Below, piece by piece: positions 1 through 64,000 of a DNA stretch of 64,000 nt. The stretch's first letter is position 1. Each line of letters starts with the position of its first letter. The notes under the pieces were generated by a model. It was not told where the DNA came from, did no database searches, and worked only from the letters and a program-made list of their open reading frames with translations. Source of the DNA: Bacteroidia bacterium (lineage in GTDB: Bacteria > Bacteroidota > Bacteroidia > AKYH767-A > OLB10); NCBI GenBank assembly GCA_016788065.1, contig JAEUTI010000001.1, forward strand, positions 1 through 64,000. Reading direction: 5' to 3'. The translations under genes and the position numbers were made by a program.

Positions 1-1
1 T

Positions 2-286
2 GTTTTTGGTTTTGCTTACTCCAAAGGATTGAAATCGGGTACAGATATCGGAAATTGGCTGGAGCGACTATTCAGTGCAGTTATGCGATTATTCCAGCCT
101 TCCAGCAAAATAAAAGTCGTTCATAAATCGACGAACATACGCAGTACTACCCGAAATGTGAATGAACCACGTCAGGAAGTGATCGATTCCATTCTCGATA
201 AAATAAGCCGTTCGGGTTATTCCAGTTTATCTAAAGACGAAAAAGAAATTTTGTTTAAAGCTAGTAAAAACACCGGCAAGGAGTAA
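2..286 (+). CDS. Rhomboid-family intramembrane protease, C-terminal end (partial)
   Basis: This is an open frame running in from the left window edge and ending at TAA 284-286, so only the last 94 residues are visible. The short start FGFAYSKGLKSG followed by a soluble tail with the ILDKISRSGYSSLSKDEKEILFKAS motif matches, from memory, the cytoplasmic tail of Bacteroidota rhomboid proteases. The catalytic Ser/His membrane core would lie outside the window. The next gene begins 6 bases later on the same strand, so the two are probably co-transcribed. The family assignment rests on the tail only. Confidence 0.6.
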   Translation, partial: VFGFAYSKGLKSGTDIGNWLERLFSAVMRLFQPSSKIKVVHKSTNIRSTTRNVNEPRQEVIDSILDKISRSGYSSLSKDEKEILFKASKNTGKE

Positions 287-292
287 GAGGAA

Positions 293-1444
293 ATGGTACA
301 GGAAACAGGTAAAAAGTCTACACCAAAGATTAGCAAGACCGGGAAATTCGGTTTGCTTTTCAGAGCTTTTACTATAGTTTTTTCTATAACCGCTTTGTTA
401 TCGGCATATGTGAGTATGTTCAATCCGGCGAAATACTGGTTTATTGCCATTACCGGACTCGGCTTTCCCATTCTGTTTGCCGGAAACATTTTTCTGCTGA
501 TCATTTGGGGAATGCGTCGACGGAAACTTGCCTTTTTACCATTGGCAGTTTTTGTGTTAACCCTGATGAAAATACCTGCTATTTATCAGATGGATGAATC
601 GCGTAAAAAACCTGATTATATTGAAGGGCAATCGGACGAATTAAAGGTTATGAGCTACAATGTGCGATTGTTCGATTTATATAACTGGACGCATAACATT
701 ACCACTAAAGAAGAGATTTTCAGGCTTTTGGATCGCCAGAAACCGGACATTTTATGTTTACAGGAATTTTATTCCTCAGAGGATAAAAATTTTGAAAATG
801 AAAAACGGCTTCGTGAAGACCTAAAGGCCCAGTATGCGCACATTGAATATCCAATTACCCTCAATAAAACCGATCATTGGGGCATTGCAACCTATTCATC
901 GAACCCGATAATTAACAAAGGGGTACTTTATTTCGATAAGCGGACGGCAAATATTTGCATTTTCACCGATATCAATCTGGGAACCGATACCATTCGGGTT
1001 TACAATTGCCATCTGGAATCGGTCCGGTTTGGTGCTGCAGAATATAAATTTATTGAAAATCTGGGGAATGAACAGGATGAGGAAACCGTTGCCAGGACCC
1101 GAAACATCCTGAAAAGACTGAAAATTGCCTTTATCAAACGGGCAGCACAAGCCGATATGATATCGAAACATATTAGTACTTCTCCTTATCCCGTGATTGT
1201 TTGCGGCGATTTCAATGACACCTCCCTTTCCTACACTTACAAAACCATTTCAGCGGGCTTACTGGATGCCTTCAGGGAGTCGGGAAGCGGCATGGGCAGC
1301 ACTTATACGGGTCCAATACCCGGTCTTCGTATCGATTACATCCTCCATTCCGAACGGTTTTATTCGTACGATTTTGAAATCCCCAATTCCAAGCTGAGCG
1401 ATCATTTTCCGATTCTTACCCATATGGTTCTTCAGCCAAAGTAA
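293..1444 (+). CDS. Membrane-anchored endonuclease/exonuclease/phosphatase (EEP) family protein
   Basis: The 383-residue protein has three predicted membrane helices in about the first 105 residues, followed by an EEP (DNase I-like) catalytic domain. The metal-binding and catalytic motifs appear in order: MSYNVRLFD (Asn), DILCLQEF (Glu), YNCHLES (His), VCGDFND (Asp/Asn), and the terminal SDHFPI (Asp-His). The substrate could be nucleic acid, a phosphoinositide-like phosphoester or a sphingolipid, and the sequence does not decide. The ATG follows a purine-rich stretch (aagagga). It lies just downstream of the rhomboid gene, an arrangement I recall as common in Bacteroidota. Confidence 0.85.
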   Translation: MVQETGKKSTPKISKTGKFGLLFRAFTIVFSITALLSAYVSMFNPAKYWFIAITGLGFPILFAGNIFLLIIWGMRRRKLAFLPLAVFVLTLMKIPAIYQMDESRKKPDYIEGQSDELKVMSYNVRLFDLYNWTHNITTKEEIFRLLDRQKPDILCLQEFYSSEDKNFENEKRLREDLKAQYAHIEYPITLNKTDHWGIATYSSNPIINKGVLYFDKRTANICIFTDINLGTDTIRVYNCHLESVRFGAAEYKFIENLGNEQDEETVARTRNILKRLKIAFIKRAAQADMISKHISTSPYPVIVCGDFNDTSLSYTYKTISAGLLDAFRESGSGMGSTYTGPIPGLRIDYILHSERFYSYDFEIPNSKLSDHFPILTHMVLQPK

Positions 1445-1719
1445 ATTTTCGGTGGTTTCCCCTTTTTTGCTAAAAAGTGCTATTTTTGTCCCTGTTCCAG
1501 GGTTCAGTTATTAACAGGATTGAAAATTCTTGCCCGTTTTTTATCCTTTTCTGCCCCTGCCAGGTGCTGCTTAACAAAGTAAATTATGTTTTTTTTAGCA
1601 ATCTTTATAAAAACCTTACTTATGGCCTTCAGGCTATTGCATGAGCCATTTTTTTGTCATTACTTTACGGTGGGAAAATTATATAATACACACAAAAACC
1701 AACTTAATTATTTTTAACT
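1445..1719 (+). other. Intergenic spacer upstream of the Cas6-like gene
   Basis: This is 275 bases without a convincing gene. A TATTTTTG box resembling the Bacteroidota -7 element lies at 1481-1488, more than 230 bases before the next start, so a long leader or a small RNA is possible. I see no strong hairpin. Confidence 0.4.
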
Positions 1720-2457
1720 ATGAGAATTAAAATTTCTTTTCTCAGGGAACATTCTTCAGCAAATTCAATTCCTCTTCATCATCAGAAATTGCTGGCTGAT
1801 AGCCTCGGAGAATACAGCGACACCATCACCGGCGACCGGTTGATGTTCAATTTCTCTTCTTTGAAAGGAACTTCAAAGATTACGAATGGTTTTATGCGTT
1901 TTCTGTCTTCGAAAATCACTTTGGTGATATCGAGCAGAAGTCAGGAGTTTGCGGAAGCTTTGGTTACCAAAATTTTCGATAATCCGTATCTGGCGGTAGG
2001 AAAAATGAATCTCATCCCAAAAACTTATGAGGTAATTCCAGACCCGTCATTTCAAACGAAAATGCGTTACCTGTGCATTTCTCCGCTGATCATGGTAAAT
2101 CCCGATAAGGAGCCTGAAAGAGCTCAGGAACTAATTGATCCTACTTCTCAGGCATTTTCGGATCTGCTGTATAACATTACCCTTGACCGAATGGAAAAGG
2201 CAGGCTATACAGAAGCTCAGTTGAATGAATTTGCCGAATTCGAAGCTCAACCTGATATGGAATACATTACCAAAATCAATGAGTCAGGCAAAAAGTTCGC
2301 CCGCTTCTACAAATCCGCTGCAGGTAATACTATGCTCGGATTTCTGCTTCCTTTCACTCTTCATGCCCACCCGGAAGTACATAAATTCATTTGGGAAGTT
2401 GGCCTTGGTGTACTCACCGAAGAGGGTTACGGAATGGTTGATATGGTTAAATCCTGA
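1720..2457 (+). CDS. cas6: Cas6-family CRISPR RNA-processing endoribonuclease, standalone
   Basis: The 245-residue protein shows the order of features of Cas6 RAMP proteins. It has an N-terminal beta strand (MRIKISF), an IPLHHQ segment with candidate catalytic histidines near residue 20, the FNFSSLKG strand-loop, and LVISSRSQEF. An SPLIMV strand starts the second ferredoxin fold, and the C-terminal glycine-rich loop GLGVLTEEGYGMVDMV matches the Cas6 signature. Cas6 enzymes cut CRISPR precursor RNA within each repeat. No other cas gene and no repeat-spacer array is visible in the window, so the crRNA role is inferred from the family only. The gene ends in its own terminator at 2511-2550, which makes it a single-gene unit. 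Confidence 0.72.
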   Translation: MRIKISFLREHSSANSIPLHHQKLLADSLGEYSDTITGDRLMFNFSSLKGTSKITNGFMRFLSSKITLVISSRSQEFAEALVTKIFDNPYLAVGKMNLIPKTYEVIPDPSFQTKMRYLCISPLIMVNPDKEPERAQELIDPTSQAFSDLLYNITLDRMEKAGYTEAQLNEFAEFEAQPDMEYITKINESGKKFARFYKSAAGNTMLGFLLPFTLHAHPEVHKFIWEVGLGVLTEEGYGMVDMVKS

Positions 2458-2510
2458 TGTCGGCAGCATTAGTAGCTGCACCCGGCATTTGATATTCTTT
2501 AACAAGAATC

Positions 2511-2550
2511 AAAAGAGGCTGACTCCCTTTCCAGAGCCGGCCTCTTTTTT
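2511..2550 (+). terminator. Rho-independent terminator after cas6
   Basis: Nine-base perfect arms (AAAAGAGGC at 2511-2519 and GCCTCTTTT at 2540-2548) are followed by a run of T. It separates cas6 from the transglycosylase gene starting at 2561. Confidence 0.8.
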
Positions 2551-2560
2551 ATTCTCACCT

Positions 2561-4528
2561 ATGACGCTGAAAAGAGCTGTTGCCATTTTAATTGCACTTG
2601 CTGCCATTTCGTTCGCCTCCTTTTTATTACTGAGAGGAGTCGTTCTGGAGAAAGCCATTTCCAAAGTGCAACAAAAAGTGAAAACCTCTCTTGGTGTTGA
2701 CCTGCTCATTGAAAAAGCATACTTCGAAAGTTTTGCACGTGTCGGCGCCGAGCACATTTATCTAATCCCTAAAAATAAAGATACCCTTTTCTATTGCAAC
2801 AAAGCAGCAATTTCATTTTCATTGTGGAGACTGATAAAAGGACAGCCTCCACTCAATAATATCGTACTGAAAACCGGTTATCTCCAATTAGTGGAGGTTA
2901 ATGACTCTATCTCCAATTTCAGTTTTCTATTTGAAAAAAACAAAAAACGTAGTGTCGACAGCGACACTTTAAAGTCGGCCATGAATTACCGTGAATTGGC
3001 CTCATCGCTTTGGCACCGGGCATTTGGACTGGCAGATTTTAATTTTAACATGACCGACTTCGAATTTCGGTGGATAGCACCCGGTTACCGGGAGGTACTG
3101 CAAATTACGGAATGCCGGCTTCAAAAAACAGTGTTTGCTGCAAGTGTAACAGATAGTCTGGCAACCGGCACTGCAACCTGGAAAGCTGAAGGTATCATTG
3201 ATCCCGATGCTGAAATTTTTCAACTGAAAGCTGCTTCAACAACTGACAAAATTATACCTGTACCCTTTTTTGAGAAAATATCCGGAATCTCGTACCGCCT
3301 GCACTCTTTCGAGCTGTTGCTCGATAGCGCTGAAATTGATAATGACTATTTCAAAACTCACCTGGTAGCTTCTGCCTTTCGTCCAGCAATCAATCACTGG
3401 CGCATTAGTCCCATTGATGTAAAACTCGACAGTATCAAACTCGACTTTCATGTAAGCATCAATGATTCAGCATTTGCATTTGATACCACTTCTCAAGTAC
3501 TTGTAAACCGTTTACCAATTCATACAGGATTTGAGATATCGAAAAACATAATTACGCTTGTAAATTTAAAAGTCAGAATTCCCGAAGTTGATGCCAATAC
3601 ATTTTTCACATCGCTCCCTTCCGGATTATTCTCTACTCTGGAAGGAATTAATGCTTCAGGACAATTAAAATACCGACTCGATTTCCGTTTAAATCCCGCA
3701 GTACCTGATTCACTTCATTTTGATTCGGAATTAAAAGGAAATAAATTCCGGATTACGAAATTCGGAAATGAAAATTTTGCTGCAATTAATGGTCAGTTTA
3801 TTTATGTAGCACAAGATAAGGACAGGATTCTTAGTGTTTTTCCGGTGGGTCCCGAAAATCCGGATTTTGTTCCTCTTACAGAAATTAGTCCGCTGCTGAT
3901 TAATTCCGTTCTAACAGCGGAAGATGGCACCTTCCGTTTTCACCGCGGCTTTAATGAAGAAGCATTTCGTCAATCGATTGCTACCAATATTAAAGAACGC
4001 CGGTTTGCCCGTGGTGGCAGCACCATCACCATGCAATTGGTCAAGAATGTTTTCTTAAATAGAAATAAAACCGTTTCCCGGAAGTTGGAAGAAGCAATCA
4101 TTGTGTGGATGATTGAATCGACCGGCATGGTTAGTAAAGACCGTATGCTCGAAGTATATCTGAATATTATTGAATGGGGTCCCGGAATATTCGGAATTGG
4201 AGAAGCATCTCAATTTTATTTCAGCAAGCATCCTTCTCAACTAACCTTAGAAGAAAGTATTTTCCTATCGAGCATCATTCCAAATCCGAAAGCTTTCCGT
4301 TACAGCTTCGATAAACAAGGTATGCTAAGGGAATATCTGCAATATTATTTTAAACTGGTGGCAGGCAGATTAGCACGCAAAGAAATAATAACGCAGGAAC
4401 AACTTGATCAATTGAAATTCGGAGTGGAACTCAAAGGTCCGGCACTTCAATATGTAGTACCGGCTGACACTATTCCTGCAGATACGATACCAACAGAATT
4501 TGAACCTCTATTCTTTGAAAACCTTTAA
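2561..4528 (+). CDS. Peptidoglycan glycosyltransferase (GT51) with long N-terminal extracytoplasmic region
   Basis: The chosen ATG at 2561 gives 655 residues beginning with a single membrane anchor (KRAVAILIALAAISFASFLLL). The frame stays open further upstream, but that stretch lies inside cas6 and its terminator. Residues about 30-440 resemble AsmA-type beta-rich regions. The GT51 domain follows with catalytic Glu454 in EDGTFRFHRG (454-463), GGSTITMQLVKN (485-496), RKLEEAIIVWMIE and MLEVYLNIIEWG. GT51 enzymes polymerise lipid II into glycan strands at the periplasmic face. There is no transpeptidase domain, so it is monofunctional, but it is much longer than MtgA-type enzymes (about 240 residues). 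Confidence 0.85.
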   Translation: MTLKRAVAILIALAAISFASFLLLRGVVLEKAISKVQQKVKTSLGVDLLIEKAYFESFARVGAEHIYLIPKNKDTLFYCNKAAISFSLWRLIKGQPPLNNIVLKTGYLQLVEVNDSISNFSFLFEKNKKRSVDSDTLKSAMNYRELASSLWHRAFGLADFNFNMTDFEFRWIAPGYREVLQITECRLQKTVFAASVTDSLATGTATWKAEGIIDPDAEIFQLKAASTTDKIIPVPFFEKISGISYRLHSFELLLDSAEIDNDYFKTHLVASAFRPAINHWRISPIDVKLDSIKLDFHVSINDSAFAFDTTSQVLVNRLPIHTGFEISKNIITLVNLKVRIPEVDANTFFTSLPSGLFSTLEGINASGQLKYRLDFRLNPAVPDSLHFDSELKGNKFRITKFGNENFAAINGQFIYVAQDKDRILSVFPVGPENPDFVPLTEISPLLINSVLTAEDGTFRFHRGFNEEAFRQSIATNIKERRFARGGSTITMQLVKNVFLNRNKTVSRKLEEAIIVWMIESTGMVSKDRMLEVYLNIIEWGPGIFGIGEASQFYFSKHPSQLTLEESIFLSSIIPNPKAFRYSFDKQGMLREYLQYYFKLVAGRLARKEIITQEQLDQLKFGVELKGPALQYVVPADTIPADTIPTEFEPLFFENL

Positions 4529-4543
4529 CGGAAATTTCTACCG

Positions 4544-5845
4544 ATGCAAAATTCTTCTGAATTAACTGAAACAAAATCCGGCATAGTAAACTGGCTGGTG
4601 ATTGTCGCTGCCCTGGGTTACTTTGTAGATATTTATGACCTTGTTCTTTTTAATGTCGTAAAGAGGGAAAGTCTGGAATTTATAAGGGACCTTCATGGTT
4701 TAGATATTAACATCAAAGACACAGGAATATTTCTGTTTAATTGCCAGATGGCTGGAATGCTGATTGGTGGAATTCTATGGGGTGTTTGGGGAGATAAAAA
4801 AGGGCGTATTTCTGTTTTGTTTGGATCCATTATGTTATACTCCATTGCGAATATCGTGAATGCTTTTACATTTGATATCACCAGTTATGCAATTGTAAGA
4901 GTGATAGCAGGAATTGGACTTGCGGGCGAACTGGGAGCTGGAATTACTCTGGTTGCTGAAACGATGCACAAAGAAAAAAGAGGTTACGGAACCATGATCA
5001 TTGTAACATTTGGAGCATTGGGAGCTGTGCTGGCAGGTTTGGTTGGCACCGAAGGACATGTGGTTGCTGAATTTCTTACAGCAAATACCGGATACACTTT
5101 TCAAAACTGGCAAGTGGTATATTTGATTGGTGGATTTCTGGGAATTCTGTTATTGATCTTGCGTGTTGGAGCTTTTGAATCGGGAATGTTTAAATCCATG
5201 CAACATCACCAGGTTAGCAAGGGCGATTTTTTTGCTTTGTTTAAAACGGCAGAAAACAGATCGAAATACTTGTATTGCATATTAATTGGATTGCCTATCT
5301 GGTATATCATTGGTGTTCTTGTTTCCCTTTCACAGGATGTATTTGGTAAAGAACTCGGCATTGATGGAATTGTAAATGGCAAGGCAGTGATGTTTGCATA
5401 TATAGGATTATCCGTAGGTGATCTCATTTCCGGATTATTAAGTCAAATGTTGCGAAGCCGAAGGAAAGTCGTTTTCCTTTATCTTATTTTTACTTCATTG
5501 CTTGTTTTGTATTTCATTTTTGGGGCCCACGGTATAACTGTATCACAGTATTATTTTATTTGCTTTTTACTTGGACTGGCATCAGGCTACTGGGCCATTT
5601 TTGTAACCATAGCCTCTGAACAATTCGGAACCAATATACGTTCTACTGTTACGAACACGGTTCCAAATTTCGTACGAGGTGCAGTATTACCAATTACTAT
5701 GGGATTTACCTCTCTAAGCGGTTTGACATCCAACCTGACCTCAGCGCTTGTAATTGGTGGAATTTGTATCGGATTGGCCTGGTATGCTACCTATAAGGTA
5801 AAAGAAACGTTTGCCAAGGATTTGAATTATTTTGAAACGATGTAG
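4544..5845 (+). CDS. Major facilitator superfamily transporter
   Basis: The 433-residue protein has about 12 hydrophobic segments. It carries an MFS loop 2-3 signature (GGILWGVWGDKKGRISVLFGS) and a second half opening at GDFFALFKTAENRSKYLYC. The YFVDIYDLVLFNVV start resembles metabolite:proton symporters of the sugar/aromatic-acid type, but the substrate cannot be read from the sequence. It begins 15 bases after the GT51 gene and its stop lies 2 bases before the next ATG, so it is probably co-transcribed with the CoA-binding protein gene. Confidence 0.8.
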   Translation: MQNSSELTETKSGIVNWLVIVAALGYFVDIYDLVLFNVVKRESLEFIRDLHGLDINIKDTGIFLFNCQMAGMLIGGILWGVWGDKKGRISVLFGSIMLYSIANIVNAFTFDITSYAIVRVIAGIGLAGELGAGITLVAETMHKEKRGYGTMIIVTFGALGAVLAGLVGTEGHVVAEFLTANTGYTFQNWQVVYLIGGFLGILLLILRVGAFESGMFKSMQHHQVSKGDFFALFKTAENRSKYLYCILIGLPIWYIIGVLVSLSQDVFGKELGIDGIVNGKAVMFAYIGLSVGDLISGLLSQMLRSRRKVVFLYLIFTSLLVLYFIFGAHGITVSQYYFICFLLGLASGYWAIFVTIASEQFGTNIRSTVTNTVPNFVRGAVLPITMGFTSLSGLTSNLTSALVIGGICIGLAWYATYKVKETFAKDLNYFETM

Positions 5846-5847
5846 TG

Positions 5848-6216
5848 ATGTCTGAAAACAAAAAGACTTTGGTAATTGGTGCAAGTGAAAACCCTTCACG
5901 GTATGCATTTATTGCAGCGAACCGATTACTGCAATATGGACATGATATTGTTTTGCTTGGAAACAGAAAAGGAATGATCAGTGGACATCCAATTGAGACC
6001 GGAACTCCGCCGTTTCAAAATATTCATACCATAACTTTGTATATGCGGGCTGAGCTTCAAAAACCTTTGTATCAATATTTCCTGGCATTAAAACCTAAGC
6101 GAATCATTTTTAATCCCGGAACCGAAAACAGGGAATTTGAAAAACTCGCAGAACAACAAGGAATCGAAACAACAGAAGCCTGCACACTGGTTATGTTATC
6201 AGTGGGCACCTATTAA
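5848..6216 (+). CDS. CoA-binding (Rossmann) domain protein
   Basis: This is a 122-residue single-domain protein. The TLVIGASENPSRYAFIAANRLLQYGHDIVLLGNRKG opening (residues about 7-43) is the CoA_binding / YccU-type Rossmann fold, and the later segment PKRIIFNPGTEN is typical of the family. I chose ATG 5848 over the GTG at 5845, which overlaps the MFS stop codon. Its role is unknown; such proteins bind CoA or nucleotides in vitro. Its stop abuts the stop of the convergent histidine kinase gene with no spacer. Confidence 0.75.
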   Translation: MSENKKTLVIGASENPSRYAFIAANRLLQYGHDIVLLGNRKGMISGHPIETGTPPFQNIHTITLYMRAELQKPLYQYFLALKPKRIIFNPGTENREFEKLAEQQGIETTEACTLVMLSVGTY

Positions 6217-7548
6217 TCAGGCAGCCGGGGTAATCTGAAATTTAAGAGTAAAGGTTGTTCCCTTCATTCGTTTGGATGAAACAAAAATTGCAACCCGGTG
6301 AAAATCGGCAATGGTTTTTACGATTGGCAATCCCAAACCATATCCTTGTCCGTCATTGCTTCCAAATCGCTTAAAACGGTCGAATATATTATCTAACTGA
6401 CTTGTTTCAATTCCAATTCCGGTGTCTTCAACCTCAAGAATGTACTGATTATTGGCATAAGTTCCACGAATGAAAATATGACCACCGATGTTATTATAAC
6501 GGATAGCATTATTCACCAGGTTAAATATCATCGTAAACAATAAAGATTTATTACCTGGTCCGAAGGGAGGAACTTTTTCAAGATTTAATACGGCATGTAT
6601 GTTCTTTTCCTCCATCACTTCCTCCAGCTCAGAAATAACCTCATCAACCAGAGCAGGCAGATTAACTTCTTCCTGTTTCAGGTACTGATCATTCTCGATT
6701 TTGGAAATGAGTAACAGGGCTCGAATAATTTTACTTAACCTGCTAAGTGTTTTCTGTGATTCAATAATTTTATTTTCAAACTCAACCGGAACTTCGTTGC
6801 CGATAATCATATTTTCCATTCTGTTTTGGAGAATGGAAATTGGAGTAAGCAACTCATGTGCAACGTTAGCAATAAATTCTTTTTCGATAAGAAACGCATC
6901 CTTGGTTTTCTTCATCAACTCATTGATACTTTTACCGAGGTAACTGAATTCCCATGTGGATGTTTTAACAGAATCAAAATTGTAGCTGGCAGGATTTCCG
7001 CTCAGTTGTAATTTCTGTTTTACAATTTTATTGAAGGGTTTAAGCATTAAACGGGCAAATCCAATATCAATAAAAACTGAAACGATAATAAAAATAATCA
7101 TGAGGGTTAGACTGAACTGCATGATAATTTTATTCAGTTGATAGATGGTACTTAAACCTTCACCAATATTCAATTGATACAACTGATTGTCGTAAACAAA
7201 AGATTGTTTGATCACCCTGTGTGTAAGACGTTCCCCTCCCACATCACGTTGTTCGTTACCAATTACAGTTTCAGGTGCCGGAGTTCCATTACTTAAAGGT
7301 TCAATGGAAATAAACTCTTCCTTCAAAATATTGTAGCTTTCAAAGCTGCAATCCTGCTCCATGATGATCTCATTGATACCTCCTTTTGAAATAATCATAA
7401 GCACTCGGTCGGTTCGGGCAATAAGTCGCTTATCGATGTGGTCATAAACTACCTGCTTCACAATGAGTGGCATCAAAACCCCAAAAGCGGCAATGATAAT
7501 ACCCTTCGAAAGAGCGTTATAAATAGCAAGTTTGACCTGTAACTTCAT
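6217..7548 (-). CDS. Two-component sensor histidine kinase
   Basis: The 443-residue inner-membrane kinase has transmembrane segments at about 15-31 and 143-162 that enclose a periplasmic sensor region of about 110 residues. The phospho-acceptor is His231 in FIANVAHELLTPIS. The ATPase domain has an N box (NLVNNAIRYNN, about 343-353), G1 DTGIG (375-379) and G2 GYGLGL (402-407). HELLTP replaces the usual HELRTP. The start overlaps the response regulator stop by 4 bases (ATGA), so the two are translationally coupled. The ligand is unknown. Confidence 0.9.
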   Translation of the reverse strand: MKLQVKLAIYNALSKGIIIAAFGVLMPLIVKQVVYDHIDKRLIARTDRVLMIISKGGINEIIMEQDCSFESYNILKEEFISIEPLSNGTPAPETVIGNEQRDVGGERLTHRVIKQSFVYDNQLYQLNIGEGLSTIYQLNKIIMQFSLTLMIIFIIVSVFIDIGFARLMLKPFNKIVKQKLQLSGNPASYNFDSVKTSTWEFSYLGKSINELMKKTKDAFLIEKEFIANVAHELLTPISILQNRMENMIIGNEVPVEFENKIIESQKTLSRLSKIIRALLLISKIENDQYLKQEEVNLPALVDEVISELEEVMEEKNIHAVLNLEKVPPFGPGNKSLLFTMIFNLVNNAIRYNNIGGHIFIRGTYANNQYILEVEDTGIGIETSQLDNIFDRFKRFGSNDGQGYGLGLPIVKTIADFHRVAIFVSSKRMKGTTFTLKFQITPAA

Positions 7549-8219
7549 TGATTGAGTCTGTATCCGATTCCTCTGACTGTTTCAAGCCAGTCGGTGCCGC
7601 CGAATGCACTTAATTTTTTACGTAAATTTTTAATGTGAACATCAATATAGTTGGAATCGTAATCTTCTTCCATCACATCACCCCAGATATGTTCTGTCAG
7701 TTGCATTCTGGTGAGCACTCTGTTTTTGTGGAGCGCGAGATAATGCAACAAATCAAATTCTTTACGGGTGAGATTCACCAATTGTTCGCCATAATGAACG
7801 GTCCGGTTATTAATATCCATTAAAAATTCACCAATACGAATTGCATTGGTTGTGAGTCCATGTTTTCGTCTCAGAATTGCCTGCATACGGGAATGCAATT
7901 CCATTAATGAAAATGGTTTCGCCAAATAATCATCGGCACCCAGGTCAAGACCTTTAATTTTATCATCCGTTTCACTTCTTGCAGTAAGAATAATAAAGGC
8001 GGAATCTCTGTTGCCTTCACGAGCTTCTTTCAGCAAATCAAAACCATTATAATCGGGTAAACCAATATCGAGTAAGACAAAATCGTAAGCGTTTACAAAT
8101 ATTTTTTCGGAAGCACTCTTCCCATTAAAAGCTACATCACAATTATAACCTTGTTTAGTCAGGTAAATCTCGACTTCATGAGAGAGACTTTTTTCATCTT
8201 CAACGATAAGTACATTCAT
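7545..8219 (-). CDS. OmpR/PhoB-family response regulator
   Basis: From the ATG at 8219 the protein has 224 residues and starts at the conserved MNVLIVEDE. The frame extends to 8258, but that adds 13 residues not expected in the family. The receiver domain has acidic residues EDE (7-9), phospho-acceptor Asp51 in LLDIGLPDYNG and Lys101 in LAKPF. The C-terminal winged helix ends DVHIKNLRKKLSAFGGTDWLETVRGIGYRL, typical of OmpR DNA-binding domains. It is the cognate regulator of the downstream kinase. Confidence 0.92.
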   Translation of the reverse strand: MNVLIVEDEKSLSHEVEIYLTKQGYNCDVAFNGKSASEKIFVNAYDFVLLDIGLPDYNGFDLLKEAREGNRDSAFIILTARSETDDKIKGLDLGADDYLAKPFSLMELHSRMQAILRRKHGLTTNAIRIGEFLMDINNRTVHYGEQLVNLTRKEFDLLHYLALHKNRVLTRMQLTEHIWGDVMEEDYDSNYIDVHIKNLRKKLSAFGGTDWLETVRGIGYRLNQ

Positions 8220-8258
8220 AGTCCGGATTCTGTTTGTTTCAGATAAATTTAAGTTCAA

Positions 8259-9473
8259 TCAGGATACCCTGGTTTCCTGATTCATGAGTGTTGCAACCTC
8301 ATCAACAGCTTTCAAAATAACTTCACAACAGATGAAGATTTGATGATCGGAGATAATCAAAGGTGGCGCAATGCGCATTTTATGTGGTGCAAACAGAAAC
8401 CAATCGGTGAAAACTCCATTGGCTATGCATCTCTTAATCACCTCCTTATTGAACCATTCTGTATCCAGATCAACACCTAAGAGCAACCCTTTTCCGGTTA
8501 CTTCCCTGATAAAGGGATGAACCAGCTTTTCGCGAAAAAGTTCACTTTTGCGAATAATTTCCGCTTCGCTGATGTCCTTTAGTATGTTCAAGGTTGCCAA
8601 GGCAGCTGCACAACTCACAGGATGTCCCCCGAAGGTAGTAATATGCCCAAGTACCGGATTGTTGGTAAACTGTTGCATCAGTTGATTACTCGCAACAATA
8701 GCACCCAGCGGCATCCCGCCACCAATTCCTTTTGCCAGCAACAATATGTCGGGAGTAATACCTTCATCCATAAATGCCATAAAGGGACCGGTACGGCGAA
8801 AACCACTTTGAATTTCATCCACAACCAGCAAAGTTCCGGTTTCGCGGCAACGACTTTGCAGTTGAGCTAAATAATTTACTTTAGGTGATACAGCTCCTGC
8901 TTCTCCCTGAATAATTTCAGTCACCACACAAGCCGTATTTTCTGTAATACTATTCAAAGCTTCCTCACTGTTGAATTGAAGATGCTTTATTCCCGGTAAC
9001 AAGGGACGAAAACTGTTTCTGAAATATTCGGAACCGATGATGCTCAATGCTCCCTGCGTACTTCCATGGTAGGCATTTTCGAATGCAATTATTTCATGTC
9101 TTCCCGTCACCCGTTTAGCCAGTTTCATGGCTCCTTCCACAGCTTCAGATCCGGAATTAACCAGATAGCAACTATTCAGCGATGGAGGCAGCAATGCAGT
9201 GAGTGCTGCAGCAAACTGAACCTGTGGAGCCTGAATAATTTCTCCGTAAACCATCAGGTGCATATAACGAGATGCCTGTTCCTGCACTGCATGAACAACA
9301 TCCGGATGACAATGTCCGACACTGCTGACAGAAATTCCGGAAATCAGATCGATGAGTACTTTGTTATCGGCTGTATGCATTTCACAGCCTGCAGCAGATA
9401 CAATTTCGAGCATCAAAGGCTCATCACTGGTTGGTGCTAAGTGCTGCAGAAAAAGCTGGCGGTTGGTTAACAT
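8259..9473 (-). CDS. Class III pyridoxal-phosphate aminotransferase (acetylornithine aminotransferase-like)
   Basis: The 404-residue fold-type I aminotransferase shows SGSEAVEGAMKLAKRVTGR, FENAYHGST, VVDEIQSGFRRTG (PLP-ring Asp) and the Schiff-base lysine Lys248 in LLLAKGIGGGMPLGA. Class III enzymes transfer amino groups from omega-amino donors. The closest known roles are acetylornithine or ornithine aminotransferase, but no arg genes surround it, so the substrate stays open. The minus-strand promoter box at 9478-9485 leaves only 4 bases before the ATG, which suggests a leaderless transcript. Confidence 0.85.
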   Translation of the reverse strand: MLTNRQLFLQHLAPTSDEPLMLEIVSAAGCEMHTADNKVLIDLISGISVSSVGHCHPDVVHAVQEQASRYMHLMVYGEIIQAPQVQFAAALTALLPPSLNSCYLVNSGSEAVEGAMKLAKRVTGRHEIIAFENAYHGSTQGALSIIGSEYFRNSFRPLLPGIKHLQFNSEEALNSITENTACVVTEIIQGEAGAVSPKVNYLAQLQSRCRETGTLLVVDEIQSGFRRTGPFMAFMDEGITPDILLLAKGIGGGMPLGAIVASNQLMQQFTNNPVLGHITTFGGHPVSCAAALATLNILKDISEAEIIRKSELFREKLVHPFIREVTGKGLLLGVDLDTEWFNKEVIKRCIANGVFTDWFLFAPHKMRIAPPLIISDHQIFICCEVILKAVDEVATLMNQETRVS

Positions 9474-9477
9474 GCTA

Positions 9478-9485
9478 CAAATTTA
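9478..9485 (-). promoter_or_regulatory. -7 promoter box of the aminotransferase gene
   Basis: TAAATTTG on the minus strand matches the Bacteroidota TAnnTTTG -7 element and ends 4 bases before the ATG at 9473. No clear -33 box was seen. Confidence 0.55.
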
Positions 9486-9510
9486 CTAAAGAAAGGTGGT
9501 CCCCTAAATA

Positions 9511-9538
9511 AAAAATCGGGAAACCTGAGTCTCCCGAT
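9511..9538 (-). terminator. Terminator of the sigma/anti-sigma operon
   Basis: Read on the minus strand, the arms ATCGGGA/TCCCGAT (9532-9538 and 9515-9521) are followed by a T run. It sits 40 bases past the last gene of the operon. Confidence 0.75.
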
Positions 9539-9577
9539 CGAACCTGACATTATAAAAACCTAAACATTAATATGCGA

Positions 9578-10063
9578 TTATCTCCTTGGTGGCGGTGGCC
9601 CTCCACCCTCTCTGCGATCCTGAATTCGCTTTAACAAGTCGCGTTTAAATTCTTCTTCAGCGCGGTAAAGCCTTGCTACCTTTTTCATAGGGAGTTTCTG
9701 CTTGAATTGTGCATGATATTTCTTTAAAATATCGAGCTCATTCTGCCTGAAAGCAATTTCGCTGTCGACTAGCTTTTCCACATCTTTATCGGCCATTTCA
9801 TCAAAATCATCCTTAGCCGATTTTCTTGCTTTCCGATGTGCCTCCCGCAGGTTTTCGACCTCATCCTGAAACTGGTTGTAAACAGGCCAGAAATCCTGAG
9901 CCTCTTGAGGGGTGAGATCGAGCTTTCTTGTTAGGAAGGCTACTTTCATGGCTTCTATCTGTTCCTTTTTTTCACCGGGAGGAGGACCACCGCCGGGTTG
10001 AGCCGCAGCAGAGAGTATCCAAACACTAAAAAAGGCTATCGCAATTAATTGGACTTTTTTCAT
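9578..10063 (-). CDS. Periplasmic LTXXQ/Spy-like protein, third gene of the ECF sigma operon
   Basis: The 161-residue protein has a signal peptide (MKKVQLIAIAFFSVWILSAAA) and a mature helical, highly charged chain rich in Lys, Glu and Arg. It contains LDLTPQEAQDFWPVYNQF, similar to the LTXXQ motif of Spy/CpxP-type periplasmic chaperones and sensors. Proline-glycine stretches lie at both ends (PGGGPPPG, GGGPPPPRR). Its start overlaps the stop of the anti-sigma-like gene by 4 bases. From position it may sense envelope stress or act as a chaperone in the sigma circuit; the family match is approximate. Confidence 0.6.
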   Translation of the reverse strand: MKKVQLIAIAFFSVWILSAAAQPGGGPPPGEKKEQIEAMKVAFLTRKLDLTPQEAQDFWPVYNQFQDEVENLREAHRKARKSAKDDFDEMADKDVEKLVDSEIAFRQNELDILKKYHAQFKQKLPMKKVARLYRAEEEFKRDLLKRIQDRREGGGPPPPRR

Positions 10064-10509
10064 AACTCATTTATTATTAATGATATATCTGTATTGTTTT
10101 CTATTAAGTAATCGTACATCTCAGATTTAACAGCATCCTGAACAGTGGTATCAGCTAAATCTTCAACGGTAATTTCATCATAAATAACCTCATCTTCCAA
10201 TCCGGTGAGATGGATATCCTGATAGGAAATAATAGGTTGGCTAACTTCTTTATTATCAATGGTTCTGAAGTAATTAACTCCAAAAATCAACGCTATAGCC
10301 AGTATTAACGAAAGACCCAGAACGACAGGTTTATAATTTCTGCTATAAGTTACCGGTTGCTTGCCGGCAGTTATTTTATCAGCAATAGCACCTGGCAACT
10401 GATTGAAATAGCCTTCCGGAACAGTAAACAGGTTTTTTCTACCTGCTTTTTCCAGATTCGGGAAGCGCTCGTCCTGATTTAGGTTATTATTTGAATTATT
10501 TGTTCCCAC
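10060..10509 (-). CDS. Putative membrane anti-sigma factor
   Basis: The 149-residue protein has a soluble N-terminal stretch, including NLEKAGRKNLFTVPEGYFNQLPGAIADKI, then one transmembrane helix at about residues 66-84 (VVLGLSLILAIALIFGV) and a short acidic periplasmic tail. The FxxPxGYFxxLP segment recurs, in my recollection, in Bacteroidota proteins encoded beside ECF sigma factors. It lies between the sigma gene and the LTXXQ-like gene. No classical zinc anti-sigma HxxxCxxC motif is present, so the role rests on position and topology. Confidence 0.6.
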   Translation of the reverse strand: MGTNNSNNNLNQDERFPNLEKAGRKNLFTVPEGYFNQLPGAIADKITAGKQPVTYSRNYKPVVLGLSLILAIALIFGVNYFRTIDNKEVSQPIISYQDIHLTGLEDEVIYDEITVEDLADTTVQDAVKSEMYDYLIENNTDISLIINEL

Positions 10510-10556
10510 TGTATTAGGTACTTATTGTGTTTAAGATGAATTAAATTTCAAATAGT

Positions 10557-11105
10557 TTAATTCCCGATCATGTATTTTTCGATTTTTTGCGCTGCAATAT
10601 GGTAAGAGGCTTTGAGAGCTCCTACAGATGTGCCCAAAACTTCCGACATTTCTTCATATTTCATTTCGTCATAGTATCTTAAATTAAAAACAATCCTTTG
10701 CTTTTCAGGTAGTGTGAGAATGGCTTTTTGCAGTTTCAATTCAATGGCATCACCGCTCATGGCGGGATCGGATTCCACCTTTTCTGAGAGATGTCGCTCG
10801 ACATTTACAATGGGTAAGAAAAAGGCAGTTCTTTTTTTCTTGAGAAAAGTGAGTGCTTCATTGGTGGCAATACGATAGAGCCATGTAAATAACTGCGCAT
10901 CTTCCCGAAAATTCGATAAGCCTTTCCATGCTTTAATGAAGGTATTCTGGACTACATCATTGGTGTCATCGTGATCAATGATAATTCGCCGTACATGATA
11001 ATAGACTTTCTGCTGGTATTTTCTTACCAGTAAATTAAAAGCATAATTGGGATTATCTCCATTCCTGAATTGCTCCAGCAATTCACCGTCGGAATATTCT
11101 GTCAT
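10557..11105 (-). CDS. ECF (sigma-70 family) RNA polymerase sigma factor
   Basis: The 182-residue protein has region 2 (YAFNLLVRKYQQKVYYHVRRII, DDTNDVVQNTFIKAWKGLSNFR, FTWLYRIATNEALTFLKKK) and region 4 (LPEKQRIVFNLRYYDEMKYEEMSEVLGTSVGALKASYHIAAQKI). Region 3 is absent, as in ECF sigma factors. It heads an operon with a membrane anti-sigma-like protein and a periplasmic protein, the usual layout of envelope-sensing ECF systems. Confidence 0.92.
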   Translation of the reverse strand: MTEYSDGELLEQFRNGDNPNYAFNLLVRKYQQKVYYHVRRIIIDHDDTNDVVQNTFIKAWKGLSNFREDAQLFTWLYRIATNEALTFLKKKRTAFFLPIVNVERHLSEKVESDPAMSGDAIELKLQKAILTLPEKQRIVFNLRYYDEMKYEEMSEVLGTSVGALKASYHIAAQKIEKYMIGN

Positions 11106-11147
11106 AGATCCTGATTAACGTCCGGTAAGCAGGGATCTGTTGCGGTA

Positions 11148-12155
11148 TTATCTCTGGCTGGTTTTCCGGTCAAGCACCTTTTTCGCTTTCTGCATAATAT
11201 CCGGTGCATCCAAACCATATTTAACCAGCAACTGATCCGGAGTGCCACTTTCACCGAAAGAATCATTAACAGCAACCATTTCTATTGGGGAAGGGAAATT
11301 GTTTGCCAGAAACTGTGCTACGGCATCTCCCAGACCTCCATTTTGCTGATGTTCTTCGGCAGTGACAACACACCGGGTTTTCATCACAGATTTTAAGACT
11401 GTACTGCCATCAAATGGTTTAATGGTAGCCATATTTATTACCTCAGCCGTTATACCGTTACCGGAAAGCATTTCAGCAGCCTGTAGTGCTTTCCACACTA
11501 AATGTCCTGTCGCTATGATAGTTACGTCTGAACCTTCGGTCATAACCTGAGCCTTACCGATAATAAACTCTTCATTGGGATCAGTAAAAACCGGCCATGA
11601 TGGTCGACCAAAACGAAGGTAAACGGGACCATGATGACGTGCAATGGCAAGGGTTGCTGCTTTTGTTTGATTGTAGTCGGCTGGACAAATTACTGTCATG
11701 TGTGGCAGCATCCGCATCATACCAATATCTTCCAGAATTTGGTGAGTTGCACCATCCTCACCTAAAGTGAGACCAGCATGGGAAGCACAAATTTTTACAT
11801 TCTTTCCGGAATAGGCAACCGACTGACGGATCTGATCGTAAACTCTACCGGTTGCAAAATTGGCAAAGGTGCCTGTAAAAGGAATTTTTCCTCCAATTGT
11901 CATCCCTGCAGCCATTCCAATCATGTTTGCTTCTGCAATTCCTGTTTGAAAAAAACGATCGGGAAATTCCTTGGCAAAGGCATCCATTTTGAGAGATCCG
12001 GTAAGATCGGCACAAAGTGCTACCACATCAGGATTCGTTCGTCCCAATTCCAGCAACCCGGCACCAAATCCGGAACGTGTATCTTTTTTTTCAGTGAATG
12101 AATAGGTTTTCATAGCAGCTTTATTGATGGTATTTGGTTCAGATAGTGTTTCCAT
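11148..12155 (-). CDS. Transketolase, C-terminal subunit
   Basis: The 335-residue protein carries the pyrimidine-binding and C-terminal domains of a split transketolase. Motifs include [45 protein letters not shown] (catalytic Glu), [24 protein letters not shown] and the C-terminal swivel domain. A second ATG at 12113 would trim 14 poorly conserved residues. It pairs with the N-terminal half at 13603-14445 to move two-carbon units between sugar phosphates in the pentose phosphate pathway. Unusually, a vWA gene separates the halves. Confidence 0.9.
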
Positions 12156-12163
12156 TTTTTCGA

Positions 12164-13540
12164 TTAATTAATCATCACATTTTGTGAGATTCCGGAGGTA
12201 ATCCGAAATGATTTTTCTATAGTATAATCGGCTTCACGTGCATTTTTAGCTCTGTAAACTACGCGGTATTTGCCGGGGAGAAGTACCAGACTTTCACGCG
12301 ACATCTCCGAATTTAAATTATGAATCCAGCGCAGTGTATTGGCTTCTTCCACATAAACACTTCCATATCCCTGACCCGATGAAATAATATTTGCAATACC
12401 GGGATTGGGAACCTGCACCGTTGTTGTTTTGCTTTGCGAAACGGTAACATCATTGATGTATAATCGGGGAAGCGATAAAATTTCCAGATCATATTTTCCA
12501 GTAATATATCTTACAGTCGCATTAAATTCCTGCACATGTAATGTTTGCAATTCACCGGATTTCCTGACAATACATTTCAGGTTTCTATAATCACTCAACC
12601 CTTCAAACTTCAGAAACAAATCACCCTGAGGTGCATCAATGCCTACAGTAGTATGTTTTCCCGGAATAGAAGTGACTGAATCTTTTGAAACTGGAGGTAT
12701 GGTATGCACTACAATGCGATAACGGCTTAATGGATCAACCACTAAAGTATCAGGCAACCCTTTGGGATTCATGGTGTGGATGTAATTGTAACGAATAGCA
12801 CCACTGAAAGAATCGTAAAAAGTCATGTTCACATTCGTCTCTGTAGGAGCTCCACTCTGATCGAGAAGGTTTACTTGCAGCGTGGTATTATTTAGTGCTT
12901 GTGATATCACCACATTCATGATAGTTGAAAAAGAATTTTCTGTTGCAGCGTCATAAAAATTTCCTACACACTCAAATTGTTTCTGCAATTCTGTTGACAT
13001 ATTCAAACCAATAATAAATGGTTTCAGGAAGATTCCTTTTTTTTGCAGTGCATTGGAAACTGCACATGGATCACCATTACATTCTTCAATACCATCGGTA
13101 ATCAAAATAATTATGTTTCGTGCATTGGCATCCGGAAAATCTTTGCCACATTCTTCGAGTGAACGGGCAATGGGTGTGGTACCACTTGGAGAAATGGAAT
13201 TCAACTTTTCTTTAATGCGGTAACCATTTGCTTTGCCAAGAGGTACTTCCAAACGTGTATCATCACAATCCTGCGGGGGAAATTTTTTAGTGTGACCATA
13301 CACACGTAATCCGGTCTGCACGTTGTCAATCATATGCAGACTATCCACAATTGACGACAACAACTTCTTAGCGATTTCAAATCTGGTATCAGATTCCCAT
13401 CGTGCAAACATACTTTGTGAAGCATCGAAAAGAAATAGTATTCGCGTAGGCTGCTGACGGGATGGTACCACTTTGGTATCTGACTGCCCATTCACCAGGA
13501 ATGGCAGCACTAAAAATAATATCAACAGCAGTTTTCTCAA
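12164..13540 (-). CDS. Secreted von Willebrand factor A domain protein
   Basis: The 458-residue protein has a signal peptide ([18 protein letters not shown]) and a vWA domain at about residues 30-215. Its complete MIDAS is DASQSMF (DxSxS), [14 protein letters not shown] (Thr) and [14 protein letters not shown] (Asp). About 240 residues of beta-rich repeats follow, ending in [14 protein letters not shown]. Such proteins are usually periplasmic or surface metal-dependent binders. It sits between the two transketolase halves, 8 bases before the C-terminal half, so it is probably transcribed with them. No functional link to transketolase is known to me. Confidence 0.8.
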
Positions 13541-13602
13541 TCCCTAATCCTTAATTCTTAATCCTTAATCCTCAATCCTTAATCCTTAATCCTTAATTCT
13601 TC
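13541..13602. repeat. Array of CTTAAT words between vWA and transketolase N-half genes
   Basis: The 62-base spacer consists almost entirely of degenerate tandem words of the form AATCCTTAATTCTTAATCC. The same word recurs in intergenic DNA near 17140, 18440, 44440 and 49973-50085. Confidence 0.8.
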
Positions 13603-14445
13603 CTAGTAGTCGCTGGTTTCCTGAAGTTGTTCCAATGCTTTTTGCAACTGTTCATCATTAGGAGCAATTCCATGCCATTTATGGGTGTGCATCATAAAGT
13701 CGACACCATTCCCCATAATTGTTTGCATTAAAATCAGAATGGGTTTACCTTTTCCTGTCATGGTTTTAGCTTTCAACAAAGTGTTAACCACTTCATTCAT
13801 ATCATTACCATTCATCTCGAGAACTTCCCAACCGAAAGCTTCGAATTTCGCACGAAGATTTCCCATTGGAAGTACCTGGTCGGTTGAACCATCTATTTGC
13901 TGACCATTAACATCCACTGTAGAGATGATATTGTCAACTTTATGAGCGGCGCCATACATAGCAGCTTCCCAGATTTGTCCTTCCTGTAACTCACCATCAC
14001 CATGTAATGAAAACACAATGCTTTTATCGTTATTCAGTTTCTTGGCCTGAGCTGCACCCAATGCAACAGAAAGTCCCTGACCTAATGAACCTGAGGCAAC
14101 TCGAACTCCGGGAAGTCCTTCATGGGTGGTAGGATGTCCCTGAAGACGGGTATTCAATTTGCGGAAAGTCGATAATTCTGAAACTGGGAAAAAGCCATTG
14201 CGGGCTAAAACGCTGTACCAAACCGGTGAAATGTGACCATTGGAAAGAAAAAATAAGTCCTCATTTTTACCATCCATATCGAAATTAGCTGCATCATAAT
14301 GCATCACTTTTCCATAAAGTGCGACCATAAATTCAACACATCCTAACGATCCGCCGGGGTGTCCCGACTGACAGCCGTGTACCATTCTAACAATATCACG
14401 TCTGACCTGTGTTGCAAGAGTCTTCAAATCAGCTAATTCCGCCAT
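13603..14445 (-). CDS. Transketolase, N-terminal (thiamine diphosphate-binding) subunit
   Basis: The 280-residue protein has the thiamine diphosphate-binding domain. HGCQSGHPGGSLGCVEFMVALYG is followed by FFLSNGHISPVWYSVLARNGFF, RVASGSLGQGLSVALGAA and the metal/ThDP motif GDGELQEGQIWEAAMYGAAHKVDN with VDVNGQQIDG. It forms the active transketolase with the product of 11148-12155. It is the first gene of the minus-strand unit, followed by the repeat array and the vWA gene. Confidence 0.92.
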   Translation of the reverse strand: MAELADLKTLATQVRRDIVRMVHGCQSGHPGGSLGCVEFMVALYGKVMHYDAANFDMDGKNEDLFFLSNGHISPVWYSVLARNGFFPVSELSTFRKLNTRLQGHPTTHEGLPGVRVASGSLGQGLSVALGAAQAKKLNNDKSIVFSLHGDGELQEGQIWEAAMYGAAHKVDNIISTVDVNGQQIDGSTDQVLPMGNLRAKFEAFGWEVLEMNGNDMNEVVNTLLKAKTMTGKGKPILILMQTIMGNGVDFMMHTHKWHGIAPNDEQLQKALEQLQETSDY

Positions 14446-14551
14446 GTTTCAAGGATTTTTATAACGTTGCAAACTTCGGCAAATTATATCTGACCACAAA
14501 TAAGGAGTTATTAACAGGGTGTTCATTACCATCGCTTATTAAGGATTCCAT

Positions 14552-14559
14552 TACCTTTG
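14552..14559 (+). promoter_or_regulatory. -7 promoter box of the MutS2-like gene
   Basis: TACCTTTG matches TAnnTTTG. It predicts transcription from about 14563, which rules out the TTG at 14557 as a start and favours GTG 14578. Confidence 0.65.
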
Positions 14560-14577
14560 CACCTCAAATTTAAAACT

Positions 14578-16653
14578 GTGCAGGTATTTCCTGAATCTTC
14601 CTTATTAACAACCGAGTTTGAAAAAGTCCGGGAGCGGATTTTACGCCATTGTATTTCCAGTATGGGGAAAGAGCAGGTTGCCCTTATTGCTCCAGGAACC
14701 GATTTTGACTTTATCCAGCATTTATTGAACCGGACTGCAGAAATGCACCAAATCATTGCTTCGGGATTACCTTTTCCAACCACAGGATATACTGACATCT
14801 CGAAAGAGCTTAATTTATTACGGATCGGGAATAGTGTTTTGCTGGAAGATCAATTCATGATGATTCATGGAATGATGTCGACCATAAAAGCATTGTTTGG
14901 ATTTTTTAAGAGTCGCCCGGGAGCGAATTCTGCATTAGTTACGATACAGGAAGGAACTACCTATGAACCTGAGATCATTAAAGCTATAGAAGAAATTCTG
15001 GATGAAAATGGTGTAGTAAAAACATCTGCTTCACCGGAATTATCGAGAATCAGGAAAAGTCTGCAACGCAATCGTGTTGAATCGGACCGAATGTATATGT
15101 CGGTTATTCAAAAATACCGAAGAGCAGGATGGATTACCGAATCGGAAGAAAGCAGTCGGAATGGCAGAAGGGTAATTGCCATTTTTGCTGAACAAAAACG
15201 TGCTGCACGAGGTGTTATTCATGATACCTCAGCAACCGGAAAAACAGCATTTATTGAACCTGAAGAAACGGTTGGAATTAATAATCTGATTGCTTCATTA
15301 GAACAGGAAGAGCGCCTTGAAATACTTCGTATCCTTCGGGAATTAACGGCGTCATTAAGAAAATATGTGCCACAACTGCAGCTTTACAGAATTCAGTTAG
15401 GAATATTTGATCTGAACTATGCAAAAGCACAATTTGCAATTGAAATAGATGGTAAGTTACCTCAGTTAGTTAAAGATGCTGTGATTAATCTCAAAATTGC
15501 ACGTCATCCCCTGCTCCTTCTTCATAATAAAGAACAGAAAAAACCAACTATTCCTTTTACGCTTGAGCTGAATCACGAACAACGGATTTTAGTTATCAGC
15601 GGACCAAATGCCGGCGGGAAAACCGTATGCATGAAGACTGCAGGATTGCTTCAGATGATGTTACAATCGGGGTTATTGGTGAGTGCGCATGAAGACAGTG
15701 TATTTGGAATTTTTCATAATCTTTTAGTAGATATCGGCGACAGTCAGTCGATCGAATATGAACTGAGTACATATAGTTCGCGATTACGACACATGCGCAT
15801 TTTTTTAGAGCGCGTGAATGAACGAAGCCTTTTTCTAATTGATGAATTTGGTACCGGAACAGACCCAAATTTAGGGGGCGCATTGGCAGAAGCGGTTTTG
15901 GAAGAACTCAATCTTCATAATGCATTTGGAATTATTACAACACATTACCTGAACTTAAAAGTAATGGCCGATCGTACTCCGGGAATTATCAATGGTTCTA
16001 TGGAATTCGATTTAAAGCGTCTGAGACCACTTTATCAATTACAAATCGGTAAGCCAGGCAGTTCGTATACTTTTTTAGTTGCCGAGCGAAGTGGTTTACC
16101 TCGGGAACTGATTAAAAATGCGCGAAGAAAAGTAGCCAGAAAACATTTGTTACTGGAGAAATTACTGACCGATGTTCAACATGAAAAATCACAAATCAAA
16201 TCGCAAGCCGACGAAATAAAACGAAAAGATTTACAACTTAAGGAACTCATCCGAAAAAACGAGGAGCTGACAAGAAATACGGAAAGCACCTTATCGGCCA
16301 AAGAAACAAAACTTAAAAAGCTCGAAGATAAAGTCCTTCGGGAAAATGAAGAGAAATTCCGTTCCTTTTTGAAAGAATGGAAAAAAGCAAAAGATAAAAA
16401 AGAAGTCTTCGATAAATTTTACCGACAATTTGTAAGAAAAAAACAAGTTGAGGATCCGCGGGTAACAGAAAAAAAGCGTCAGGAAAAACTGAAAGTACTG
16501 AGAGAAATAATAAAACCCGGTGTAAAAGTCAAATTAGAAAACGGCAGCACCATTGGTGTTGTTGAACAAATAGAAAACGACAAAGCCATAGTTATTTTCG
16601 GACAATTCAGAACATCGTGTGATTTGATTAATTTGGTAGCGGTTGAAAAATGA
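14578..16653 (+). CDS. MutS2-like DNA-binding ATPase lacking the Smr domain
   Basis: From GTG 14578 the protein has 691 residues. The N-terminal MutS2 region (TTEFEKVRERILRHCISSMGKE) precedes core and clamp helices and an ABC-type ATPase. Walker A is GPNAGGKT starting at residue 342, and Walker B is LFLIDEFGTGTDP around Asp422, followed by the switch ITTHYLNLK. A charged coiled coil (about 510-620) and a small beta domain (GVKVKLENGSTIGVVEQIENDKAIVIF) end the protein. MutS2 proteins act on recombination intermediates or stalled ribosomes. The usual C-terminal Smr nuclease domain is missing, so cleavage activity is not expected from that domain. Confidence 0.85.
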   Translation: MQVFPESSLLTTEFEKVRERILRHCISSMGKEQVALIAPGTDFDFIQHLLNRTAEMHQIIASGLPFPTTGYTDISKELNLLRIGNSVLLEDQFMMIHGMMSTIKALFGFFKSRPGANSALVTIQEGTTYEPEIIKAIEEILDENGVVKTSASPELSRIRKSLQRNRVESDRMYMSVIQKYRRAGWITESEESSRNGRRVIAIFAEQKRAARGVIHDTSATGKTAFIEPEETVGINNLIASLEQEERLEILRILRELTASLRKYVPQLQLYRIQLGIFDLNYAKAQFAIEIDGKLPQLVKDAVINLKIARHPLLLLHNKEQKKPTIPFTLELNHEQRILVISGPNAGGKTVCMKTAGLLQMMLQSGLLVSAHEDSVFGIFHNLLVDIGDSQSIEYELSTYSSRLRHMRIFLERVNERSLFLIDEFGTGTDPNLGGALAEAVLEELNLHNAFGIITTHYLNLKVMADRTPGIINGSMEFDLKRLRPLYQLQIGKPGSSYTFLVAERSGLPRELIKNARRKVARKHLLLEKLLTDVQHEKSQIKSQADEIKRKDLQLKELIRKNEELTRNTESTLSAKETKLKKLEDKVLRENEEKFRSFLKEWKKAKDKKEVFDKFYRQFVRKKQVEDPRVTEKKRQEKLKVLREIIKPGVKVKLENGSTIGVVEQIENDKAIVIFGQFRTSCDLINLVAVEK

Positions 16654-16854
16654 TAGATGGATTTCTGCAGAAAATGATAATCTTTAAGTACATAATTCCA
16701 TACGGTTAATCGTTCTCATTCAGCTTCACTTTCAGTTTTGCATCTGCCATGCAGGCTTTGTTACTTCTTACTTGACCAGCCATTTACTCTTCTCAGGCTT
16801 TTCATTACATCAAATTTCTCCTACACCATTATAATTCAACTGCCTTGAGGCTTT

Positions 16855-16882
16855 GTTACTTTTTGCTTAACCAAAAAGTAAC
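16855..16882. repeat. Perfect 11-bp inverted repeat (GTTACTTTTTG)
   Basis: The arms GTTACTTTTTG (16855-16865) and CAAAAAGTAAC (16872-16882) flank a 6-base loop. A diverged copy of the left side lies near 16757-16780. I recall similar words as common in Bacteroidota intergenic DNA. Confidence 0.75.
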
Positions 16883-16967
16883 CAAAAAGTCAAGAACAGC
16901 ATCAGGCACTTTCCTTCTTTCTTTAGTTGATTTTGGTGAATCACGTTTTGTCTAAATGATTGTAAAC

Positions 16968-17077
16968 TGTTGGAAGTTTGCCGTGCGCTGCTTTTTACTA
17001 AGACAGTTTTTTTCCAAGAAAAAACTGTCTTGTAAAAAAAGGCGCGAGTCGCGGCGCCAGAGGGCAAACTTCCAACA
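16968..17077. repeat. 110-bp nested inverted-repeat element
   Basis: The outer 15-bp perfect arms are TGTTGGAAGTTTGCC (16968-16982) and its complement at 17063-17077. Inside lies an AT-rich hairpin at about 16992-17038 (AAGACAGTTTTTT against AAAAAACTGTCTT, extended by about five more pairs with one bulge). A small GC hairpin GGCGC/GCGCC lies at 17041-17058. The DNA or RNA could fold into a three-branched structure. No coding potential is seen. Confidence 0.8.
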
Positions 17078-17284
17078 CGTGCTGGATGCTGTTCGGTCCT
17101 TTTAAGTGAATGCTGAGAAAATATACAGAGGGCGGATGTATTAAGAATTTAGGATTAAGGATTTTGGGTTCTAGCCAAATAGTATGTCATTATTAAATAC
17201 TCAATTCTTAATAATTTGATATTCACTACAAAACATGTTGGAGAATACGAATCACTTTTCTGCCAAAAATTTCCCCTCCAGCAT

Positions 17285-17316
17285 CCTCGTCCGATAGCTA
17301 TCGGACTGCGGCGAGG
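17285..17316. repeat. Hairpin with CCGATAGCTATCGG palindrome
   Basis: The 16-base palindrome TCCGATAGCTATCGGA (17290-17305) is enclosed by CCTCG (17285-17289) and CGAGG (17312-17316). Confidence 0.7.
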
Positions 17317-17397
17317 TAAAAACTCGTCATTATCCTTCCTTAATTTAATTATTTCTGATAACGTTTGAGGAGGAGTGTAATTAGTATTTTTCGTTTT

Positions 17398-17814
17398 TTA
17401 GTCACCAAAAAATTCAAACCAAATAAGCGTGTTGCCATTTTTTTCAATTGCAAGTATATTATAGTGATACATGTTTGGCAAATCAGTATCTACATAATAA
17501 ATATAATTTGGAGAGTAAGAAATATAAGGACAGTGAACTTCTCCGCGTAACCTTTCTATATTGTTAGAGAATTTGAATTTGTTTTGAATATCATCCCTTT
17601 CAATATCACTTATTATAAATTCTGCAATCCCAAAACTGGAGTCAGTGTATTTATATTTGACAATAAAATCTGTTAACCCTGTATAATTTTGAAATGCAGA
17701 GACGGTATCAATAGGCTTAAATAGCCACCAGACACCTGTTAAAGTTGCAGCAACAGTAAAAACAAATATAAATCTCCAAATTGTTGACCATTTTATTTGC
17801 TTAGTATTATTCAT
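17398..17814 (-). CDS. Small membrane-anchored protein of unknown function (paralogue 1)
   Basis: I do not recognise this 138-residue protein. It has one N-terminal membrane helix (about residues 13-31) and an extracytoplasmic domain of about 105 residues, with NYTGLTDFIVKYKYTDSSFG, LRGEVHCPYISYSPNYIYYVDTD and the C-terminal ILAIEKNGNTLIWFEFFGD. It is clearly paralogous to the next gene upstream (17858-18262), with the same order of motifs and the same length. The two lie in tandem 43 bases apart within repeat-rich DNA, which suggests a recent duplication. Confidence 0.7.
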   Translation of the reverse strand: MNNTKQIKWSTIWRFIFVFTVAATLTGVWWLFKPIDTVSAFQNYTGLTDFIVKYKYTDSSFGIAEFIISDIERDDIQNKFKFSNNIERLRGEVHCPYISYSPNYIYYVDTDLPNMYHYNILAIEKNGNTLIWFEFFGD

Positions 17815-17857
17815 TTAAAATCATTTAAGAATGCGATTAATTAGTATTATTCCACAT

Positions 17858-18262
17858 CTAGTCACCATAAAATTCATACCATATAAGTGTGTTGCCTTTT
17901 TTTTCTAATGCTAAAATGCAATATCGATATCTTGTGGTGAAGTCTGTATTTATATGATATATATAATCTGGCGAATAAGTGATATAAGGACAGAAAACTT
18001 CTCCTTTTAGCGCCTCCATGTTTTCAGCAAATTTAAATCTCTTTAAAAATTTATCTCTTTCATAATTGGACATCACTAATTCGGCATACCCAAAAGAAGA
18101 TGCCGTATGTTTAAATTTTAATAAATATTCTTTTAATCCGGTATAATTCTTAAAATATTTAATTGTATCGGTTGGTGTAGTTAAAAACAAAATTCCCAAA
18201 GCAATCACTAAAGAAATGATTGTAATCTTTATCCCAATTGAAAATAATTTCAGTGATTTCAT
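17858..18262 (-). CDS. Small membrane-anchored protein of unknown function (paralogue 2)
   Basis: This 134-residue protein starts at ATG 18262 (MKSLKLFSIGIKITIISLV). The frame is open to 18430, but the extra 56 codons translate intergenic repeat words and are not credible. It has one membrane helix, then NYTGLKEYLLKFKHTASSFG, LKGEVFCPYITYSPDYIYHINTD and ILALEKKGNTLIWYEFYGD, matching paralogue 1 along its length. The conserved C-P-Y-I-S/T-Y-S-P core is the best family marker. Function is unknown. Confidence 0.7.
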   Translation of the reverse strand: MKSLKLFSIGIKITIISLVIALGILFLTTPTDTIKYFKNYTGLKEYLLKFKHTASSFGYAELVMSNYERDKFLKRFKFAENMEALKGEVFCPYITYSPDYIYHINTDFTTRYRYCILALEKKGNTLIWYEFYGD

Positions 18263-18700
18263 TGTTGTTCTTGGTTTTGTATATATATCATGTCCTATTT
18301 GACTTTTTGTTATTTGATATTCACCAAAAATTGGTTGCAGAATACCAATTATATTTCTGCCTATTATTTGGTGAATACCAATTACTTTTCTGCCAACTAT
18401 TTCCCCTATTACATATTTCCAATGACCCAAAATGAATTAAAGATTAAGAATTAAGGAGTAAGGATTTTTTTGCAGCCAAATGGTATGTCATTATTCAATA
18501 TTCCATTCTTGTTATTTGACATTCGTTAAAAATTGTCTGGAGAATACCAATTACTTTTCTGCCACTGAATTTCCCTATTACATATCACCAATGACTTACC
18601 TCTGCCGCCAATGACACAATGACGCGGCTTTACCGCCAATGACCCAATGACGCAGCGTTAGCCGCAAATGACGTTACAAAACACTAAAGTGTTTTGTAAC
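18263..18700. repeat. Repeat-rich spacer upstream of the paralogue pair
   Basis: The 438 bases carry two copies of GAATACCAATTACTTTTCTGCCA-like words (near 18370-18395 and 18544-18565; a diverged third lies near 17247-17267). A CTTAAT-type stretch lies near 18436-18465, and an array of CCAATGAC words at about 18588-18671. No gene is supported. Confidence 0.7.
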
Positions 18701-19084
18701 TTACCAGTCATCAAAATCGGTATAGTCATCCAGGTCTCTTCTTTCTTTTTTAGTGGGTCTTCCTAATCCCGGTTGTCGCCATGCACTACGGGCGGCAGCG
18801 GCGGCTTTCATTTTGTCGGTTACTTCGGCCGGGGTTATGTCGATGCAGTAATCGGGAACCAGTTTTGCTCCAAGTCTGTTGTGGACAAGCTGAACTACTT
18901 TTAATGTCCGTTCAAAGGGACCCGATTTAACGGTTATTATGTCGCCTATATTGACATTTCGAGAAGCTTTTACCAATTGCCCGCCTATCTTAATTTTTTC
19001 CAGCTCACAGGCACGTGCGGCCAGACTGCGGGTCTTGAAAATGCGTACTGCCCATAAATACTTGTCGATTCTGACCTTTTCCAT
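18701..19084 (-). CDS. S4-domain RNA-binding protein (Hsp15/HslR-like)
   Basis: The 127-residue protein opens with the S4 fold (VRIDKYLWAVRIFKTRSLAARACELEKIKIGGQLVKASRNVNIGDIITVKSG). A basic, alanine-rich tail and an acidic end (DLDDYTDFDDW) follow. In E. coli, Hsp15 binds stalled 50S subunits carrying peptidyl-tRNA. The C-terminal GLGRPTKKERRDLD segment is common to the family. It is divergent from ychF, with 89 bases between the starts. Confidence 0.85.
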   Translation of the reverse strand: MEKVRIDKYLWAVRIFKTRSLAARACELEKIKIGGQLVKASRNVNIGDIITVKSGPFERTLKVVQLVHNRLGAKLVPDYCIDITPAEVTDKMKAAAAARSAWRQPGLGRPTKKERRDLDDYTDFDDW

Positions 19085-19137
19085 ATCCTACAAAGTAAGG
19101 TGGTAGCGGCCTTATATGCAAAATCCGTGGAAAACAT

Positions 19138-19145
19138 TACCTTTG
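19138..19145 (+). promoter_or_regulatory. -7 promoter box of ychF
   Basis: TACCTTTG lies 28 bases before the ychF ATG and predicts a leader of about 24 bases. Confidence 0.6.
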
Positions 19146-19173
19146 CGCCCTTGAAAAATAAAGTAACAGAATT

Positions 19174-20274
19174 ATGGGCTTAAAATGCGGAATAGTTGGT
19201 CTCCCAAATGTTGGTAAATCAACCTTATTCAATTGTTTATCGAATGCCAAAGCACAGGCAGCAAATTTTCCTTTTTGTACAATTGAACCGAATATCGGGG
19301 TTATTACCGTTCCCGATGACCGTCTCAAGGAATTAGAAAGACTGGTTCAGCCTCAAAGAGTGCTTCCCACCACAGTGGAAATCGTTGATATTGCCGGATT
19401 GGTGAAAGGTGCCAGCAAAGGCGAAGGATTAGGCAATCAGTTTTTGGCTAATATCCGGGAAACGGATGCCATTTTGCATGTTTTACGCTGCTTCGATGAT
19501 CCGAATGTGGTGCATGTGGATGGAAGTGTGAATCCTATCAGAGATAAAGAAACCATCGATATCGAATTGCAATTAAAGGATCTGGATGCTGTTGACAAGA
19601 AGATTCAAAAAGTGGAAAAAGCAGCACGTGTTGGAACCGATAAAGAAGCTAAGAAAGCATACGAAGCACTTTTAATCTATAAAAAACATCTGGAACAGGG
19701 TAAATCGGCACGTTCAGCACCGGTGCAACCTGAAGACAAGCAATACATTGCAGATTTGTACTTACTAACTGATAAACCGGTGATGTATGTTTGTAATGTT
19801 GATGAAAAATCGGTCTTAACCGGAAACAAATATGTGGATCAGGTTAAGGAAGCTGTTAAAGATGAAAATGCAGAAGTACTTGTAATTGCTGCGGCGATTG
19901 AAGCCGACATTGCAGCGATGGATAGCTATGAAGACCGTAAAGTTTTCCTTGATGATCTGGGATTGACAGAATCGGGAGTAAGTAAACTTATTCAGGCTGC
20001 CTATCGCTTACTGGAGCTTTACACATATTTCACTGCCGGAGTAAAAGAAGTTCGTGCATGGACTATCCACAAGGGCATGACTGCACCACAGGCAGCCGGA
20101 GTAATTCACACCGATTTTGAAAAAGGATTTATTCGTGCCGAAGTAATTCATTACGATGATTATGTAAAGTACGGATCCGAACAAGCATGCAAAGAAGCAG
20201 GTAAATTAGCTATAGAAGGAAAAGAATATGTAGTGTGCGACGGAGATGTAATGCACTTCCGTTTCAATGTTTAA
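19174..20274 (+). CDS. ychF: Ribosome-binding ATPase YchF (OLA1 family)
   Basis: The 366-residue Obg-related P-loop protein starts [25 protein letters not shown] (G1). It continues with [15 protein letters not shown], the G3 motif [37 protein letters not shown] in the G4 region and the C-terminal TGS domain with [40 protein letters not shown]. YchF binds 70S ribosomes and hydrolyses ATP rather than GTP. The length is normal for the family (about 363). It ends before a bidirectional terminator. Confidence 0.97.
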
Positions 20275-20291
20275 TTACAATTTCATCCAAT

Positions 20292-20325
20292 AAAAAAGGG
20301 AGTCAAATTATGACTCCCTTTTTTT
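20292..20325. terminator. Bidirectional terminator between ychF and the LVIVD gene
   Basis: The arms AAAAAAGGGAGTCA (20292-20305) and TGACTCCCTTTTTT (20311-20324) make a strong stem with a T run on both strands, placed between two convergent genes. Confidence 0.9.
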
Positions 20326-20340
20326 ATGCTAAATATTTTA

Positions 20341-22728
20341 TTACTTCACTTTTGTAATTTTAACCGGACTTGATGCAACACCTTTGTTGATTAATTGTGC
20401 AGTATAAATTCCTGCAGCTAAATCAGAACCGGCGTCAACATATCCTTTAGTAGCATCAATTATTTCATTGCTGATTATTCTGCCGGAAATATCTGCTATT
20501 ACCAAAGATGTTTCACCAACGAGTAAATTACTGTTGAATACAATTCTTACGGCGTTGTTAAACGGATTCGGATAAGCAGAAAGTTTAGCTGATGCAATAT
20601 TCTCAGCGATGCTTACCGGTCCTTCGGTAACTTCAAATTTATCGAGGCCACCTTCAACAATATTAAACACCGGACCCCAATCTGCAGTTTCAACAATCAG
20701 TTTCATGTTTGCAGTTGGTGTAAGGTATTGAGCAATGCTGTAAGTACGATTCACCCACGATGAATTGTTTGGTGAATTTGGAAATAAAGTTTCTAAAGTT
20801 ACAGTAGTAATTCCGTTGGTCAACTTTACAGTAAGTGTGTCGTCTGCAGAACCACCACCGTTGTTACCACCGTTATAAAACCATCTTGCATATTTCACAT
20901 CCGGATTCAGGAATGAAGTAGCATCAAAAATTGGTGAAGTAAGAATTGTATTTCCACCATCCACATCATTATCCCATGCACCACCACCACCGTTGTCGGT
21001 AACGTAGCATTTATCGCGACAATCATTGGTAACATCTACATCAGGATTTGCAACTGCACCACCTCCGGGACCTTGAGTTACGGTTCCATCCGGCTCACCA
21101 CGTTCCCATGAATTACCTGAAGCACCTGTAACAGTCCATCCTAAATCAAATGTAAAGTCATCATAAATTCCGGGTTGCAATTGAATCACGTAAGGAACAG
21201 TTCCGCTATTAAGCGCCTGTGAGTTCGAGCAATAAGTAACATATCCCCATTTCCCGGCATCGATATTGTAATTATCTGGGAAGAATGCTGGAATTGCAAA
21301 ATTTCCATTGGCATCGGCAGTAATTTGATTATCGGTAGAAGCATTCCATATTTGCACTTTAGCATTTGGAACAGGCAAACCTGAAACAGCATCAATAACT
21401 TGTCCTGTTGCAGTAAATGCATTCAACGGATTCAATTCAACATCCACAACAGTGAGTTGACCGTTTACCAACACAATACCAGTGATAGTTTTCGTTTCAT
21501 AACCCGCACGGGAAACCTGAATAGAAACTGTTCCAGGAGTAACGGTTCCTGTTTTATATTCTCCTGTAATGTTTGTAACCGGAGCAAGTGTTGTTGTTAG
21601 AACTTGAACAGTAGCATTTCCTAAAGCTAAACCTGAAACAGAATCAGTTACAATTCCTTCGAGGTAACATGCACGAACGTATGTTGGAGTTAACACAACC
21701 AGACCGTTTGCCATATCAGAAGCAACAATTGTTCCTGAAGGAAGGAAAGGATAAACACCCCAGCATCCATCGAACCCGCCGCCAGTACCCTGTGTGTAAG
21801 TATCGTAAGAACCAACGCTGATAATATTTTCAGGTCGGGAAACGTCTGTAATTGAAACACCATCTTTATACCAGGAGGTAACAGCAAAATCGTTTAATAC
21901 ATGCGTATTGTGAACGATAGAACCTGAACCCGGAGTAATCTGGTAACGATCGAGCTCTGTGATGTTACCCAGATCAGTAATATCATACGATGTCAGGTAA
22001 GAATCATTTGTTTCATCTGTAGTGAACAATACTGTTCCTGCATCATTCAACCAGGTGTTATGAGTAAAATTGTTTGGAGTATTTTGCTGAGCAAGCAGAA
22101 TCGGATTTGTCTTATCAGCTACATTATAAACAGCAAAATATCCATCGTAAATATGACCACCCCACAGTGTATCATTTCTGACATAACCATCGTGAATATA
22201 AGTTCCGGGAGTATGACCTTTGTAAACAGGATTCCAAGGGTCAGCCAAATCAACTACCAGAGCTGAACCATTAAACAAATTACTTCCAAAAAGATATGCG
22301 TGAGCTGCATCGATATGCAATGCATGAATAGTTTCCAATTGATTGTTGATTGCACCACTTCCAGCCCAGTATTTTGAATTTACAGAGTTTGGTAAATCGG
22401 AGAGGTCAACAATTTGCAGACCGCTGTTACCACCTTCAGTAGTAACATAAGCATAGGTATCCCATACTTTCACTTCACGCCAGTCGGATTGAGCGCCGGG
22501 AATCATAAATGCTTCTACCGGATTATCGGGATCAGTAACATCCACAATAGAAAGACCTTCGTAGTAGCCTACCAAAGCGTATTCATTTCCTTGTGAATCG
22601 ACATAACCTCCAATATTGGACAGCGATACTCCATAAGGCAAGACCGCTCTTAAGGTCATGTTAAAATTTTGTGCAAATCCGACGGAGCAGATCAGCAGCG
22701 CCATCAGGGTAATCAGATTCTTTTTCAT
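20341..22728 (-). CDS. Secreted LVIVD-repeat protein with carboxypeptidase-like domains and T9SS sorting tail
   Basis: The 795-residue protein has a signal peptide (NLITLMALLICSVGFAQ). An LVIVD beta-propeller covers about residues 25-345, with repeats such as LSIVDVTDPDNPVEAF, LQIVDLSDLPNS and VVDLADPWNPVYKG. Two carboxypeptidase-regulatory-like domains follow (about 355-435 and 440-515), then a jelly-roll-like region and a T9SS type A tail (SAYPNPFNNAVRIVF to SPVKITKVK). It should be exported and anchored or released by the type IX system. The function is probably surface binding; no enzymatic motif was seen. Confidence 0.85.
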   Translation of the reverse strand: MKKNLITLMALLICSVGFAQNFNMTLRAVLPYGVSLSNIGGYVDSQGNEYALVGYYEGLSIVDVTDPDNPVEAFMIPGAQSDWREVKVWDTYAYVTTEGGNSGLQIVDLSDLPNSVNSKYWAGSGAINNQLETIHALHIDAAHAYLFGSNLFNGSALVVDLADPWNPVYKGHTPGTYIHDGYVRNDTLWGGHIYDGYFAVYNVADKTNPILLAQQNTPNNFTHNTWLNDAGTVLFTTDETNDSYLTSYDITDLGNITELDRYQITPGSGSIVHNTHVLNDFAVTSWYKDGVSITDVSRPENIISVGSYDTYTQGTGGGFDGCWGVYPFLPSGTIVASDMANGLVVLTPTYVRACYLEGIVTDSVSGLALGNATVQVLTTTLAPVTNITGEYKTGTVTPGTVSIQVSRAGYETKTITGIVLVNGQLTVVDVELNPLNAFTATGQVIDAVSGLPVPNAKVQIWNASTDNQITADANGNFAIPAFFPDNYNIDAGKWGYVTYCSNSQALNSGTVPYVIQLQPGIYDDFTFDLGWTVTGASGNSWERGEPDGTVTQGPGGGAVANPDVDVTNDCRDKCYVTDNGGGGAWDNDVDGGNTILTSPIFDATSFLNPDVKYARWFYNGGNNGGGSADDTLTVKLTNGITTVTLETLFPNSPNNSSWVNRTYSIAQYLTPTANMKLIVETADWGPVFNIVEGGLDKFEVTEGPVSIAENIASAKLSAYPNPFNNAVRIVFNSNLLVGETSLVIADISGRIISNEIIDATKGYVDAGSDLAAGIYTAQLINKGVASSPVKITKVK

Positions 22729-22751
22729 TTAGTAAGGTTGGTTTAAGGAAT

Positions 22752-22759
22752 CAAATTTA
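22752..22759 (-). promoter_or_regulatory. -7 promoter box of the LVIVD gene
   Basis: TAAATTTG on the minus strand lies 23 bases before the ATG at 22728. Confidence 0.55.
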
Positions 22760-22854
22760 GGGATTTTACCTGCACCCTCAGGAGTAATCCGATAAAATAT
22801 GTTAAGTACAAGAAACCATTCGAGTAATCCTTTTCGGAAGACTAACGGGGCACA

Positions 22855-24066
22855 TCAGTCCTTTTTGAAAATGGCATAAAACATTGTATCAGCCAAGTCA
22901 TCAAATCCGCAAACAGTCTCATTTTGAACAAGTTTCAGACTTGTATGCTGTAAAATAAAGTCTACCATGTGTTCATTTTCCAGTTTAAAAACAGAGCAGG
23001 TCATGTAAACAAAAAATCCACCTGATTTCAGATGAGGCATCGCATTCAGCACGATTTTTTCTTGTCGGGAACGAAAATTGAGCAATTCCTCTTCTTTAAA
23101 GTGTGTTAAATATTCCGGCGTTCGGGACCAGGTACCCGATCCTGAACATGGAACATCGGCGATTATTCCGTCATAAAAAACATTAGGTTGCTTGACGTCA
23201 GAAGCAGCTAAATCCGCTACAGCGAATGTCACCTGTTTCTTAAATGATGCCGGTAACCGTTCCTTAAAATTTTCCAAAATTGATTGCCTGATATCGGTAG
23301 CATGAATTTTTACATCCGGTATCCGTTGTAAAAGTTGCAATGACTTCCCTCCTGCCCCACAGCAACAATCCCACCAATGCTCATTCGAAGACGCTGGAAT
23401 TTGCAGACCACAAAGCTGGGATGATAAATCCTGAATCTCATAATGAGTACCCTTGGTGAATGGCAAATTTTCAATATTAAAACCAGGTGGAAATCCGATA
23501 GCTAACGTTGGAGCATCTTTAACAACAAGTTGCAATTGCTGCGATCTGGCAGCATCCAAAATTTTTTCGCGCAACCCCGGAAATGGTCTTATCCAAACTA
23601 ACGGTTGTAGCACATGTGAAAAACTGAATGCTTCAGGTGAAATTTGATCCGACAATGGTGCCTCGAAGGGAAACAGCAACTTGACATCGAATGCAGGATA
23701 GCAAAGCTGCAGGTGTTTCAAACGCTCGTGCGGATCGCCTGCATTCGGAAGCTGATCCTTATGAGTTAAATATTTCTGTGCAAAATACCGGCTGATATCT
23801 GTATACCAACCGTGACAGATATACCATGCTATAGTAATTCGCTCGTTGAATGGAAGCTGGTTCAGATTTTTACCCAAACGATACCAGCAAAAAACCCAGG
23901 CCGTATATAATTTTCTGTCGCGGGAGCCATACTTCCGGTTACTTCTGAAATTATCTTTGAGATAGCGAACGAGTGGCACATTGCCATCATAACCATCAAT
24001 CAGCTGATGGATGGTACGAAGTGCAGCATCAAATATTTTCTGAGAATTTAATTCTTCAGAACTCAA
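22855..24066 (-). CDS. RsmB/NOP-family RNA cytosine-C5 methyltransferase
   Basis: The 403-residue protein has a NusB-like helical N-terminal region (about 1-130) and a SAM-dependent domain with WWDCCCGAGGKSLQLL (motif I). Motif IV is IIADVPCSGSGTWSRTPE and motif VI is YMTCSVFKLENE. The two cysteines of motifs IV and VI are the release and catalytic residues of m5C methyltransferases, and both are present. The likely target is rRNA. Its start overlaps the end of the parC-like gene by 11 bases, so it is in an operon with topoisomerase IV. Confidence 0.88.
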   Translation of the reverse strand: MSSEELNSQKIFDAALRTIHQLIDGYDGNVPLVRYLKDNFRSNRKYGSRDRKLYTAWVFCWYRLGKNLNQLPFNERITIAWYICHGWYTDISRYFAQKYLTHKDQLPNAGDPHERLKHLQLCYPAFDVKLLFPFEAPLSDQISPEAFSFSHVLQPLVWIRPFPGLREKILDAARSQQLQLVVKDAPTLAIGFPPGFNIENLPFTKGTHYEIQDLSSQLCGLQIPASSNEHWWDCCCGAGGKSLQLLQRIPDVKIHATDIRQSILENFKERLPASFKKQVTFAVADLAASDVKQPNVFYDGIIADVPCSGSGTWSRTPEYLTHFKEEELLNFRSRQEKIVLNAMPHLKSGGFFVYMTCSVFKLENEHMVDFILQHTSLKLVQNETVCGFDDLADTMFYAIFKKD

Positions 24067-26224
24067 GTTTGATTTGTGTTTTACCGTTTGATCCGGTTTT
24101 GGGTGTATCGTCGGTGCTTTCTGCAGTATTTTTCACAGCAGCAGCAGGAGTGGTAACCGGTTTAGGGGTAACAGCGGGATTGGGAGCCGAACCTGCATTC
24201 GTTCCGGTACCGGGATCACCTCCGCCCATTACGCGCAGTTTGGCAATCGGGAATTTAGTCAGCACATTTCCAATAGCAGATCTGTTCTTGGTCAGTTGCT
24301 CATTAAAATCGACTTCAATCACCAGATTTTTCAATTTCGGCCTTGGCTTCAAATGAACGTTTACGCGTGGACCGTTAGTTGGACCGGAAACACCCAGGTA
24401 AAGGATTTTGGATCCATCAGCACCTTTGGTAAGATCATAAACCTTATCGCGGGTAATTCCCGAAATGAAGAAACGCTTCACCATAATCGGACCACCTTTA
24501 CCATCCTGATAAATCATGTTATAGGTGGTTGTTTCATCATTCTTGGTGAATATATCGATGTGACGAAGATCTTTACCGACATAAGCTTTTTCAGCAATAC
24601 GGGTGACAGTAAATTTACCATCTCCGGTAATTGCAATCACATCATCGAGGTCGGAACAATCACGTAAAAACTCATCACGCTTCATGCCATAACCTGCGAA
24701 GCCTTCTTCCCGGTTCACATAAAGTTTCTGATTATTGGCAATTACTTTCGATGCAACAATAGTTTCAAAAGATGAAATTACCGTGCGACGCTCGCGTCCT
24801 TTACCGAATTTCTTCAGTAATTCCTTAAAGTAATTAATCGCATAATTCTTCAGGTTGTTCAGGTTGTCATTAATTTCAGCAAGTTCTGCTTCAATAGCCA
24901 ATAATTTCTCTTCGGCACGATTGGCATCATAGCGGGAAATACGCTTTATTTTAAGTTCTGTCAGGCGAACATAATCATCGTGAACAACAGGGCGACGGAG
25001 ATTTTTCAGATATGGTTTTAATCCTGCTTCAATGGTATCCATAATCTGATCCCAGGTTTCGCAGACTTCCAGTGAACGATAAATTCTTTTCTCAATGAAA
25101 ATTTTCTCGAGTGAATTATAATGCCATTCGGTCTCTTTTTCGTCGCGGGCAATTTCGAGTTCCAGCTTTAATAAATCGACTGTATTTCGTGTTGAAATCT
25201 CCAGAATTTCATTCACACTCAGGAAGCGTGGACGGCCATCTTCAATAATACAGGAGTTTGGTGAGATGGAAACTTCGCAATTACTGAATGCATACAATGC
25301 TTCAATTGCTTTATCGGGATCTTGCGATGCTTCGGGATGCAGGTTAATCACAATTTCAACTTCAGAAGCTGTATTGTCCTCAACCTTTTTAATTTTAATT
25401 TTTCCTTTTTCTACTGCGGCAAGAATGGATTCAATAACAGAGGTTGTAGTTGTACCGTAAGGAATTTGCTTTATGACAAGCGTCTTTTTATCCAGTTTTT
25501 CAATCACTGCCCGGATACGAATTCTTCCGCCACGTAAACCCTCTTTATAGTTTGAAAAATCAGCAACGCCACCGGTTGCAAAATCAGGCATCAGATTTGT
25601 CTTCTTTCCTTTGAGAACATCAATAGAGCCCTGAATTAATTCTATGAAGTTATGCGGTAATACTTTGGAGGCCAAACCAACAGCGATACCCTCTACTCCC
25701 ATTGCAAGCAGCAAAGGGAATTTAACAGGAAGCGTTACCGGCTCACGGTTACGACCATCATAAGAAAGCTGCCAAACGGTAGTCTTCGGATTGAATACTA
25801 CTTCCAGAGCAAATTTAGAGAGACGAGCTTCAATGTAACGTGGAGCAGCTGCGCTATCTCCGGTATGTATATTTCCCCAGTTTCCCTGAGTATCAATCAG
25901 CAGATTTTTCTGGCCAATTTGCACCAGTGCATCGCCAATGGAAGCATCCCCATGAGGGTGATACTTCATTGTATTACCAATGATATTTGCAACTTTATTG
26001 TACCTGCCATCTTCCATTTCAAACATGGAATGAAGAATCCGGCGTTGTACCGGTTTCAAACCATCTTCAACATAAGGCACGGCACGTTCCAGAATTACAT
26101 AAGATGCATAATCGAGGAACCATGTTTTGTACATACCTGCAATAGCTGCGGTATCTTCTCCGGGATGTCCGGGATTTTCGTGTTTATTCGGGCTATCGTT
26201 ATTAATTGGGGTCATTTCAGACAT
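24056..26224 (-). CDS. parC: DNA topoisomerase IV subunit A (ParC-type), short C-terminal domain
   Basis: The 722-residue type IIA topoisomerase breakage-reunion subunit begins YASYVILERAVPYVEDGLKPVQRRILHSM. KYHPHGDASIGDALV and the catalytic Tyr130 in AAPRYIEARLSKFALE follow. Residues about 470-640 form a reduced C-terminal domain, and the last 50 residues are a Pro/Thr/Ala-rich linker ending KTQIKLEF. Full-length subunits are usually longer (about 800-900), so the DNA-wrapping beta-pinwheel is probably incomplete. It lies 15 bases downstream of the parE-type gene and forms the heterotetramer that decatenates chromosomes. Confidence 0.88.
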   Translation of the reverse strand: MSEMTPINNDSPNKHENPGHPGEDTAAIAGMYKTWFLDYASYVILERAVPYVEDGLKPVQRRILHSMFEMEDGRYNKVANIIGNTMKYHPHGDASIGDALVQIGQKNLLIDTQGNWGNIHTGDSAAAPRYIEARLSKFALEVVFNPKTTVWQLSYDGRNREPVTLPVKFPLLLAMGVEGIAVGLASKVLPHNFIELIQGSIDVLKGKKTNLMPDFATGGVADFSNYKEGLRGGRIRIRAVIEKLDKKTLVIKQIPYGTTTTSVIESILAAVEKGKIKIKKVEDNTASEVEIVINLHPEASQDPDKAIEALYAFSNCEVSISPNSCIIEDGRPRFLSVNEILEISTRNTVDLLKLELEIARDEKETEWHYNSLEKIFIEKRIYRSLEVCETWDQIMDTIEAGLKPYLKNLRRPVVHDDYVRLTELKIKRISRYDANRAEEKLLAIEAELAEINDNLNNLKNYAINYFKELLKKFGKGRERRTVISSFETIVASKVIANNQKLYVNREEGFAGYGMKRDEFLRDCSDLDDVIAITGDGKFTVTRIAEKAYVGKDLRHIDIFTKNDETTTYNMIYQDGKGGPIMVKRFFISGITRDKVYDLTKGADGSKILYLGVSGPTNGPRVNVHLKPRPKLKNLVIEVDFNEQLTKNRSAIGNVLTKFPIAKLRVMGGGDPGTGTNAGSAPNPAVTPKPVTTPAAAVKNTAESTDDTPKTGSNGKTQIKLEF

Positions 26225-26239
26225 AATGCTACAAACAAA

Positions 26240-28144
26240 TTAGGCAATTTCAACAGCTTCGGTTTCTGCAACCGCTTCAATACTTTGGTCAGGGGCAACA
26301 ATCAGTTCTTCTTCCATTTTAAGGTTACTGATAATAAAATCCTGACGCTCGGGAGTATTTTTTCCCATGTAATAATCGAGTAAATTGTGAAGAGAAGTTT
26401 CACCTGTTAATTCAACTCTTTCCAGACGAATTTTCTTACCAATGAACGCTTTAAATTCATCGGGTGAAATTTCTCCCAAACCTTTGAATCGGGTAATTTC
26501 AGGCTTTGGTTTTAACTTTTCAATCGCAGCAATACGCTCGGGCTCACTGTAACAATAAATTGTTTCCTTTTTATTTCTCACTCTGAAAAGTGGTGTTTGC
26601 AAAATATATAAGTGACCATTTCGGACCAGATCAGGGAAGAACTGCAGGAAGAAAGTCAATAAAAGCAAACGAATGTGCATACCATCCACATCGGCATCGG
26701 TAGCAACAACAATTTTATTATAGCGAAGATCTTCCAATCCGTTTTCAATATTCAATGCATTTTGAAGCAGGTTGAATTCTTCATTCTCATAAACAATTTT
26801 TTTAGTCAGGCCAAAACAATTCAATGGCTTTCCTTTCAGTGAAAATACTGCCTGCAAATTCACATCGCGTGCAATGGTGATAGAACCACTGGCAGAATCT
26901 CCCTCGGTAATGAACAAGGTAGAATCAAATTTATTGGCATGTTTACTATCGAGATGAACCCGGCAATCGCGTAATTTTTTATTATGCAGATTTGCCTTCT
27001 TAGCTCTTTCATTGGCAAGTTTTTTAATACCTGCAATTTCTTTGCGCTCCCGCTCCGACTGTTGGATTTTTTTCAACCACGCATCGGCAATGATTGGATT
27101 TTTATGAAGGAAATTATCCAGTTCTGTTTTTATAAAATCATTAATCCAGTTTCTTAATGATGGTCCGCCCGGACTGGTTACCTGAGAGCCGAGTTTAGTT
27201 TTCGTTTGCGATTCAAAGACAGGCTCCTGAATACGGATGCTTATAGCAGCTGTAATGGAGGAGCGAACATCGGAAGGTTCAAATTCTTTCTTATAAAATT
27301 CACGGGCAGTTTTCACAATGGCTTCGCGAAAAGCTGCCTGATGTGTTCCTCCCTGAGTTGTATGCTGACCATTTACAAACGAATAATAATCTTCGCCATA
27401 GGCCGGAGTGTGCGTAAACGCAGCTTCGATATCATCACCTTTGAGATGAATGATAGGATACAAAGATTCATCACTCAGATTATCTTTCAGCAAATCAAGC
27501 AATCCTCCTTCAGATGTAAATGGCTGTCCGTTAAAATAAATTGTCAGACCAACATTCAGATAGGTATAATTGCGGATCATTTGCTCCACAAAATCATTTC
27601 GGAAACTGTAATCAGAAAAAATGGAATCATCGGGAGTGAAAGTGATGATCGTTCCGTTAGGTTCATTTGGTGCTTTCACTTTTTGTTCTTTCACCAGATT
27701 ACCAACATTAAATTCGGCGATTACACTTTGGCCTTCACGAATCGATTGCACTATAAATTTCGACGAAAGTGCATTGACAGCTTTCGTACCAACACCATTC
27801 AATCCAACAGATTTTTGAAATGCATTGCTGTCGTACTTACCTCCGGTATTTATTTTTGAAACGCATTCCACCACTTTACCGAGGGGAATTCCGCGACCGT
27901 AATCACGTACTTCAACTATGCCTTCTCCAATATGAATATCTATTTTACGACCATTACCCATCACATATTCGTCGATGGAATTATCGATAATTTCTTTCAA
28001 AAGCACATAAATACCATCATCGCGGGAACTTCCATCTCCCAGTTTCCCGATATACATTCCGGGGCGCAGGCGGATATGCTCTTTCCAGTCGAGGGACTGA
28101 ATACTGTCTTCAGTGTATTGATTTTCTGTAGGTTTCTTAGCCAT
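26240..28144 (-). CDS. parE: DNA topoisomerase IV subunit B (ParE-type)
   Basis: The 634-residue ATPase subunit has the GHKL motifs [25 protein letters not shown] and [15 protein letters not shown]. The transducer domain has SQTKTKLGS (switch Lys). The TOPRIM motifs are [11 protein letters not shown] and [20 protein letters not shown], and the end is [18 protein letters not shown]. It partners the subunit A gene 15 bases downstream. The ParC/ParE rather than GyrA/GyrB call rests on subunit length and the adjacent gene order. Confidence 0.92.
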
Positions 28145-28386
28145 TTCTTCTTTTACTGATTAAAATCGGGGCATCTGCTGCCGGTTTTGAAAGCGTAAAG
28201 TTATCAATATTGCCAGAAGGCTGCAGCATTCCCGTACTATATAAATCGGAATTTTACACCGGTTATTGTTAAAAAAAACGCCCAAATCAATGAATTTTAG
28301 GTATTTGGAAGTTTAAACAAGTTTTGAACAATGATTGTATAACTATCAATAGACTGAAAAGCAGGTGAAAAACACCCTCAAAAAAC
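28145..28386. other. Intergenic spacer between parE and the hydrolase terminator
   Basis: I see no gene. A TAACTTTA sequence on the minus strand near 28197-28204 is a weak -7 candidate for parE. Confidence 0.35.
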
Positions 28387-28416
28387 AAAAAACCCCGCCG
28401 GGGAAGGCAGGGTTTT
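28387..28416 (-). terminator. Terminator of the alpha/beta hydrolase gene
   Basis: On the minus strand AAAACCCTGCC pairs with GGCGGGGTTTT across a 4-base loop and is followed by a T-rich run. It sits about 20 bases past the stop at 28435. Confidence 0.8.
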
Positions 28417-28434
28417 CGCTCGTTTGTTCACTAC

Positions 28435-29661
28435 TTACTGGATGACAAGAGGCCTGGTTAGCTTTCCGTCACCGTTTATTATTGTTACAAAATAATAGCC
28501 TGGTTTAATGCGATCAACACCCAAAGAGATCTGATTTGCATCCTCATCAAGGATCAATTGCTCAGTCATGATAGTCTGACCAATCATATTAGTTACCATT
28601 ACAGTTGCAACTGTTTCTTCTTCAGAAGGTATTGAAAGGTTCACCTGATTTCCTGAAAGAACCGGATTAGGATACAATTTCAGATCAGTAATTACCATAT
28701 CTTCAGATTCTTCAATAGTCGGATTAAAGCCACCTACTCTTGCCATTGAATTACAATTCATGATATAAGAAAGGTTAGCCTTACGTTGCAATTTCCATTC
28801 GAACCTTGCCAATGCAGGAGCATTCGATTTCAGGTAATATCTTAAGAAAGATACAACCAGATAGGTAGTTTTGTGATTTGTGTTCTGGTAGGAAGTGGGG
28901 AACCCGCCGCAAAGAACTTCAGAACCGGTACATGTTCCGGCACCCTGAGCAAAATTACAATGAGAAGCATCGTTCAGCATAACATATGTTTTGCAATCAG
29001 ATGCAAGATTATTATACAATGGCATTTGATCAGGAGCAACACAATCTTCGCCACCTGCAAATACTACTGCCGGAGTTGTTACTAATGCTGCTGCAGCAAC
29101 TGCATCAGGAGTTGTTGAAGTTGCGCCCATAGTTACCAGAGCATCAATTGAGGTGTTGTACTGGCAGGCAAGTACAGCAGCACTTGCTCCCATTCCGTGA
29201 CCCATTACACCTGTTTTACCGTTAAGACGTTTGAAGAAGAAAGAAGTGTTATCCCAACGCATTCCTTCAAAGGCTGCTGCTACATATGCAAGATCAAGTG
29301 CATAAGCATCAACATCAGGGGTAATTGACATCTCCGTTTTAGGAATTACAACAATAAATCCTTTTGGAACAAATTTGTCCCACAGGTATTGATAGTTGTT
29401 CCAGCCAATTTCTGTACCATGTCCTACTACCAGTACCGGGAATCGCTTGTCGGCAGGAGAGCCGAGTGCAACCTGATAACCTGCAACATCTGCAGGATAG
29501 AATACTTCCGTTTCAATCTGGCGGTTACCTCTGGAAGCGTCGGTGAAAGTCATTACTTTCGTACCTACAACCCAAGGCTGAGCCATCAGATTAGTTGTCA
29601 TAAAGAAGCCAATCAGTGCGATTAGCATCATTTTCGTTTTAATAGTTGAGTTTGTTTTCAT
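28435..29661 (-). CDS. Secreted alpha/beta-hydrolase-fold protein with T9SS tail and altered nucleophile
   Basis: The 408-residue protein has a signal peptide (KMMLIALIGFFMTTNLMAQ). Residues about 30-320 form an alpha/beta hydrolase domain of the chlorophyllase/PETase-like type (FPVLVVGHGTEIGWNNYQYL, GGEDCVAPDQMPLYNN, DASHCNF), and a T9SS type A tail follows from LKLYPNPVLSGNQ. The nucleophile elbow, normally G-H-S-M-G, reads G-H-G-M-G-A-S, with codons GGT CAC GGA ATG GGA. The catalytic Ser is therefore Gly, although the acid and His positions look present. It may be a non-catalytic binder or use the nearby Ser. Confidence 0.8.
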   Translation of the reverse strand: MKTNSTIKTKMMLIALIGFFMTTNLMAQPWVVGTKVMTFTDASRGNRQIETEVFYPADVAGYQVALGSPADKRFPVLVVGHGTEIGWNNYQYLWDKFVPKGFIVVIPKTEMSITPDVDAYALDLAYVAAAFEGMRWDNTSFFFKRLNGKTGVMGHGMGASAAVLACQYNTSIDALVTMGATSTTPDAVAAAALVTTPAVVFAGGEDCVAPDQMPLYNNLASDCKTYVMLNDASHCNFAQGAGTCTGSEVLCGGFPTSYQNTNHKTTYLVVSFLRYYLKSNAPALARFEWKLQRKANLSYIMNCNSMARVGGFNPTIEESEDMVITDLKLYPNPVLSGNQVNLSIPSEEETVATVMVTNMIGQTIMTEQLILDEDANQISLGVDRIKPGYYFVTIINGDGKLTRPLVIQ

Positions 29662-30116
29662 ATTCGTATTGATTTGCCGTTCAATTTTTGATTACACCTC
29701 GAAATTAACCAAACCACAACAGGTCACCGTCGATATTTGGCGAACGGAACGCAGAACTGGGCAAAAAGGTGAATTGACTTGATTAAAAATAAAATTAGTC
29801 CAAATGAGCTGAATGAAGTTTTCTAATTTATTTATTTTCAGACACTTAAGAATAACTTAACAGGTGAATCGGTATAAAAGGGAGGGTGAACTATATCCCA
29901 AATCTGGTGAATTTTGCTTCGACATCAATTTTCGGTCAAATACGATTTTAAGCACCTTAGTGGGATTTCGACAGCATAAAGCAAAGAACATCAGGGATCT
30001 GGTTTAATGTCTTATAAGTTAAAATATAATTAAGTTATACTGCCTAATCAAGGGTAGCAAAACTTCTACATTTGCTTTCTCATAAATATGCCTACCTTGA
30101 ACCGGCATTTTAGTTT
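29662..30116. other. Divergent intergenic region upstream of the sugar transporter gene
   Basis: These 455 bases separate divergent starts. AAGTTA-type words recur at about 30011-30040 and may be an operator. The only clear signal is the TACATTTG box at 30067-30074. No gene was found. Confidence 0.4.
30067..30074 (+). promoter_or_regulatory. -7 promoter box of the sugar transporter/glycan operon
   Basis: TACATTTG matches TAnnTTTG and lies 42 bases before the ATG at 30117. Confidence 0.55.
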
Positions 30117-31364
30117 ATGAATAACGGAACAACCACCAATCACACCTATTCGCTAGCACTATTGAGTACCCTGTTTTTCATGTGGGGTTTTATCACGGTG
30201 TTAAATGATATCTTAATTCCTCATCTAAAGGGATTATTCGATCTGAATTACACGCGCACCATGTTAATTCAATTTTGTTTTTTTGGTGCATACTTTATTA
30301 CATCAATTCCTGCCGGTGCTATTATTTCGAAAATCGGATATAAAAAAGGAATAGTGATGGGATTAAGCATTACCGGACTAGGTGCACTTTTATTTTTTCC
30401 TGCATCCATCTTAATATCTTATACCTTTTTCCTTACTGCTTTATTTATACTAGCATCTGGAATAACAATACTACAGGTTGCAGCCAATCCGTTTGTAGCT
30501 GTACTGGGACCACCTGAAACAGCATCCAGCAGATTGAACCTTACACAAGCCATTAACTCCTTAGGAACCACTATTGCACCTTTATTCGGCTCGTTGCTTA
30601 TCCTGGATGCAACAGGAGTGCATCGTTCTCCCGCAGAAGAAGCTGCCAGTGTACAGGGACCTTACATAGGTATTGCATTGTTACTGGGTTTAATTGCAGT
30701 GTTGATTGCAATTTCCAAACTACCATCAATCAATGATGCAACCATGGAACAGTATCACGAAACTAATCACTATGGTAAGAAAAGCGCCTGGCAATATGGT
30801 CATCTAATGCGTGGTGCTATTGCTATATTTCTTTATGTCGGCGGTGAAGTAACAATTGGCAGTTTCATGGTAAACTATCTGATGGAGCCGCAAATTGGTG
30901 GTTTGGCTGAAGCCGATGCCGGCAAATATGTTTCTTTTTATTGGGGAGGTGCTATGGTAGGAAGATTTATTGGTGCTGCAATTTTACAACGTATTAAACC
31001 ACAATTGTTGCTTACAACTTGTGCCATTGCTGCAATAGTTCTGATTTTAATAAGTACCAATACCACCGGACCAATTGCCATGTACAGTATCATTGCGGTA
31101 GGCTTATTTAACTCTATCATGTTCGCCAATATTTTCACCATGTCGATGTCGGGATTGGGAAAATATACAGGACAGGGCTCCGGAATTTTATGTATGGCAA
31201 TAGTAGGTGGCGCCATTGTTCCGGTTGCTACCGGATTCCTTGCTGATCAGATCGGATTGCAACAGGCATTAATGGCCGTGATTCTTTGCTATGCATACAT
31301 ATTATATTTCGGCACTACCGGATATCAACTTGACCGCGATAAAAAAAGAAATACGATACTTTAA
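30117..31364 (+). CDS. Sugar MFS transporter, FucP/NagP/GluP type
   Basis: The 415-residue protein has about 12 membrane segments. The FucP-family start (LSTLFFMWGFITVLNDILIPHLKGLFDLNY) is followed by QFCFFGAYFITSIPAGAIISKIGYKKGI, LQVAANPFVAVLGPPETASSRLNLTQAINSLGTTIAPLFG and YFGTTGYQ near the end. Members are proton symporters for fucose, glucose, galactose, mannose or GlcNAc. The two following genes act on N-glycans, which points to GlcNAc or mannose. The next gene begins 11 bases later. Confidence 0.88.
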   Translation: MNNGTTTNHTYSLALLSTLFFMWGFITVLNDILIPHLKGLFDLNYTRTMLIQFCFFGAYFITSIPAGAIISKIGYKKGIVMGLSITGLGALLFFPASILISYTFFLTALFILASGITILQVAANPFVAVLGPPETASSRLNLTQAINSLGTTIAPLFGSLLILDATGVHRSPAEEAASVQGPYIGIALLLGLIAVLIAISKLPSINDATMEQYHETNHYGKKSAWQYGHLMRGAIAIFLYVGGEVTIGSFMVNYLMEPQIGGLAEADAGKYVSFYWGGAMVGRFIGAAILQRIKPQLLLTTCAIAAIVLILISTNTTGPIAMYSIIAVGLFNSIMFANIFTMSMSGLGKYTGQGSGILCMAIVGGAIVPVATGFLADQIGLQQALMAVILCYAYILYFGTTGYQLDRDKKRNTIL

Positions 31365-31375
31365 ATATTAAAAAA

Positions 31376-32350
31376 GTGAAAAGCAGAAGGGATTTTATTA
31401 AAACAGCAGCATTAGGAACTGTGGCTGCAGGTATCTTACCAAAGTTCAGCATGGCAGGCAATATTCCCGGAGGAATGTCCTCCAAGCCATTAGTGATCTC
31501 CACCTGGGATCACGGTTTAGTGGCGAATGCTGAGGCATGGAAAGTGTTGTCGAATGGTGGACGTGCACTCGATGCTGTGGAAAACGGAGTTATGATTGTT
31601 GAATCTGATCCTTCACAAACAAGTGTGGGAAGAGGTGGATTACCGGATCGTGATGGAAGAGTGACATTGGATGCATGTATCATGAACGAATTCGGAGATT
31701 GCGGTTCTGTAGCATGTCTCGAACATATTGTGAATCCTATTTCTGTTGCCAGAAGAGTGATGGAAAAAACGCCGCATGTAATGCTTGTGGGCGATGGTGC
31801 TTTGGAATTTGCTATAGCACAAGGATTCAAAAAAGAAAAATTACTCACTGAAAATAGTGAAAAAGCATGGCGCGAATGGCTTAAAGAAAGTCAGTATAAA
31901 CCAATTATCAATATTGAAAATCATGATACCATTGGCATGCTGGCAATTGATGTAAATGGGAATTTAAGTGGTTCCTGCACAACGAGCGGACTAGCCTATA
32001 AAATGCATGGTCGTGTGGGAGACTCCCCGATTATAGGCGCCGGTTTATATGTTGACAATGAAATCGGAGCAGCCTGTGCAACCGGTTTAGGAGAAACCGT
32101 CATCCGCCAATGTGGAAGCTTTTTGGTTGTTGAACTCATGCGTCAGGGACGAACTCCGGAAGAAGCCTGCAAAGAAGCAGTTGCAAGAATTGTGAAGCAC
32201 GAAAAAGATGTGAAGGATCTTCAGGTAGGATTTCTCGCAATCAACAAGCAGGGAGAATATGGTAGTTATGCCATCCATCCCGGTTTTAATTTTGCGCTTC
32301 ATAATAAAGAAGGAAATTCCCTGATCAGTTCTGATCACTGGCAAAAATAA
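31376..32350 (+). CDS. N4-(beta-N-acetylglucosaminyl)-L-asparaginase (glycosylasparaginase)
   Basis: The 324-residue Ntn-hydrolase starts at GTG 31376. It opens with a twin-arginine-like signal (KSRRDFIKTAALGTVAAGILP). VGRGGLPDRDGRVTLDACIM lies in the alpha subunit. The autocleavage site is the HDT|IGMLAID context, with Thr185 as the new N-terminal nucleophile, and GRVGDSPIIGAGLYVDNEIGAACATGLGE follows in the beta subunit. It hydrolyses the GlcNAc-Asn bond of N-linked glycopeptides. It lies between a sugar transporter and a GH92 mannosidase, consistent with N-glycan breakdown. Confidence 0.93.
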   Translation: MKSRRDFIKTAALGTVAAGILPKFSMAGNIPGGMSSKPLVISTWDHGLVANAEAWKVLSNGGRALDAVENGVMIVESDPSQTSVGRGGLPDRDGRVTLDACIMNEFGDCGSVACLEHIVNPISVARRVMEKTPHVMLVGDGALEFAIAQGFKKEKLLTENSEKAWREWLKESQYKPIINIENHDTIGMLAIDVNGNLSGSCTTSGLAYKMHGRVGDSPIIGAGLYVDNEIGAACATGLGETVIRQCGSFLVVELMRQGRTPEEACKEAVARIVKHEKDVKDLQVGFLAINKQGEYGSYAIHPGFNFALHNKEGNSLISSDHWQK

Positions 32351-32458
32351 ATTGTATGTTCTCTTATACACAAGGATTCATTCTTTAGGAACGAATTCTT
32401 ATGTAATAATTATAGCTTTTTATCTTCAATTCTCAAATCTTTCTTAGCATCCTATCAG

Positions 32459-35437
32459 ATGAAAAAGTTAATTAATATTTCGACCGGAATCACTTTACTA
32501 TTTTCATTACTTAGTGCAGGAAATCTGTTTGGACAAAAGCAACCTCTGCATACCCTGGTGAATCCATTTATTGGAACCGATGGATTCGGCCACACATTTC
32601 CGGGAGCAACAACACCCTTTGGAATGGTACAGCTAAGTCCAGATACCCGAACCAGTGGCTGGGAAAATTGTTCAGGATATCATTCATCGAATCCAACTAT
32701 AATAGGATTCAGCCATACCCACCTTAGCGGAACCGGTGCATCCGATTATGGCGATATTATGTTTATGGCCACCGATGGAATTCAAATGAATGCAGGTGAT
32801 GAAAAAAATCCTTTATCGGGATACAGATCAGCATTTTCAAAAAGCACCGAGCGTGCATCACCGGGATATTACCGGGTGCAATTGGAAGATCATAAAATAC
32901 AAGCGGAAATGAGTGCCACTACCCGATGTGGTATGCAAAAATATACCTTTCAGGAAAGTGAAAATTCTGTAATTATAACCGATTTAATTCATGGAATAAG
33001 TGATAAAGTGACGGATGCTTCCATCACCATAGAAAATGATCATGCTATCTCCGGTTACCGGCGTTCCACAGGATGGGCGAAGGATCATATTGTATATTTC
33101 TATGCAGAATTTTCAAAACCGTTTAATGCTTACGGACTGGAATCATCGGATGGCAAAAAGATTACCGGAAAAACTGTGCAGGATTTGCAGGGAGTCAAAG
33201 GTTGGTTTAAATATGCCACTAAGAAGAATGAATCGGTGTTTGTGAAAGTTGGAATTTCAACAGTTAGCACTGCAAATGCAAAACTGAATCTGACAACTGA
33301 AATACCTCATTGGGATTTTACAAAAGTCATAAAAGATGCTGCTGCGGCCTGGGAAGCAGAATTATCTCGAATTGTAGTGGAAGGTGGAACCAAAGAAGAT
33401 CAGGTGAATTTTTATACATCATTGTATCATACTATGATTGCACCCAATATACTTTCTGATGTAGATGGGCAATACCGCGGCATGGATGGTAAAATTCATA
33501 CCATGAAAAATGGTCCCATGTACTCGGTATTTTCATTGTGGGATACCTTCCGCGCATTGCATCCTTTGTTTACAATCATTGATACAGTAAGAGCCAATGA
33601 ATTTGTGAATTCGTTGTTGCAAAAATATTCGGAATCGGGTTTACTACCTGTATGGGAGTTAGCCTCCAATGAAACGGGATGTATGATTGGTTATCACAGT
33701 GTTCCTGTAATCACAGATGCCTGGTTTAAAAATATCCGTGGCTATGATGAAAATCTGGCAATGGAAGCCATGCTTAAAAGTGGTGAACAGGATCATTTGG
33801 GTATGAAGTTTTATAAGAATCAGGGATATATTCCGGCAGATAAAGAAAATGAATCCGTTTCAAAAACACTGGAGTATGCATACAACGACTGGTGCATTGC
33901 AAGTGTAGGACAATCTCTGAATTATGATGCAACAATAGTTGAAACTTACAGAAAACGATCTAAATCGTATTTGAATGTTTATGATATTGAAAGTGGTTTC
34001 ATGCGAGGCAAGAAGAACTCGAATTGGGTAAAACCTTTCGATCCTTATGAAGTGAGTGGAATTTATACAGAAGCAAATGCCTGGCAATATACCTGGTTTG
34101 CACCTCATGATATTCCCGGAATGATTTCAATGATGGGAGGCGTGTCGGCATTCACTGCACGGTTAGATACGCTATTCAGTACGCAAGCAGCCATCACTGG
34201 CCGTTCGCAACCTGACATTAGTGGTATGATCGGTCAGTATGCGCATGGGAATGAACCCAGTCACCATATGATTTATCTTTATCAATGGTCCGATAAACCC
34301 TATCGAACTGCAGCATTGAGCAGGAAGATTATGAAAGAATTTTACACCAATAAAAGAGATGGTTTAATAGGAAATGAAGATTGCGGACAAATGTCAGCAT
34401 GGTTTGTATTTTCAGCAATGGGCTTCTATCCGGTTTGCCCCGGAGTTCCCTCCTACACTATTGGTTCTCCTCTGTTTGATAAGATAACGGTGAATGCACA
34501 TACGAAAACACCTTTCGTAATAACAGCCGACAGTTCCGAAAAAAATATTTATGTAAAGCAGTTGCTTTTGAACGGCAAAGAATTCAAATCCGGTAAAAAC
34601 GGAATTCCCGGAGGAACAGGATTACAACATCAGGACATTATGAAAGGTGGCAATCTGACTTTCATTCTTAGCAGTGATATTAAAGAGCTAACCGGTGTTC
34701 CTGCTCATGTTACACCTTCCTCACCGGTAGTTATGATACCTTATTTAGTTTCAGGCGAAAAATCTTTTTACGACTCATGTAAAGTGGCGATGTACACTTA
34801 CACTCCGGAAGCAACCATACATTATACAATCGATGGCTCGGTACCGACAACAAAATCTGCCGTTTACTCCAAGCCCATTTACATTACATCAACCACCATT
34901 CTAAAAATGATGGCAGTAAAGCCCGGCTATGAAGCAAGTGCTGTTGAAGAGTCATCATTTTTAAGACTACCCTATAAAAGAGATGTCTATTACACAACCA
35001 AATACAGTCATTTGTACACTGCAGGTGGTGATATGGGTTTAATAGATGGCATTTACGGAGAGCCGAATGCATTTGGTTCATGGCAGGGTTTTCATGGCAT
35101 CGACATGAACGTTACTATTGACTTACATGAATCGCGCAACATTTCCATGATTGCAGCTTCATTCTTGCAGCAGTATCCTTCCTGGATCTGGCTTCCTGAA
35201 GAAGTCAGTTTTGAAATTTCCAACGACAATAAAACTTTTGAACCGGTATACAATTATGTTAATACCATTCCTAAAAATAAAGATGGTGCCTTCACTGAAA
35301 ATTTCCGATCTGACTTTCCAGTTCGAAAAGCAAGGTATGTAAGAGTAACTGCTAAGAATCCTGCCGTTTGTCCGCCCTGGCATCCAGGTGCCGGTGATAA
35401 AGCGTGGATCTTTGTAGACGAAATTACGGTGAAATAA
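32459..35437 (+). CDS. GH92 family alpha-mannosidase with C-terminal accessory domains
   Basis: The 992-residue protein has a signal peptide (ending LLSAGNLFGQ). The GH92 domain (about 30-750) includes NPFIGTDGFGHTFPGATTPFGMVQLSPDT, GFSHTHLSGTGASDYGDI, ANAWQYTWFAPHDIPG, GNEPSHHMIYLYQW and the hallmark GNEDCGQMSAWFVFSAMGFYPVCPG starting near residue 638. A chitobiase C-terminal-like bridge (TPEATIHYTIDGSVPTTKSAVYSKPI, about 775-830) and an F5/8-type discoidin-like domain (about 840-992) follow. GH92 enzymes are calcium-dependent exo-alpha-mannosidases. There is no T9SS tail, so periplasmic action is likely. Confidence 0.93.
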   Translation: MKKLINISTGITLLFSLLSAGNLFGQKQPLHTLVNPFIGTDGFGHTFPGATTPFGMVQLSPDTRTSGWENCSGYHSSNPTIIGFSHTHLSGTGASDYGDIMFMATDGIQMNAGDEKNPLSGYRSAFSKSTERASPGYYRVQLEDHKIQAEMSATTRCGMQKYTFQESENSVIITDLIHGISDKVTDASITIENDHAISGYRRSTGWAKDHIVYFYAEFSKPFNAYGLESSDGKKITGKTVQDLQGVKGWFKYATKKNESVFVKVGISTVSTANAKLNLTTEIPHWDFTKVIKDAAAAWEAELSRIVVEGGTKEDQVNFYTSLYHTMIAPNILSDVDGQYRGMDGKIHTMKNGPMYSVFSLWDTFRALHPLFTIIDTVRANEFVNSLLQKYSESGLLPVWELASNETGCMIGYHSVPVITDAWFKNIRGYDENLAMEAMLKSGEQDHLGMKFYKNQGYIPADKENESVSKTLEYAYNDWCIASVGQSLNYDATIVETYRKRSKSYLNVYDIESGFMRGKKNSNWVKPFDPYEVSGIYTEANAWQYTWFAPHDIPGMISMMGGVSAFTARLDTLFSTQAAITGRSQPDISGMIGQYAHGNEPSHHMIYLYQWSDKPYRTAALSRKIMKEFYTNKRDGLIGNEDCGQMSAWFVFSAMGFYPVCPGVPSYTIGSPLFDKITVNAHTKTPFVITADSSEKNIYVKQLLLNGKEFKSGKNGIPGGTGLQHQDIMKGGNLTFILSSDIKELTGVPAHVTPSSPVVMIPYLVSGEKSFYDSCKVAMYTYTPEATIHYTIDGSVPTTKSAVYSKPIYITSTTILKMMAVKPGYEASAVEESSFLRLPYKRDVYYTTKYSHLYTAGGDMGLIDGIYGEPNAFGSWQGFHGIDMNVTIDLHESRNISMIAASFLQQYPSWIWLPEEVSFEISNDNKTFEPVYNYVNTIPKNKDGAFTENFRSDFPVRKARYVRVTAKNPAVCPPWHPGAGDKAWIFVDEITVK

Positions 35438-35601
35438 ATTACAACAGAACTTTTTAAACACCATCTTATCTTTTCAAATAACTGATTTACAATTATTTAT
35501 AAGTTTTTACTTTTTATTAAATACTATTTTTAAATTCCTACTAATTCGATAGATTTACATCGTTCTAATTTTAATATAAACAAGATGTAAAAACTAAACA
35601 C

Positions 35602-36978
35602 ATGAATGTAGCCATTATCGGAAGCGGATTAACCGGGACATTAGCCGCAATTTATTTGAAGAAATCGAATGCTGATACCAATGTAATTCTATTTGAAAAA
35701 TCGGCAGATAAAACATTGCGTGGTATACCCTATTCGCATCAATTGGAATACCAACCATTAAATGTAAATACCAAAGGGATGACATTATTTGATGATAACC
35801 CATTACATTTTTTCAATTGGTGGAAGCAAAATCATACGAGGTATCCGGAGTTTAAAAATATAGTTCCGAAAGAAGGTGATTTTGTTCAACGAAATATTTA
35901 TGGTGATTACCTTACAGAAACTTTTGAAAACATGAACCAATCGGTTTCGAAGCCGGTAAAGATTGTTAATGGTGAAGTTATTGATATTCTTGAAACAGGA
36001 AATTCCGATTACAAAATTCAACTGGCAGATGGAGGCATATTCGAAGCAGATAAAGTATTGTTTGCACTTGGAAACTTCCCTCCTTCTGATCCCACGTTTG
36101 TCAGAACTTCAGCAATAGCAGATGATCCTGCCTATATTTCACATCCGTGGTTAGATAATGCGATAGATGATTTACCGAAAGATGCATCCGTTTTATTTGT
36201 CGGTGCAGGATTAACCATGGTAGATTTAAGTGTATCTCTAAAAAAGCGGGGTGCAACCGGAAAATTTTATGTTGTCTCACGCCGAGGACTATTACCACGT
36301 CCACATGCAGAAACAGCACCATATACGCTGAAGTGTGTTGATAAGAAATACGATACTGCATTAGAATTATTCCGTGCAATCAGAAAAGAGGCTAAAGAAG
36401 CTGTTTCAAATGGAATTGACTGGCGTTCTGTAATTGATGCTATAAGGCCTTATACACAAACTTTGTGGCTAAATCTGCCAGAGCACGAAAAAAGAAGATT
36501 TTTATCGCATATAAGACCTTATTGGGATGTATTGCGACATAGAATGCCACAGGAATCGTTTCGACAAATTTCAGGATTGCAGGAATCGGGACAAATGGAA
36601 TTGCTGGCAGGGAGAATTTGCAATATCAAGCGGACATCTGCCGACAATCTTGAAGTAACTATTTGTCCACGAAACCAAACGGAACTGGTAAAAATAAACG
36701 TTTCCAGAATAATCAATTGCACAGGCCCACAAAGTGATTATCGAAAATTAAACACACCTTTAGTCACCAATCTGCTGAACAAAGGCTGGTTTACAACCGA
36801 TGAACAATCACTTGGATTAAAAACAGATATCAAAGGTGCCATCATTGATACTGCCGGAAATTCGAATCGAAAATTTTACACCGCAGGGCCTCCTTGTAAA
36901 GGAACCCTATGGGAGTGTACTGCTCTAAGAGATATCAGGAGTCAATTGAATCAACTGATACCTGTAATAGCCAATTAA
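35602..36978 (+). CDS. FAD/NAD(P)-binding oxidoreductase (NAD_binding_9 type)
   Basis: The 458-residue protein opens with a dinucleotide-binding motif (VAIIGSGLTGTLAAIYLKK, GxGxxG), then RGIPYSHQLEYQPLNVNTKGM. A second Rossmann motif follows at VLFVGAGLTMVDLSVSLKKRG (about residue 197). This arrangement matches FAD-NAD(P)-binding proteins of the HI_0933/NAD_binding_9 group, whose substrates are mostly unknown. There is no signal peptide. A bidirectional terminator follows. Confidence 0.78.
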   Translation: MNVAIIGSGLTGTLAAIYLKKSNADTNVILFEKSADKTLRGIPYSHQLEYQPLNVNTKGMTLFDDNPLHFFNWWKQNHTRYPEFKNIVPKEGDFVQRNIYGDYLTETFENMNQSVSKPVKIVNGEVIDILETGNSDYKIQLADGGIFEADKVLFALGNFPPSDPTFVRTSAIADDPAYISHPWLDNAIDDLPKDASVLFVGAGLTMVDLSVSLKKRGATGKFYVVSRRGLLPRPHAETAPYTLKCVDKKYDTALELFRAIRKEAKEAVSNGIDWRSVIDAIRPYTQTLWLNLPEHEKRRFLSHIRPYWDVLRHRMPQESFRQISGLQESGQMELLAGRICNIKRTSADNLEVTICPRNQTELVKINVSRIINCTGPQSDYRKLNTPLVTNLLNKGWFTTDEQSLGLKTDIKGAIIDTAGNSNRKFYTAGPPCKGTLWECTALRDIRSQLNQLIPVIAN

Positions 36979-37017
36979 AAAAAAGAATGCCGGACCATTT
37001 GTCCGGCATTCTTTTTT
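36979..37017. terminator. Bidirectional terminator
   Basis: Perfect 11-base arms GAATGCCGGAC (36985-36995) and GTCCGGCATTC (37001-37011), flanked by A and T runs, lie between convergent genes. Confidence 0.92.
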
Positions 37018-37026
37018 ACCAGATCA

Positions 37027-37593
37027 CTACTCGACCCGTGATTCAAATACCACTTCTATATCTGTTTCACCGGGTGCCTGAGTTCCGTCTTTTACTCCCG
37101 GCTGATGCTTTAATGTGATTGTTGAAGTACCTGAACTCACATTTCCTGTTACCCACCGTGTTTGTAATCCCAGAGGTAATCCATTAGAATCAGAATCGAG
37201 ATAAGTTGTAGCAATATTTACCCCTGATTGTGTATAAAAGAACATGTGATCAACAGCTTCTTCTTCAACCTCATTGGAAATAGTGTCGGTTGGACTTCCA
37301 GATTCATCCAGCAACAAAACATCCATAAAGTAAGTAGTATTATTTTGAAGACGAATTGTATCGAACTGTGTAGGTGCTGCTCCACCATCTCCATCTGTAT
37401 CTCTGAAAATTGCAGTAACATCAGGTGCCACGCCTGCCGAATCGGTAAAAGAGAGTACTGCAGTCGTAATTAATTCTGATTCATTAGGTGTTCCGGGATT
37501 TGTTGGATCATCATCATCTTTTTTACATCCAGTAAAGATATTCGTTACTATTAGTGTCGCTGTTGCGAGTAAAATTATGTTTTTATTTTTCAT
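37027..37593 (-). CDS. Lipoprotein of unknown function, last gene of the metal-uptake operon
   Basis: The 188-residue lipoprotein has a signal peptide with lipobox IFTGC followed by an acidic stretch (KKDDDDPTNPG). The mature chain is beta-rich, with two DTDGDGG/DSDSNG acidic loops that could bind calcium or other cations. I do not recognise a domain. It lies 47 bases downstream of the TonB-dependent receptor gene, so an outer-membrane partner or metal capture role is plausible from position alone. Confidence 0.7.
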   Translation of the reverse strand: MKNKNIILLATATLIVTNIFTGCKKDDDDPTNPGTPNESELITTAVLSFTDSAGVAPDVTAIFRDTDGDGGAAPTQFDTIRLQNNTTYFMDVLLLDESGSPTDTISNEVEEEAVDHMFFYTQSGVNIATTYLDSDSNGLPLGLQTRWVTGNVSSGTSTITLKHQPGVKDGTQAPGETDIEVVFESRVE

Positions 37594-37640
37594 AGTTTCT
37601 TTTTGTTTTTCCCGCTGTAGCGGATAAGGTTTAGATTAAT

Positions 37641-40010
37641 TTAATTTTTTTTAGCAAACTGAAAAGGTACTTTAATTTTCAATGAGACATTCCTTCCCTG
37701 CTCATCGGCATAATAACGGAACCTGTTCAGGTAATCGCGATAAGAAGTATTCAATAAATTGGTAACGTTCAAGCTTAAATGGATAGCTTGTTTTCCGAAT
37801 GTTAGAATAGTACCGGCTTCGGCATTCAGTAACACATAACCTGAAGGAGGAGCAACATAATCTGCTTCGTCGGGTACTCTATACTGCTTGAGTACCTGAT
37901 TTACACTTACCATCAAATGGTTCGATTTGGTTTTTTTCCATTCCGGCAAATTAATGGTTGCACCATACTCAAAATGATCGGCAGGCATCATCTGAAGAAA
38001 ATCATTGGCTTCTTCATTGAATGCTCTAACAATATCGGCTCTTACATGTAATTCCGTATGAGCAGTCAGATGATATCTGACCATAGCATCGATTCCCTTG
38101 AGAGTTGCATCAGCCTGTTCATATCGATAAGTAGGAAATGCTCCTCGAATGGTGAGTGTTGGTGGCAATACCGGTTTCAAGTAAATAAAATCATTGATCA
38201 GGTTGTAATAGCCTGAAATTTCGATGGCGAATCTGGAGTGATCAAACAACATTGCGGAAACAATGGCATTCCATGATTTTTCAGGCACCAAAGAGGTATC
38301 TCCGATTTCAATTGCTGCAGCACCGTGATGCAATCCGTCACTGTACAACTCATTCACCGCCGGGGCACGCCAGGCAGTTCCAAGGTTTGCTGAGATTCGG
38401 ATATTTTTGGTGATATCATAAATTACACCGGTAGTACCTGAAAAGTTCTGATAATTGTATTCATAGGAATTAACAATTCCATTTTCCTTTTCATACACCG
38501 TAAGCTCCCGAATATCCATTCTTGCACCAGCTTCCAGCAATAATTTATTCTTCCGGTAACGTTCAACAACAAACAGTCCTGCCGTATTATTTATGTAATT
38601 CGGGATAAACTTTCTGCCTTCGAAAGTATTGCCCTGTGTCATGCCAGAGCAGCCAACCATTCCGGTAAATCCTTTATAGGAATTGTGTTCCCAAAGTAAA
38701 TCGACCGAATGAGAAGTTATTTCATAGGTAAGTTCCGGCAAATTGAGAGCAGCCAATGCATCGTTTAATGGCCGGTGCTTATCATATTCGTAACGTAGGT
38801 TGTACTGTCTGGCATAAGTCACAGAGAATTTTCCGGTAGTACCAGTCAGCAACCACCCTTTTGTTTTCAGCAGTTCGTGTTCGGCACGTTGAAAGGGACG
38901 ATCGATATGATAGCTGAATCCTGATTGCTCGAGAGGCTCATCCCTGTCGAATGCAGCCTGCAGATCGGTTAAATTTCCGATGTGTGAACCGGAGAAAATT
39001 CCGATACTACTGTTAAACTGCGAATAAAAAACTTCCAGACCATAAGTTGGTTTATTCCAACCTAATGCCCATGAGAAATTTTCTTCTTCGTATCCGGTAT
39101 TTTTAAGATAGTAATCGGGTGTTTTGGTATTACCACCTTTCTTCAGTGTTCCCTGTAATCGCCAGCTCAGAGCTTTTATTTTTTCAAACCGTTGTTCAGC
39201 AATAGCCGAAACCACTCCTTCTCTGTTATTCGAGAAGCCAACCAAATTTAATTCGCCTCGTATTCCTGCTGAATCGGGCATAGCAGCCGGCTCAACAAGA
39301 ATCACACCTGCTATTGCATCGGAACCATAACGAACAGAATTGGCACCTTTTATAACAGTGAGTTGTGTTGCTATAAACGGATCAATTTCGGGAGCATGCT
39401 CACTCCCCCATTGTTGTCCCTCCTGACGGATGCCATTGTTCAAAATTAAAACACGATTACTGTGAAGACCGTGAATTACCGGTTTCGAAACTGAGCTTCC
39501 GGTTTTCAATTCAGAAATTCCGGTTACACCCTTCAGACTTTCACCAAGCGATGAACCTCTTGTTTTATCGAGATCTTCACCGGTGATTTCCTGAACAGCT
39601 TGTGTGGGGATATCTTTTTGTCGCTCAGCAGAAATGCTCACACCTTTCAGTTCATTGAGTGAATGAGGCAATTCAAAATTCCGAACTAAATCGGCGGTGA
39701 TTTCAAGTTTGAAATCTTTGCTTTCACACGATAAATGAGAAACGCGAACGGTATAATTACCGGGACAGATACCTTTAATGATATAATTCCCCGATTCATC
39801 GGTAGCAGCACCTTTCTGGAGTTCTACAATCACAACGTTAGAATATCCTAATGGCTCCCGGGTGTCTGCATCTACAACTGTACCTTTCATTTCTAAAGTA
39901 CATTGCGCAATGAGAGCAACCGATTGCATTAAAATAAACACCGTGATTGAAAACAACTTAACAAGTAGTTTCAATTGGTTAAATTTTAAATAATAAAACA
40001 GGAGTAACAA
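37641..40010 (-). CDS. TonB-dependent outer membrane receptor, ZnuD-like
   Basis: The 789-residue protein has a signal peptide (ending SVALIAQ) and an N-terminal carboxypeptidase-regulatory-like domain (about 40-120, MKGTVVDADTREPLGYSNVVI). The plug domain follows, with SVSKPVIHGLHSNRVLILNNGIRQEGQQWGSEHAPEIDPFIA and VIKGANSVRYGSDAIAGVI. The beta barrel ends in SLKIKVPFQFAKKN with the terminal aromatic region. The plug motif around HGL..R.L.L.NG.R and EHAPEID resembles ZnuD-type zinc receptors. An upstream His/Cys-rich protein supports a metal substrate. The first ATG lies in a run of hydrophobic residues, and a start at the later KLFSITVF segment cannot be excluded. Confidence 0.85.
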   Translation of the reverse strand: MLLLFYYLKFNQLKLLVKLFSITVFILMQSVALIAQCTLEMKGTVVDADTREPLGYSNVVIVELQKGAATDESGNYIIKGICPGNYTVRVSHLSCESKDFKLEITADLVRNFELPHSLNELKGVSISAERQKDIPTQAVQEITGEDLDKTRGSSLGESLKGVTGISELKTGSSVSKPVIHGLHSNRVLILNNGIRQEGQQWGSEHAPEIDPFIATQLTVIKGANSVRYGSDAIAGVILVEPAAMPDSAGIRGELNLVGFSNNREGVVSAIAEQRFEKIKALSWRLQGTLKKGGNTKTPDYYLKNTGYEEENFSWALGWNKPTYGLEVFYSQFNSSIGIFSGSHIGNLTDLQAAFDRDEPLEQSGFSYHIDRPFQRAEHELLKTKGWLLTGTTGKFSVTYARQYNLRYEYDKHRPLNDALAALNLPELTYEITSHSVDLLWEHNSYKGFTGMVGCSGMTQGNTFEGRKFIPNYINNTAGLFVVERYRKNKLLLEAGARMDIRELTVYEKENGIVNSYEYNYQNFSGTTGVIYDITKNIRISANLGTAWRAPAVNELYSDGLHHGAAAIEIGDTSLVPEKSWNAIVSAMLFDHSRFAIEISGYYNLINDFIYLKPVLPPTLTIRGAFPTYRYEQADATLKGIDAMVRYHLTAHTELHVRADIVRAFNEEANDFLQMMPADHFEYGATINLPEWKKTKSNHLMVSVNQVLKQYRVPDEADYVAPPSGYVLLNAEAGTILTFGKQAIHLSLNVTNLLNTSYRDYLNRFRYYADEQGRNVSLKIKVPFQFAKKN

Positions 40011-40036
40011 TCCCTTAAGAGGGAGTTACCGAAAAC

Positions 40037-40072
40037 ACCCTCAAGAAGTGTATGAAATAGACACTTCAGGGT
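40037..40072 (-). promoter_or_regulatory. Intercistronic hairpin in the metal-uptake operon
   Basis: ACCCT plus GAAGTGT (40037-40041 and 40045-40051) pair with ACACTTC plus AGGGT (40061-40072) across a 9-base loop. There is no strong T run, so it looks like an RNA-stability or attenuation element rather than a full terminator. Confidence 0.5.
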
Positions 40073-40078
40073 AAAAAA

Positions 40079-40393
40079 TCAGACCGGAGGTGCTCTGGGA
40101 GGTAATAAAGGCCATGCTGTAGAAGGAACAACAGGCATCGAAGCCGTAAACCATGTTCCGGATTTAATAACTTCGATTACATTAAAATAAGTTGCGACTG
40201 CACCTTCGCTGAAAGAAACAGAAAAGTCGCATATACTGCAAACATGTTCCAGTTCGTGCAAATGAACTTCAGCAGTAGCATCACAATGAGTATCGTTGCG
40301 ATGTTCAAAAGCATGCACTTCAATTTGAACCAACGGATAGCAAAATACCGCCAGCAGCAATAAAGAAATGAATATGTTATATCTGCGCAACAT
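40079..40393 (-). CDS. His/Cys-rich small exported protein (probable metal homeostasis)
   Basis: From ATG 40393 the protein has 104 residues with a signal sequence (MLRRYNIFISLLLLAVFCYPLVQIEVHA). The mature segment is dense in metal ligands: HAFEHRNDTHCD, EVHLHELEHVCSICDF. The chain ends in a proline-rich PLLPPRAPPV. The frame is open to 40441, but a TATCTTTG -7 box at 40400-40407 would lie inside such a longer gene. Similar small proteins precede metal-linked TonB receptors in Bacteroidota, as far as I recall. It may deliver zinc or copper to, or sense it for, the receptor downstream. Confidence 0.65.
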   Translation of the reverse strand: MLRRYNIFISLLLLAVFCYPLVQIEVHAFEHRNDTHCDATAEVHLHELEHVCSICDFSVSFSEGAVATYFNVIEVIKSGTWFTASMPVVPSTAWPLLPPRAPPV

Positions 40394-40399
40394 CAATTG

Positions 40400-40407
40400 C
40401 AAAGATA
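40400..40407 (-). promoter_or_regulatory. -7 promoter box of the metal-uptake operon
   Basis: TATCTTTG on the minus strand ends 6 bases before the ATG at 40393, so the transcript is leaderless or nearly so. Confidence 0.6.
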
Positions 40408-40458
40408 CTAAAATCCGACAAGATTTGTATCGCATTCGCAATCAGCTGTTAATCATTG

Positions 40459-40468
40459 TGTTATAACA
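40459..40468. promoter_or_regulatory. TGTTATAACA palindrome, candidate metal-regulator operator
   Basis: This 10-base perfect palindrome lies about 50 bases upstream of the -7 box of the metal-uptake operon and 113 bases before the divergent cytochrome gene. The TGTTATA..TAACA pattern recalls Zur/Fur-type boxes, but the site is short. Confidence 0.35.
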
Positions 40469-40580
40469 ACTTAAAATCTTAAAAACCGATAATTCGATAG
40501 TCTAAATTTTGAACTCAATTAGTTTTGCCGAATGCATTTAAAATATTTTTATTTTAGCTGTCTGAACAAAAACACTTACC

Positions 40581-41153
40581 ATGAAAACAACAAAGTTAAA
40601 TAGCATACAAATACTTTTCGGAGCCTTAATATTAGTTTCTTCTTGTGGGTCACCCACGGAGAAAACAGAAGAACCAAAGCAACCATCCAAAGAAGAGCAG
40701 GTAAAGCGAGGCGAATATCTGGTAGGCATTATGGGATGCAACGATTGTCATTCGCCAAAAATATTTGGCCCTGAAGGACCGTATCCTGATCCCAACTTAT
40801 TATTATCGGGACATCCGGCATCGATGCCAATTGCGAAATTCGATACCACAATGATTGGTCCGTGGGTTTTATTTAATCCACATAATACAGTTGCCGTTGG
40901 TCCCTGGGGAGTGACCTATGCAGCCAACTTAACATCTGATGCAACAGGAATTGGTAACTGGACACTGGAGCAATTTAAAAAAGCAATTAAAGAAGGAAAG
41001 TACAAAGGAATGGATGGAGCGAGAATGCTTCTCCCTCCTATGCCATGGCCCAATTACAAAAACATTACTGATGAAGATGCATCTGCAATTTTTGAATATC
41101 TGAAATCAACGAAACCAGTTGAAAATGTAGTGCCCGCGCCAGTTAGCAAATGA
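40581..41153 (+). CDS. Monohaem cytochrome c lipoprotein
   Basis: The 190-residue protein has a lipoprotein signal (lipobox LVSSC) and a Pro/Glu/Lys-rich linker. The cytochrome c fold has haem attachment CNDCH at about residues 53-57 (GEYLVGIMGCNDCHSPK) and a likely distal Met in ARMLLPPMPW or nearby. The end IFEYLKST is typical of class I cytochromes. It should carry electrons at the periplasmic face. No oxidase or dehydrogenase gene is adjacent. Confidence 0.85.
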   Translation: MKTTKLNSIQILFGALILVSSCGSPTEKTEEPKQPSKEEQVKRGEYLVGIMGCNDCHSPKIFGPEGPYPDPNLLLSGHPASMPIAKFDTTMIGPWVLFNPHNTVAVGPWGVTYAANLTSDATGIGNWTLEQFKKAIKEGKYKGMDGARMLLPPMPWPNYKNITDEDASAIFEYLKSTKPVENVVPAPVSK

Positions 41154-41981
41154 ATCGGCCTTGCCGCTTCATTTGCGTCATTCGCAGCTAACGCTGCTGT
41201 CATTGGCAGCAAAGCTGCTGTCATTGGGTCATTGATGGTCATTGGGGATTTTCGGCGGAGCTACTGTCATTGTCTCATTTTAGTTTTGTAAATCTTCAAA
41301 ACAAAATTATACGTTGGACAATTTACGTTGAACATTTTACATTCACAATTTTATATTGATCAGTTTACATTTTGACGAATTTTCTTCTGACCAAAAGCAT
41401 TTTAATATTTAATAGGAATCTCTCCCTCTCCAGCCCCAAATGCAACACGGAGGATGATGCCTATGCTGGAGAGGGCCGGGGTGAGGAAAAGCGGCAGAGC
41501 TTGATAGCAAAGCTGCTGTCATTGGGTCATTGGCGGCAATGAGTCAATGTGCTAATTTGCTAATGCTTGCCATGAGCGCAGTCGAAGGGTGCTGATGTGC
41601 TAGTGTGCTGATTTTTTGTTCCAGTGTAATAAAAATGTGACTGCTTATTTCAGTGATCAGTTATCAGTGATCAGCGTTTTGCAGATACATTTCAAGATTT
41701 CGTTTTTCACTTATGATTTATTTTGTGGCTGCTAAAGCTGGTGGTTTTTCGTTCTCAAAATGCTTTTATTGCATATTGAGAAACAAGAAGTGAGAATTGA
41801 ATAATTTTGAAACTGCTATAGTACTCATATTTGGATTCTTCAACCAGTCAAATATTCTGCCTGTCTTCCTGATGCTTTTATTGAATATCAATTCACAAGA
41901 ATTGGATAGTGAATAAGGGTATTAAAAAAAGCAAGAAACTAAAAACCCTCAATGTTTCATCCTTTTTCGTATTTTAGCCTC
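41154..41981. repeat. Repeat-rich spacer upstream of the T9SS cargo gene (direct repeat copy A)
   Basis: The 828 bases hold no gene. They contain GTCATTGG-type words (41176-41250), TTTACATTGAACA-type words (41311-41370), and a hairpin with 11-bp arms CCCTCTCCAGC/GCTGGAGAGGG (41424-41434 and 41465-41475) next to CCGGGGTGAGG. TGTGCTAAT words with GAGCGCAGTCGAAGGG lie at 41548-41610, a CAGTGATCAG array at 41651-41674, and copy A of the mosaic repeat shared with 43563-43946 and 44118-44341 reaches 41916. Confidence 0.8.
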
Positions 41982-43496
41982 ATGAAGTTATTCCAGGCAG
42001 GTTTTTTATTTATTGTTTTTAGCATCATCGCTTGCGGGGTGCAGGCTCAAAAGCGGGGCTCGGTATGGTGCTTCGGCGACAGTGCTAAAGTTAATTTTTC
42101 TGATACAAGCAATATTATTACAGGGCACAGTAGTGTGAAGTCCAGAGGAAGTTGTGTGTCTATTTCAGATACCATGGGTAATTTAGAATTGTATGCTTAT
42201 ACACGAGCTGGAGTAAATGGAAATACTTCTCTTTTAAAAAATGCTACTGATTCACTTTTGATCAATGGGGATTCAATTGTTGGAGAAGGGTGGTATCGAG
42301 AATTAGTTTTGCTTCCTTATCCTGGAAATGACTCTCTAAATTATTTATTTTCTATTGGTGTTGCTGGATCGAGTGAAGATGGGTTATATTATTCGATCGC
42401 AAATATGTCAGCCAACAGTGGACAAGGGGCAGTCATTCAAAAAAACATTCAATTAGAGAATTTTAAAGCCGTAGATTGTTTGACTGCCATCAAACATGGC
42501 AATGGCCGCGATTGGTGGGTGTTTTTTAGGAAGTCAGATTTCCCATCAGGGGGAAATAATGAATGGTATTTGTATTTGGTTACTCCACAAGGGATTGCAA
42601 CCCAAATTATTCAAGCTGTTGGAAATTACAATAGCACTAATTCCGGTCGAATTTCATTTAACACTTCAGGTAATAGAATGGCATACATCAATTATAAAGG
42701 ATTAATTGAACTATATGACTTTAACCGCTGTACTGGAATAATTAGTAACCCAATTACTATTTCAGCAGAGAGTTCTCAGGCACCATGGCCTGAGAACTGG
42801 AGCTCAGAATTTTCACCTTCCGGACAATTTTTATATATGACTCAAATAGCAGCTTTTCCACCTGACAGTTGTTATCTCATTCAATTTGATTTAAGTTCTG
42901 CTAACATTTCACAATCTGCCGATACTATTTGGGTTACACCTTTTCAAGAAAATATGGGCCAGTTAAAGAAAGCACCAAATAATAAAGTCTACTTAGCTAC
43001 AAATTATAAAGGAGGGTATCCCTATGCTGATACTACCTACAATTATATTAACACAAATCTAAGTGTGATAAATTCTCCCGACAGCATGGGTTTAGCTTGT
43101 GATTTTCAGCCCTTCAGTTTTTCTTTAGGTGGAAAGCGCAGTTACTTCGGCCTCCCAAACAACCCCGATTACGACTTACCCGCCCTCGCTGGCAGTCAGT
43201 GTGATACGTTGGTATCGCAAAATGAGTTGGCAGAGGCAGCGGCAGTAGGCAGTCTTCATGTTTACTACCACCCGGCATGGGAGAAAGCATTCATTAACGC
43301 CTCTAACTTAAAAGGCAAAACCGGCAAGTTGTTGGTGTATGATATGCAAGGAAAAGTAGTTCATTCGGAGCCGCTCAAGATACAGAATGGGTACTATACG
43401 CGGGATTTGTCAATGATAGGTAGGGCTGATGGGGTATACCTGGTGGTTATAGAAACGGAGGTGGAGCGGTTGGTGAAGAAGATGCTTGTGGAATGA
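41982..43496 (+). CDS. Secreted beta-propeller-like protein with T9SS sorting tail
   Basis: From ATG 41982 the protein has 504 residues; a frame start at 41952 adds 10 residues before the signal peptide. The signal (KLFQAGFLFIVFSIIACGVQAQ) is followed by about 400 residues of WD40-like/beta-propeller character, with WYLYLVTPQG, IELYDFNRCTGIISNP and QFLYMTQIAAFPPDSCYLIQFDLSS. The T9SS type A tail is LLVYDMQGKVVHSE to VERLVKKMLVE. The function is unknown. It is enclosed by long direct repeats on both sides, as a cassette would be. The last 300 bases look more GC-rich than the rest of the gene. Confidence 0.78.
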   Translation: MKLFQAGFLFIVFSIIACGVQAQKRGSVWCFGDSAKVNFSDTSNIITGHSSVKSRGSCVSISDTMGNLELYAYTRAGVNGNTSLLKNATDSLLINGDSIVGEGWYRELVLLPYPGNDSLNYLFSIGVAGSSEDGLYYSIANMSANSGQGAVIQKNIQLENFKAVDCLTAIKHGNGRDWWVFFRKSDFPSGGNNEWYLYLVTPQGIATQIIQAVGNYNSTNSGRISFNTSGNRMAYINYKGLIELYDFNRCTGIISNPITISAESSQAPWPENWSSEFSPSGQFLYMTQIAAFPPDSCYLIQFDLSSANISQSADTIWVTPFQENMGQLKKAPNNKVYLATNYKGGYPYADTTYNYINTNLSVINSPDSMGLACDFQPFSFSLGGKRSYFGLPNNPDYDLPALAGSQCDTLVSQNELAEAAAVGSLHVYYHPAWEKAFINASNLKGKTGKLLVYDMQGKVVHSEPLKIQNGYYTRDLSMIGRADGVYLVVIETEVERLVKKMLVE

Positions 43497-44457
43497 TTTT
43501 TTTATTACTCTATATGCACAGGTTCTTATAGGAGTTTCATGCTTAAATGATGTGACTGCTTTAATGTGCTAATGCTTGCCCTGAGCGCAGTCGAAGGGTG
43601 CTGATGTGCTAGTGTGCTGATTTTTTGTTCCAGAGTAAAAAAATGTAACTGCTTATTTCAGTGATCGGTGATCGGTGATCAGTTATCAGTGATCAGTGTT
43701 TTGCTATTGAATTTCAAGATTTCGTTTTTTATTTATGATTTATGTAGAGCTGCTATTCCTGTAGGTTTTTCGTTCTCAAAATGCTTTTATTGCATATTGA
43801 GAAACAAGAAGTGAGAATTGAATAATATTTTGCTCCCTATTTCCTTATTCAATTTGTAATATTCAATATTTGTTATTCAATATTTTGAAGCTGCAATAGA
43901 ACTCATATTTGCGTTTTTCAACTGATCAAATATTCTCAATATCTTCAAGAGTCATTTGCGGCAAAGCCGCGTCATTAGGTCATTCATGGTCATTGAAGAA
44001 ATTCTCTCCTCATCGCGAAAGCGAATTTCTCTGCGTCTCCCTAACTCTGCGTTCAAAAAAAAGGATTTCATAGTTCATAAGCAATAAGGGGAGTTTATCG
44101 GCGGAAGTTTATTTCGTACTCTCAAAATGCTTTTTATTGAATATAGATTAACAAGAAGTGAGAATTGAATAATATTTTGCTCCCTATTTCCTTATTAAAT
44201 TTGTAATATTCAATATTTGGTATTAAATATTTTGAAACTGCTATAGTACTCATATTTGGATTCTTCAACCAGTCAAATATTCTGCCTGTCTTCATGATGC
44301 TTTTATTGAATATCAATTAACAAGAATTGAATAGTGAATAATGACATTTCAAACCATGTCAACCTATTTCAGTCTAGGTCAATCTAGCATCTATCATCTA
44401 TAATTTATCATTTTAGCGAATTTTCCTTCTGAGCAGAAAATCCTTAATTCTTAATTT
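43497..44457. repeat. Repeat-rich convergent spacer (direct repeat copies B and C)
   Basis: The 961 bases hold no gene. Copy B (43563-43946) repeats copy A's TGTGCTAATGC, GAGCGCAGTCGAAGGG, CAGTGATC and AAAATGCTTTTATTGCATA modules. GTCATTTGCGGCAAAGCCG words lie at 43951-43998, and a CTCTGCGTCTCCCTAACTCTGC-like word near 44030-44052. Copy C (44118-44341) shares one module with B and another with A. CTATCATCTATAATTTATC words and CTTAAT words reach 44470. Confidence 0.8.
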
Positions 44458-45021
44458 TTAATTCTTAATCAAATTGTCCACTACATGAATAATACCATTG
44501 CTTGCAGGCACAGAAGCAACTACATTAGCGCCGTTTATAGAAACTTTGCCATCTTTAACAGCTATAGTTGCATTGGCACCATTTACCATATTTAGTATCT
44601 GGCCGTCTTTTAAGTTTTCAGTTTTATAAACAGCAACAGCGACGTGGAACTGCAAAATATCCTGAAGTTTTTCTTTGTTCTCAGGTTTCAGTAATTCATC
44701 AACTGTTCCAGCAGGCAATGCATCGAAAGCGGCATTGGTAGGAGCAAAAACTGTAAAGGGTCCTGCGTTCGAAAGCACATCGACTAATTCAGCAGCCTTT
44801 ACAGCAGCCACTAAAGTTGTGTGATCGGCTGAACCTGCTGCGACTCCCACAATATTTTTTTGAGAAACATCATCAACCACACCTGATTGTCCCGTTAATT
44901 TTTCTTCAGTTTGCTCTGTTGTAGTTGCTGAATCAGTTTCATTAGAAGTCTGCTGATTGCAGGATACACTAATTGTGAGAATGGTAGCTGTTACTACAGT
45001 TGTGAGAAATTTATTTTTCAT
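44458..45021 (-). CDS. Fasciclin (FAS1) domain lipoprotein
   Basis: From ATG 45021 the protein has 187 residues; the frame extends upstream to 45063 but lacks a signal there. The lipobox is ISVSC. A Thr/Glu-rich linker precedes one FAS1 domain with HTTLVAAVKAAELVDVLSNAGPFTVFAPTNAAFDALPAGTVDELL (H1 motif), LQFHVAVAVYKTENL and NGIIHVVDNLI (H2). FAS1 proteins mediate adhesion or surface interaction. A 26-base palindrome lies about 65 bases upstream of the start. Confidence 0.92.
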   Translation of the reverse strand: MKNKFLTTVVTATILTISVSCNQQTSNETDSATTTEQTEEKLTGQSGVVDDVSQKNIVGVAAGSADHTTLVAAVKAAELVDVLSNAGPFTVFAPTNAAFDALPAGTVDELLKPENKEKLQDILQFHVAVAVYKTENLKDGQILNMVNGANATIAVKDGKVSINGANVVASVPASNGIIHVVDNLIKN

Positions 45022-45084
45022 GATGTTAGAATTTAAAATGTGAGATAAATTATTGTTTTGCAAATCTCGTTAATCTCGTTTCCA

Positions 45085-45110
45085 ATAAATATGATATATA
45101 TCATATTTAT
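45085..45110. promoter_or_regulatory. 26-bp perfect palindrome upstream of the fasciclin gene
   Basis: Twelve-base arms (ATAAATATGATA and complement) flank a central TA. The core ATGATATATATCAT differs from the FNR site TTGATnnnnATCAA by one base per half, so a Crp/Fnr-type dimeric regulator is a fair guess. Confidence 0.5.
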
Positions 45111-45177
45111 AATATAATGATTACTAAATAGTTATGCTATATTCGTAGCATTTCCCAACTTAAGGCTAAAAAAGTCG

Positions 45178-45185
45178 TATCTTTG
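45178..45185 (+). promoter_or_regulatory. -7 promoter box of the small ORF/helicase unit
   Basis: TATCTTTG ends 4 bases before the ATG of a 22-codon ORF at 45190, so the predicted transcript begins at that ATG. Confidence 0.6.
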
Positions 45186-45189
45186 CACC

Positions 45190-45258
45190 ATGAGTTCCGG
45201 GCCTTCCTCCACTACCGGTATTTTCAAATTACTATTTAAAGGGAACAAATCATTTTAA
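45190..45258 (+). CDS. Possible 22-aa leaderless small ORF upstream of the DEAD-box helicase
   Basis: ATG 45190 to TAA 45256-45258 encodes a short peptide, MSSGPSSTTGIFKLLFKG then NKSF, with a Ser/Gly/Thr-rich half and a basic-hydrophobic half. The spacing between the TATCTTTG box and the ATG (4 bases) equals that of two other starts in the window (9473, 61130), which supports leaderless translation. The helicase ATG follows 50 bases after its stop. It could be a regulatory leader peptide or a chance ORF. Confidence 0.4.
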   Translation: MSSGPSSTTGIFKLLFKGNKSF

Positions 45259-45308
45259 TTTCCGGCGAAGGCGGTCTGGACTGATTAAGTTTCCACAACA
45301 AACAACAA

Positions 45309-46550
45309 ATGAAATTTAATGAAATAATTTCCAATATGGAAATTTGCAATGCTTTGCATGCAAAAGGGTACACTGAACCAACACCTATTCAGGAACAGGC
45401 AATCCCGCATATTTTAGAAGGCAGTGATGTCTTTGGATGTGCACAAACCGGAACAGGTAAAACAGCAGCATTTGCATTGCCAATTCTGCAATTACTAAGT
45501 AACACACCACATCAGGGACGCGATGCAAAAATCAGAGCAGTTGTTCTTGCACCAACGCGTGAACTGGCGATACAGATCAATCAGAGTTTTACCGATTATG
45601 GAAAAGGATTGCGATTGAAAAACACTGTAATCTATGGTGGTGTTTCACAACATCCACAAACTAATGCCTTGAAAGCAGGAGTTGATATTTTAGTAGCTAC
45701 TCCCGGTCGCTTGATCGATTTAATGGATCAGGGATTTGTGCATTTAAAGCATGTGGAGTTTTTAGTTTTAGATGAAGCCGACAGAATGCTGGATATGGGT
45801 TTCATTCACGATATAAAACGCGTGATCAAACTACTTCCTGTAAAAAGACAAACCGTATTTTTCTCAGCAACTATTCCACTTGAAATCAGCAAGCTTGCCG
45901 GTGCAATTTTGAATAAACCAGTCCAGGTTAATGTGGCTCCGGTTTCTGCACCGGCGGAAAAAGTAAGTCAGTGTGTTTATTTTATAGAGAAAACTGAAAA
46001 GCGATCACTGCTGTTTCAAATACTCACCGATGACAAAATTGATCATGCACTTATTTTCGCAAGAACTAAAAGAGGCGCAGATAGAATTGCAAAAGATCTT
46101 ACTAAAAAAGGAATTAAAGCTGAAGCTATTCATGGTGACAAATCGCAAGGTTCACGCGAGCGTGCACTAGACGGATTTAAAAACAGACGCATCCGTATTC
46201 TGGTTGCAACCGATATTGCATCACGAGGAATTGATGTCGATAAACTTAGTCACGTAATCAATTTTGATCTACCTGAAGTTCCGGAAACATACATTCACCG
46301 AATTGGCAGAACAGCACGTGCCGGAGAAGAAGGAGCAGCAATTTCGTTTTGCTCACCGGATGAACTTCCATACTTAAACGACATTCGCAAACTGGTTCCT
46401 AAAGATATTATCTCTATGCCACATACTTTCAGTACGGGCAGTGTTTCTATGGGAAATTCAATTGCTGCGTCTACTCATACTCCAATGAATCGTGGGAATC
46501 AACAACGTAATAAACCTACGTTCAGAAGAAGAGCAACTGCGAAAGCGTAA
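45309..46550 (+). CDS. DEAD-box ATP-dependent RNA helicase (RhlE-like)
   Basis: The 413-residue protein has the full helicase motif set: Q motif (GYTEPTPIQEQAIP), I AQTGTGKTAAFALP, Ia PTRELAIQI, Ib TPGRLIDL, II VLDEADRMLDMGF, III FSATIP, IV ALIFARTKRGADRIAK, V ATDIASRGIDVD and VI HRIGRTARAG. A basic Asn/Arg-rich tail (NRGNQQRNKPTFRRRATAKA) follows, as in RhlE proteins acting on ribosome assembly or cold-structured RNA. It probably shares a transcript with the small ORF at 45190. Confidence 0.95.
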   Translation: MKFNEIISNMEICNALHAKGYTEPTPIQEQAIPHILEGSDVFGCAQTGTGKTAAFALPILQLLSNTPHQGRDAKIRAVVLAPTRELAIQINQSFTDYGKGLRLKNTVIYGGVSQHPQTNALKAGVDILVATPGRLIDLMDQGFVHLKHVEFLVLDEADRMLDMGFIHDIKRVIKLLPVKRQTVFFSATIPLEISKLAGAILNKPVQVNVAPVSAPAEKVSQCVYFIEKTEKRSLLFQILTDDKIDHALIFARTKRGADRIAKDLTKKGIKAEAIHGDKSQGSRERALDGFKNRRIRILVATDIASRGIDVDKLSHVINFDLPEVPETYIHRIGRTARAGEEGAAISFCSPDELPYLNDIRKLVPKDIISMPHTFSTGSVSMGNSIAASTHTPMNRGNQQRNKPTFRRRATAKA

Positions 46551-46697
46551 ATGGTTATCAGTGTTCAGTTATCAGTGATCGGTTTTAATTGCAGTTACTG
46601 ATTAGAAAGATGTTACTGCACTTTAGTTGAAAGTTGTAAGTTGTAAGTTGAAGGTTGCCCTGAGCGCCGCCGCAGTGTGACAATTATTGTAGAGACG

Positions 46698-46780
46698 CAT
46701 TGCATACGTCGCCGCCACAAAACACCTATCCATTGCATGCGTCGCCGCCACAAAACACTTATCCATTGCACGCATCTCCG
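46698..46780. repeat. 33-bp tandem repeat, about 2.5 copies
   Basis: Units at 46698-46730 and 46731-46763 share CATTGCATrCGTCGCCGCC plus CACAAAACACyTATC with two differences; a third is partial (46764-46780). TAGAGACG precedes the first unit. The repeats are adjacent with no spacers, so this is not a CRISPR array. Confidence 0.85.
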
Positions 46781-46851
46781 ACAATTGACTGTTCAAAATA
46801 TGTCATTTTAATCGGAGTCTGCATCATTTGCAGTAAACTAGTAATAAATTT

Positions 46852-46906
46852 AACAAGCGGATTTTCAATTAATTAGAATTTATTTTGAGGATTCGCTTGT
46901 TTTTTG
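46852..46906 (+). terminator. Terminator-like hairpin upstream of arsR
   Basis: The arms AACAAGCG (46852-46859) and CGCTTGTT (46894-46901) enclose a 34-base AT-rich loop and run into TTTTT. The long loop makes it weaker than the other terminators. It may end helicase transcription or attenuate the ars operon. Confidence 0.5.
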
Positions 46907-46919
46907 ATCATCTTCATCG

Positions 46920-46935
46920 TAATATTGCAATATTA
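46920..46935. promoter_or_regulatory. 16-bp palindrome, probable ArsR operator
   Basis: TAATATTGCAATATTA is a perfect palindrome 17 bases before the arsR ATG. ArsR/SmtB repressors bind such AT-rich dyads over their own promoters. Confidence 0.7.
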
Positions 46936-46952
46936 AAATAAACAAGAAACTA

Positions 46953-47282
46953 ATGGGAGCATCAAAAACAGATTTCTTTTCAGCAGACCAAAACGAATTG
47001 GCGGCTATTGCCAAAGCACTGGGACATCCTGCGAGAATTGCCATTATTCAACATCTGCTAAAGGTTAATAGTTGTGTATGTAACAGTATCGTTGATGAAC
47101 TTCCGCTGGCACAACCAACCGTGTCACAGCATTTGAGGGAGCTAAAACAAGCCGGACTCATTCAGGGCACTGTTGAAGGCAATTCAATTTGTTATTGTAT
47201 TAATGGTGAGACATGGAACAAATTCGGCGAATTATTTAAAACATTATTCGCTTCTTATAAACAGATTACTAAATGTTGCTAA
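46953..47282 (+). CDS. arsR: ArsR-family arsenic-responsive repressor
   Basis: The 109-residue winged-helix protein has IAKALGHPARIAIIQHLL, a Cys pair in VNSCVCNSIVDELPLAQ (compare the ELCVCDL metal-binding motif), recognition helix QPTVSQHLRELKQAGLIQG and a terminal Cys-Cys. Binding of As(III) or Sb(III) would release it from the palindrome directly upstream. It is the first gene of the operon; arsM starts 12 bases after its stop. Confidence 0.93.
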   Translation: MGASKTDFFSADQNELAAIAKALGHPARIAIIQHLLKVNSCVCNSIVDELPLAQPTVSQHLRELKQAGLIQGTVEGNSICYCINGETWNKFGELFKTLFASYKQITKCC

Positions 47283-47294
47283 AAAAATAAAACA

Positions 47295-48137
47295 ATGCAA
47301 ACTACAGATCAAATTAAAGAAATGGTAAAGCAAAAATACACCGAGATTGCTTTACAGGATAAATCAACAAATGCTTCTTCATGTTGCGGCGCAACCGGAT
47401 CATGTGGAGAAGTTTATACCATCATGGCTGATGAATATAAAGGTCTGGAAGGTTACAATGAAAATGCAGATCTTGGTCTGGGATGCGGATTGCCAACTCA
47501 GTTCGCCAAAATCAAATCGGGTGATGTTGTAATCGATCTGGGATCAGGCGCAGGTAATGATTGCTTTGTTGCAAGAGCAGAAACCGGTCCTACCGGACGA
47601 GTGATAGGAATTGACATGACTCCGGCAATGATTGAAAAAGCACAACAAAATGCCGACAAATTAAATTACAACAATGTTGAATTTCGGTTAGGTGACATCG
47701 AACGGTTACCGGTTGCTGCAAATATGGCTGATGTGGTGGTGAGTAACTGCGTGTTAAATCTGGTGCCCGATAAAAGAAAAGCATTTCTTGAAATAGCACG
47801 TGTGCTTAAACCGGGAGGTCACTTTAGTATTTCCGATATCGTTTTAACAGGGACATTACCTGATAAGCTTTGTGGTGCAGCAGAAATGTATGCAGGTTGT
47901 GTTGCAGGTGCTATTCAAAAGGAAGAATACCTGGGACTGATTAAAGAATTTGGTTTCGATAATATCACCTTGCAAAAAGAAAAGCCAATTATAATTCCTG
48001 ATCAGATTCTAGCTGATTATCTCACACCGGATGAGATTGCAGATTACAAAAAGAGCGCTGTGGGAATTTACAGCATCACTGTATATGCTGAAAAAAGCGG
48101 ATGTTGTAAATCTGAAAAAGGCAGTTCCTGCTGTTAA
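47295..48137 (+). CDS. arsM: Arsenite S-adenosylmethionine methyltransferase
   Basis: The 280-residue SAM methyltransferase has motif I VIDLGSGAGNDC. The As(III)-binding cysteines of ArsM are all present: Cys64 (GLGCGLPTQF), Cys152 (SNCVLNLVP) and Cys202 (YAGCVAGA). Extra Cys clusters lie at the N terminus (SSCCGATGSCG) and C terminus (SGCCKSEKGSSCC). It methylates As(III) to mono-, di- or trimethyl forms, some of them volatile. It is co-transcribed with arsR and arsC. Confidence 0.94.
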   Translation: MQTTDQIKEMVKQKYTEIALQDKSTNASSCCGATGSCGEVYTIMADEYKGLEGYNENADLGLGCGLPTQFAKIKSGDVVIDLGSGAGNDCFVARAETGPTGRVIGIDMTPAMIEKAQQNADKLNYNNVEFRLGDIERLPVAANMADVVVSNCVLNLVPDKRKAFLEIARVLKPGGHFSISDIVLTGTLPDKLCGAAEMYAGCVAGAIQKEEYLGLIKEFGFDNITLQKEKPIIIPDQILADYLTPDEIADYKKSAVGIYSITVYAEKSGCCKSEKGSSCC

Positions 48138-48155
48138 TTTCAAATTAAAAGGTAT

Positions 48156-48587
48156 ATGAAAAAAATACATGTTCTTTTCATTTGCATCCACAACAGTGCT
48201 CGCAGTCAGATGGCTGAAGCATTTACAAACCAACTTGGAGCCGGCACTTTCATAGCTGAGAGTGCCGGCCTCGAGCCGGGCAAATTAAATCCTGTAGTTG
48301 TGGAAGTGATGCAGGAAATTGGCATCGACCTTTCAAATAATCGTACTAAGGATGTCTTTGAGATGCATGCAACCGGTAAGACATTTGATTATGTGATTAC
48401 AGTGTGCGACGCAAAAAATGCAGAACGTTGTCCGGTTTTCCCGGGAAAAGCACAGAAAATTGCATGGATGTTTGATGATCCATCTCAATTTCAAGGAACT
48501 CCGGAAGAAAAAAAAGCCCAAACCAGAAAAGTTCGTGATGCCATAAAAAGTGAAGTAGCAAAATTTATTACCTCTGCATCTTTATGA
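48156..48587 (+). CDS. arsC: Arsenate reductase, thioredoxin-coupled type
   Basis: The 143-residue protein of the low-molecular-weight phosphatase fold has the P-loop CIHNSAR (Cys10 to Arg16) and SQMAEAF. The redox pair Cys84 and Cys92 lies in [16 protein letters not shown], followed by the acid loop WMFDDPS. It reduces As(V) to As(III), which ArsM methylates or Acr3 exports. Its stop overlaps the acr3 start by 4 bases (ATGA). Confidence 0.94.
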
Positions 48588-49642
48588 AAAATGTTGATTG
48601 CAAATCAACACTAACAGGACGCCTTAGTTTTCTTGATCGATACCTGACATTGTGGATTTTCCTCGCTATGGGAATTGGAGTTGCTTCCGGATATTTTTTT
48701 CCGGCAATAACTGAAACCCTGAATAACATGCAATCGGGAACTACAAACATTCCAATTGCAATTGGCTTATTGGTAATGATGTATCCCCCACTGGCAAAAG
48801 TGAAGTATGAGAAATTAGGTGAACTCTTTTCCAACATCCGGCTATTGGTTGTTTCGTTAACCATGAACTGGATAATTGGCCCATTACTCATGTTTGTTTT
48901 GGCAATTACATTTTTACACGACTATCCCGAATATATGTCGGGGTTAATTCTAATTGGCATCGCCAGATGTATTGCCATGGTTATTGTGTGGAACGAACTT
49001 GCCGGAGGTAGTCGCGAGTATGCAGCGGGACTGGTTGCATTGAACAGTATTTTTCAGGTACTGTTTTACAGTCTGCTGGCCTGGTTTTACATTACCTGGC
49101 TCCCACCCTATTTTGGTATTGAATCTCAGCAAATAGCCATCGAAATGAGTGCCATTGCTAAAAGTGTTTTTATCTATCTGGGAATTCCATTCATAGCCGG
49201 TTTCTTAACCCGTTTCATTCTTAGAAAATTAAAAGGTGATGAATGGTATGAAAATTATTTCCTTCCAAAAATCAGTCCCCTCACCCTATTCGCATTGCTT
49301 TTTACCATTCTTGCCATGTTCAATCTAAAAGGAGAAACAATTGTAACAATACCTTTCGATGTTGTATTAATAGCAATTCCTTTGCTGATTTACTTTGCCA
49401 TAATGTTTGTCATTTCATTTATCGCCGGAAAACTTGCAGGTGCCGACTATAGCCGCAATACAGCACAAGCATTCACCGCCACAGGAAATAATTTCGAACT
49501 TGCCATTGCAGTATCCATTGGTATTTTTGGCATCCATAGCGGACAAGCATTTGCTGGTGTTATCGGGCCGCTGGTTGAAGTACCTGCCCTGCTGGCGTTA
49601 GTAAAATTGGCGGAGGTGTTTAAAAAGAAACTATACTTTTAA
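48584..49642 (+). CDS. acr3: Acr3-family arsenite efflux permease
   Basis: The 352-residue membrane protein has about 10 helices. It shows the Acr3 opening [27 protein letters not shown] and the essential Cys/Glu-containing regions [39 protein letters not shown] and [19 protein letters not shown]. It pumps As(III) out using the proton-motive force. It is the last gene of the ars operon; repeat-rich DNA follows with no clear terminator. Confidence 0.95.
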
Positions 49643-50131
49643 TGTGATGATGTGCGAATGTGCTGATGCTTTGCCCTGAGCGAAGCCGAATGGGTGCTGA
49701 TGTGCTGATTTTATGCTACTGAGTAAAAAAGATGACTCTGCACCCATCAGTGAAAAGTGATCAGTAATCAGTGATTAGTAATCAGTGATTAGTATTCAGT
49801 AATCAGTGAATAGTAAACAGTAACGAGTAACAAGTGTTAAGCACCAAATATATTTCTGCGCAAAACTCAATGTATCATTTATCATTTTAACGAATTATTT
49901 TCTGAGCAGCCCTCCATCTATCATTTATCATCTATAATTTATCATCCAACAAACTTCCCTTCTGAGCAGAAAAAATCCTTAATCCTTGATAAGGCGGATC
50001 AGAGATCCGCTTATTTCAGATGTCAGGATCAGAGATCCCTCCGGCAATCCTAAATTCTTAATCCTTAATTTTTAATCTTTCCGTCCTCTGCACATCTTTT
50101 TAGCAGCCCTTCATCTATCATCTATAATTTA
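49643..50131. repeat. Repeat-rich convergent spacer after acr3
   Basis: These 489 bases carry TGTGCTGATG words with CCCTGAGCGAAGCCGAATGGG (49643-49712), a GTGATCAGTAATCAG array (49746-49835), TTTATCATCTATAATTTATC arrays (49870-49945 and 50105-50136), CTTAAT words (49973-49990, 50040-50085), and a GCGGATC/GATCCGC hairpin (49994-50010) with a second GGATC/GATCC pair (50026-50038). No gene was found. Confidence 0.8.
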
Positions 50132-51109
50132 TCATTCCCCCCGGCTGCTTGCTCTCACAAGGCGGTCATTTATGGCTTTACAAAGTCCATGGTCGGGGAA
50201 GGGAATGGCGCAGATGAAATCGAAATCTGATTTATCGAGTTCTCGTAGTGTTGCAAATAAATTCCGGGCTGCTTCTGAGCTATTGCCATCTCGCGAAAGC
50301 GGAAATTGACGGAATGGCAAATCGGTTTTAAAATTTTCAAAGCAAATCAGCGCTCCATTTCCTGATAAGTTCATGAGTGCTAAATTTTCCTCTTTTTCGA
50401 AGTACAAAGGTTTTGAAGGTGCATAGTGACTCTTTAACATTCCCGGAGCGCGTGGATTACTGGATGCATTGGGCTGCACTGAAACCGGCCCAATCAACTT
50501 TTCAATTTCTGAAACCGGTAAGCCACCTATCCTGTAAACTACCGGCTGATCATTTTCAAATCCCAGAATAGTAGACTCCACTCCTACACTACACGGTCCG
50601 CCATCTAAAATATAAGGTAGTTTACCTTGCAGCTGATCGTAAACGTGCTGTGCAGTTGTTGGACTGATATAACCAAACGGATTTGCACTCGGGGCGGCCA
50701 GTGGAAAATCCAGTTCATTCAGCAGTGCCAGTGTGAGCGGATGAGCAGGCATACGCAGAGCAACCGTATTGAGACCGGATGTAACAAGATCAGGAATCAG
50801 TTGCTGCTTTTGCAACAATATAGTTAACGGACCCGGCCAAAATTTCTGCATCAAAACTTCTGCATCTGCAGGTATTGATTTGGCATACCGGTGAATGTCA
50901 TCAATTCCTTTTACATGAACAATCAGCGGATCAAAGACAGGCCTTTCTTTTACATGAAAAATATTAAGCACAGTTGCTTCATGCAAAGCATTTCCAGCAA
51001 GCCCATAAACAGTCTCGGTAGGAATAGCAACTAAAGCTCCATAGCGAAGAAATTTGGCTGCCTGCTCAACATCGTTTCCAATTATTGTTTCCATGATACG
51101 ATCAGACAA
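50132..51109 (-). CDS. L-threonylcarbamoyladenylate synthase (Sua5/TsaC type)
   Basis: The 325-residue protein has the YrdC domain (LRYGALVAIPTETVYGLAGNALHEATVLNIFHVKERPVFDPLIVHV, PLAAPSANPFGYISPTTAQHVYDQL, ILDGGPCSVGVESTILGF). A C-terminal Sua5 domain follows (APGMLKSHYAPSKPL onward). It makes the threonylcarbamoyl-AMP used for tRNA t6A37. The length fits Sua5 rather than the short TsaC. Its start overlaps the end of the aspartase gene by 8 bases. Confidence 0.93.
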   Translation of the reverse strand: MSDRIMETIIGNDVEQAAKFLRYGALVAIPTETVYGLAGNALHEATVLNIFHVKERPVFDPLIVHVKGIDDIHRYAKSIPADAEVLMQKFWPGPLTILLQKQQLIPDLVTSGLNTVALRMPAHPLTLALLNELDFPLAAPSANPFGYISPTTAQHVYDQLQGKLPYILDGGPCSVGVESTILGFENDQPVVYRIGGLPVSEIEKLIGPVSVQPNASSNPRAPGMLKSHYAPSKPLYFEKEENLALMNLSGNGALICFENFKTDLPFRQFPLSRDGNSSEAARNLFATLRELDKSDFDFICAIPFPDHGLCKAINDRLVRASSRGE

Positions 51110-52514
51110 TAAATCTCGGATGAATCATATTTTCCAACGAATAAATTTCCTGCCATTTGTCATCCGTAATCAGCATTTGCTCTTCAACAACAATCTGGTA
51201 AACTGTTTTTCCGGTTCGCAATGCTTCCTTCGCTATTTCAGAAGTTTTCTCATATCCAAGAATTGGATTCAATGAAGTAACAATTCCTACACTGTTCATC
51301 ACTGACTGATGACAAACCTCAGCATTTGCAGTTATTCCTTTCACACATTTATCACTTAGTGTAGTGCATGCATGTGTCATGTATTCCAGTGCTGTGAATA
51401 AACTGAATCCGATCACGGGCTCCATCACATTCAACTGCAACTGTCCTGCTTCACAAGCCATGGTAATAGTAGCATCGGCACCAATTACATAAAAGCACAC
51501 CTGATTTACTACTTCAGGAATTACGGGATTCACTTTACCTGGCATGATGGAAGAGCCGGGCTGCATTTGCGGAAGATTAATTTCATTCAATCCGGTGCGG
51601 GGACCTGAGGAGAGTAAGCGTAGATCGTTGCAAATTTTGGAAAGCTTCACGGCACACCTTTTCAATGTTCCTGAAATTTGAATGTATGCACCTGTATCAA
51701 CAGTTGCTTCAATCAGGTCGGGTGAAAGCGTTAAAGGAATATTTGTAAGTTCGGCGAGCACCAGTGTAACTTTCTCCGCATAACCATCCGGTGCATTTAT
51801 TCCGGTTCCGATTGCGGTGGCACCCATATTTACCTCGGTGATTAACTGTTGTACTTCAAGCATACGCTGAATATCTTCACCGATGGTAGTTGCATAACTT
51901 TTAAATTCTGCACCTAGTGTCATTGGAACGGCATCCTGTAATTGCGTGCGTCCCATTTTAATAATTTCAGCAAATGCACTTCCTTTATCTGCGAAAGCTG
52001 CCTGAACTTGTCTCATGGCATCGATGAAGGCAGAAATTTTATGGTATAATGCTATGCGAAATGCTGTTGGGTATGCATCGTTGGTAGATTGCGAACAGTT
52101 CACATGATTATTTGGGTGTAAAAATGCATACTCACCTTTCTGCTTACCCATCCATTCCAAGCCAATGTTGGCAATCACTTCATTCGCGTTCATGTTGCAG
52201 GAAGTACCGGCTCCTCCCTGGATCATATCAGTTATAAACTGATCCAGATATTTGCCTGCAATCAACTGATCACTTCCATAAATAATGGCATCCGCCACAG
52301 CGGGAGAAATAACGCCGCAATCGCGATTGGCAATTGCAGCAGCTTTTTTCACATAACCAAAACCCTGTATAAATAACGGTTCACGACCGATAGGAATTCC
52401 GGTAATGTGAAAATTCTCAATGGCTCTGCGTGTTTGAATTCCGTAGTACGCATTGGAATCGATTTCCATCTGTCCCAGGAAATCCTTTTCTACTCTGAAA
52501 TCCGAAGTATTCAT
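51102..52514 (-). CDS. aspA: Aspartate ammonia-lyase
   Basis: The 470-residue member of the fumarase/aspartase superfamily starts RVEKDFLGQMEIDSNAYYGIQTRRAIENF, typical of aspartase. It has QGGAGTSCNMNANEVIAN, NNHVNCSQSTNDAYPTA and the signature loop GSSIMPGKVNPVIPE with the catalytic Ser. It converts L-aspartate to fumarate and ammonia. The N-terminal YYGIQT form separates it from class II fumarase. The promoter box lies at 52533-52540. Confidence 0.93.
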   Translation of the reverse strand: MNTSDFRVEKDFLGQMEIDSNAYYGIQTRRAIENFHITGIPIGREPLFIQGFGYVKKAAAIANRDCGVISPAVADAIIYGSDQLIAGKYLDQFITDMIQGGAGTSCNMNANEVIANIGLEWMGKQKGEYAFLHPNNHVNCSQSTNDAYPTAFRIALYHKISAFIDAMRQVQAAFADKGSAFAEIIKMGRTQLQDAVPMTLGAEFKSYATTIGEDIQRMLEVQQLITEVNMGATAIGTGINAPDGYAEKVTLVLAELTNIPLTLSPDLIEATVDTGAYIQISGTLKRCAVKLSKICNDLRLLSSGPRTGLNEINLPQMQPGSSIMPGKVNPVIPEVVNQVCFYVIGADATITMACEAGQLQLNVMEPVIGFSLFTALEYMTHACTTLSDKCVKGITANAEVCHQSVMNSVGIVTSLNPILGYEKTSEIAKEALRTGKTVYQIVVEEQMLITDDKWQEIYSLENMIHPRFIV

Positions 52515-52532
52515 TCATTAAAAATTGAACTT

Positions 52533-52540
52533 CAAATGTA
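52533..52540 (-). promoter_or_regulatory. -7 promoter box of aspA
   Basis: TACATTTG on the minus strand lies 18 bases before the ATG at 52514. Confidence 0.55.
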
Positions 52541-52601
52541 CGGAATTCACAAGTGATGACAGGTTCAGTTAAAACAAGTTAACCACCGGCAATTGTTAAA
52601 A

Positions 52602-53384
52602 TCAACTTCGCTTGATTGCCCTTGTTGCCATCGAGAAAGGCATGTGCTTGTCGATAGGGTTAGTTCCACCCCAACTATCTTCAAATAAATGAGTTAGCAT
52701 CAAACCAGCTTCCAATTGACCGTTTAGAAATGCTTCCAAAGAATGACCAAAAACTACTGGTTCATTCTGATCGGTGAAGAAACGCAGCTCCTCATCATTT
52801 AAAGATTCGAGATCGGAATAAGGCTGACTGTACTTGAGCGTAAACTCCCCTTTTTCAGCTTTAAAAATATCGAATAAATGATACACAGGATTGGTAAAAC
52901 CGGTCATGAAAATACCTCCGGGTTTTAGCACTCTGGCAGCCTCCTTATAGACAGCTTTCACATCGGGAACGAAAGCCGTTGAACAGGGATTAAAAACCAT
53001 ATCAAATTCACCATCCGGAAAAACCGAAAGATCTGCCATGTCACCTTGAACTAGTCTGATATTCAACCCATGACTTTCGGCTACTTTACGATCTTGTGCC
53101 AACTGCTCAGGGGAGTTGTCGAAAATGGTAACTTCAAATCCGGCAGCAGCCATAAGTGGCCCTTGTTGTCCCCCACCCGATGCAAGCCCAAGCACTTTAC
53201 TGCCTTTGGCAGGATACCAATCTGCAGGGACGATTTTGGTAGGCGTAAGAATAAGTTTTAGTTCACTATTTCGTGCTTCTTCCAATTCCTTTTCAGATAC
53301 CGGAATGGTCCAACGGTTTCCTGATCGCACCAGATGATTCCATGCTTCACGATTATATTCCAGATAATTTGCAGGCTTCTCCAT
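52602..53384 (-). CDS. Class I SAM-dependent methyltransferase
   Basis: The 260-residue protein has motif I VLGLASGGGQQG, the acidic loop VTIFDNSPEQL, motif GDMADLSVFPDGEFDMVFNP and KEAARVLKPGGIFMTGF. The GLASGGGQQGP form of motif I recurs in methyltransferases of unknown substrate related to UbiE/Methyltransf_11. No neighbour indicates a substrate. Confidence 0.82.
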   Translation of the reverse strand: MEKPANYLEYNREAWNHLVRSGNRWTIPVSEKELEEARNSELKLILTPTKIVPADWYPAKGSKVLGLASGGGQQGPLMAAAGFEVTIFDNSPEQLAQDRKVAESHGLNIRLVQGDMADLSVFPDGEFDMVFNPCSTAFVPDVKAVYKEAARVLKPGGIFMTGFTNPVYHLFDIFKAEKGEFTLKYSQPYSDLESLNDEELRFFTDQNEPVVFGHSLEAFLNGQLEAGLMLTHLFEDSWGGTNPIDKHMPFSMATRAIKRS

Positions 53385-53419
53385 ACTAATTTAATTTCTG
53401 TAAAAATACCAATTCTGCT

Positions 53420-54397
53420 TCAATCTTCATGGCCTTTAACAGGAAGTTTTTTATGCTCCCACGAAGCTGCTTCTTTCTTCATGGCATCGAGTTCCGCTTC
53501 AGAAAGATTTAGTCCGACTAAGGATGATAAATCGGGTTGGCCGGCATTCACCCAGGCAGTGTACCAAAATGATGCAACACTTAAAATTGCAGTACGCATT
53601 CGCCTTTCAACCATGCCATCCAACATCTTATCATAAGCTTTTGTATATTCAATCGAATACACTTTAACAGTCATATTTCCTTTAAGCTCGTAAGCATATT
53701 TTCTGTCGGCAGGAAAAGAAGCATTTAATTTTCTTTCAAATAAAAGTACCGAATCGTGTGCTGCATAACTGGCTCTGATTATTTTCCAGGCTTCTTTCAA
53801 GGGCGATTTGATGTAACTACATCTGCCAACAAAATAATCGAATTCCTCACCAAAAGATTCCGGAATTCTGGATTCCCAAAAACCATGAATGCCATGTTGA
53901 CCTGTTAGCTGTCCGTTATAATTACTGGTACAATGAAGTGGCACATGAGCATCGCCGATATAATGACCGATATCGGCAGTATACTTTAAAATCTTAGCCA
54001 GATTTTTTTCTCTCATAGCATTGGTTAAACGGAACATCATTTTTTCGATATGCCAGGGAACAATTCCATGAGCCATCAAAGTATCTTCTGTATATTTTGC
54101 AACAGCATCTTTCCACCTTTCGGGGATGCTGTCGAATGGATGTGCTCCATAGCGGTCGATATCGATATAATGACATGCAGCTTCTCCTTCTACAGCATAA
54201 CGCCTTTTATCGGGATCAACGGCATGCGTTGTGATGTAGTCGATATGATATTTATAAAATGCGAAAATTTCGGGTGGCATGGAGAAAACTGCCATTCTGT
54301 TAATACGTTGATGTCCCCAGAATCCCCAGCCAAAAATAGATCCTGCCAATAAAATTAAGGCAATTGCGATGAGTAGAAATTTGATAGTTTTTTTCAT
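53420..54397 (-). CDS. Zinc-dependent phospholipase C / S1-P1 nuclease-like secreted protein
   Basis: The 325-residue protein has a signal or anchor segment (IKFLLIAIALILLAGSIFGWG) and then the metal-ligand pattern of the PLC/P1 nuclease superfamily. WGFWGHQRINRMA lies at the mature N terminus, EAACHYIDID, YTADIGHYIGDAHVPLHCTSNYNG in the middle and GIHGFWES afterwards. These supply the Trp, His and Asp ligands of a trinuclear zinc site. The substrate could be a phospholipid or single-stranded nucleic acid. Confidence 0.72.
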   Translation of the reverse strand: MKKTIKFLLIAIALILLAGSIFGWGFWGHQRINRMAVFSMPPEIFAFYKYHIDYITTHAVDPDKRRYAVEGEAACHYIDIDRYGAHPFDSIPERWKDAVAKYTEDTLMAHGIVPWHIEKMMFRLTNAMREKNLAKILKYTADIGHYIGDAHVPLHCTSNYNGQLTGQHGIHGFWESRIPESFGEEFDYFVGRCSYIKSPLKEAWKIIRASYAAHDSVLLFERKLNASFPADRKYAYELKGNMTVKVYSIEYTKAYDKMLDGMVERRMRTAILSVASFWYTAWVNAGQPDLSSLVGLNLSEAELDAMKKEAASWEHKKLPVKGHED

Positions 54398-54508
54398 TTG
54401 AAAAGTTTTAAAAAGTTGATAGAAAAAATATAGTTGATAAATTATAAAAGCAAACTAATTCCTGTTAAAGAAAACTATTTAACAGTTAAAATCCTCGATA
54501 TTTAAAAA

Positions 54509-55243
54509 TTACATCGACTGCAAAACATTCAGGTTATAGATAGCATCGCCAACCATAACAGGAATACAATCAGTTTGATTGGGAGTCAGGCAGAAAACGA
54601 TATCATCTTCAATCTGAAGTTTCTCGAGTCTTTTGCGGTGTGAGGATTGTTCCAGAAATCCGTAAAGATCATCTTTAGCAAGATGATATAATTGCATTGC
54701 TGCCAAAGCAGAATCGCGATGATCGGTTAATTCAAAACTATCGAGTAATTTATGTACTACTGCTCCTGCAAAAAGGGTATCTTCAAAATTAAACGAATTC
54801 TTCCATCCTGAACACAGCAGAATCACATTGCGATTTTGTTGTTTCAGCCAATTGCAAAGCGCATCCTGATTCAAAAATGAACCGATTGCAATCTGGAATG
54901 CATTTCTGGCAATAGCAATTGCCTGTGTACCATTGGTAGTAGTAAGTGCAATATCGCGATCTTTAACTTTGGGATCCATGTAGCTGAATGGAGAATTTCC
55001 AAGATCAAAGCCTTCCACCATCTCCCCTTTTCTTTCAGCGCCCACCAGATACCCTTTAGCGCGGTATGCACTGCTTTCTTCCACTTTTGAAACCGGCACA
55101 ATGCTGCGCACCCCGTGTTCAAAGGCAATACAAATCGACGATGTAGCTCTTAAAACATCTATCACCACCACAATACTTTCGGATGCATCATAAAGATGAA
55201 ACAATGCAGGCGAAAAACAAACGTCAATACTCTTTTTCTTCAT
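54509..55243 (-). CDS. 2-phosphosulfolactate phosphatase-like protein (ComB family)
   Basis: The 244-residue protein has the ComB pattern: VVVIDVLRATSSICIAFEHGV, VGAERKGEMVEGFDLGNSPFSY, ALTTTNGTQAIAIA, VILLCSGWKNSFNFEDTLFAGAVV and the C-terminal FCLTPNQTDCIPVMVG. ComB removes phosphate from 2-phosphosulfolactate in coenzyme M synthesis in archaea. Bacteroidota members have no coenzyme M, so the role is more likely sulfolactate or sulfonolipid metabolism, which is inference. Confidence 0.83.
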   Translation of the reverse strand: MKKKSIDVCFSPALFHLYDASESIVVVIDVLRATSSICIAFEHGVRSIVPVSKVEESSAYRAKGYLVGAERKGEMVEGFDLGNSPFSYMDPKVKDRDIALTTTNGTQAIAIARNAFQIAIGSFLNQDALCNWLKQQNRNVILLCSGWKNSFNFEDTLFAGAVVHKLLDSFELTDHRDSALAAMQLYHLAKDDLYGFLEQSSHRKRLEKLQIEDDIVFCLTPNQTDCIPVMVGDAIYNLNVLQSM

Positions 55244-55357
55244 AGCGCAAGGTGCTTACTTGTGGTTGGAATTATCAACCCATCAGGCAACGAAAAATGC
55301 TGTCATTAAACAGATCCGGGATTCTTTATCCAAAATCCGCGCAAAGTTAAGTAAACT

Positions 55358-56440
55358 TTACTTTTTATAAAATGGAAGTTTTACAACACTGGCTTTCAGC
55401 CCTTTATCTCTGACATTGATGTAAATTTCACTTCCTTCCTTTGAATTAGCGGTAGTTACATAGCCCATTCCAATTGCCTTTTGCAGGGATGGGGATTGCG
55501 TTCCGGAAGTAACTTCACCGATAACATTCCCATTGGCATCCTGAATTGGGTAACCGTGACGTGGAATACCGCGATCGATCATTTCGAATGCAACCAGTTT
55601 GCGGGTAACACCATCTTCCTTTTGCTTTTTCAATGCAGCAGAATTGGTGAATTCTTTGGTAAACTTGGTAATCCATCCCAAACCTGCTTCAATCGGTGAT
55701 GTAGTGTCATCGATATCATTGCCATACAAGCAGAATCCCATTTCCAGACGTAGCGTATCGCGGCAACCGAGACCTGCAGGTTTTATCCCGTAAGGAGCGC
55801 CCGACTTAAAAACTTCATTCCAGATATGTTGTGCATGTTCATTTTCGAAATATATTTCAAAACCACCTGCACCTGTATAACCTGTAGCAGAGATCAAAAT
55901 ATTGGATTTCCCTGCAAAGGTACCTTTCACAAAATTGTAATATTCTATAGAGGCAAGATCAACATCGGTAAGTGACTGCAATGCTTTAACAGCATCCGGA
56001 CCCTGCACTGCGAGAAGTGAAGTTTTATCAGAAATATTATGCATTTCAACACCTTTGGTGTTGTGTGACTGAATCCAATTCCAGTCTTTTTCAATGTTAG
56101 ATGCATTCACAACCAGCATATAAGTTGCTTCATCAATCCGGTAAACCAATAAATCGTCGACAATACCACCGGTTGCATTTGGCAGACATGAATACTGCAC
56201 TTTCCCATCGGTAAGTTTCGATGCATCGTTGCTCGTAACACGCTGAATGAGATCAAGAGCATCGGAGCCTTTGAGAATAAATTCGCCCATGTGAGAAACG
56301 TCAAAAACACCAACTTTTTTTCTTACAGTTTCATGTTCATCATTGATTCCGGAATATAAAACAGGCATATTATATCCTGCAAATTCTACCATCTTTGCAC
56401 CAAGTGCTATATGTTGATCTGTTAAAGCCGTTTGTTTCAT
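55358..56440 (-). CDS. gcvT: Aminomethyltransferase, glycine cleavage system T protein
   Basis: The 360-residue protein shows [85 protein letters not shown] (folate-binding region) and the C-terminal [12 protein letters not shown]. It transfers the methylene group of glycine from the H protein to tetrahydrofolate. Its start lies 2 bases past the end of the glycosyltransferase gene on the same strand. No gcvH or gcvP is nearby. Confidence 0.95.
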
Positions 56441-56442
56441 GA

Positions 56443-57537
56443 TTATTTCTTTTTATTCGTAATTAATTGTTGAAATGAATTTAAATATACTTTTTTCTGT
56501 GATGCTACAGAATATTTATCGATAACAGTGGTACGAGCATTTTTACCAAAACGATTTCTCATTTCCTGATCATCGATCAGTTTACTGATTGCATTCACCC
56601 ATTCTTCGGTTGTAGCAGCCAGAAAACCATTTACACCATTTTGAATAATTTCACTATTTACTCCTACCGGCGACATTACCGTTGCAATTTCGAGAGCCAT
56701 GTATTGCAAGCCTTTCAGACCGCATTTGCCTTTCGACCAGTCGTCATCGGGAATTGGCATAATGCCGATATCAAATGAGCTTAGCTCATCGAGTTCTGTT
56801 TCTTTACGCCATGCGAGTCCCTGAATTCCCAGTTCAGCATTCTTATAATTGCCATCTCCAATAACGCGGATGTCAATTTTATCGCCATATTTTTCTTTCA
56901 GAATTTTCAGAAATGGTAAGGCCAACTCAAAGTGTCGGATAGTGGTGATACTTCCACTCCATCCTATCACCACTTTATCGGATCGCTTCACATTTCGAAC
57001 CGGTTTATATTCTTCGGTATCGATAGTAGTAGGCACAATAATAACTTTGTTATTAAAGCGTGCTGCATAGTCGGCGAGATATTGATTGCCTGCAAAAACA
57101 AGATCCGACAAACCAATGATCCTTCCGGTTTTACTTGGATCTTTCAACCAGCCAAACTTTTTATTGGCATCGGAAACATCGTGATACCAGATAGCATCAT
57201 CGAAATCGAAAACCAGACGTGCTTTACTTTTTGCGAAACGTTTTTCAAAGAATGATGATCCGGTCATGAATGCCTCACGCTGCACAAAAATGATATCATA
57301 CTTATCAGCATTTATCACATCACGAAAACGGCGAAGAGCACTTTTGAAGAACACCAGCAACTTGTTCACCAAATTTCCCGGTGCATAAAAAATCTTATCA
57401 TCGGCCTCGGTGATCAGGTACGAAAAATCATAATCGATACCATTTTCTTTCAGGCAGGATAAATATTGCTCAAACCGGAAACGTTGGGCCGGTGAGCGAT
57501 CGGGACGATGAGAAGCAATAAATAAAATTCTCGGCAT
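56443..57537 (-). CDS. Family 1/4-type glycosyltransferase
   Basis: The 364-residue protein has a GT-B fold. [27 protein letters not shown] opens the N-terminal domain. The C-terminal domain has [69 protein letters not shown] (donor-binding E region) and [15 protein letters not shown]. It should add a sugar from a nucleotide donor to a surface glycan. It begins 1 base after the end of the epimerase gene, so the two are in one operon. Confidence 0.87.
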
Positions 57538-57538
57538 A

Positions 57539-58537
57539 TTAATCTTCGAGCCAGACAGCAGGAAGCTTCTCGGTTATCTCAATGTTTTCAAATTTAGGAC
57601 TTTTACGGATACCAGCGGTTTTTGCCCAATCAGACATTTTCTTCAGTCCGTCGTACAAACCTAAAGCAGGAGTCATATTAAACACACTCTTAATTTTAGA
57701 GTGATCGGAATGCGCATGAACCACTTCATTACGGGCAGGAAGATGACGCAATTCGCCTTCGATACCAATAGCTTTCATGGTAGTTTTAGCAAGTTCAGCA
57801 ACTGAATAATCCTGATCGGCACCAATATTAAATATCTGGTTATATGCAGCAGGCACATCCACACATTGTGCAATGTAAGGAGCAACATCACCGATATAGC
57901 TGAAAGCACGTGTTTGACCGCCATCACCGAATACAGTAAGTTGTTTGCCCTGCATCAGCTGATTCATAAAAATCCCTACCACATTGCGGTAGCGATCACC
58001 CAGGTTCTGATACTCACCATAAACATTATGAGGACGGAAAATCACATAATTAAGACCGAACATTTCATGTGTGCATCGTAAATCCTGTTCAACAGCAAGT
58101 TTGGCAATCCCATAAGGATCTTCAGGCAATGGAATAGTATCTTCACGCATTGGAGGCTTTGCAGCACCATAGACAGCAATTGAAGAAGTGAATACAAAAC
58201 ACTTGATTTTGTGCTTAACAGCTTCATTAATCAAAATGACACTACCAATAAGATTATTGGTGTAGTTGAATCTCTTTATAAAATGACTTAACCCTTCTGC
58301 AGCATAGGCAGCCAGGTGATAAACATAATCAAACTTATGTTCCTCGAATAATTTAGCAACCAAATCGGCATCTGTAATTGATCCCTTTACAAAAATTGCT
58401 TTGGGATTCACATTTTCCTGAAAACCACCACTCAGATCGTCGAGAACTATTACCTGATGACCCATTTTTACCAATTCATTGGTTACGTGAGCGCCTATAA
58501 AGCCTGCTCCACCGGTTACTAAAGATGTCGGTTTCAT
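57539..58537 (-). CDS. NAD-dependent nucleotide-sugar epimerase/dehydratase
   Basis: From ATG 58537 the protein has 332 residues; an upstream frame to 58591 would run past the promoter box. The short-chain dehydrogenase motifs are SLVTGGAGFIGAHVTNEL (GxxGxxG), the YHLAAYAAEG region, FTSSIAVYG and YGIAKLAVEQDL, where the Tyr-Lys catalytic pair lies in DPYGIAKLAVE. It resembles UDP-glucose 4-epimerase/GalE-type extended SDRs. It is co-transcribed with the glycosyltransferase. Confidence 0.88.
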   Translation of the reverse strand: MKPTSLVTGGAGFIGAHVTNELVKMGHQVIVLDDLSGGFQENVNPKAIFVKGSITDADLVAKLFEEHKFDYVYHLAAYAAEGLSHFIKRFNYTNNLIGSVILINEAVKHKIKCFVFTSSIAVYGAAKPPMREDTIPLPEDPYGIAKLAVEQDLRCTHEMFGLNYVIFRPHNVYGEYQNLGDRYRNVVGIFMNQLMQGKQLTVFGDGGQTRAFSYIGDVAPYIAQCVDVPAAYNQIFNIGADQDYSVAELAKTTMKAIGIEGELRHLPARNEVVHAHSDHSKIKSVFNMTPALGLYDGLKKMSDWAKTAGIRKSPKFENIEITEKLPAVWLED

Positions 58538-58569
58538 ATCGGATAAATATTGGTTTGATTTTGAGATCG

Positions 58570-58577
58570 CAAATTTA
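58570..58577 (-). promoter_or_regulatory. -7 promoter box of the epimerase operon
   Basis: TAAATTTG on the minus strand lies 32 bases before the ATG at 58537, divergent from the box at 58635. Confidence 0.5.
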
Positions 58578-58634
58578 TGAAAAAAAATCATCCTACCTAA
58601 GACCCTAAAATCCTCATATTCATCAAATTTCGTG

Positions 58635-58642
58635 TATCTTTG
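58635..58642 (+). promoter_or_regulatory. -7 promoter box of the CapD-like gene
   Basis: TATCTTTG lies 23 bases before the ATG at 58666; an AAAAAAAAGG purine tract precedes the ATG. Confidence 0.6.
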
Positions 58643-58665
58643 TCTTCTAAATCATAAAAAAAAGG

Positions 58666-60549
58666 ATGTTTAAGTCAAATTTACCACGTGGGATCATCTT
58701 CCTGCTTGATATGGGAATAGTATCGGTTTCCCTTATTGTGGCTTATTTTGTCAGGTTTAACTTCACTATTCCACCTGTGGAAGTGGCAACATTTTACTAT
58801 GTAATTCCATCTTTTATTGCAGTCAGGGGCCTTAGTTTTTACATTTTTAAAACCTATGCAAATATCATCCGCTACACCAGTACAAAAGACGTTCAAAGAA
58901 TTGTCTCCACTTTACTGGCCGGCTCCATATTTTTTAGCATCATTAACCCGATATCTTTTTATATAACAGGCAATTACGTACTTCCATATACAATAGTAAT
59001 CATTGAGTTTCTGCTATCTGTATTTATCATGACATCCACCAGGATGCTGATAAAAATACTCTATATAGAAACCATGAACCCCAGCAAAGAAAAAACCAAT
59101 GTGATCATTTTTGGTGCAGGGGAAGCGGGGGTTATTGCCAAGCGAACCCTCGACCGCGATGCAGGTTCCAAGTACAAGGTATTGGCATTTGTGGACGATA
59201 ATTATAAAAAATCGGGCAAGAAAGTGGAAGGTGTTTCAATCTATGATACCGATGAGGATCTCGAGCGCCTCCTGGCAGAAAATGAGGTTCAGCACTTAAT
59301 TATTTCTATCCAGAACCTGGCTCCTGCCCGAAAACAGGAAATTGTGGAGATGTGTTTGAGGCACCACACTAAAGTACTTACTGTACCTCCCGTTACCAAC
59401 TGGATTAATGGAGCATTGAGTTTTAAACAGATTAAGAAGATAAAAATTGAAGATTTACTGGAGCGCGATCCAATCAGACTGGATACTGCGGCCATTACTT
59501 CACAACTTACGGGAAAAACCATTCTCATTACCGGTGCAGCAGGTTCAATCGGCAGTGAAATCGTCAGGCAGGTACTACGATTTAATCCCGCCAAAGTAAT
59601 CATGCTCGATTGTGCGGAATCACCGATGTATGATCTGGAGCTCGAGACCAATGAGATGCGTCAGGGAAAAGTGACCGAACCGGTGATAGCAGATATCAGG
59701 AATCAGGAGCGCATGCTGAATGTGTTCCGGACTTTCAGACCACAAATCGTTTTTCATGCTGCTGCATATAAGCATGTGCCCATGATGGAAAATAATCCTT
59801 CAGAAGCCATTCTTACCAATGTAAAAGGAACCAGAATAACAGCAGAGTTATCGGATGAGTTCGGAGTTGAAAAATTTGTAATGGTATCAACCGACAAGGC
59901 AGTAAATCCCACCAGTATTATGGGAGCAACCAAACGCATTGCTGAGATTTACATTCAATCGCTGAACAAAAAATCGAAAACCAAATTTATAACAACTCGT
60001 TTTGGAAATGTCTTAGGTTCGAACGGTTCGGTGATACCTCGATTTAACAAACAAATTGAATCCCGTCAACCTATTACTATCACACATCCTGAAATTACGC
60101 GATTTTTCATGACCATTCCTGAAGCCTGTCAGTTGGTACTCGAAGCCGGTGCTATGGGAAAAGGTGGCGAAATTTTCATTTTCGACATGGGTAAATCGGT
60201 TAAGATTACTGATCTGGCCAAGAAAATGGTGCAGTTGAGTGGTTTGGAATTAGGAAAAGATATTCAGTTGGTATTTACAGGGCTTCGTCCGGGTGAAAAG
60301 CTGTATGAAGAATTATTGAACAATGAAGAAAACACCATTCCTACACATCACGAAAAAATCATGGTCGCAAAAGTAAAGGAATATGATTTTGATGAAGTGA
60401 AGCAAAATGTTGATGAGCTGGTATCACTTTTTAATGCACAGGACAATATCAATCTGGTAAGAAAAATGAAGGAAATAGTTCCGGAATACATTTCCAATAA
60501 TTCCGTTTTTGAAATACTGGATAAAGAACAGGAAATGAAAAGTGCTTAA
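58666..60549 (+). CDS. Membrane nucleotide-sugar 4,6-dehydratase/epimerase (CapD/FlaA1-like)
   Basis: The 627-residue protein has four N-terminal membrane helices (about 1-125), a CoA_binding-like Rossmann domain (NVIIFGAGEAGVIAKRTLDRD, about 145-260) and an extended SDR domain from about 285. The SDR domain has TILITGAAGSIGSEIVRQVL, HAAAYKHVPMMENNPSEAI, VSTDKAVNPTSIMGATKRIAEIY (Ser-Met-Lys catalytic set) and TTRFGNVLGSNGSVIP. Homologues make UDP-sugars for capsule, O-antigen or flagellin glycans. It is divergent from the epimerase/glycosyltransferase operon. Confidence 0.93.
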   Translation: MFKSNLPRGIIFLLDMGIVSVSLIVAYFVRFNFTIPPVEVATFYYVIPSFIAVRGLSFYIFKTYANIIRYTSTKDVQRIVSTLLAGSIFFSIINPISFYITGNYVLPYTIVIIEFLLSVFIMTSTRMLIKILYIETMNPSKEKTNVIIFGAGEAGVIAKRTLDRDAGSKYKVLAFVDDNYKKSGKKVEGVSIYDTDEDLERLLAENEVQHLIISIQNLAPARKQEIVEMCLRHHTKVLTVPPVTNWINGALSFKQIKKIKIEDLLERDPIRLDTAAITSQLTGKTILITGAAGSIGSEIVRQVLRFNPAKVIMLDCAESPMYDLELETNEMRQGKVTEPVIADIRNQERMLNVFRTFRPQIVFHAAAYKHVPMMENNPSEAILTNVKGTRITAELSDEFGVEKFVMVSTDKAVNPTSIMGATKRIAEIYIQSLNKKSKTKFITTRFGNVLGSNGSVIPRFNKQIESRQPITITHPEITRFFMTIPEACQLVLEAGAMGKGGEIFIFDMGKSVKITDLAKKMVQLSGLELGKDIQLVFTGLRPGEKLYEELLNNEENTIPTHHEKIMVAKVKEYDFDEVKQNVDELVSLFNAQDNINLVRKMKEIVPEYISNNSVFEILDKEQEMKSA

Positions 60550-61130
60550 CCGTGTACGGTTTCTTTCACTCCAAAATTCTGTATCACCTGAGCTTCATAT
60601 GCCAGCCATTCTTCCCAACGTTTTTCCACATCAATTGAACCGGCATACTTACGGGCAAAGCCAATGAACATGGTATAATGATTGGCTTCGCTGATCATTA
60701 GTTCATTGTAAAACGAAGCGAGTTCCGCATCATCAATATTTTCAGAGAGCACTTTAAAACGTTCACAACTTCTTGCTTCGATCATAGCTGCAAAAAGCAA
60801 TCTATCGATCAGAACTTCATTTCTGGCACCTCCTTTTCGCATGAAATTGTAGAGTAATCCTACGTAATCATCTTTCCGTTCGCGACCCAGTTCAAAACCT
60901 CGTTTTTGAATAAGATTGTGAACCATTTCAAAATGGGAGAGCTCTTCTTTTGCCAAGGATATCATTTCCTGAACCAGGTCTGTAAGTTCCGGAAACTTCA
61001 CAACAATAGAAATTGCATTGGTAGCTGCTTTTTGTTCGCACCAGGCATGATCGGTCAAGATTTCCGGAATATTCTTCCCAACGACATTGCGAACCCACTT
61101 GGGATCGGTAGGTAATTTCAATTTAAACAT
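60546..61130 (-). CDS. miaE: tRNA-(ms2io6A37) hydroxylase (MiaE)
   Basis: The 194-residue ferritin-like di-iron protein has HAWCEQKAATNAISIVVKFPEL (Glu ligand), EELSHFEMVHNLIQKRG (ExxH), AAMIEARSCERFKVLSE and SEANHYTMFIGFARKYA (ExxH). MiaE hydroxylates the isopentenyl side chain of ms2i6A37 in tRNA. The 3' end overlaps that of the convergent CapD-like gene by 4 bases. The promoter box at 61135-61142 lies 4 bases before the ATG, implying a leaderless mRNA. Confidence 0.92.
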   Translation of the reverse strand: MFKLKLPTDPKWVRNVVGKNIPEILTDHAWCEQKAATNAISIVVKFPELTDLVQEMISLAKEELSHFEMVHNLIQKRGFELGRERKDDYVGLLYNFMRKGGARNEVLIDRLLFAAMIEARSCERFKVLSENIDDAELASFYNELMISEANHYTMFIGFARKYAGSIDVEKRWEEWLAYEAQVIQNFGVKETVHG

Positions 61131-61134
61131 GGCA

Positions 61135-61142
61135 CAAAATTA
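61135..61142 (-). promoter_or_regulatory. -7 promoter box of miaE
   Basis: TAATTTTG on the minus strand ends 4 bases before the ATG at 61130. Confidence 0.5.
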
Positions 61143-61175
61143 ATAAAATCCGGTAAAATTCAATAGGTTTATTTG

Positions 61176-61183
61176 TAGATTTG
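61176..61183 (+). promoter_or_regulatory. -7 promoter box of the GNAT gene
   Basis: TAGATTTG lies 24 bases before the ATG at 61208 and overlaps the in-frame TTG at 61181, which is therefore not the start. Confidence 0.5.
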
Positions 61184-61207
61184 ACGACCTGTGTAATCCA
61201 AAAAACA

Positions 61208-61777
61208 ATGAGAAGCCTTAATCTGAATTTTACGCCATTTCCTGAACTGAAAACAAATCGATTGCATCTTCGTGCCATATCAGTAGATGATGCAGAATGG
61301 TTGTTGGATATGCGCAGCGATCCGGCTATGATGCAATACATCGACAGACCTTTGATGCGTGAAAAAAGTGAAGCTTTAGAATTGATTTCTAAAATTGAAA
61401 CCACGAATCAAAAAGGAGATGGTTTGCTGTGGGCAATTACAGAAATTGGATCTTCCAGAATGATAGGCACGGTTAGTTATCATAACATTGACAGGACAAA
61501 CCTGATGGGAGAAATTGGTTACCTACTTCACACCGATTTTCAAAAAAAAGGAATTATGCAAGAGGCTGTGATCGGTGCTATCTCCTATGGATTCAGCAAT
61601 ATTGGATTTCACAGAATTGAAGCAAATATTAACACCGGAAACGATTCGTCAAGAAAACTTTTACTTCGGAATGGTTTTAAAAAAGAAGCCTTATTCCGTG
61701 AGAATTTCTATTACAATGATAAGTTTCTGGATTCCGAAATTTATGGATTACTCGAACACGAATGGCCAAAAAATTAG
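61208..61777 (+). CDS. GNAT N-acetyltransferase, RimJ/RimL-like
   Basis: From ATG 61208 the protein has 189 residues. ELKTNRLHLRAISVDDAEWLLDMRSDP opens the fold, GEIGYLLHTDFQKKGIMQEAVIGAISYGF carries the acetyl-CoA pyrophosphate loop (Q/R-x-x-G-x form KKGIMQEA), and HRIEANINTGNDSSRKLLLRNGFKKEALFRENF is the conserved C-terminal region. RimJ/RimL-type enzymes acetylate protein N termini, but small-molecule targets are also common. Confidence 0.87.
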   Translation: MRSLNLNFTPFPELKTNRLHLRAISVDDAEWLLDMRSDPAMMQYIDRPLMREKSEALELISKIETTNQKGDGLLWAITEIGSSRMIGTVSYHNIDRTNLMGEIGYLLHTDFQKKGIMQEAVIGAISYGFSNIGFHRIEANINTGNDSSRKLLLRNGFKKEALFRENFYYNDKFLDSEIYGLLEHEWPKN

Positions 61778-61796
61778 CAGTCCAACTTAACTTTAA

Positions 61797-63254
61797 ATGA
61801 TGAAAATTTTCTTCAGGATACTCGCAGTCATCATTCTGTCGTATCTCATTCTGATGATTCCCTTAACATCTGAAAATCCGGTTCGCCTGATTTCAACAGA
61901 GCAACCTTTTGAATGGAAAAGTGATACTTTATGGAAAAAACTTGAAACCGATTTTGAGCATTTGCACGCAAATCATGATACGAGCACTTTCACCAGACTG
62001 ATAAATTATCAGAATCAAACCGATAGCCTTTTGCAAGTGTTAATTCAGAATGAAAAAGGTCTATTTTCTCCGGCTGCAGACTCCTTACTGATTAGTTTTT
62101 TTAATTATAGTATCCTGATTCCGTTTCAACCTGCATATACTGATTCGCTTTATGCAAGGTATAAGAAGATCCGCATTGCTGTGAAAGAAATACAGCGCTT
62201 GCTACCGGATGATATCAACACAAAAAGGAGTATTTATAAATTGTTGTATGGAACACGTGCCGCAATGGAAGAAATTATTTTGCAATTGCCTCAAAAAACT
62301 GATGCGCTGGTGATATTTGATTCCGGTAATGAAGATCAATCAGGAATAAATGTTCATGGATTAAAAATAAAAAGCGGAGATGTATTATTATCGAGAGGAA
62401 GCGCATCAGTATCTGCATTAATTGCCAGGGCAAGTAACTTTCCCGGCAACTTTTCTCATGTCGCTTTGCTTCATATAAATGAATCGAACAAAAATATAAG
62501 TGTCATTGAATCACATATTGAAAAAGGAGTGGCAATAGCCGATTCTACAGCATACTTCAAAGACAAAAAGCAACGTATTCTGGTGCTGCGAAAACGCACT
62601 ATTAATGACAATATGGTACCGCACAAAGCTGCCAGTGCAATGCTGGAAATGCTTTCCAAACAAAACATTCCATATGATTTTAGTATGGACTACAATGATG
62701 CCGATAAAATGTTTTGCAGTGAAGTTGCATCCTATGCTTACAGCACACAGGGCATCAAACTTTGGTCAGTTCCCTCTGGCATTTCACATCCCGGAGCTGT
62801 TGCCTGGCTAAATAGCTTTGGTGTCCAAAACTTCTCCACACAAATGCCATCTGATTTAGAATATGACAACGAAATGATGCTGATTGCAGAATGGTACGAT
62901 CGCGATTTGCTTTGGGAAGATCATGTTTACAATGCAGCGATGGATGCACTTTATGAGCAGGCAAAAAAAGGATTATCTCCTGAAGCTTCATGTTGGTTGC
63001 TGCCGCTTGCAAGAGTGTTAAAAGGATGGAGTATTATCAAAAATAAAATGGGTAACATTGGACCAATTCCTGAAGGTATGAATGCAACTACCGCATTAAA
63101 AAATATGTGGTTGACCGAAAATCATGAAGATTTAGTTAAACACATAAAAGTGTCAGCAACTGAATTTCAAAAGTCAAAAGGTTACCTCCCACCCTATTGG
63201 CAATTGGTAAAAATAGCAAACATGCATGCTGCAGAAAAATTTTCCAACAAATAA
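61797..63254 (+). CDS. YiiX-like NlpC/P60-superfamily cysteine peptidase
   Basis: The 485-residue protein has an N-terminal membrane or signal segment (IFFRILAVIILSYLILMIPL). A helical region covers about 30-185, and the YiiX/YebB-type domain about 190-340, with GDVLLSRGSASVSALIARASNFPGNFSHVALLH (catalytic His) and KMFCSEVASYAYSTQGI (catalytic Cys in FCSE). A C-terminal extension of about 130 residues is unassigned. Relatives are circularly permuted P60 peptidases or amidases acting on cell wall or lipids. It begins 19 bases after the GNAT gene; a second ATG at 61800 is possible. Confidence 0.8.
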   Translation: MMKIFFRILAVIILSYLILMIPLTSENPVRLISTEQPFEWKSDTLWKKLETDFEHLHANHDTSTFTRLINYQNQTDSLLQVLIQNEKGLFSPAADSLLISFFNYSILIPFQPAYTDSLYARYKKIRIAVKEIQRLLPDDINTKRSIYKLLYGTRAAMEEIILQLPQKTDALVIFDSGNEDQSGINVHGLKIKSGDVLLSRGSASVSALIARASNFPGNFSHVALLHINESNKNISVIESHIEKGVAIADSTAYFKDKKQRILVLRKRTINDNMVPHKAASAMLEMLSKQNIPYDFSMDYNDADKMFCSEVASYAYSTQGIKLWSVPSGISHPGAVAWLNSFGVQNFSTQMPSDLEYDNEMMLIAEWYDRDLLWEDHVYNAAMDALYEQAKKGLSPEASCWLLPLARVLKGWSIIKNKMGNIGPIPEGMNATTALKNMWLTENHEDLVKHIKVSATEFQKSKGYLPPYWQLVKIANMHAAEKFSNK

Positions 63255-63339
63255 ATCTGCACCTTCACAAAAAAAATTAAACATACCATATCGATTATCT
63301 GTTTATGAGTATACGTTCATCAATTAATACATTTCTCCT

Positions 63340-64000
63340 ATGAAAAAATGGTATTTAATGGTGCTTATCAGTATTATAAGCTTTTCAGCAATAGCTCAAA
63401 AATTACAACCGGGCTTTAAAAAGACCGAATATATTCAAATGTTGCAACTGGCACTACGTCAAGTAGACGAATTGGACATGGCCATGAATGCATCATCACC
63501 TCAGGGATATCGTTTAATTTACCGATCAGGAATAGTTGGTCTCGATAACAGATGGGATTTATGGATGAATTCAGATAGCATTGCAGTTATCAGCATTCGT
63601 GGAACTACGCGTGAAATGGTGAGCTGGCTGGCTAATTTTTATGCAGCCATGGTACCTGCAAAAGGAAGTCTGCAACTCGAAAAAAAATACAACTTCGAAT
63701 ATCACCTTGCTGATGACCCCAAAGCCGCAGTTCACATAGGATGGTTGATAGGAACCGGAATGTTATCGCGTGATATTTTACCGAAAGTTGACTCTTTGAT
63801 TCAGCAGGGAATTACACAATTCATAATTACCGGTCACAGTCAGGGTGGAGGAATTACATTCTTATTGAATTCTCATTTACAATCCTTACAAAAATCAGGA
63901 AGGTTATCAGATAAAATACGCTTTAAAACCTATTCCAGTGCTGCACCAAAACCCGGCAACCTCTATTACGCTTATGAGTATGAAGCACAAAATGAAGAAG
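63340..64000 (+). CDS. Class 3 lipase-like secreted protein (truncated by window edge)
   Basis: The open frame from ATG 63340 runs off the right edge after 220 residues. The signal peptide (KKWYLMVLISIISFSAIAQ) is followed by a Lipase_3-type alpha/beta hydrolase region with VISIRGTTREMVSWLANF (oxyanion loop) and the nucleophile elbow TGHSQGGGI, catalytic Ser at about residue 170. The catalytic Asp and His would lie in the missing part. Class 3 lipases cleave acylglycerols. It follows the YiiX-like gene by 85 bases. Confidence 0.85.
   Translation, partial: MKKWYLMVLISIISFSAIAQKLQPGFKKTEYIQMLQLALRQVDELDMAMNASSPQGYRLIYRSGIVGLDNRWDLWMNSDSIAVISIRGTTREMVSWLANFYAAMVPAKGSLQLEKKYNFEYHLADDPKAAVHIGWLIGTGMLSRDILPKVDSLIQQGITQFIITGHSQGGGITFLLNSHLQSLQKSGRLSDKIRFKTYSSAAPKPGNLYYAYEYEAQNEE

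What the first reader, a model, noticed from the sequence alone, without database searches (positions are those of the whole stretch)
1720..2550. Standalone Cas6 with its own terminator and no CRISPR system in sight
A full-length Cas6-type RAMP protein (FNFSSLKG, SPLIMV, terminal GLGVLTEEGYGMV) sits alone between an EEP nuclease/phosphatase gene and a cell-wall polymerase gene. No cas gene or repeat-spacer array occurs in 64 kb. It may process a distant array, or be an orphan Cas6 that has taken on a housekeeping RNA such as a hairpin-bearing transcript. Hairpin elements in this window (16855-16882, 16968-17077) are testable candidates; any link to them is speculation.
Basis: partly seen in the sequence, partly recalled or inferred. 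Interest (0 to 1): 0.62.

Follow-up and report, generated by a model that had tools for sequence, protein, structure and literature searches.

The report
CRISPR-independent Cas6 relative beside YchF
A protein built like the CRISPR enzyme Cas6, but without its usual cutting residues, is kept as an ordinary single-copy gene across whole groups of Bacteroidota bacteria whether or not they carry CRISPR, often next to the translation gene ychF, which suggests a CRISPR part was turned into a housekeeping RNA-binding protein.

Summary
The gene is real: window 1720-2457(+), 245 aa, Cas6 fold (VIA Z about 25 to solved Cas6 proteins), with a hairpin terminator. "No CRISPR in sight" fails for the genome: other contigs carry a type III-B system whose Cas6-like domain is fused to RT-Cas1. 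A single copy is in 41 of 42 genomes of the window's order (the miss is 58% complete); only 9 of 42 have Cas1, and 8 of those 9 have Cas9 systems, which do not use Cas6. The same orthologue clade is in 102 of 118 genomes of a second family (probably Cyclobacteriaceae) and in three genomes of a third. All 37 members examined lack the catalytic histidine kept by 36 of 36 CRISPR-type Cas6, and share their own invariant residues. ychF (ribosome-binding ATPase) lies directly upstream in 16 of 16, 3 of 3 and 7 of 37 loci of the three clades. I propose a domesticated Cas6 paralogue, RNA-binding, probably non-cleaving, possibly working in translation with YchF. CRISPR independence is well supported; loss of cleavage and the YchF role are inference. 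No link to the window hairpins was found.

The parts
1720..2457 (+). cas6L: Cas6-fold protein, 245 aa, without the canonical Tyr/His/Lys active site
2511..2548 (+). hairpin with T-run, intrinsic terminator of cas6L
   Evidence: -19.3 kcal/mol, z -3.95; sequence
1445..1719 (+). 275-nt intergenic leader before cas6L, presumably holding its own promoter; no conserved RNA element recognised by eye in 28 upstream regions
19174..20274 (+). ychF (ribosome-binding ATPase YchF/OLA1): directly upstream of cas6L in clades B and D and in 7 of 37 clade A loci; in this genome about 17 kb away
18701..19084 (-). S4-domain RNA-binding protein gene, divergent neighbour of ychF; the S4/ychF/cas6L order is seen intact in L041, L042, L046, L051
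   Evidence: S4 naming is from the sequence and recall, not from a family search
293..1444 (+). EEP-family gene, upstream neighbour (shared by part of the window's family)
2561..4528 (+). monofunctional transglycosylase gene, downstream neighbour (shared by many clade A loci)

Best explanation
cas6L is an old paralogue of CRISPR Cas6 that left CRISPR and is now inherited as a core gene in several Bacteroidota lineages. It keeps the double-RAMP Cas6 fold and glycine-rich loop, so it most likely still binds RNA. It has lost the segment with the catalytic histidine and the partner tyrosine and lysine, so it most likely binds or remodels RNA without cutting it at the Cas6 site. Its probable ancestral place directly behind ychF suggests that the RNA belongs to translation (rRNA, tRNA or mRNA leader), working with or alongside YchF. 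Shown here: homology and predicted fold, one orthologous clade, near-universal presence without regard to Cas1, loss of the triad, new invariant residues, ychF adjacency in three clades. Inferred: RNA binding, lack of cleavage, the translation role.
For: Fold: AF2 model pLDDT 94.1, Foldseek E 8.6e-17 to 3qjj_B, VIA Z 25.3, 25.3, 25.2, 23.9 to 3qjj, 5yi6, 3ufc, 3i4h. Distribution: 41/42 genomes of the order, 33/33 of good quality; 102/118 in family f9; 27 strong matches in 395 genomes of the class, all in the window's order, f9 and f93. Not tied to CRISPR: Cas1 in 9/42 of the order and 47/118 of f9; f9 cross-table 43 both, 59 cas6L only, 4 Cas1 only, 12 neither, Fisher p 0.27; the 8 other Cas1 loci of the order all sit with Cas9. 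Clade: A, B and D on one side of a 100/100 branch from 36 CRISPR-type Cas6. Active site: His in 36/36 CRISPR-type, 0/37 here; Tyr 36/36 against 1/37; Lys 35/36 against 3/37. New invariants: K49, D148, K191, R195, Y197, D241 in 37/37, in 3, 0, 6, 4, 0, 2 of 36 CRISPR-type. ychF upstream, same strand: B 16/16, D 3/3, A 7/37 distinct loci.
Against: No RNA or protein partner is known; nothing was tested in a cell. Sulfolobus Cas6 (Sso1437) lacks the canonical histidine and still cuts (PMC3652601, abstract and passages), so loss of the triad does not prove loss of cleavage, and the invariant His21 could act. The ychF link is absent in most clade A genomes, the window's among them, and gaps of 35-231 nt do not prove an operon. 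16 of 118 f9 genomes lack the gene. Absence of Cas1 in draft genomes does not prove absence of every CRISPR array or Cas1-less class 1 system; these were not searched there.
Confidence: 0.6

Rival explanations
1. It is the crRNA-processing Cas6 of the host's type III-B system, merely encoded away from it (the ordinary in-trans Cas6 reading).
For: The genome has 35 repeat copies and Cmr1/Cas10/Cmr3/Cmr4/Cmr6 on contig 95; scattered Cas6 genes are common in general (recalled); the fused N-terminal Cas6-like domain is weak (PF10040 E 0.028).
Against: 33 of the 41 order genomes with the gene have no Cas1 and 7 of the remaining 8 have Cas9 at their Cas1 locus; no significant association with Cas1 in f9; triad lost in 37/37.
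Confidence: 0.06
2. It is still a nuclease: the active site moved (His21, Lys49, Lys191, Arg195, Tyr197 as candidates) and it matures a housekeeping RNA.
For: His21, K49, K191, R195 and Y197 are invariant in 37/37 and rare in CRISPR-type Cas6; Cas6 active sites are plastic (PMC3652601).
Against: No substrate known; invariance fits RNA binding equally well; clade A loops lack Lys/Arg in 17/17.
Confidence: 0.22
3. It is a defence factor that uses a Cas6 fold (for example sensing foreign RNA), not a translation protein.
For: Cas ancestry; RAMP proteins belong mostly to defence (established knowledge).
Against: Single copy, stable, strong purifying selection, housekeeping neighbours (ychF, mutL, rhomboid, parE/parC) instead of a defence island; defence genes are usually patchy (recalled).
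Confidence: 0.08

Closest known systems
CRISPR-associated endoribonuclease Cas6 (TIGR01877, PF01881)
   Same: Fold over the full length, glycine-rich loop GxGxxxxxGxG, score above the NCBIfam cut-off, so it would be annotated as Cas6
   Different: No array or cas genes beside it, catalytic Tyr/His/Lys missing, kept in genomes without Cas1, own set of invariant residues
Non-catalytic archaeal Cas6 paralogues (PfuCas6nc 3ufc; PH0350 3qjj)
   Same: Closest solved structures (Z 25.2 and 25.3); 3ufc is called non-catalytic in PMC3652601
   Different: From archaea with CRISPR (recalled); cas6L is a core bacterial gene kept without Cas1
Sulfolobus Cas6 Sso1437
   Same: Lacks the canonical catalytic histidine (PMC3652601)
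   Different: Processes crRNA; cas6L shows no CRISPR tie
pth-ychF gene pair of enterobacteria
   Same: A translation-related RNA-handling gene paired with ychF (PMC8779481 passages)
   Different: Different partner gene; no sequence relation tested

Membership tests
Cas6 superfamily (homology) | Double RRM/RAMP fold with C-terminal glycine-rich loop | tested here: met
   loop glycines in 37/37
Cas6 superfamily (homology) | Score above curated family cut-offs | tested here: met
   TIGR01877 64.8 against 58.65 bits; PF01881 58.4 against 23; 37/37 aligned relatives hit PF01881
CRISPR endoribonuclease Cas6 | Catalytic His with Tyr and Lys (PfuCas6 Tyr31/His46/Lys52) | tested here: not met
   0/37 His against 36/36 in CRISPR-type; triad from PMC3652601
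CRISPR endoribonuclease Cas6 | Encoded with cas genes or an array | tested here: not met
CRISPR endoribonuclease Cas6 | Occurs together with a Cas6-using (class 1) system | tested here: not met
   (judged by Cas1 and Cas9; arrays not searched in other genomes; the window's own genome does have type III-B)
CRISPR endoribonuclease Cas6 | Cleaves pre-crRNA repeats | not testable with these tools
   needs biochemistry
Non-catalytic Cas6 paralogue | Cas6 fold without the canonical active site | tested here: met
Translation factor partner of YchF | Physical or functional link to YchF or ribosome | tested here: inconclusive
   Gene adjacency only, three clades

The most novel reading that the evidence does not exclude
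A CRISPR protein was recruited once, in an ancestor of several Bacteroidia lineages, as a core translation protein: cas6L is an RNA-binding partner of YchF on the ribosome or on mRNA leaders that lack Shine-Dalgarno sequences.
Probability: 0.28. Interest if true: 0.87.

Novelty: new variant of a known kind. Interest (0 to 1): 0.72.

Why it matters
The exaptations of CRISPR parts in the passages I saw of a 2022 review (PMC8730458) concern whole systems, mobile elements or repeat RNAs. A lone Cas6 turned into a stably inherited core gene would be a different direction of exaptation and gives a tractable protein whose RNA can be sought by CLIP. It also matters practically: these proteins pass the cas6 cut-off, so CRISPR inventories that count cas6 will report orphan Cas6 genes in Bacteroidota without class 1 CRISPR.

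Tried and rejected
Rejected: chance ORF (conservation, dN/dS); dependence on a distant array. PF10040 as a probe of the own genome gave 0 matches; that family catches neither this protein nor, at that threshold, the fused domain. The window hairpins 16855-16882 (-9.7 kcal/mol) and 16968-17077 (-59.3, z -9.8) fold well, but I had no genome search left to see whether relatives carry them, so no link is claimed. Upstream regions of 28 loci showed no obvious shared RNA element by eye, only scattered TTTG/TAnnTTTG strings. A diverged cas6L behind ychF in other Bacteroidia was sought with an HMM of clades A, B and D in 30 ychF loci (of 116 genomes of the class with ychF): only the two clade D loci hit; the next best was E 0.0086 on one ORF, taken as chance.

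Papers: searches (PMC open licences only) found no report of a CRISPR-independent Cas6 core gene in Bacteroidota; YchF plus Cas6 gave 0 papers. Seen: passages of PMC3652601, PMC8730458, PMC3150331, PMC8779481, PMC11742911, PMC5704556; the other listed papers by title or abstract start only. Subscription papers and preprints are not covered.

Limits: tree rows are a selection (17 A, 17 B, 3 D, 36 C); rows that duplicated a sequence were dropped. L156 is the same place as L058 and was counted once in 7 of 37. CRISPR-type Cas6 genes were taken to be so from their weak scores and catalytic motifs; their cas neighbours were not annotated one by one, and only L208 showed an array in my simple test. 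Identification of f9 with Cyclobacteriaceae rests on the MAG titles of L060 and L061 and the place of L061 and L063 in the tree.

Full report
The gene. Window 1720-2457(+) encodes 245 aa. It passes the NCBIfam Cas6 equivalog cut-off (TIGR01877 64.8 bits, cut-off 58.65) and Pfam PF01881 (1.6e-15). An AlphaFold2 model from 37 aligned sequences has pLDDT 94.1. Its closest solved structures are Cas6 proteins: 3qjj (Z 25.3), 5yi6 (25.3), 3ufc (25.2), 3i4h (23.9) and 3pkm (23.2), with the next entry at 15.3 (Foldseek). Behind it a hairpin with a T-run at 2511-2548 (-19.3 kcal/mol, z -3.95) looks like its own terminator.

The genome is not CRISPR-free. Cas1 lies on contig 92 as the C-terminal part of an 876-aa protein with an RT domain (PF00078 3e-24) and an N-terminal region that weakly resembles PF10040 Cas6 (E 0.028, under the cut-off). 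Beside it are a cas2 gene and a 23-repeat array. The same 36-nt repeat occurs 12 more times on contig 95, next to Cmr1, Cas10, Cmr3, Cmr4 and Cmr6. This is probably one type III-B system split by the assembly (inference).

The gene does not follow CRISPR. In the window's order 41 of 42 genomes carry one copy; the missing one is 58% complete. Cas1 is found in 9 of 42. One of the nine is the window's genome; at the Cas1 loci of the other eight I found Cas9 in 8 of 8, and Cas9 systems do not use Cas6 (established knowledge). So 33 of the 41 genomes with the gene have no Cas1, and 7 more have a Cas9 system; the eighth Cas9 genome is the one without the gene. In family f9 the gene is in 102 of 118 genomes and Cas1 in 47 of 118; 43 have both, 59 the gene only, 4 Cas1 only, 12 neither (Fisher p 0.27). 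In f9 the scores are bimodal: orthologues below E 1e-49 and, in 9 genomes, a second match above 1e-11. In the class sample the strong matches are confined to the window's order (16), f9 (8) and family f93 (3), 27 of 395 genomes; in the phylum sample to the window's genome and 8 genomes of f9, 9 of 395.

One orthologous clade. In a tree of 73 proteins, the 37 orthologues (clade A: window's order, 17; B: f9, 17; D: f93, 3) are separated from 36 CRISPR-type Cas6 proteins by a branch with 100/100 support. treekit warns that long branches meet, so the order of branching among A, B and D is unsure. One origin followed by losses, or transfer between lineages, both remain possible; the shared place behind ychF favours common descent or block transfer.

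Active site. PfuCas6 uses Tyr31, His46 and Lys52 (PMC3652601, passage). CRISPR-type Cas6 proteins of this phylum carry what I take to be the corresponding motif (IY...LH..G...KLFTFS): Tyr 36/36, His 36/36, Lys 35/36. In the orthologues the stretch with the histidine is deleted: His 0/37, Tyr 1/37, Lys 3/37. The placing of the triad is by motif and alignment, not by superposition. In the profile alignment to 5yi6 the stretch that carries the LH of that protein falls in an insertion relative to cas6L. The orthologues have their own invariants: His21, K49, S147, D148, K191, R195, Y197, D241 in 37/37, each in 6 or fewer of 36 CRISPR-type proteins. Clade A and D glycine-rich loops lack Lys and Arg (20/20), clade B has Lys (17/17), CRISPR-type have Lys or Arg in 29/36. 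Since Sso1437 cuts without the histidine (PMC3652601), non-cleavage is an inference.

Context. ychF lies directly upstream on the same strand in 16 of 16 clade B loci, 3 of 3 clade D loci and 7 of 37 distinct clade A loci, with gaps of 35-231 nt. In four clade A loci (L041, L042, L046, L051) an S4-domain gene stands divergently before ychF, and the window keeps that S4/ychF pair at 18701-20274 without cas6L behind it; cas6L lies about 17 kb away. The simplest reading is that the ychF-cas6L pair is ancestral and was broken in the window's family. Other neighbours in clade A are mutL, rhomboid-like genes, the transglycosylase and parE/parC (several of these names are from sequence and recall). 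In 30 ychF loci of the class only the two clade D loci have a detectable cas6L beside ychF. YchF is a ribosome-associated ATPase that regulates translation, and enterobacterial ychF is paired with the peptidyl-tRNA hydrolase gene (PMC8779481, abstract start and passages); the same review notes that Bacteroidetes leaders lack clear Shine-Dalgarno motifs.

Selection. Window against its nearest relative: 92.5% nucleotide identity, 51 synonymous and 3 nonsynonymous codon changes, dN 0.007, dS 0.41.

Verdict. A Cas6-fold protein that has left CRISPR is well supported (I would put it near 0.9). That it binds RNA without cutting (about 0.65) and works with YchF in translation (about 0.3) are inferences that need the bench. 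Novelty: a new variant of a known kind, because family and fold are known and the setting and the lost site are what is new.

Noticed in passing
window 16968-17077: A 110-nt inverted repeat (-59.3 kcal/mol, z -9.8), possibly a MITE-like element or a strong RNA hairpin in an intergenic stretch.
   Followed up: partly
L026 19-4598 (own genome contig 92) and L177 9712-19406 (contig 95): Type III-B CRISPR with a Cas6-like/RT/Cas1 fusion, cas2 and the same repeat at the ends of two contigs; probably one locus split by the assembly.
   Followed up: partly
window 17398-18616: Two similar genes (138 and 190 aa) with repeats of 58-64 nt around them, like a recent duplication.
   Followed up: no
window 41764-44342: Five copies of a 42-nt AT-rich repeat and two copies of a 173-nt repeat.
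   Followed up: no
window 22855-24066: 403-aa protein with a PADLOC mad2 match (1.9e-15, residues 211-366), perhaps only a shared regulatory domain.
   Followed up: no
L137, L140 and window 1720-2457: cas6L proteins of clades A, B and D pass the TIGR01877 cut-off, so automatic annotation will call them CRISPR Cas6.
   Followed up: partly
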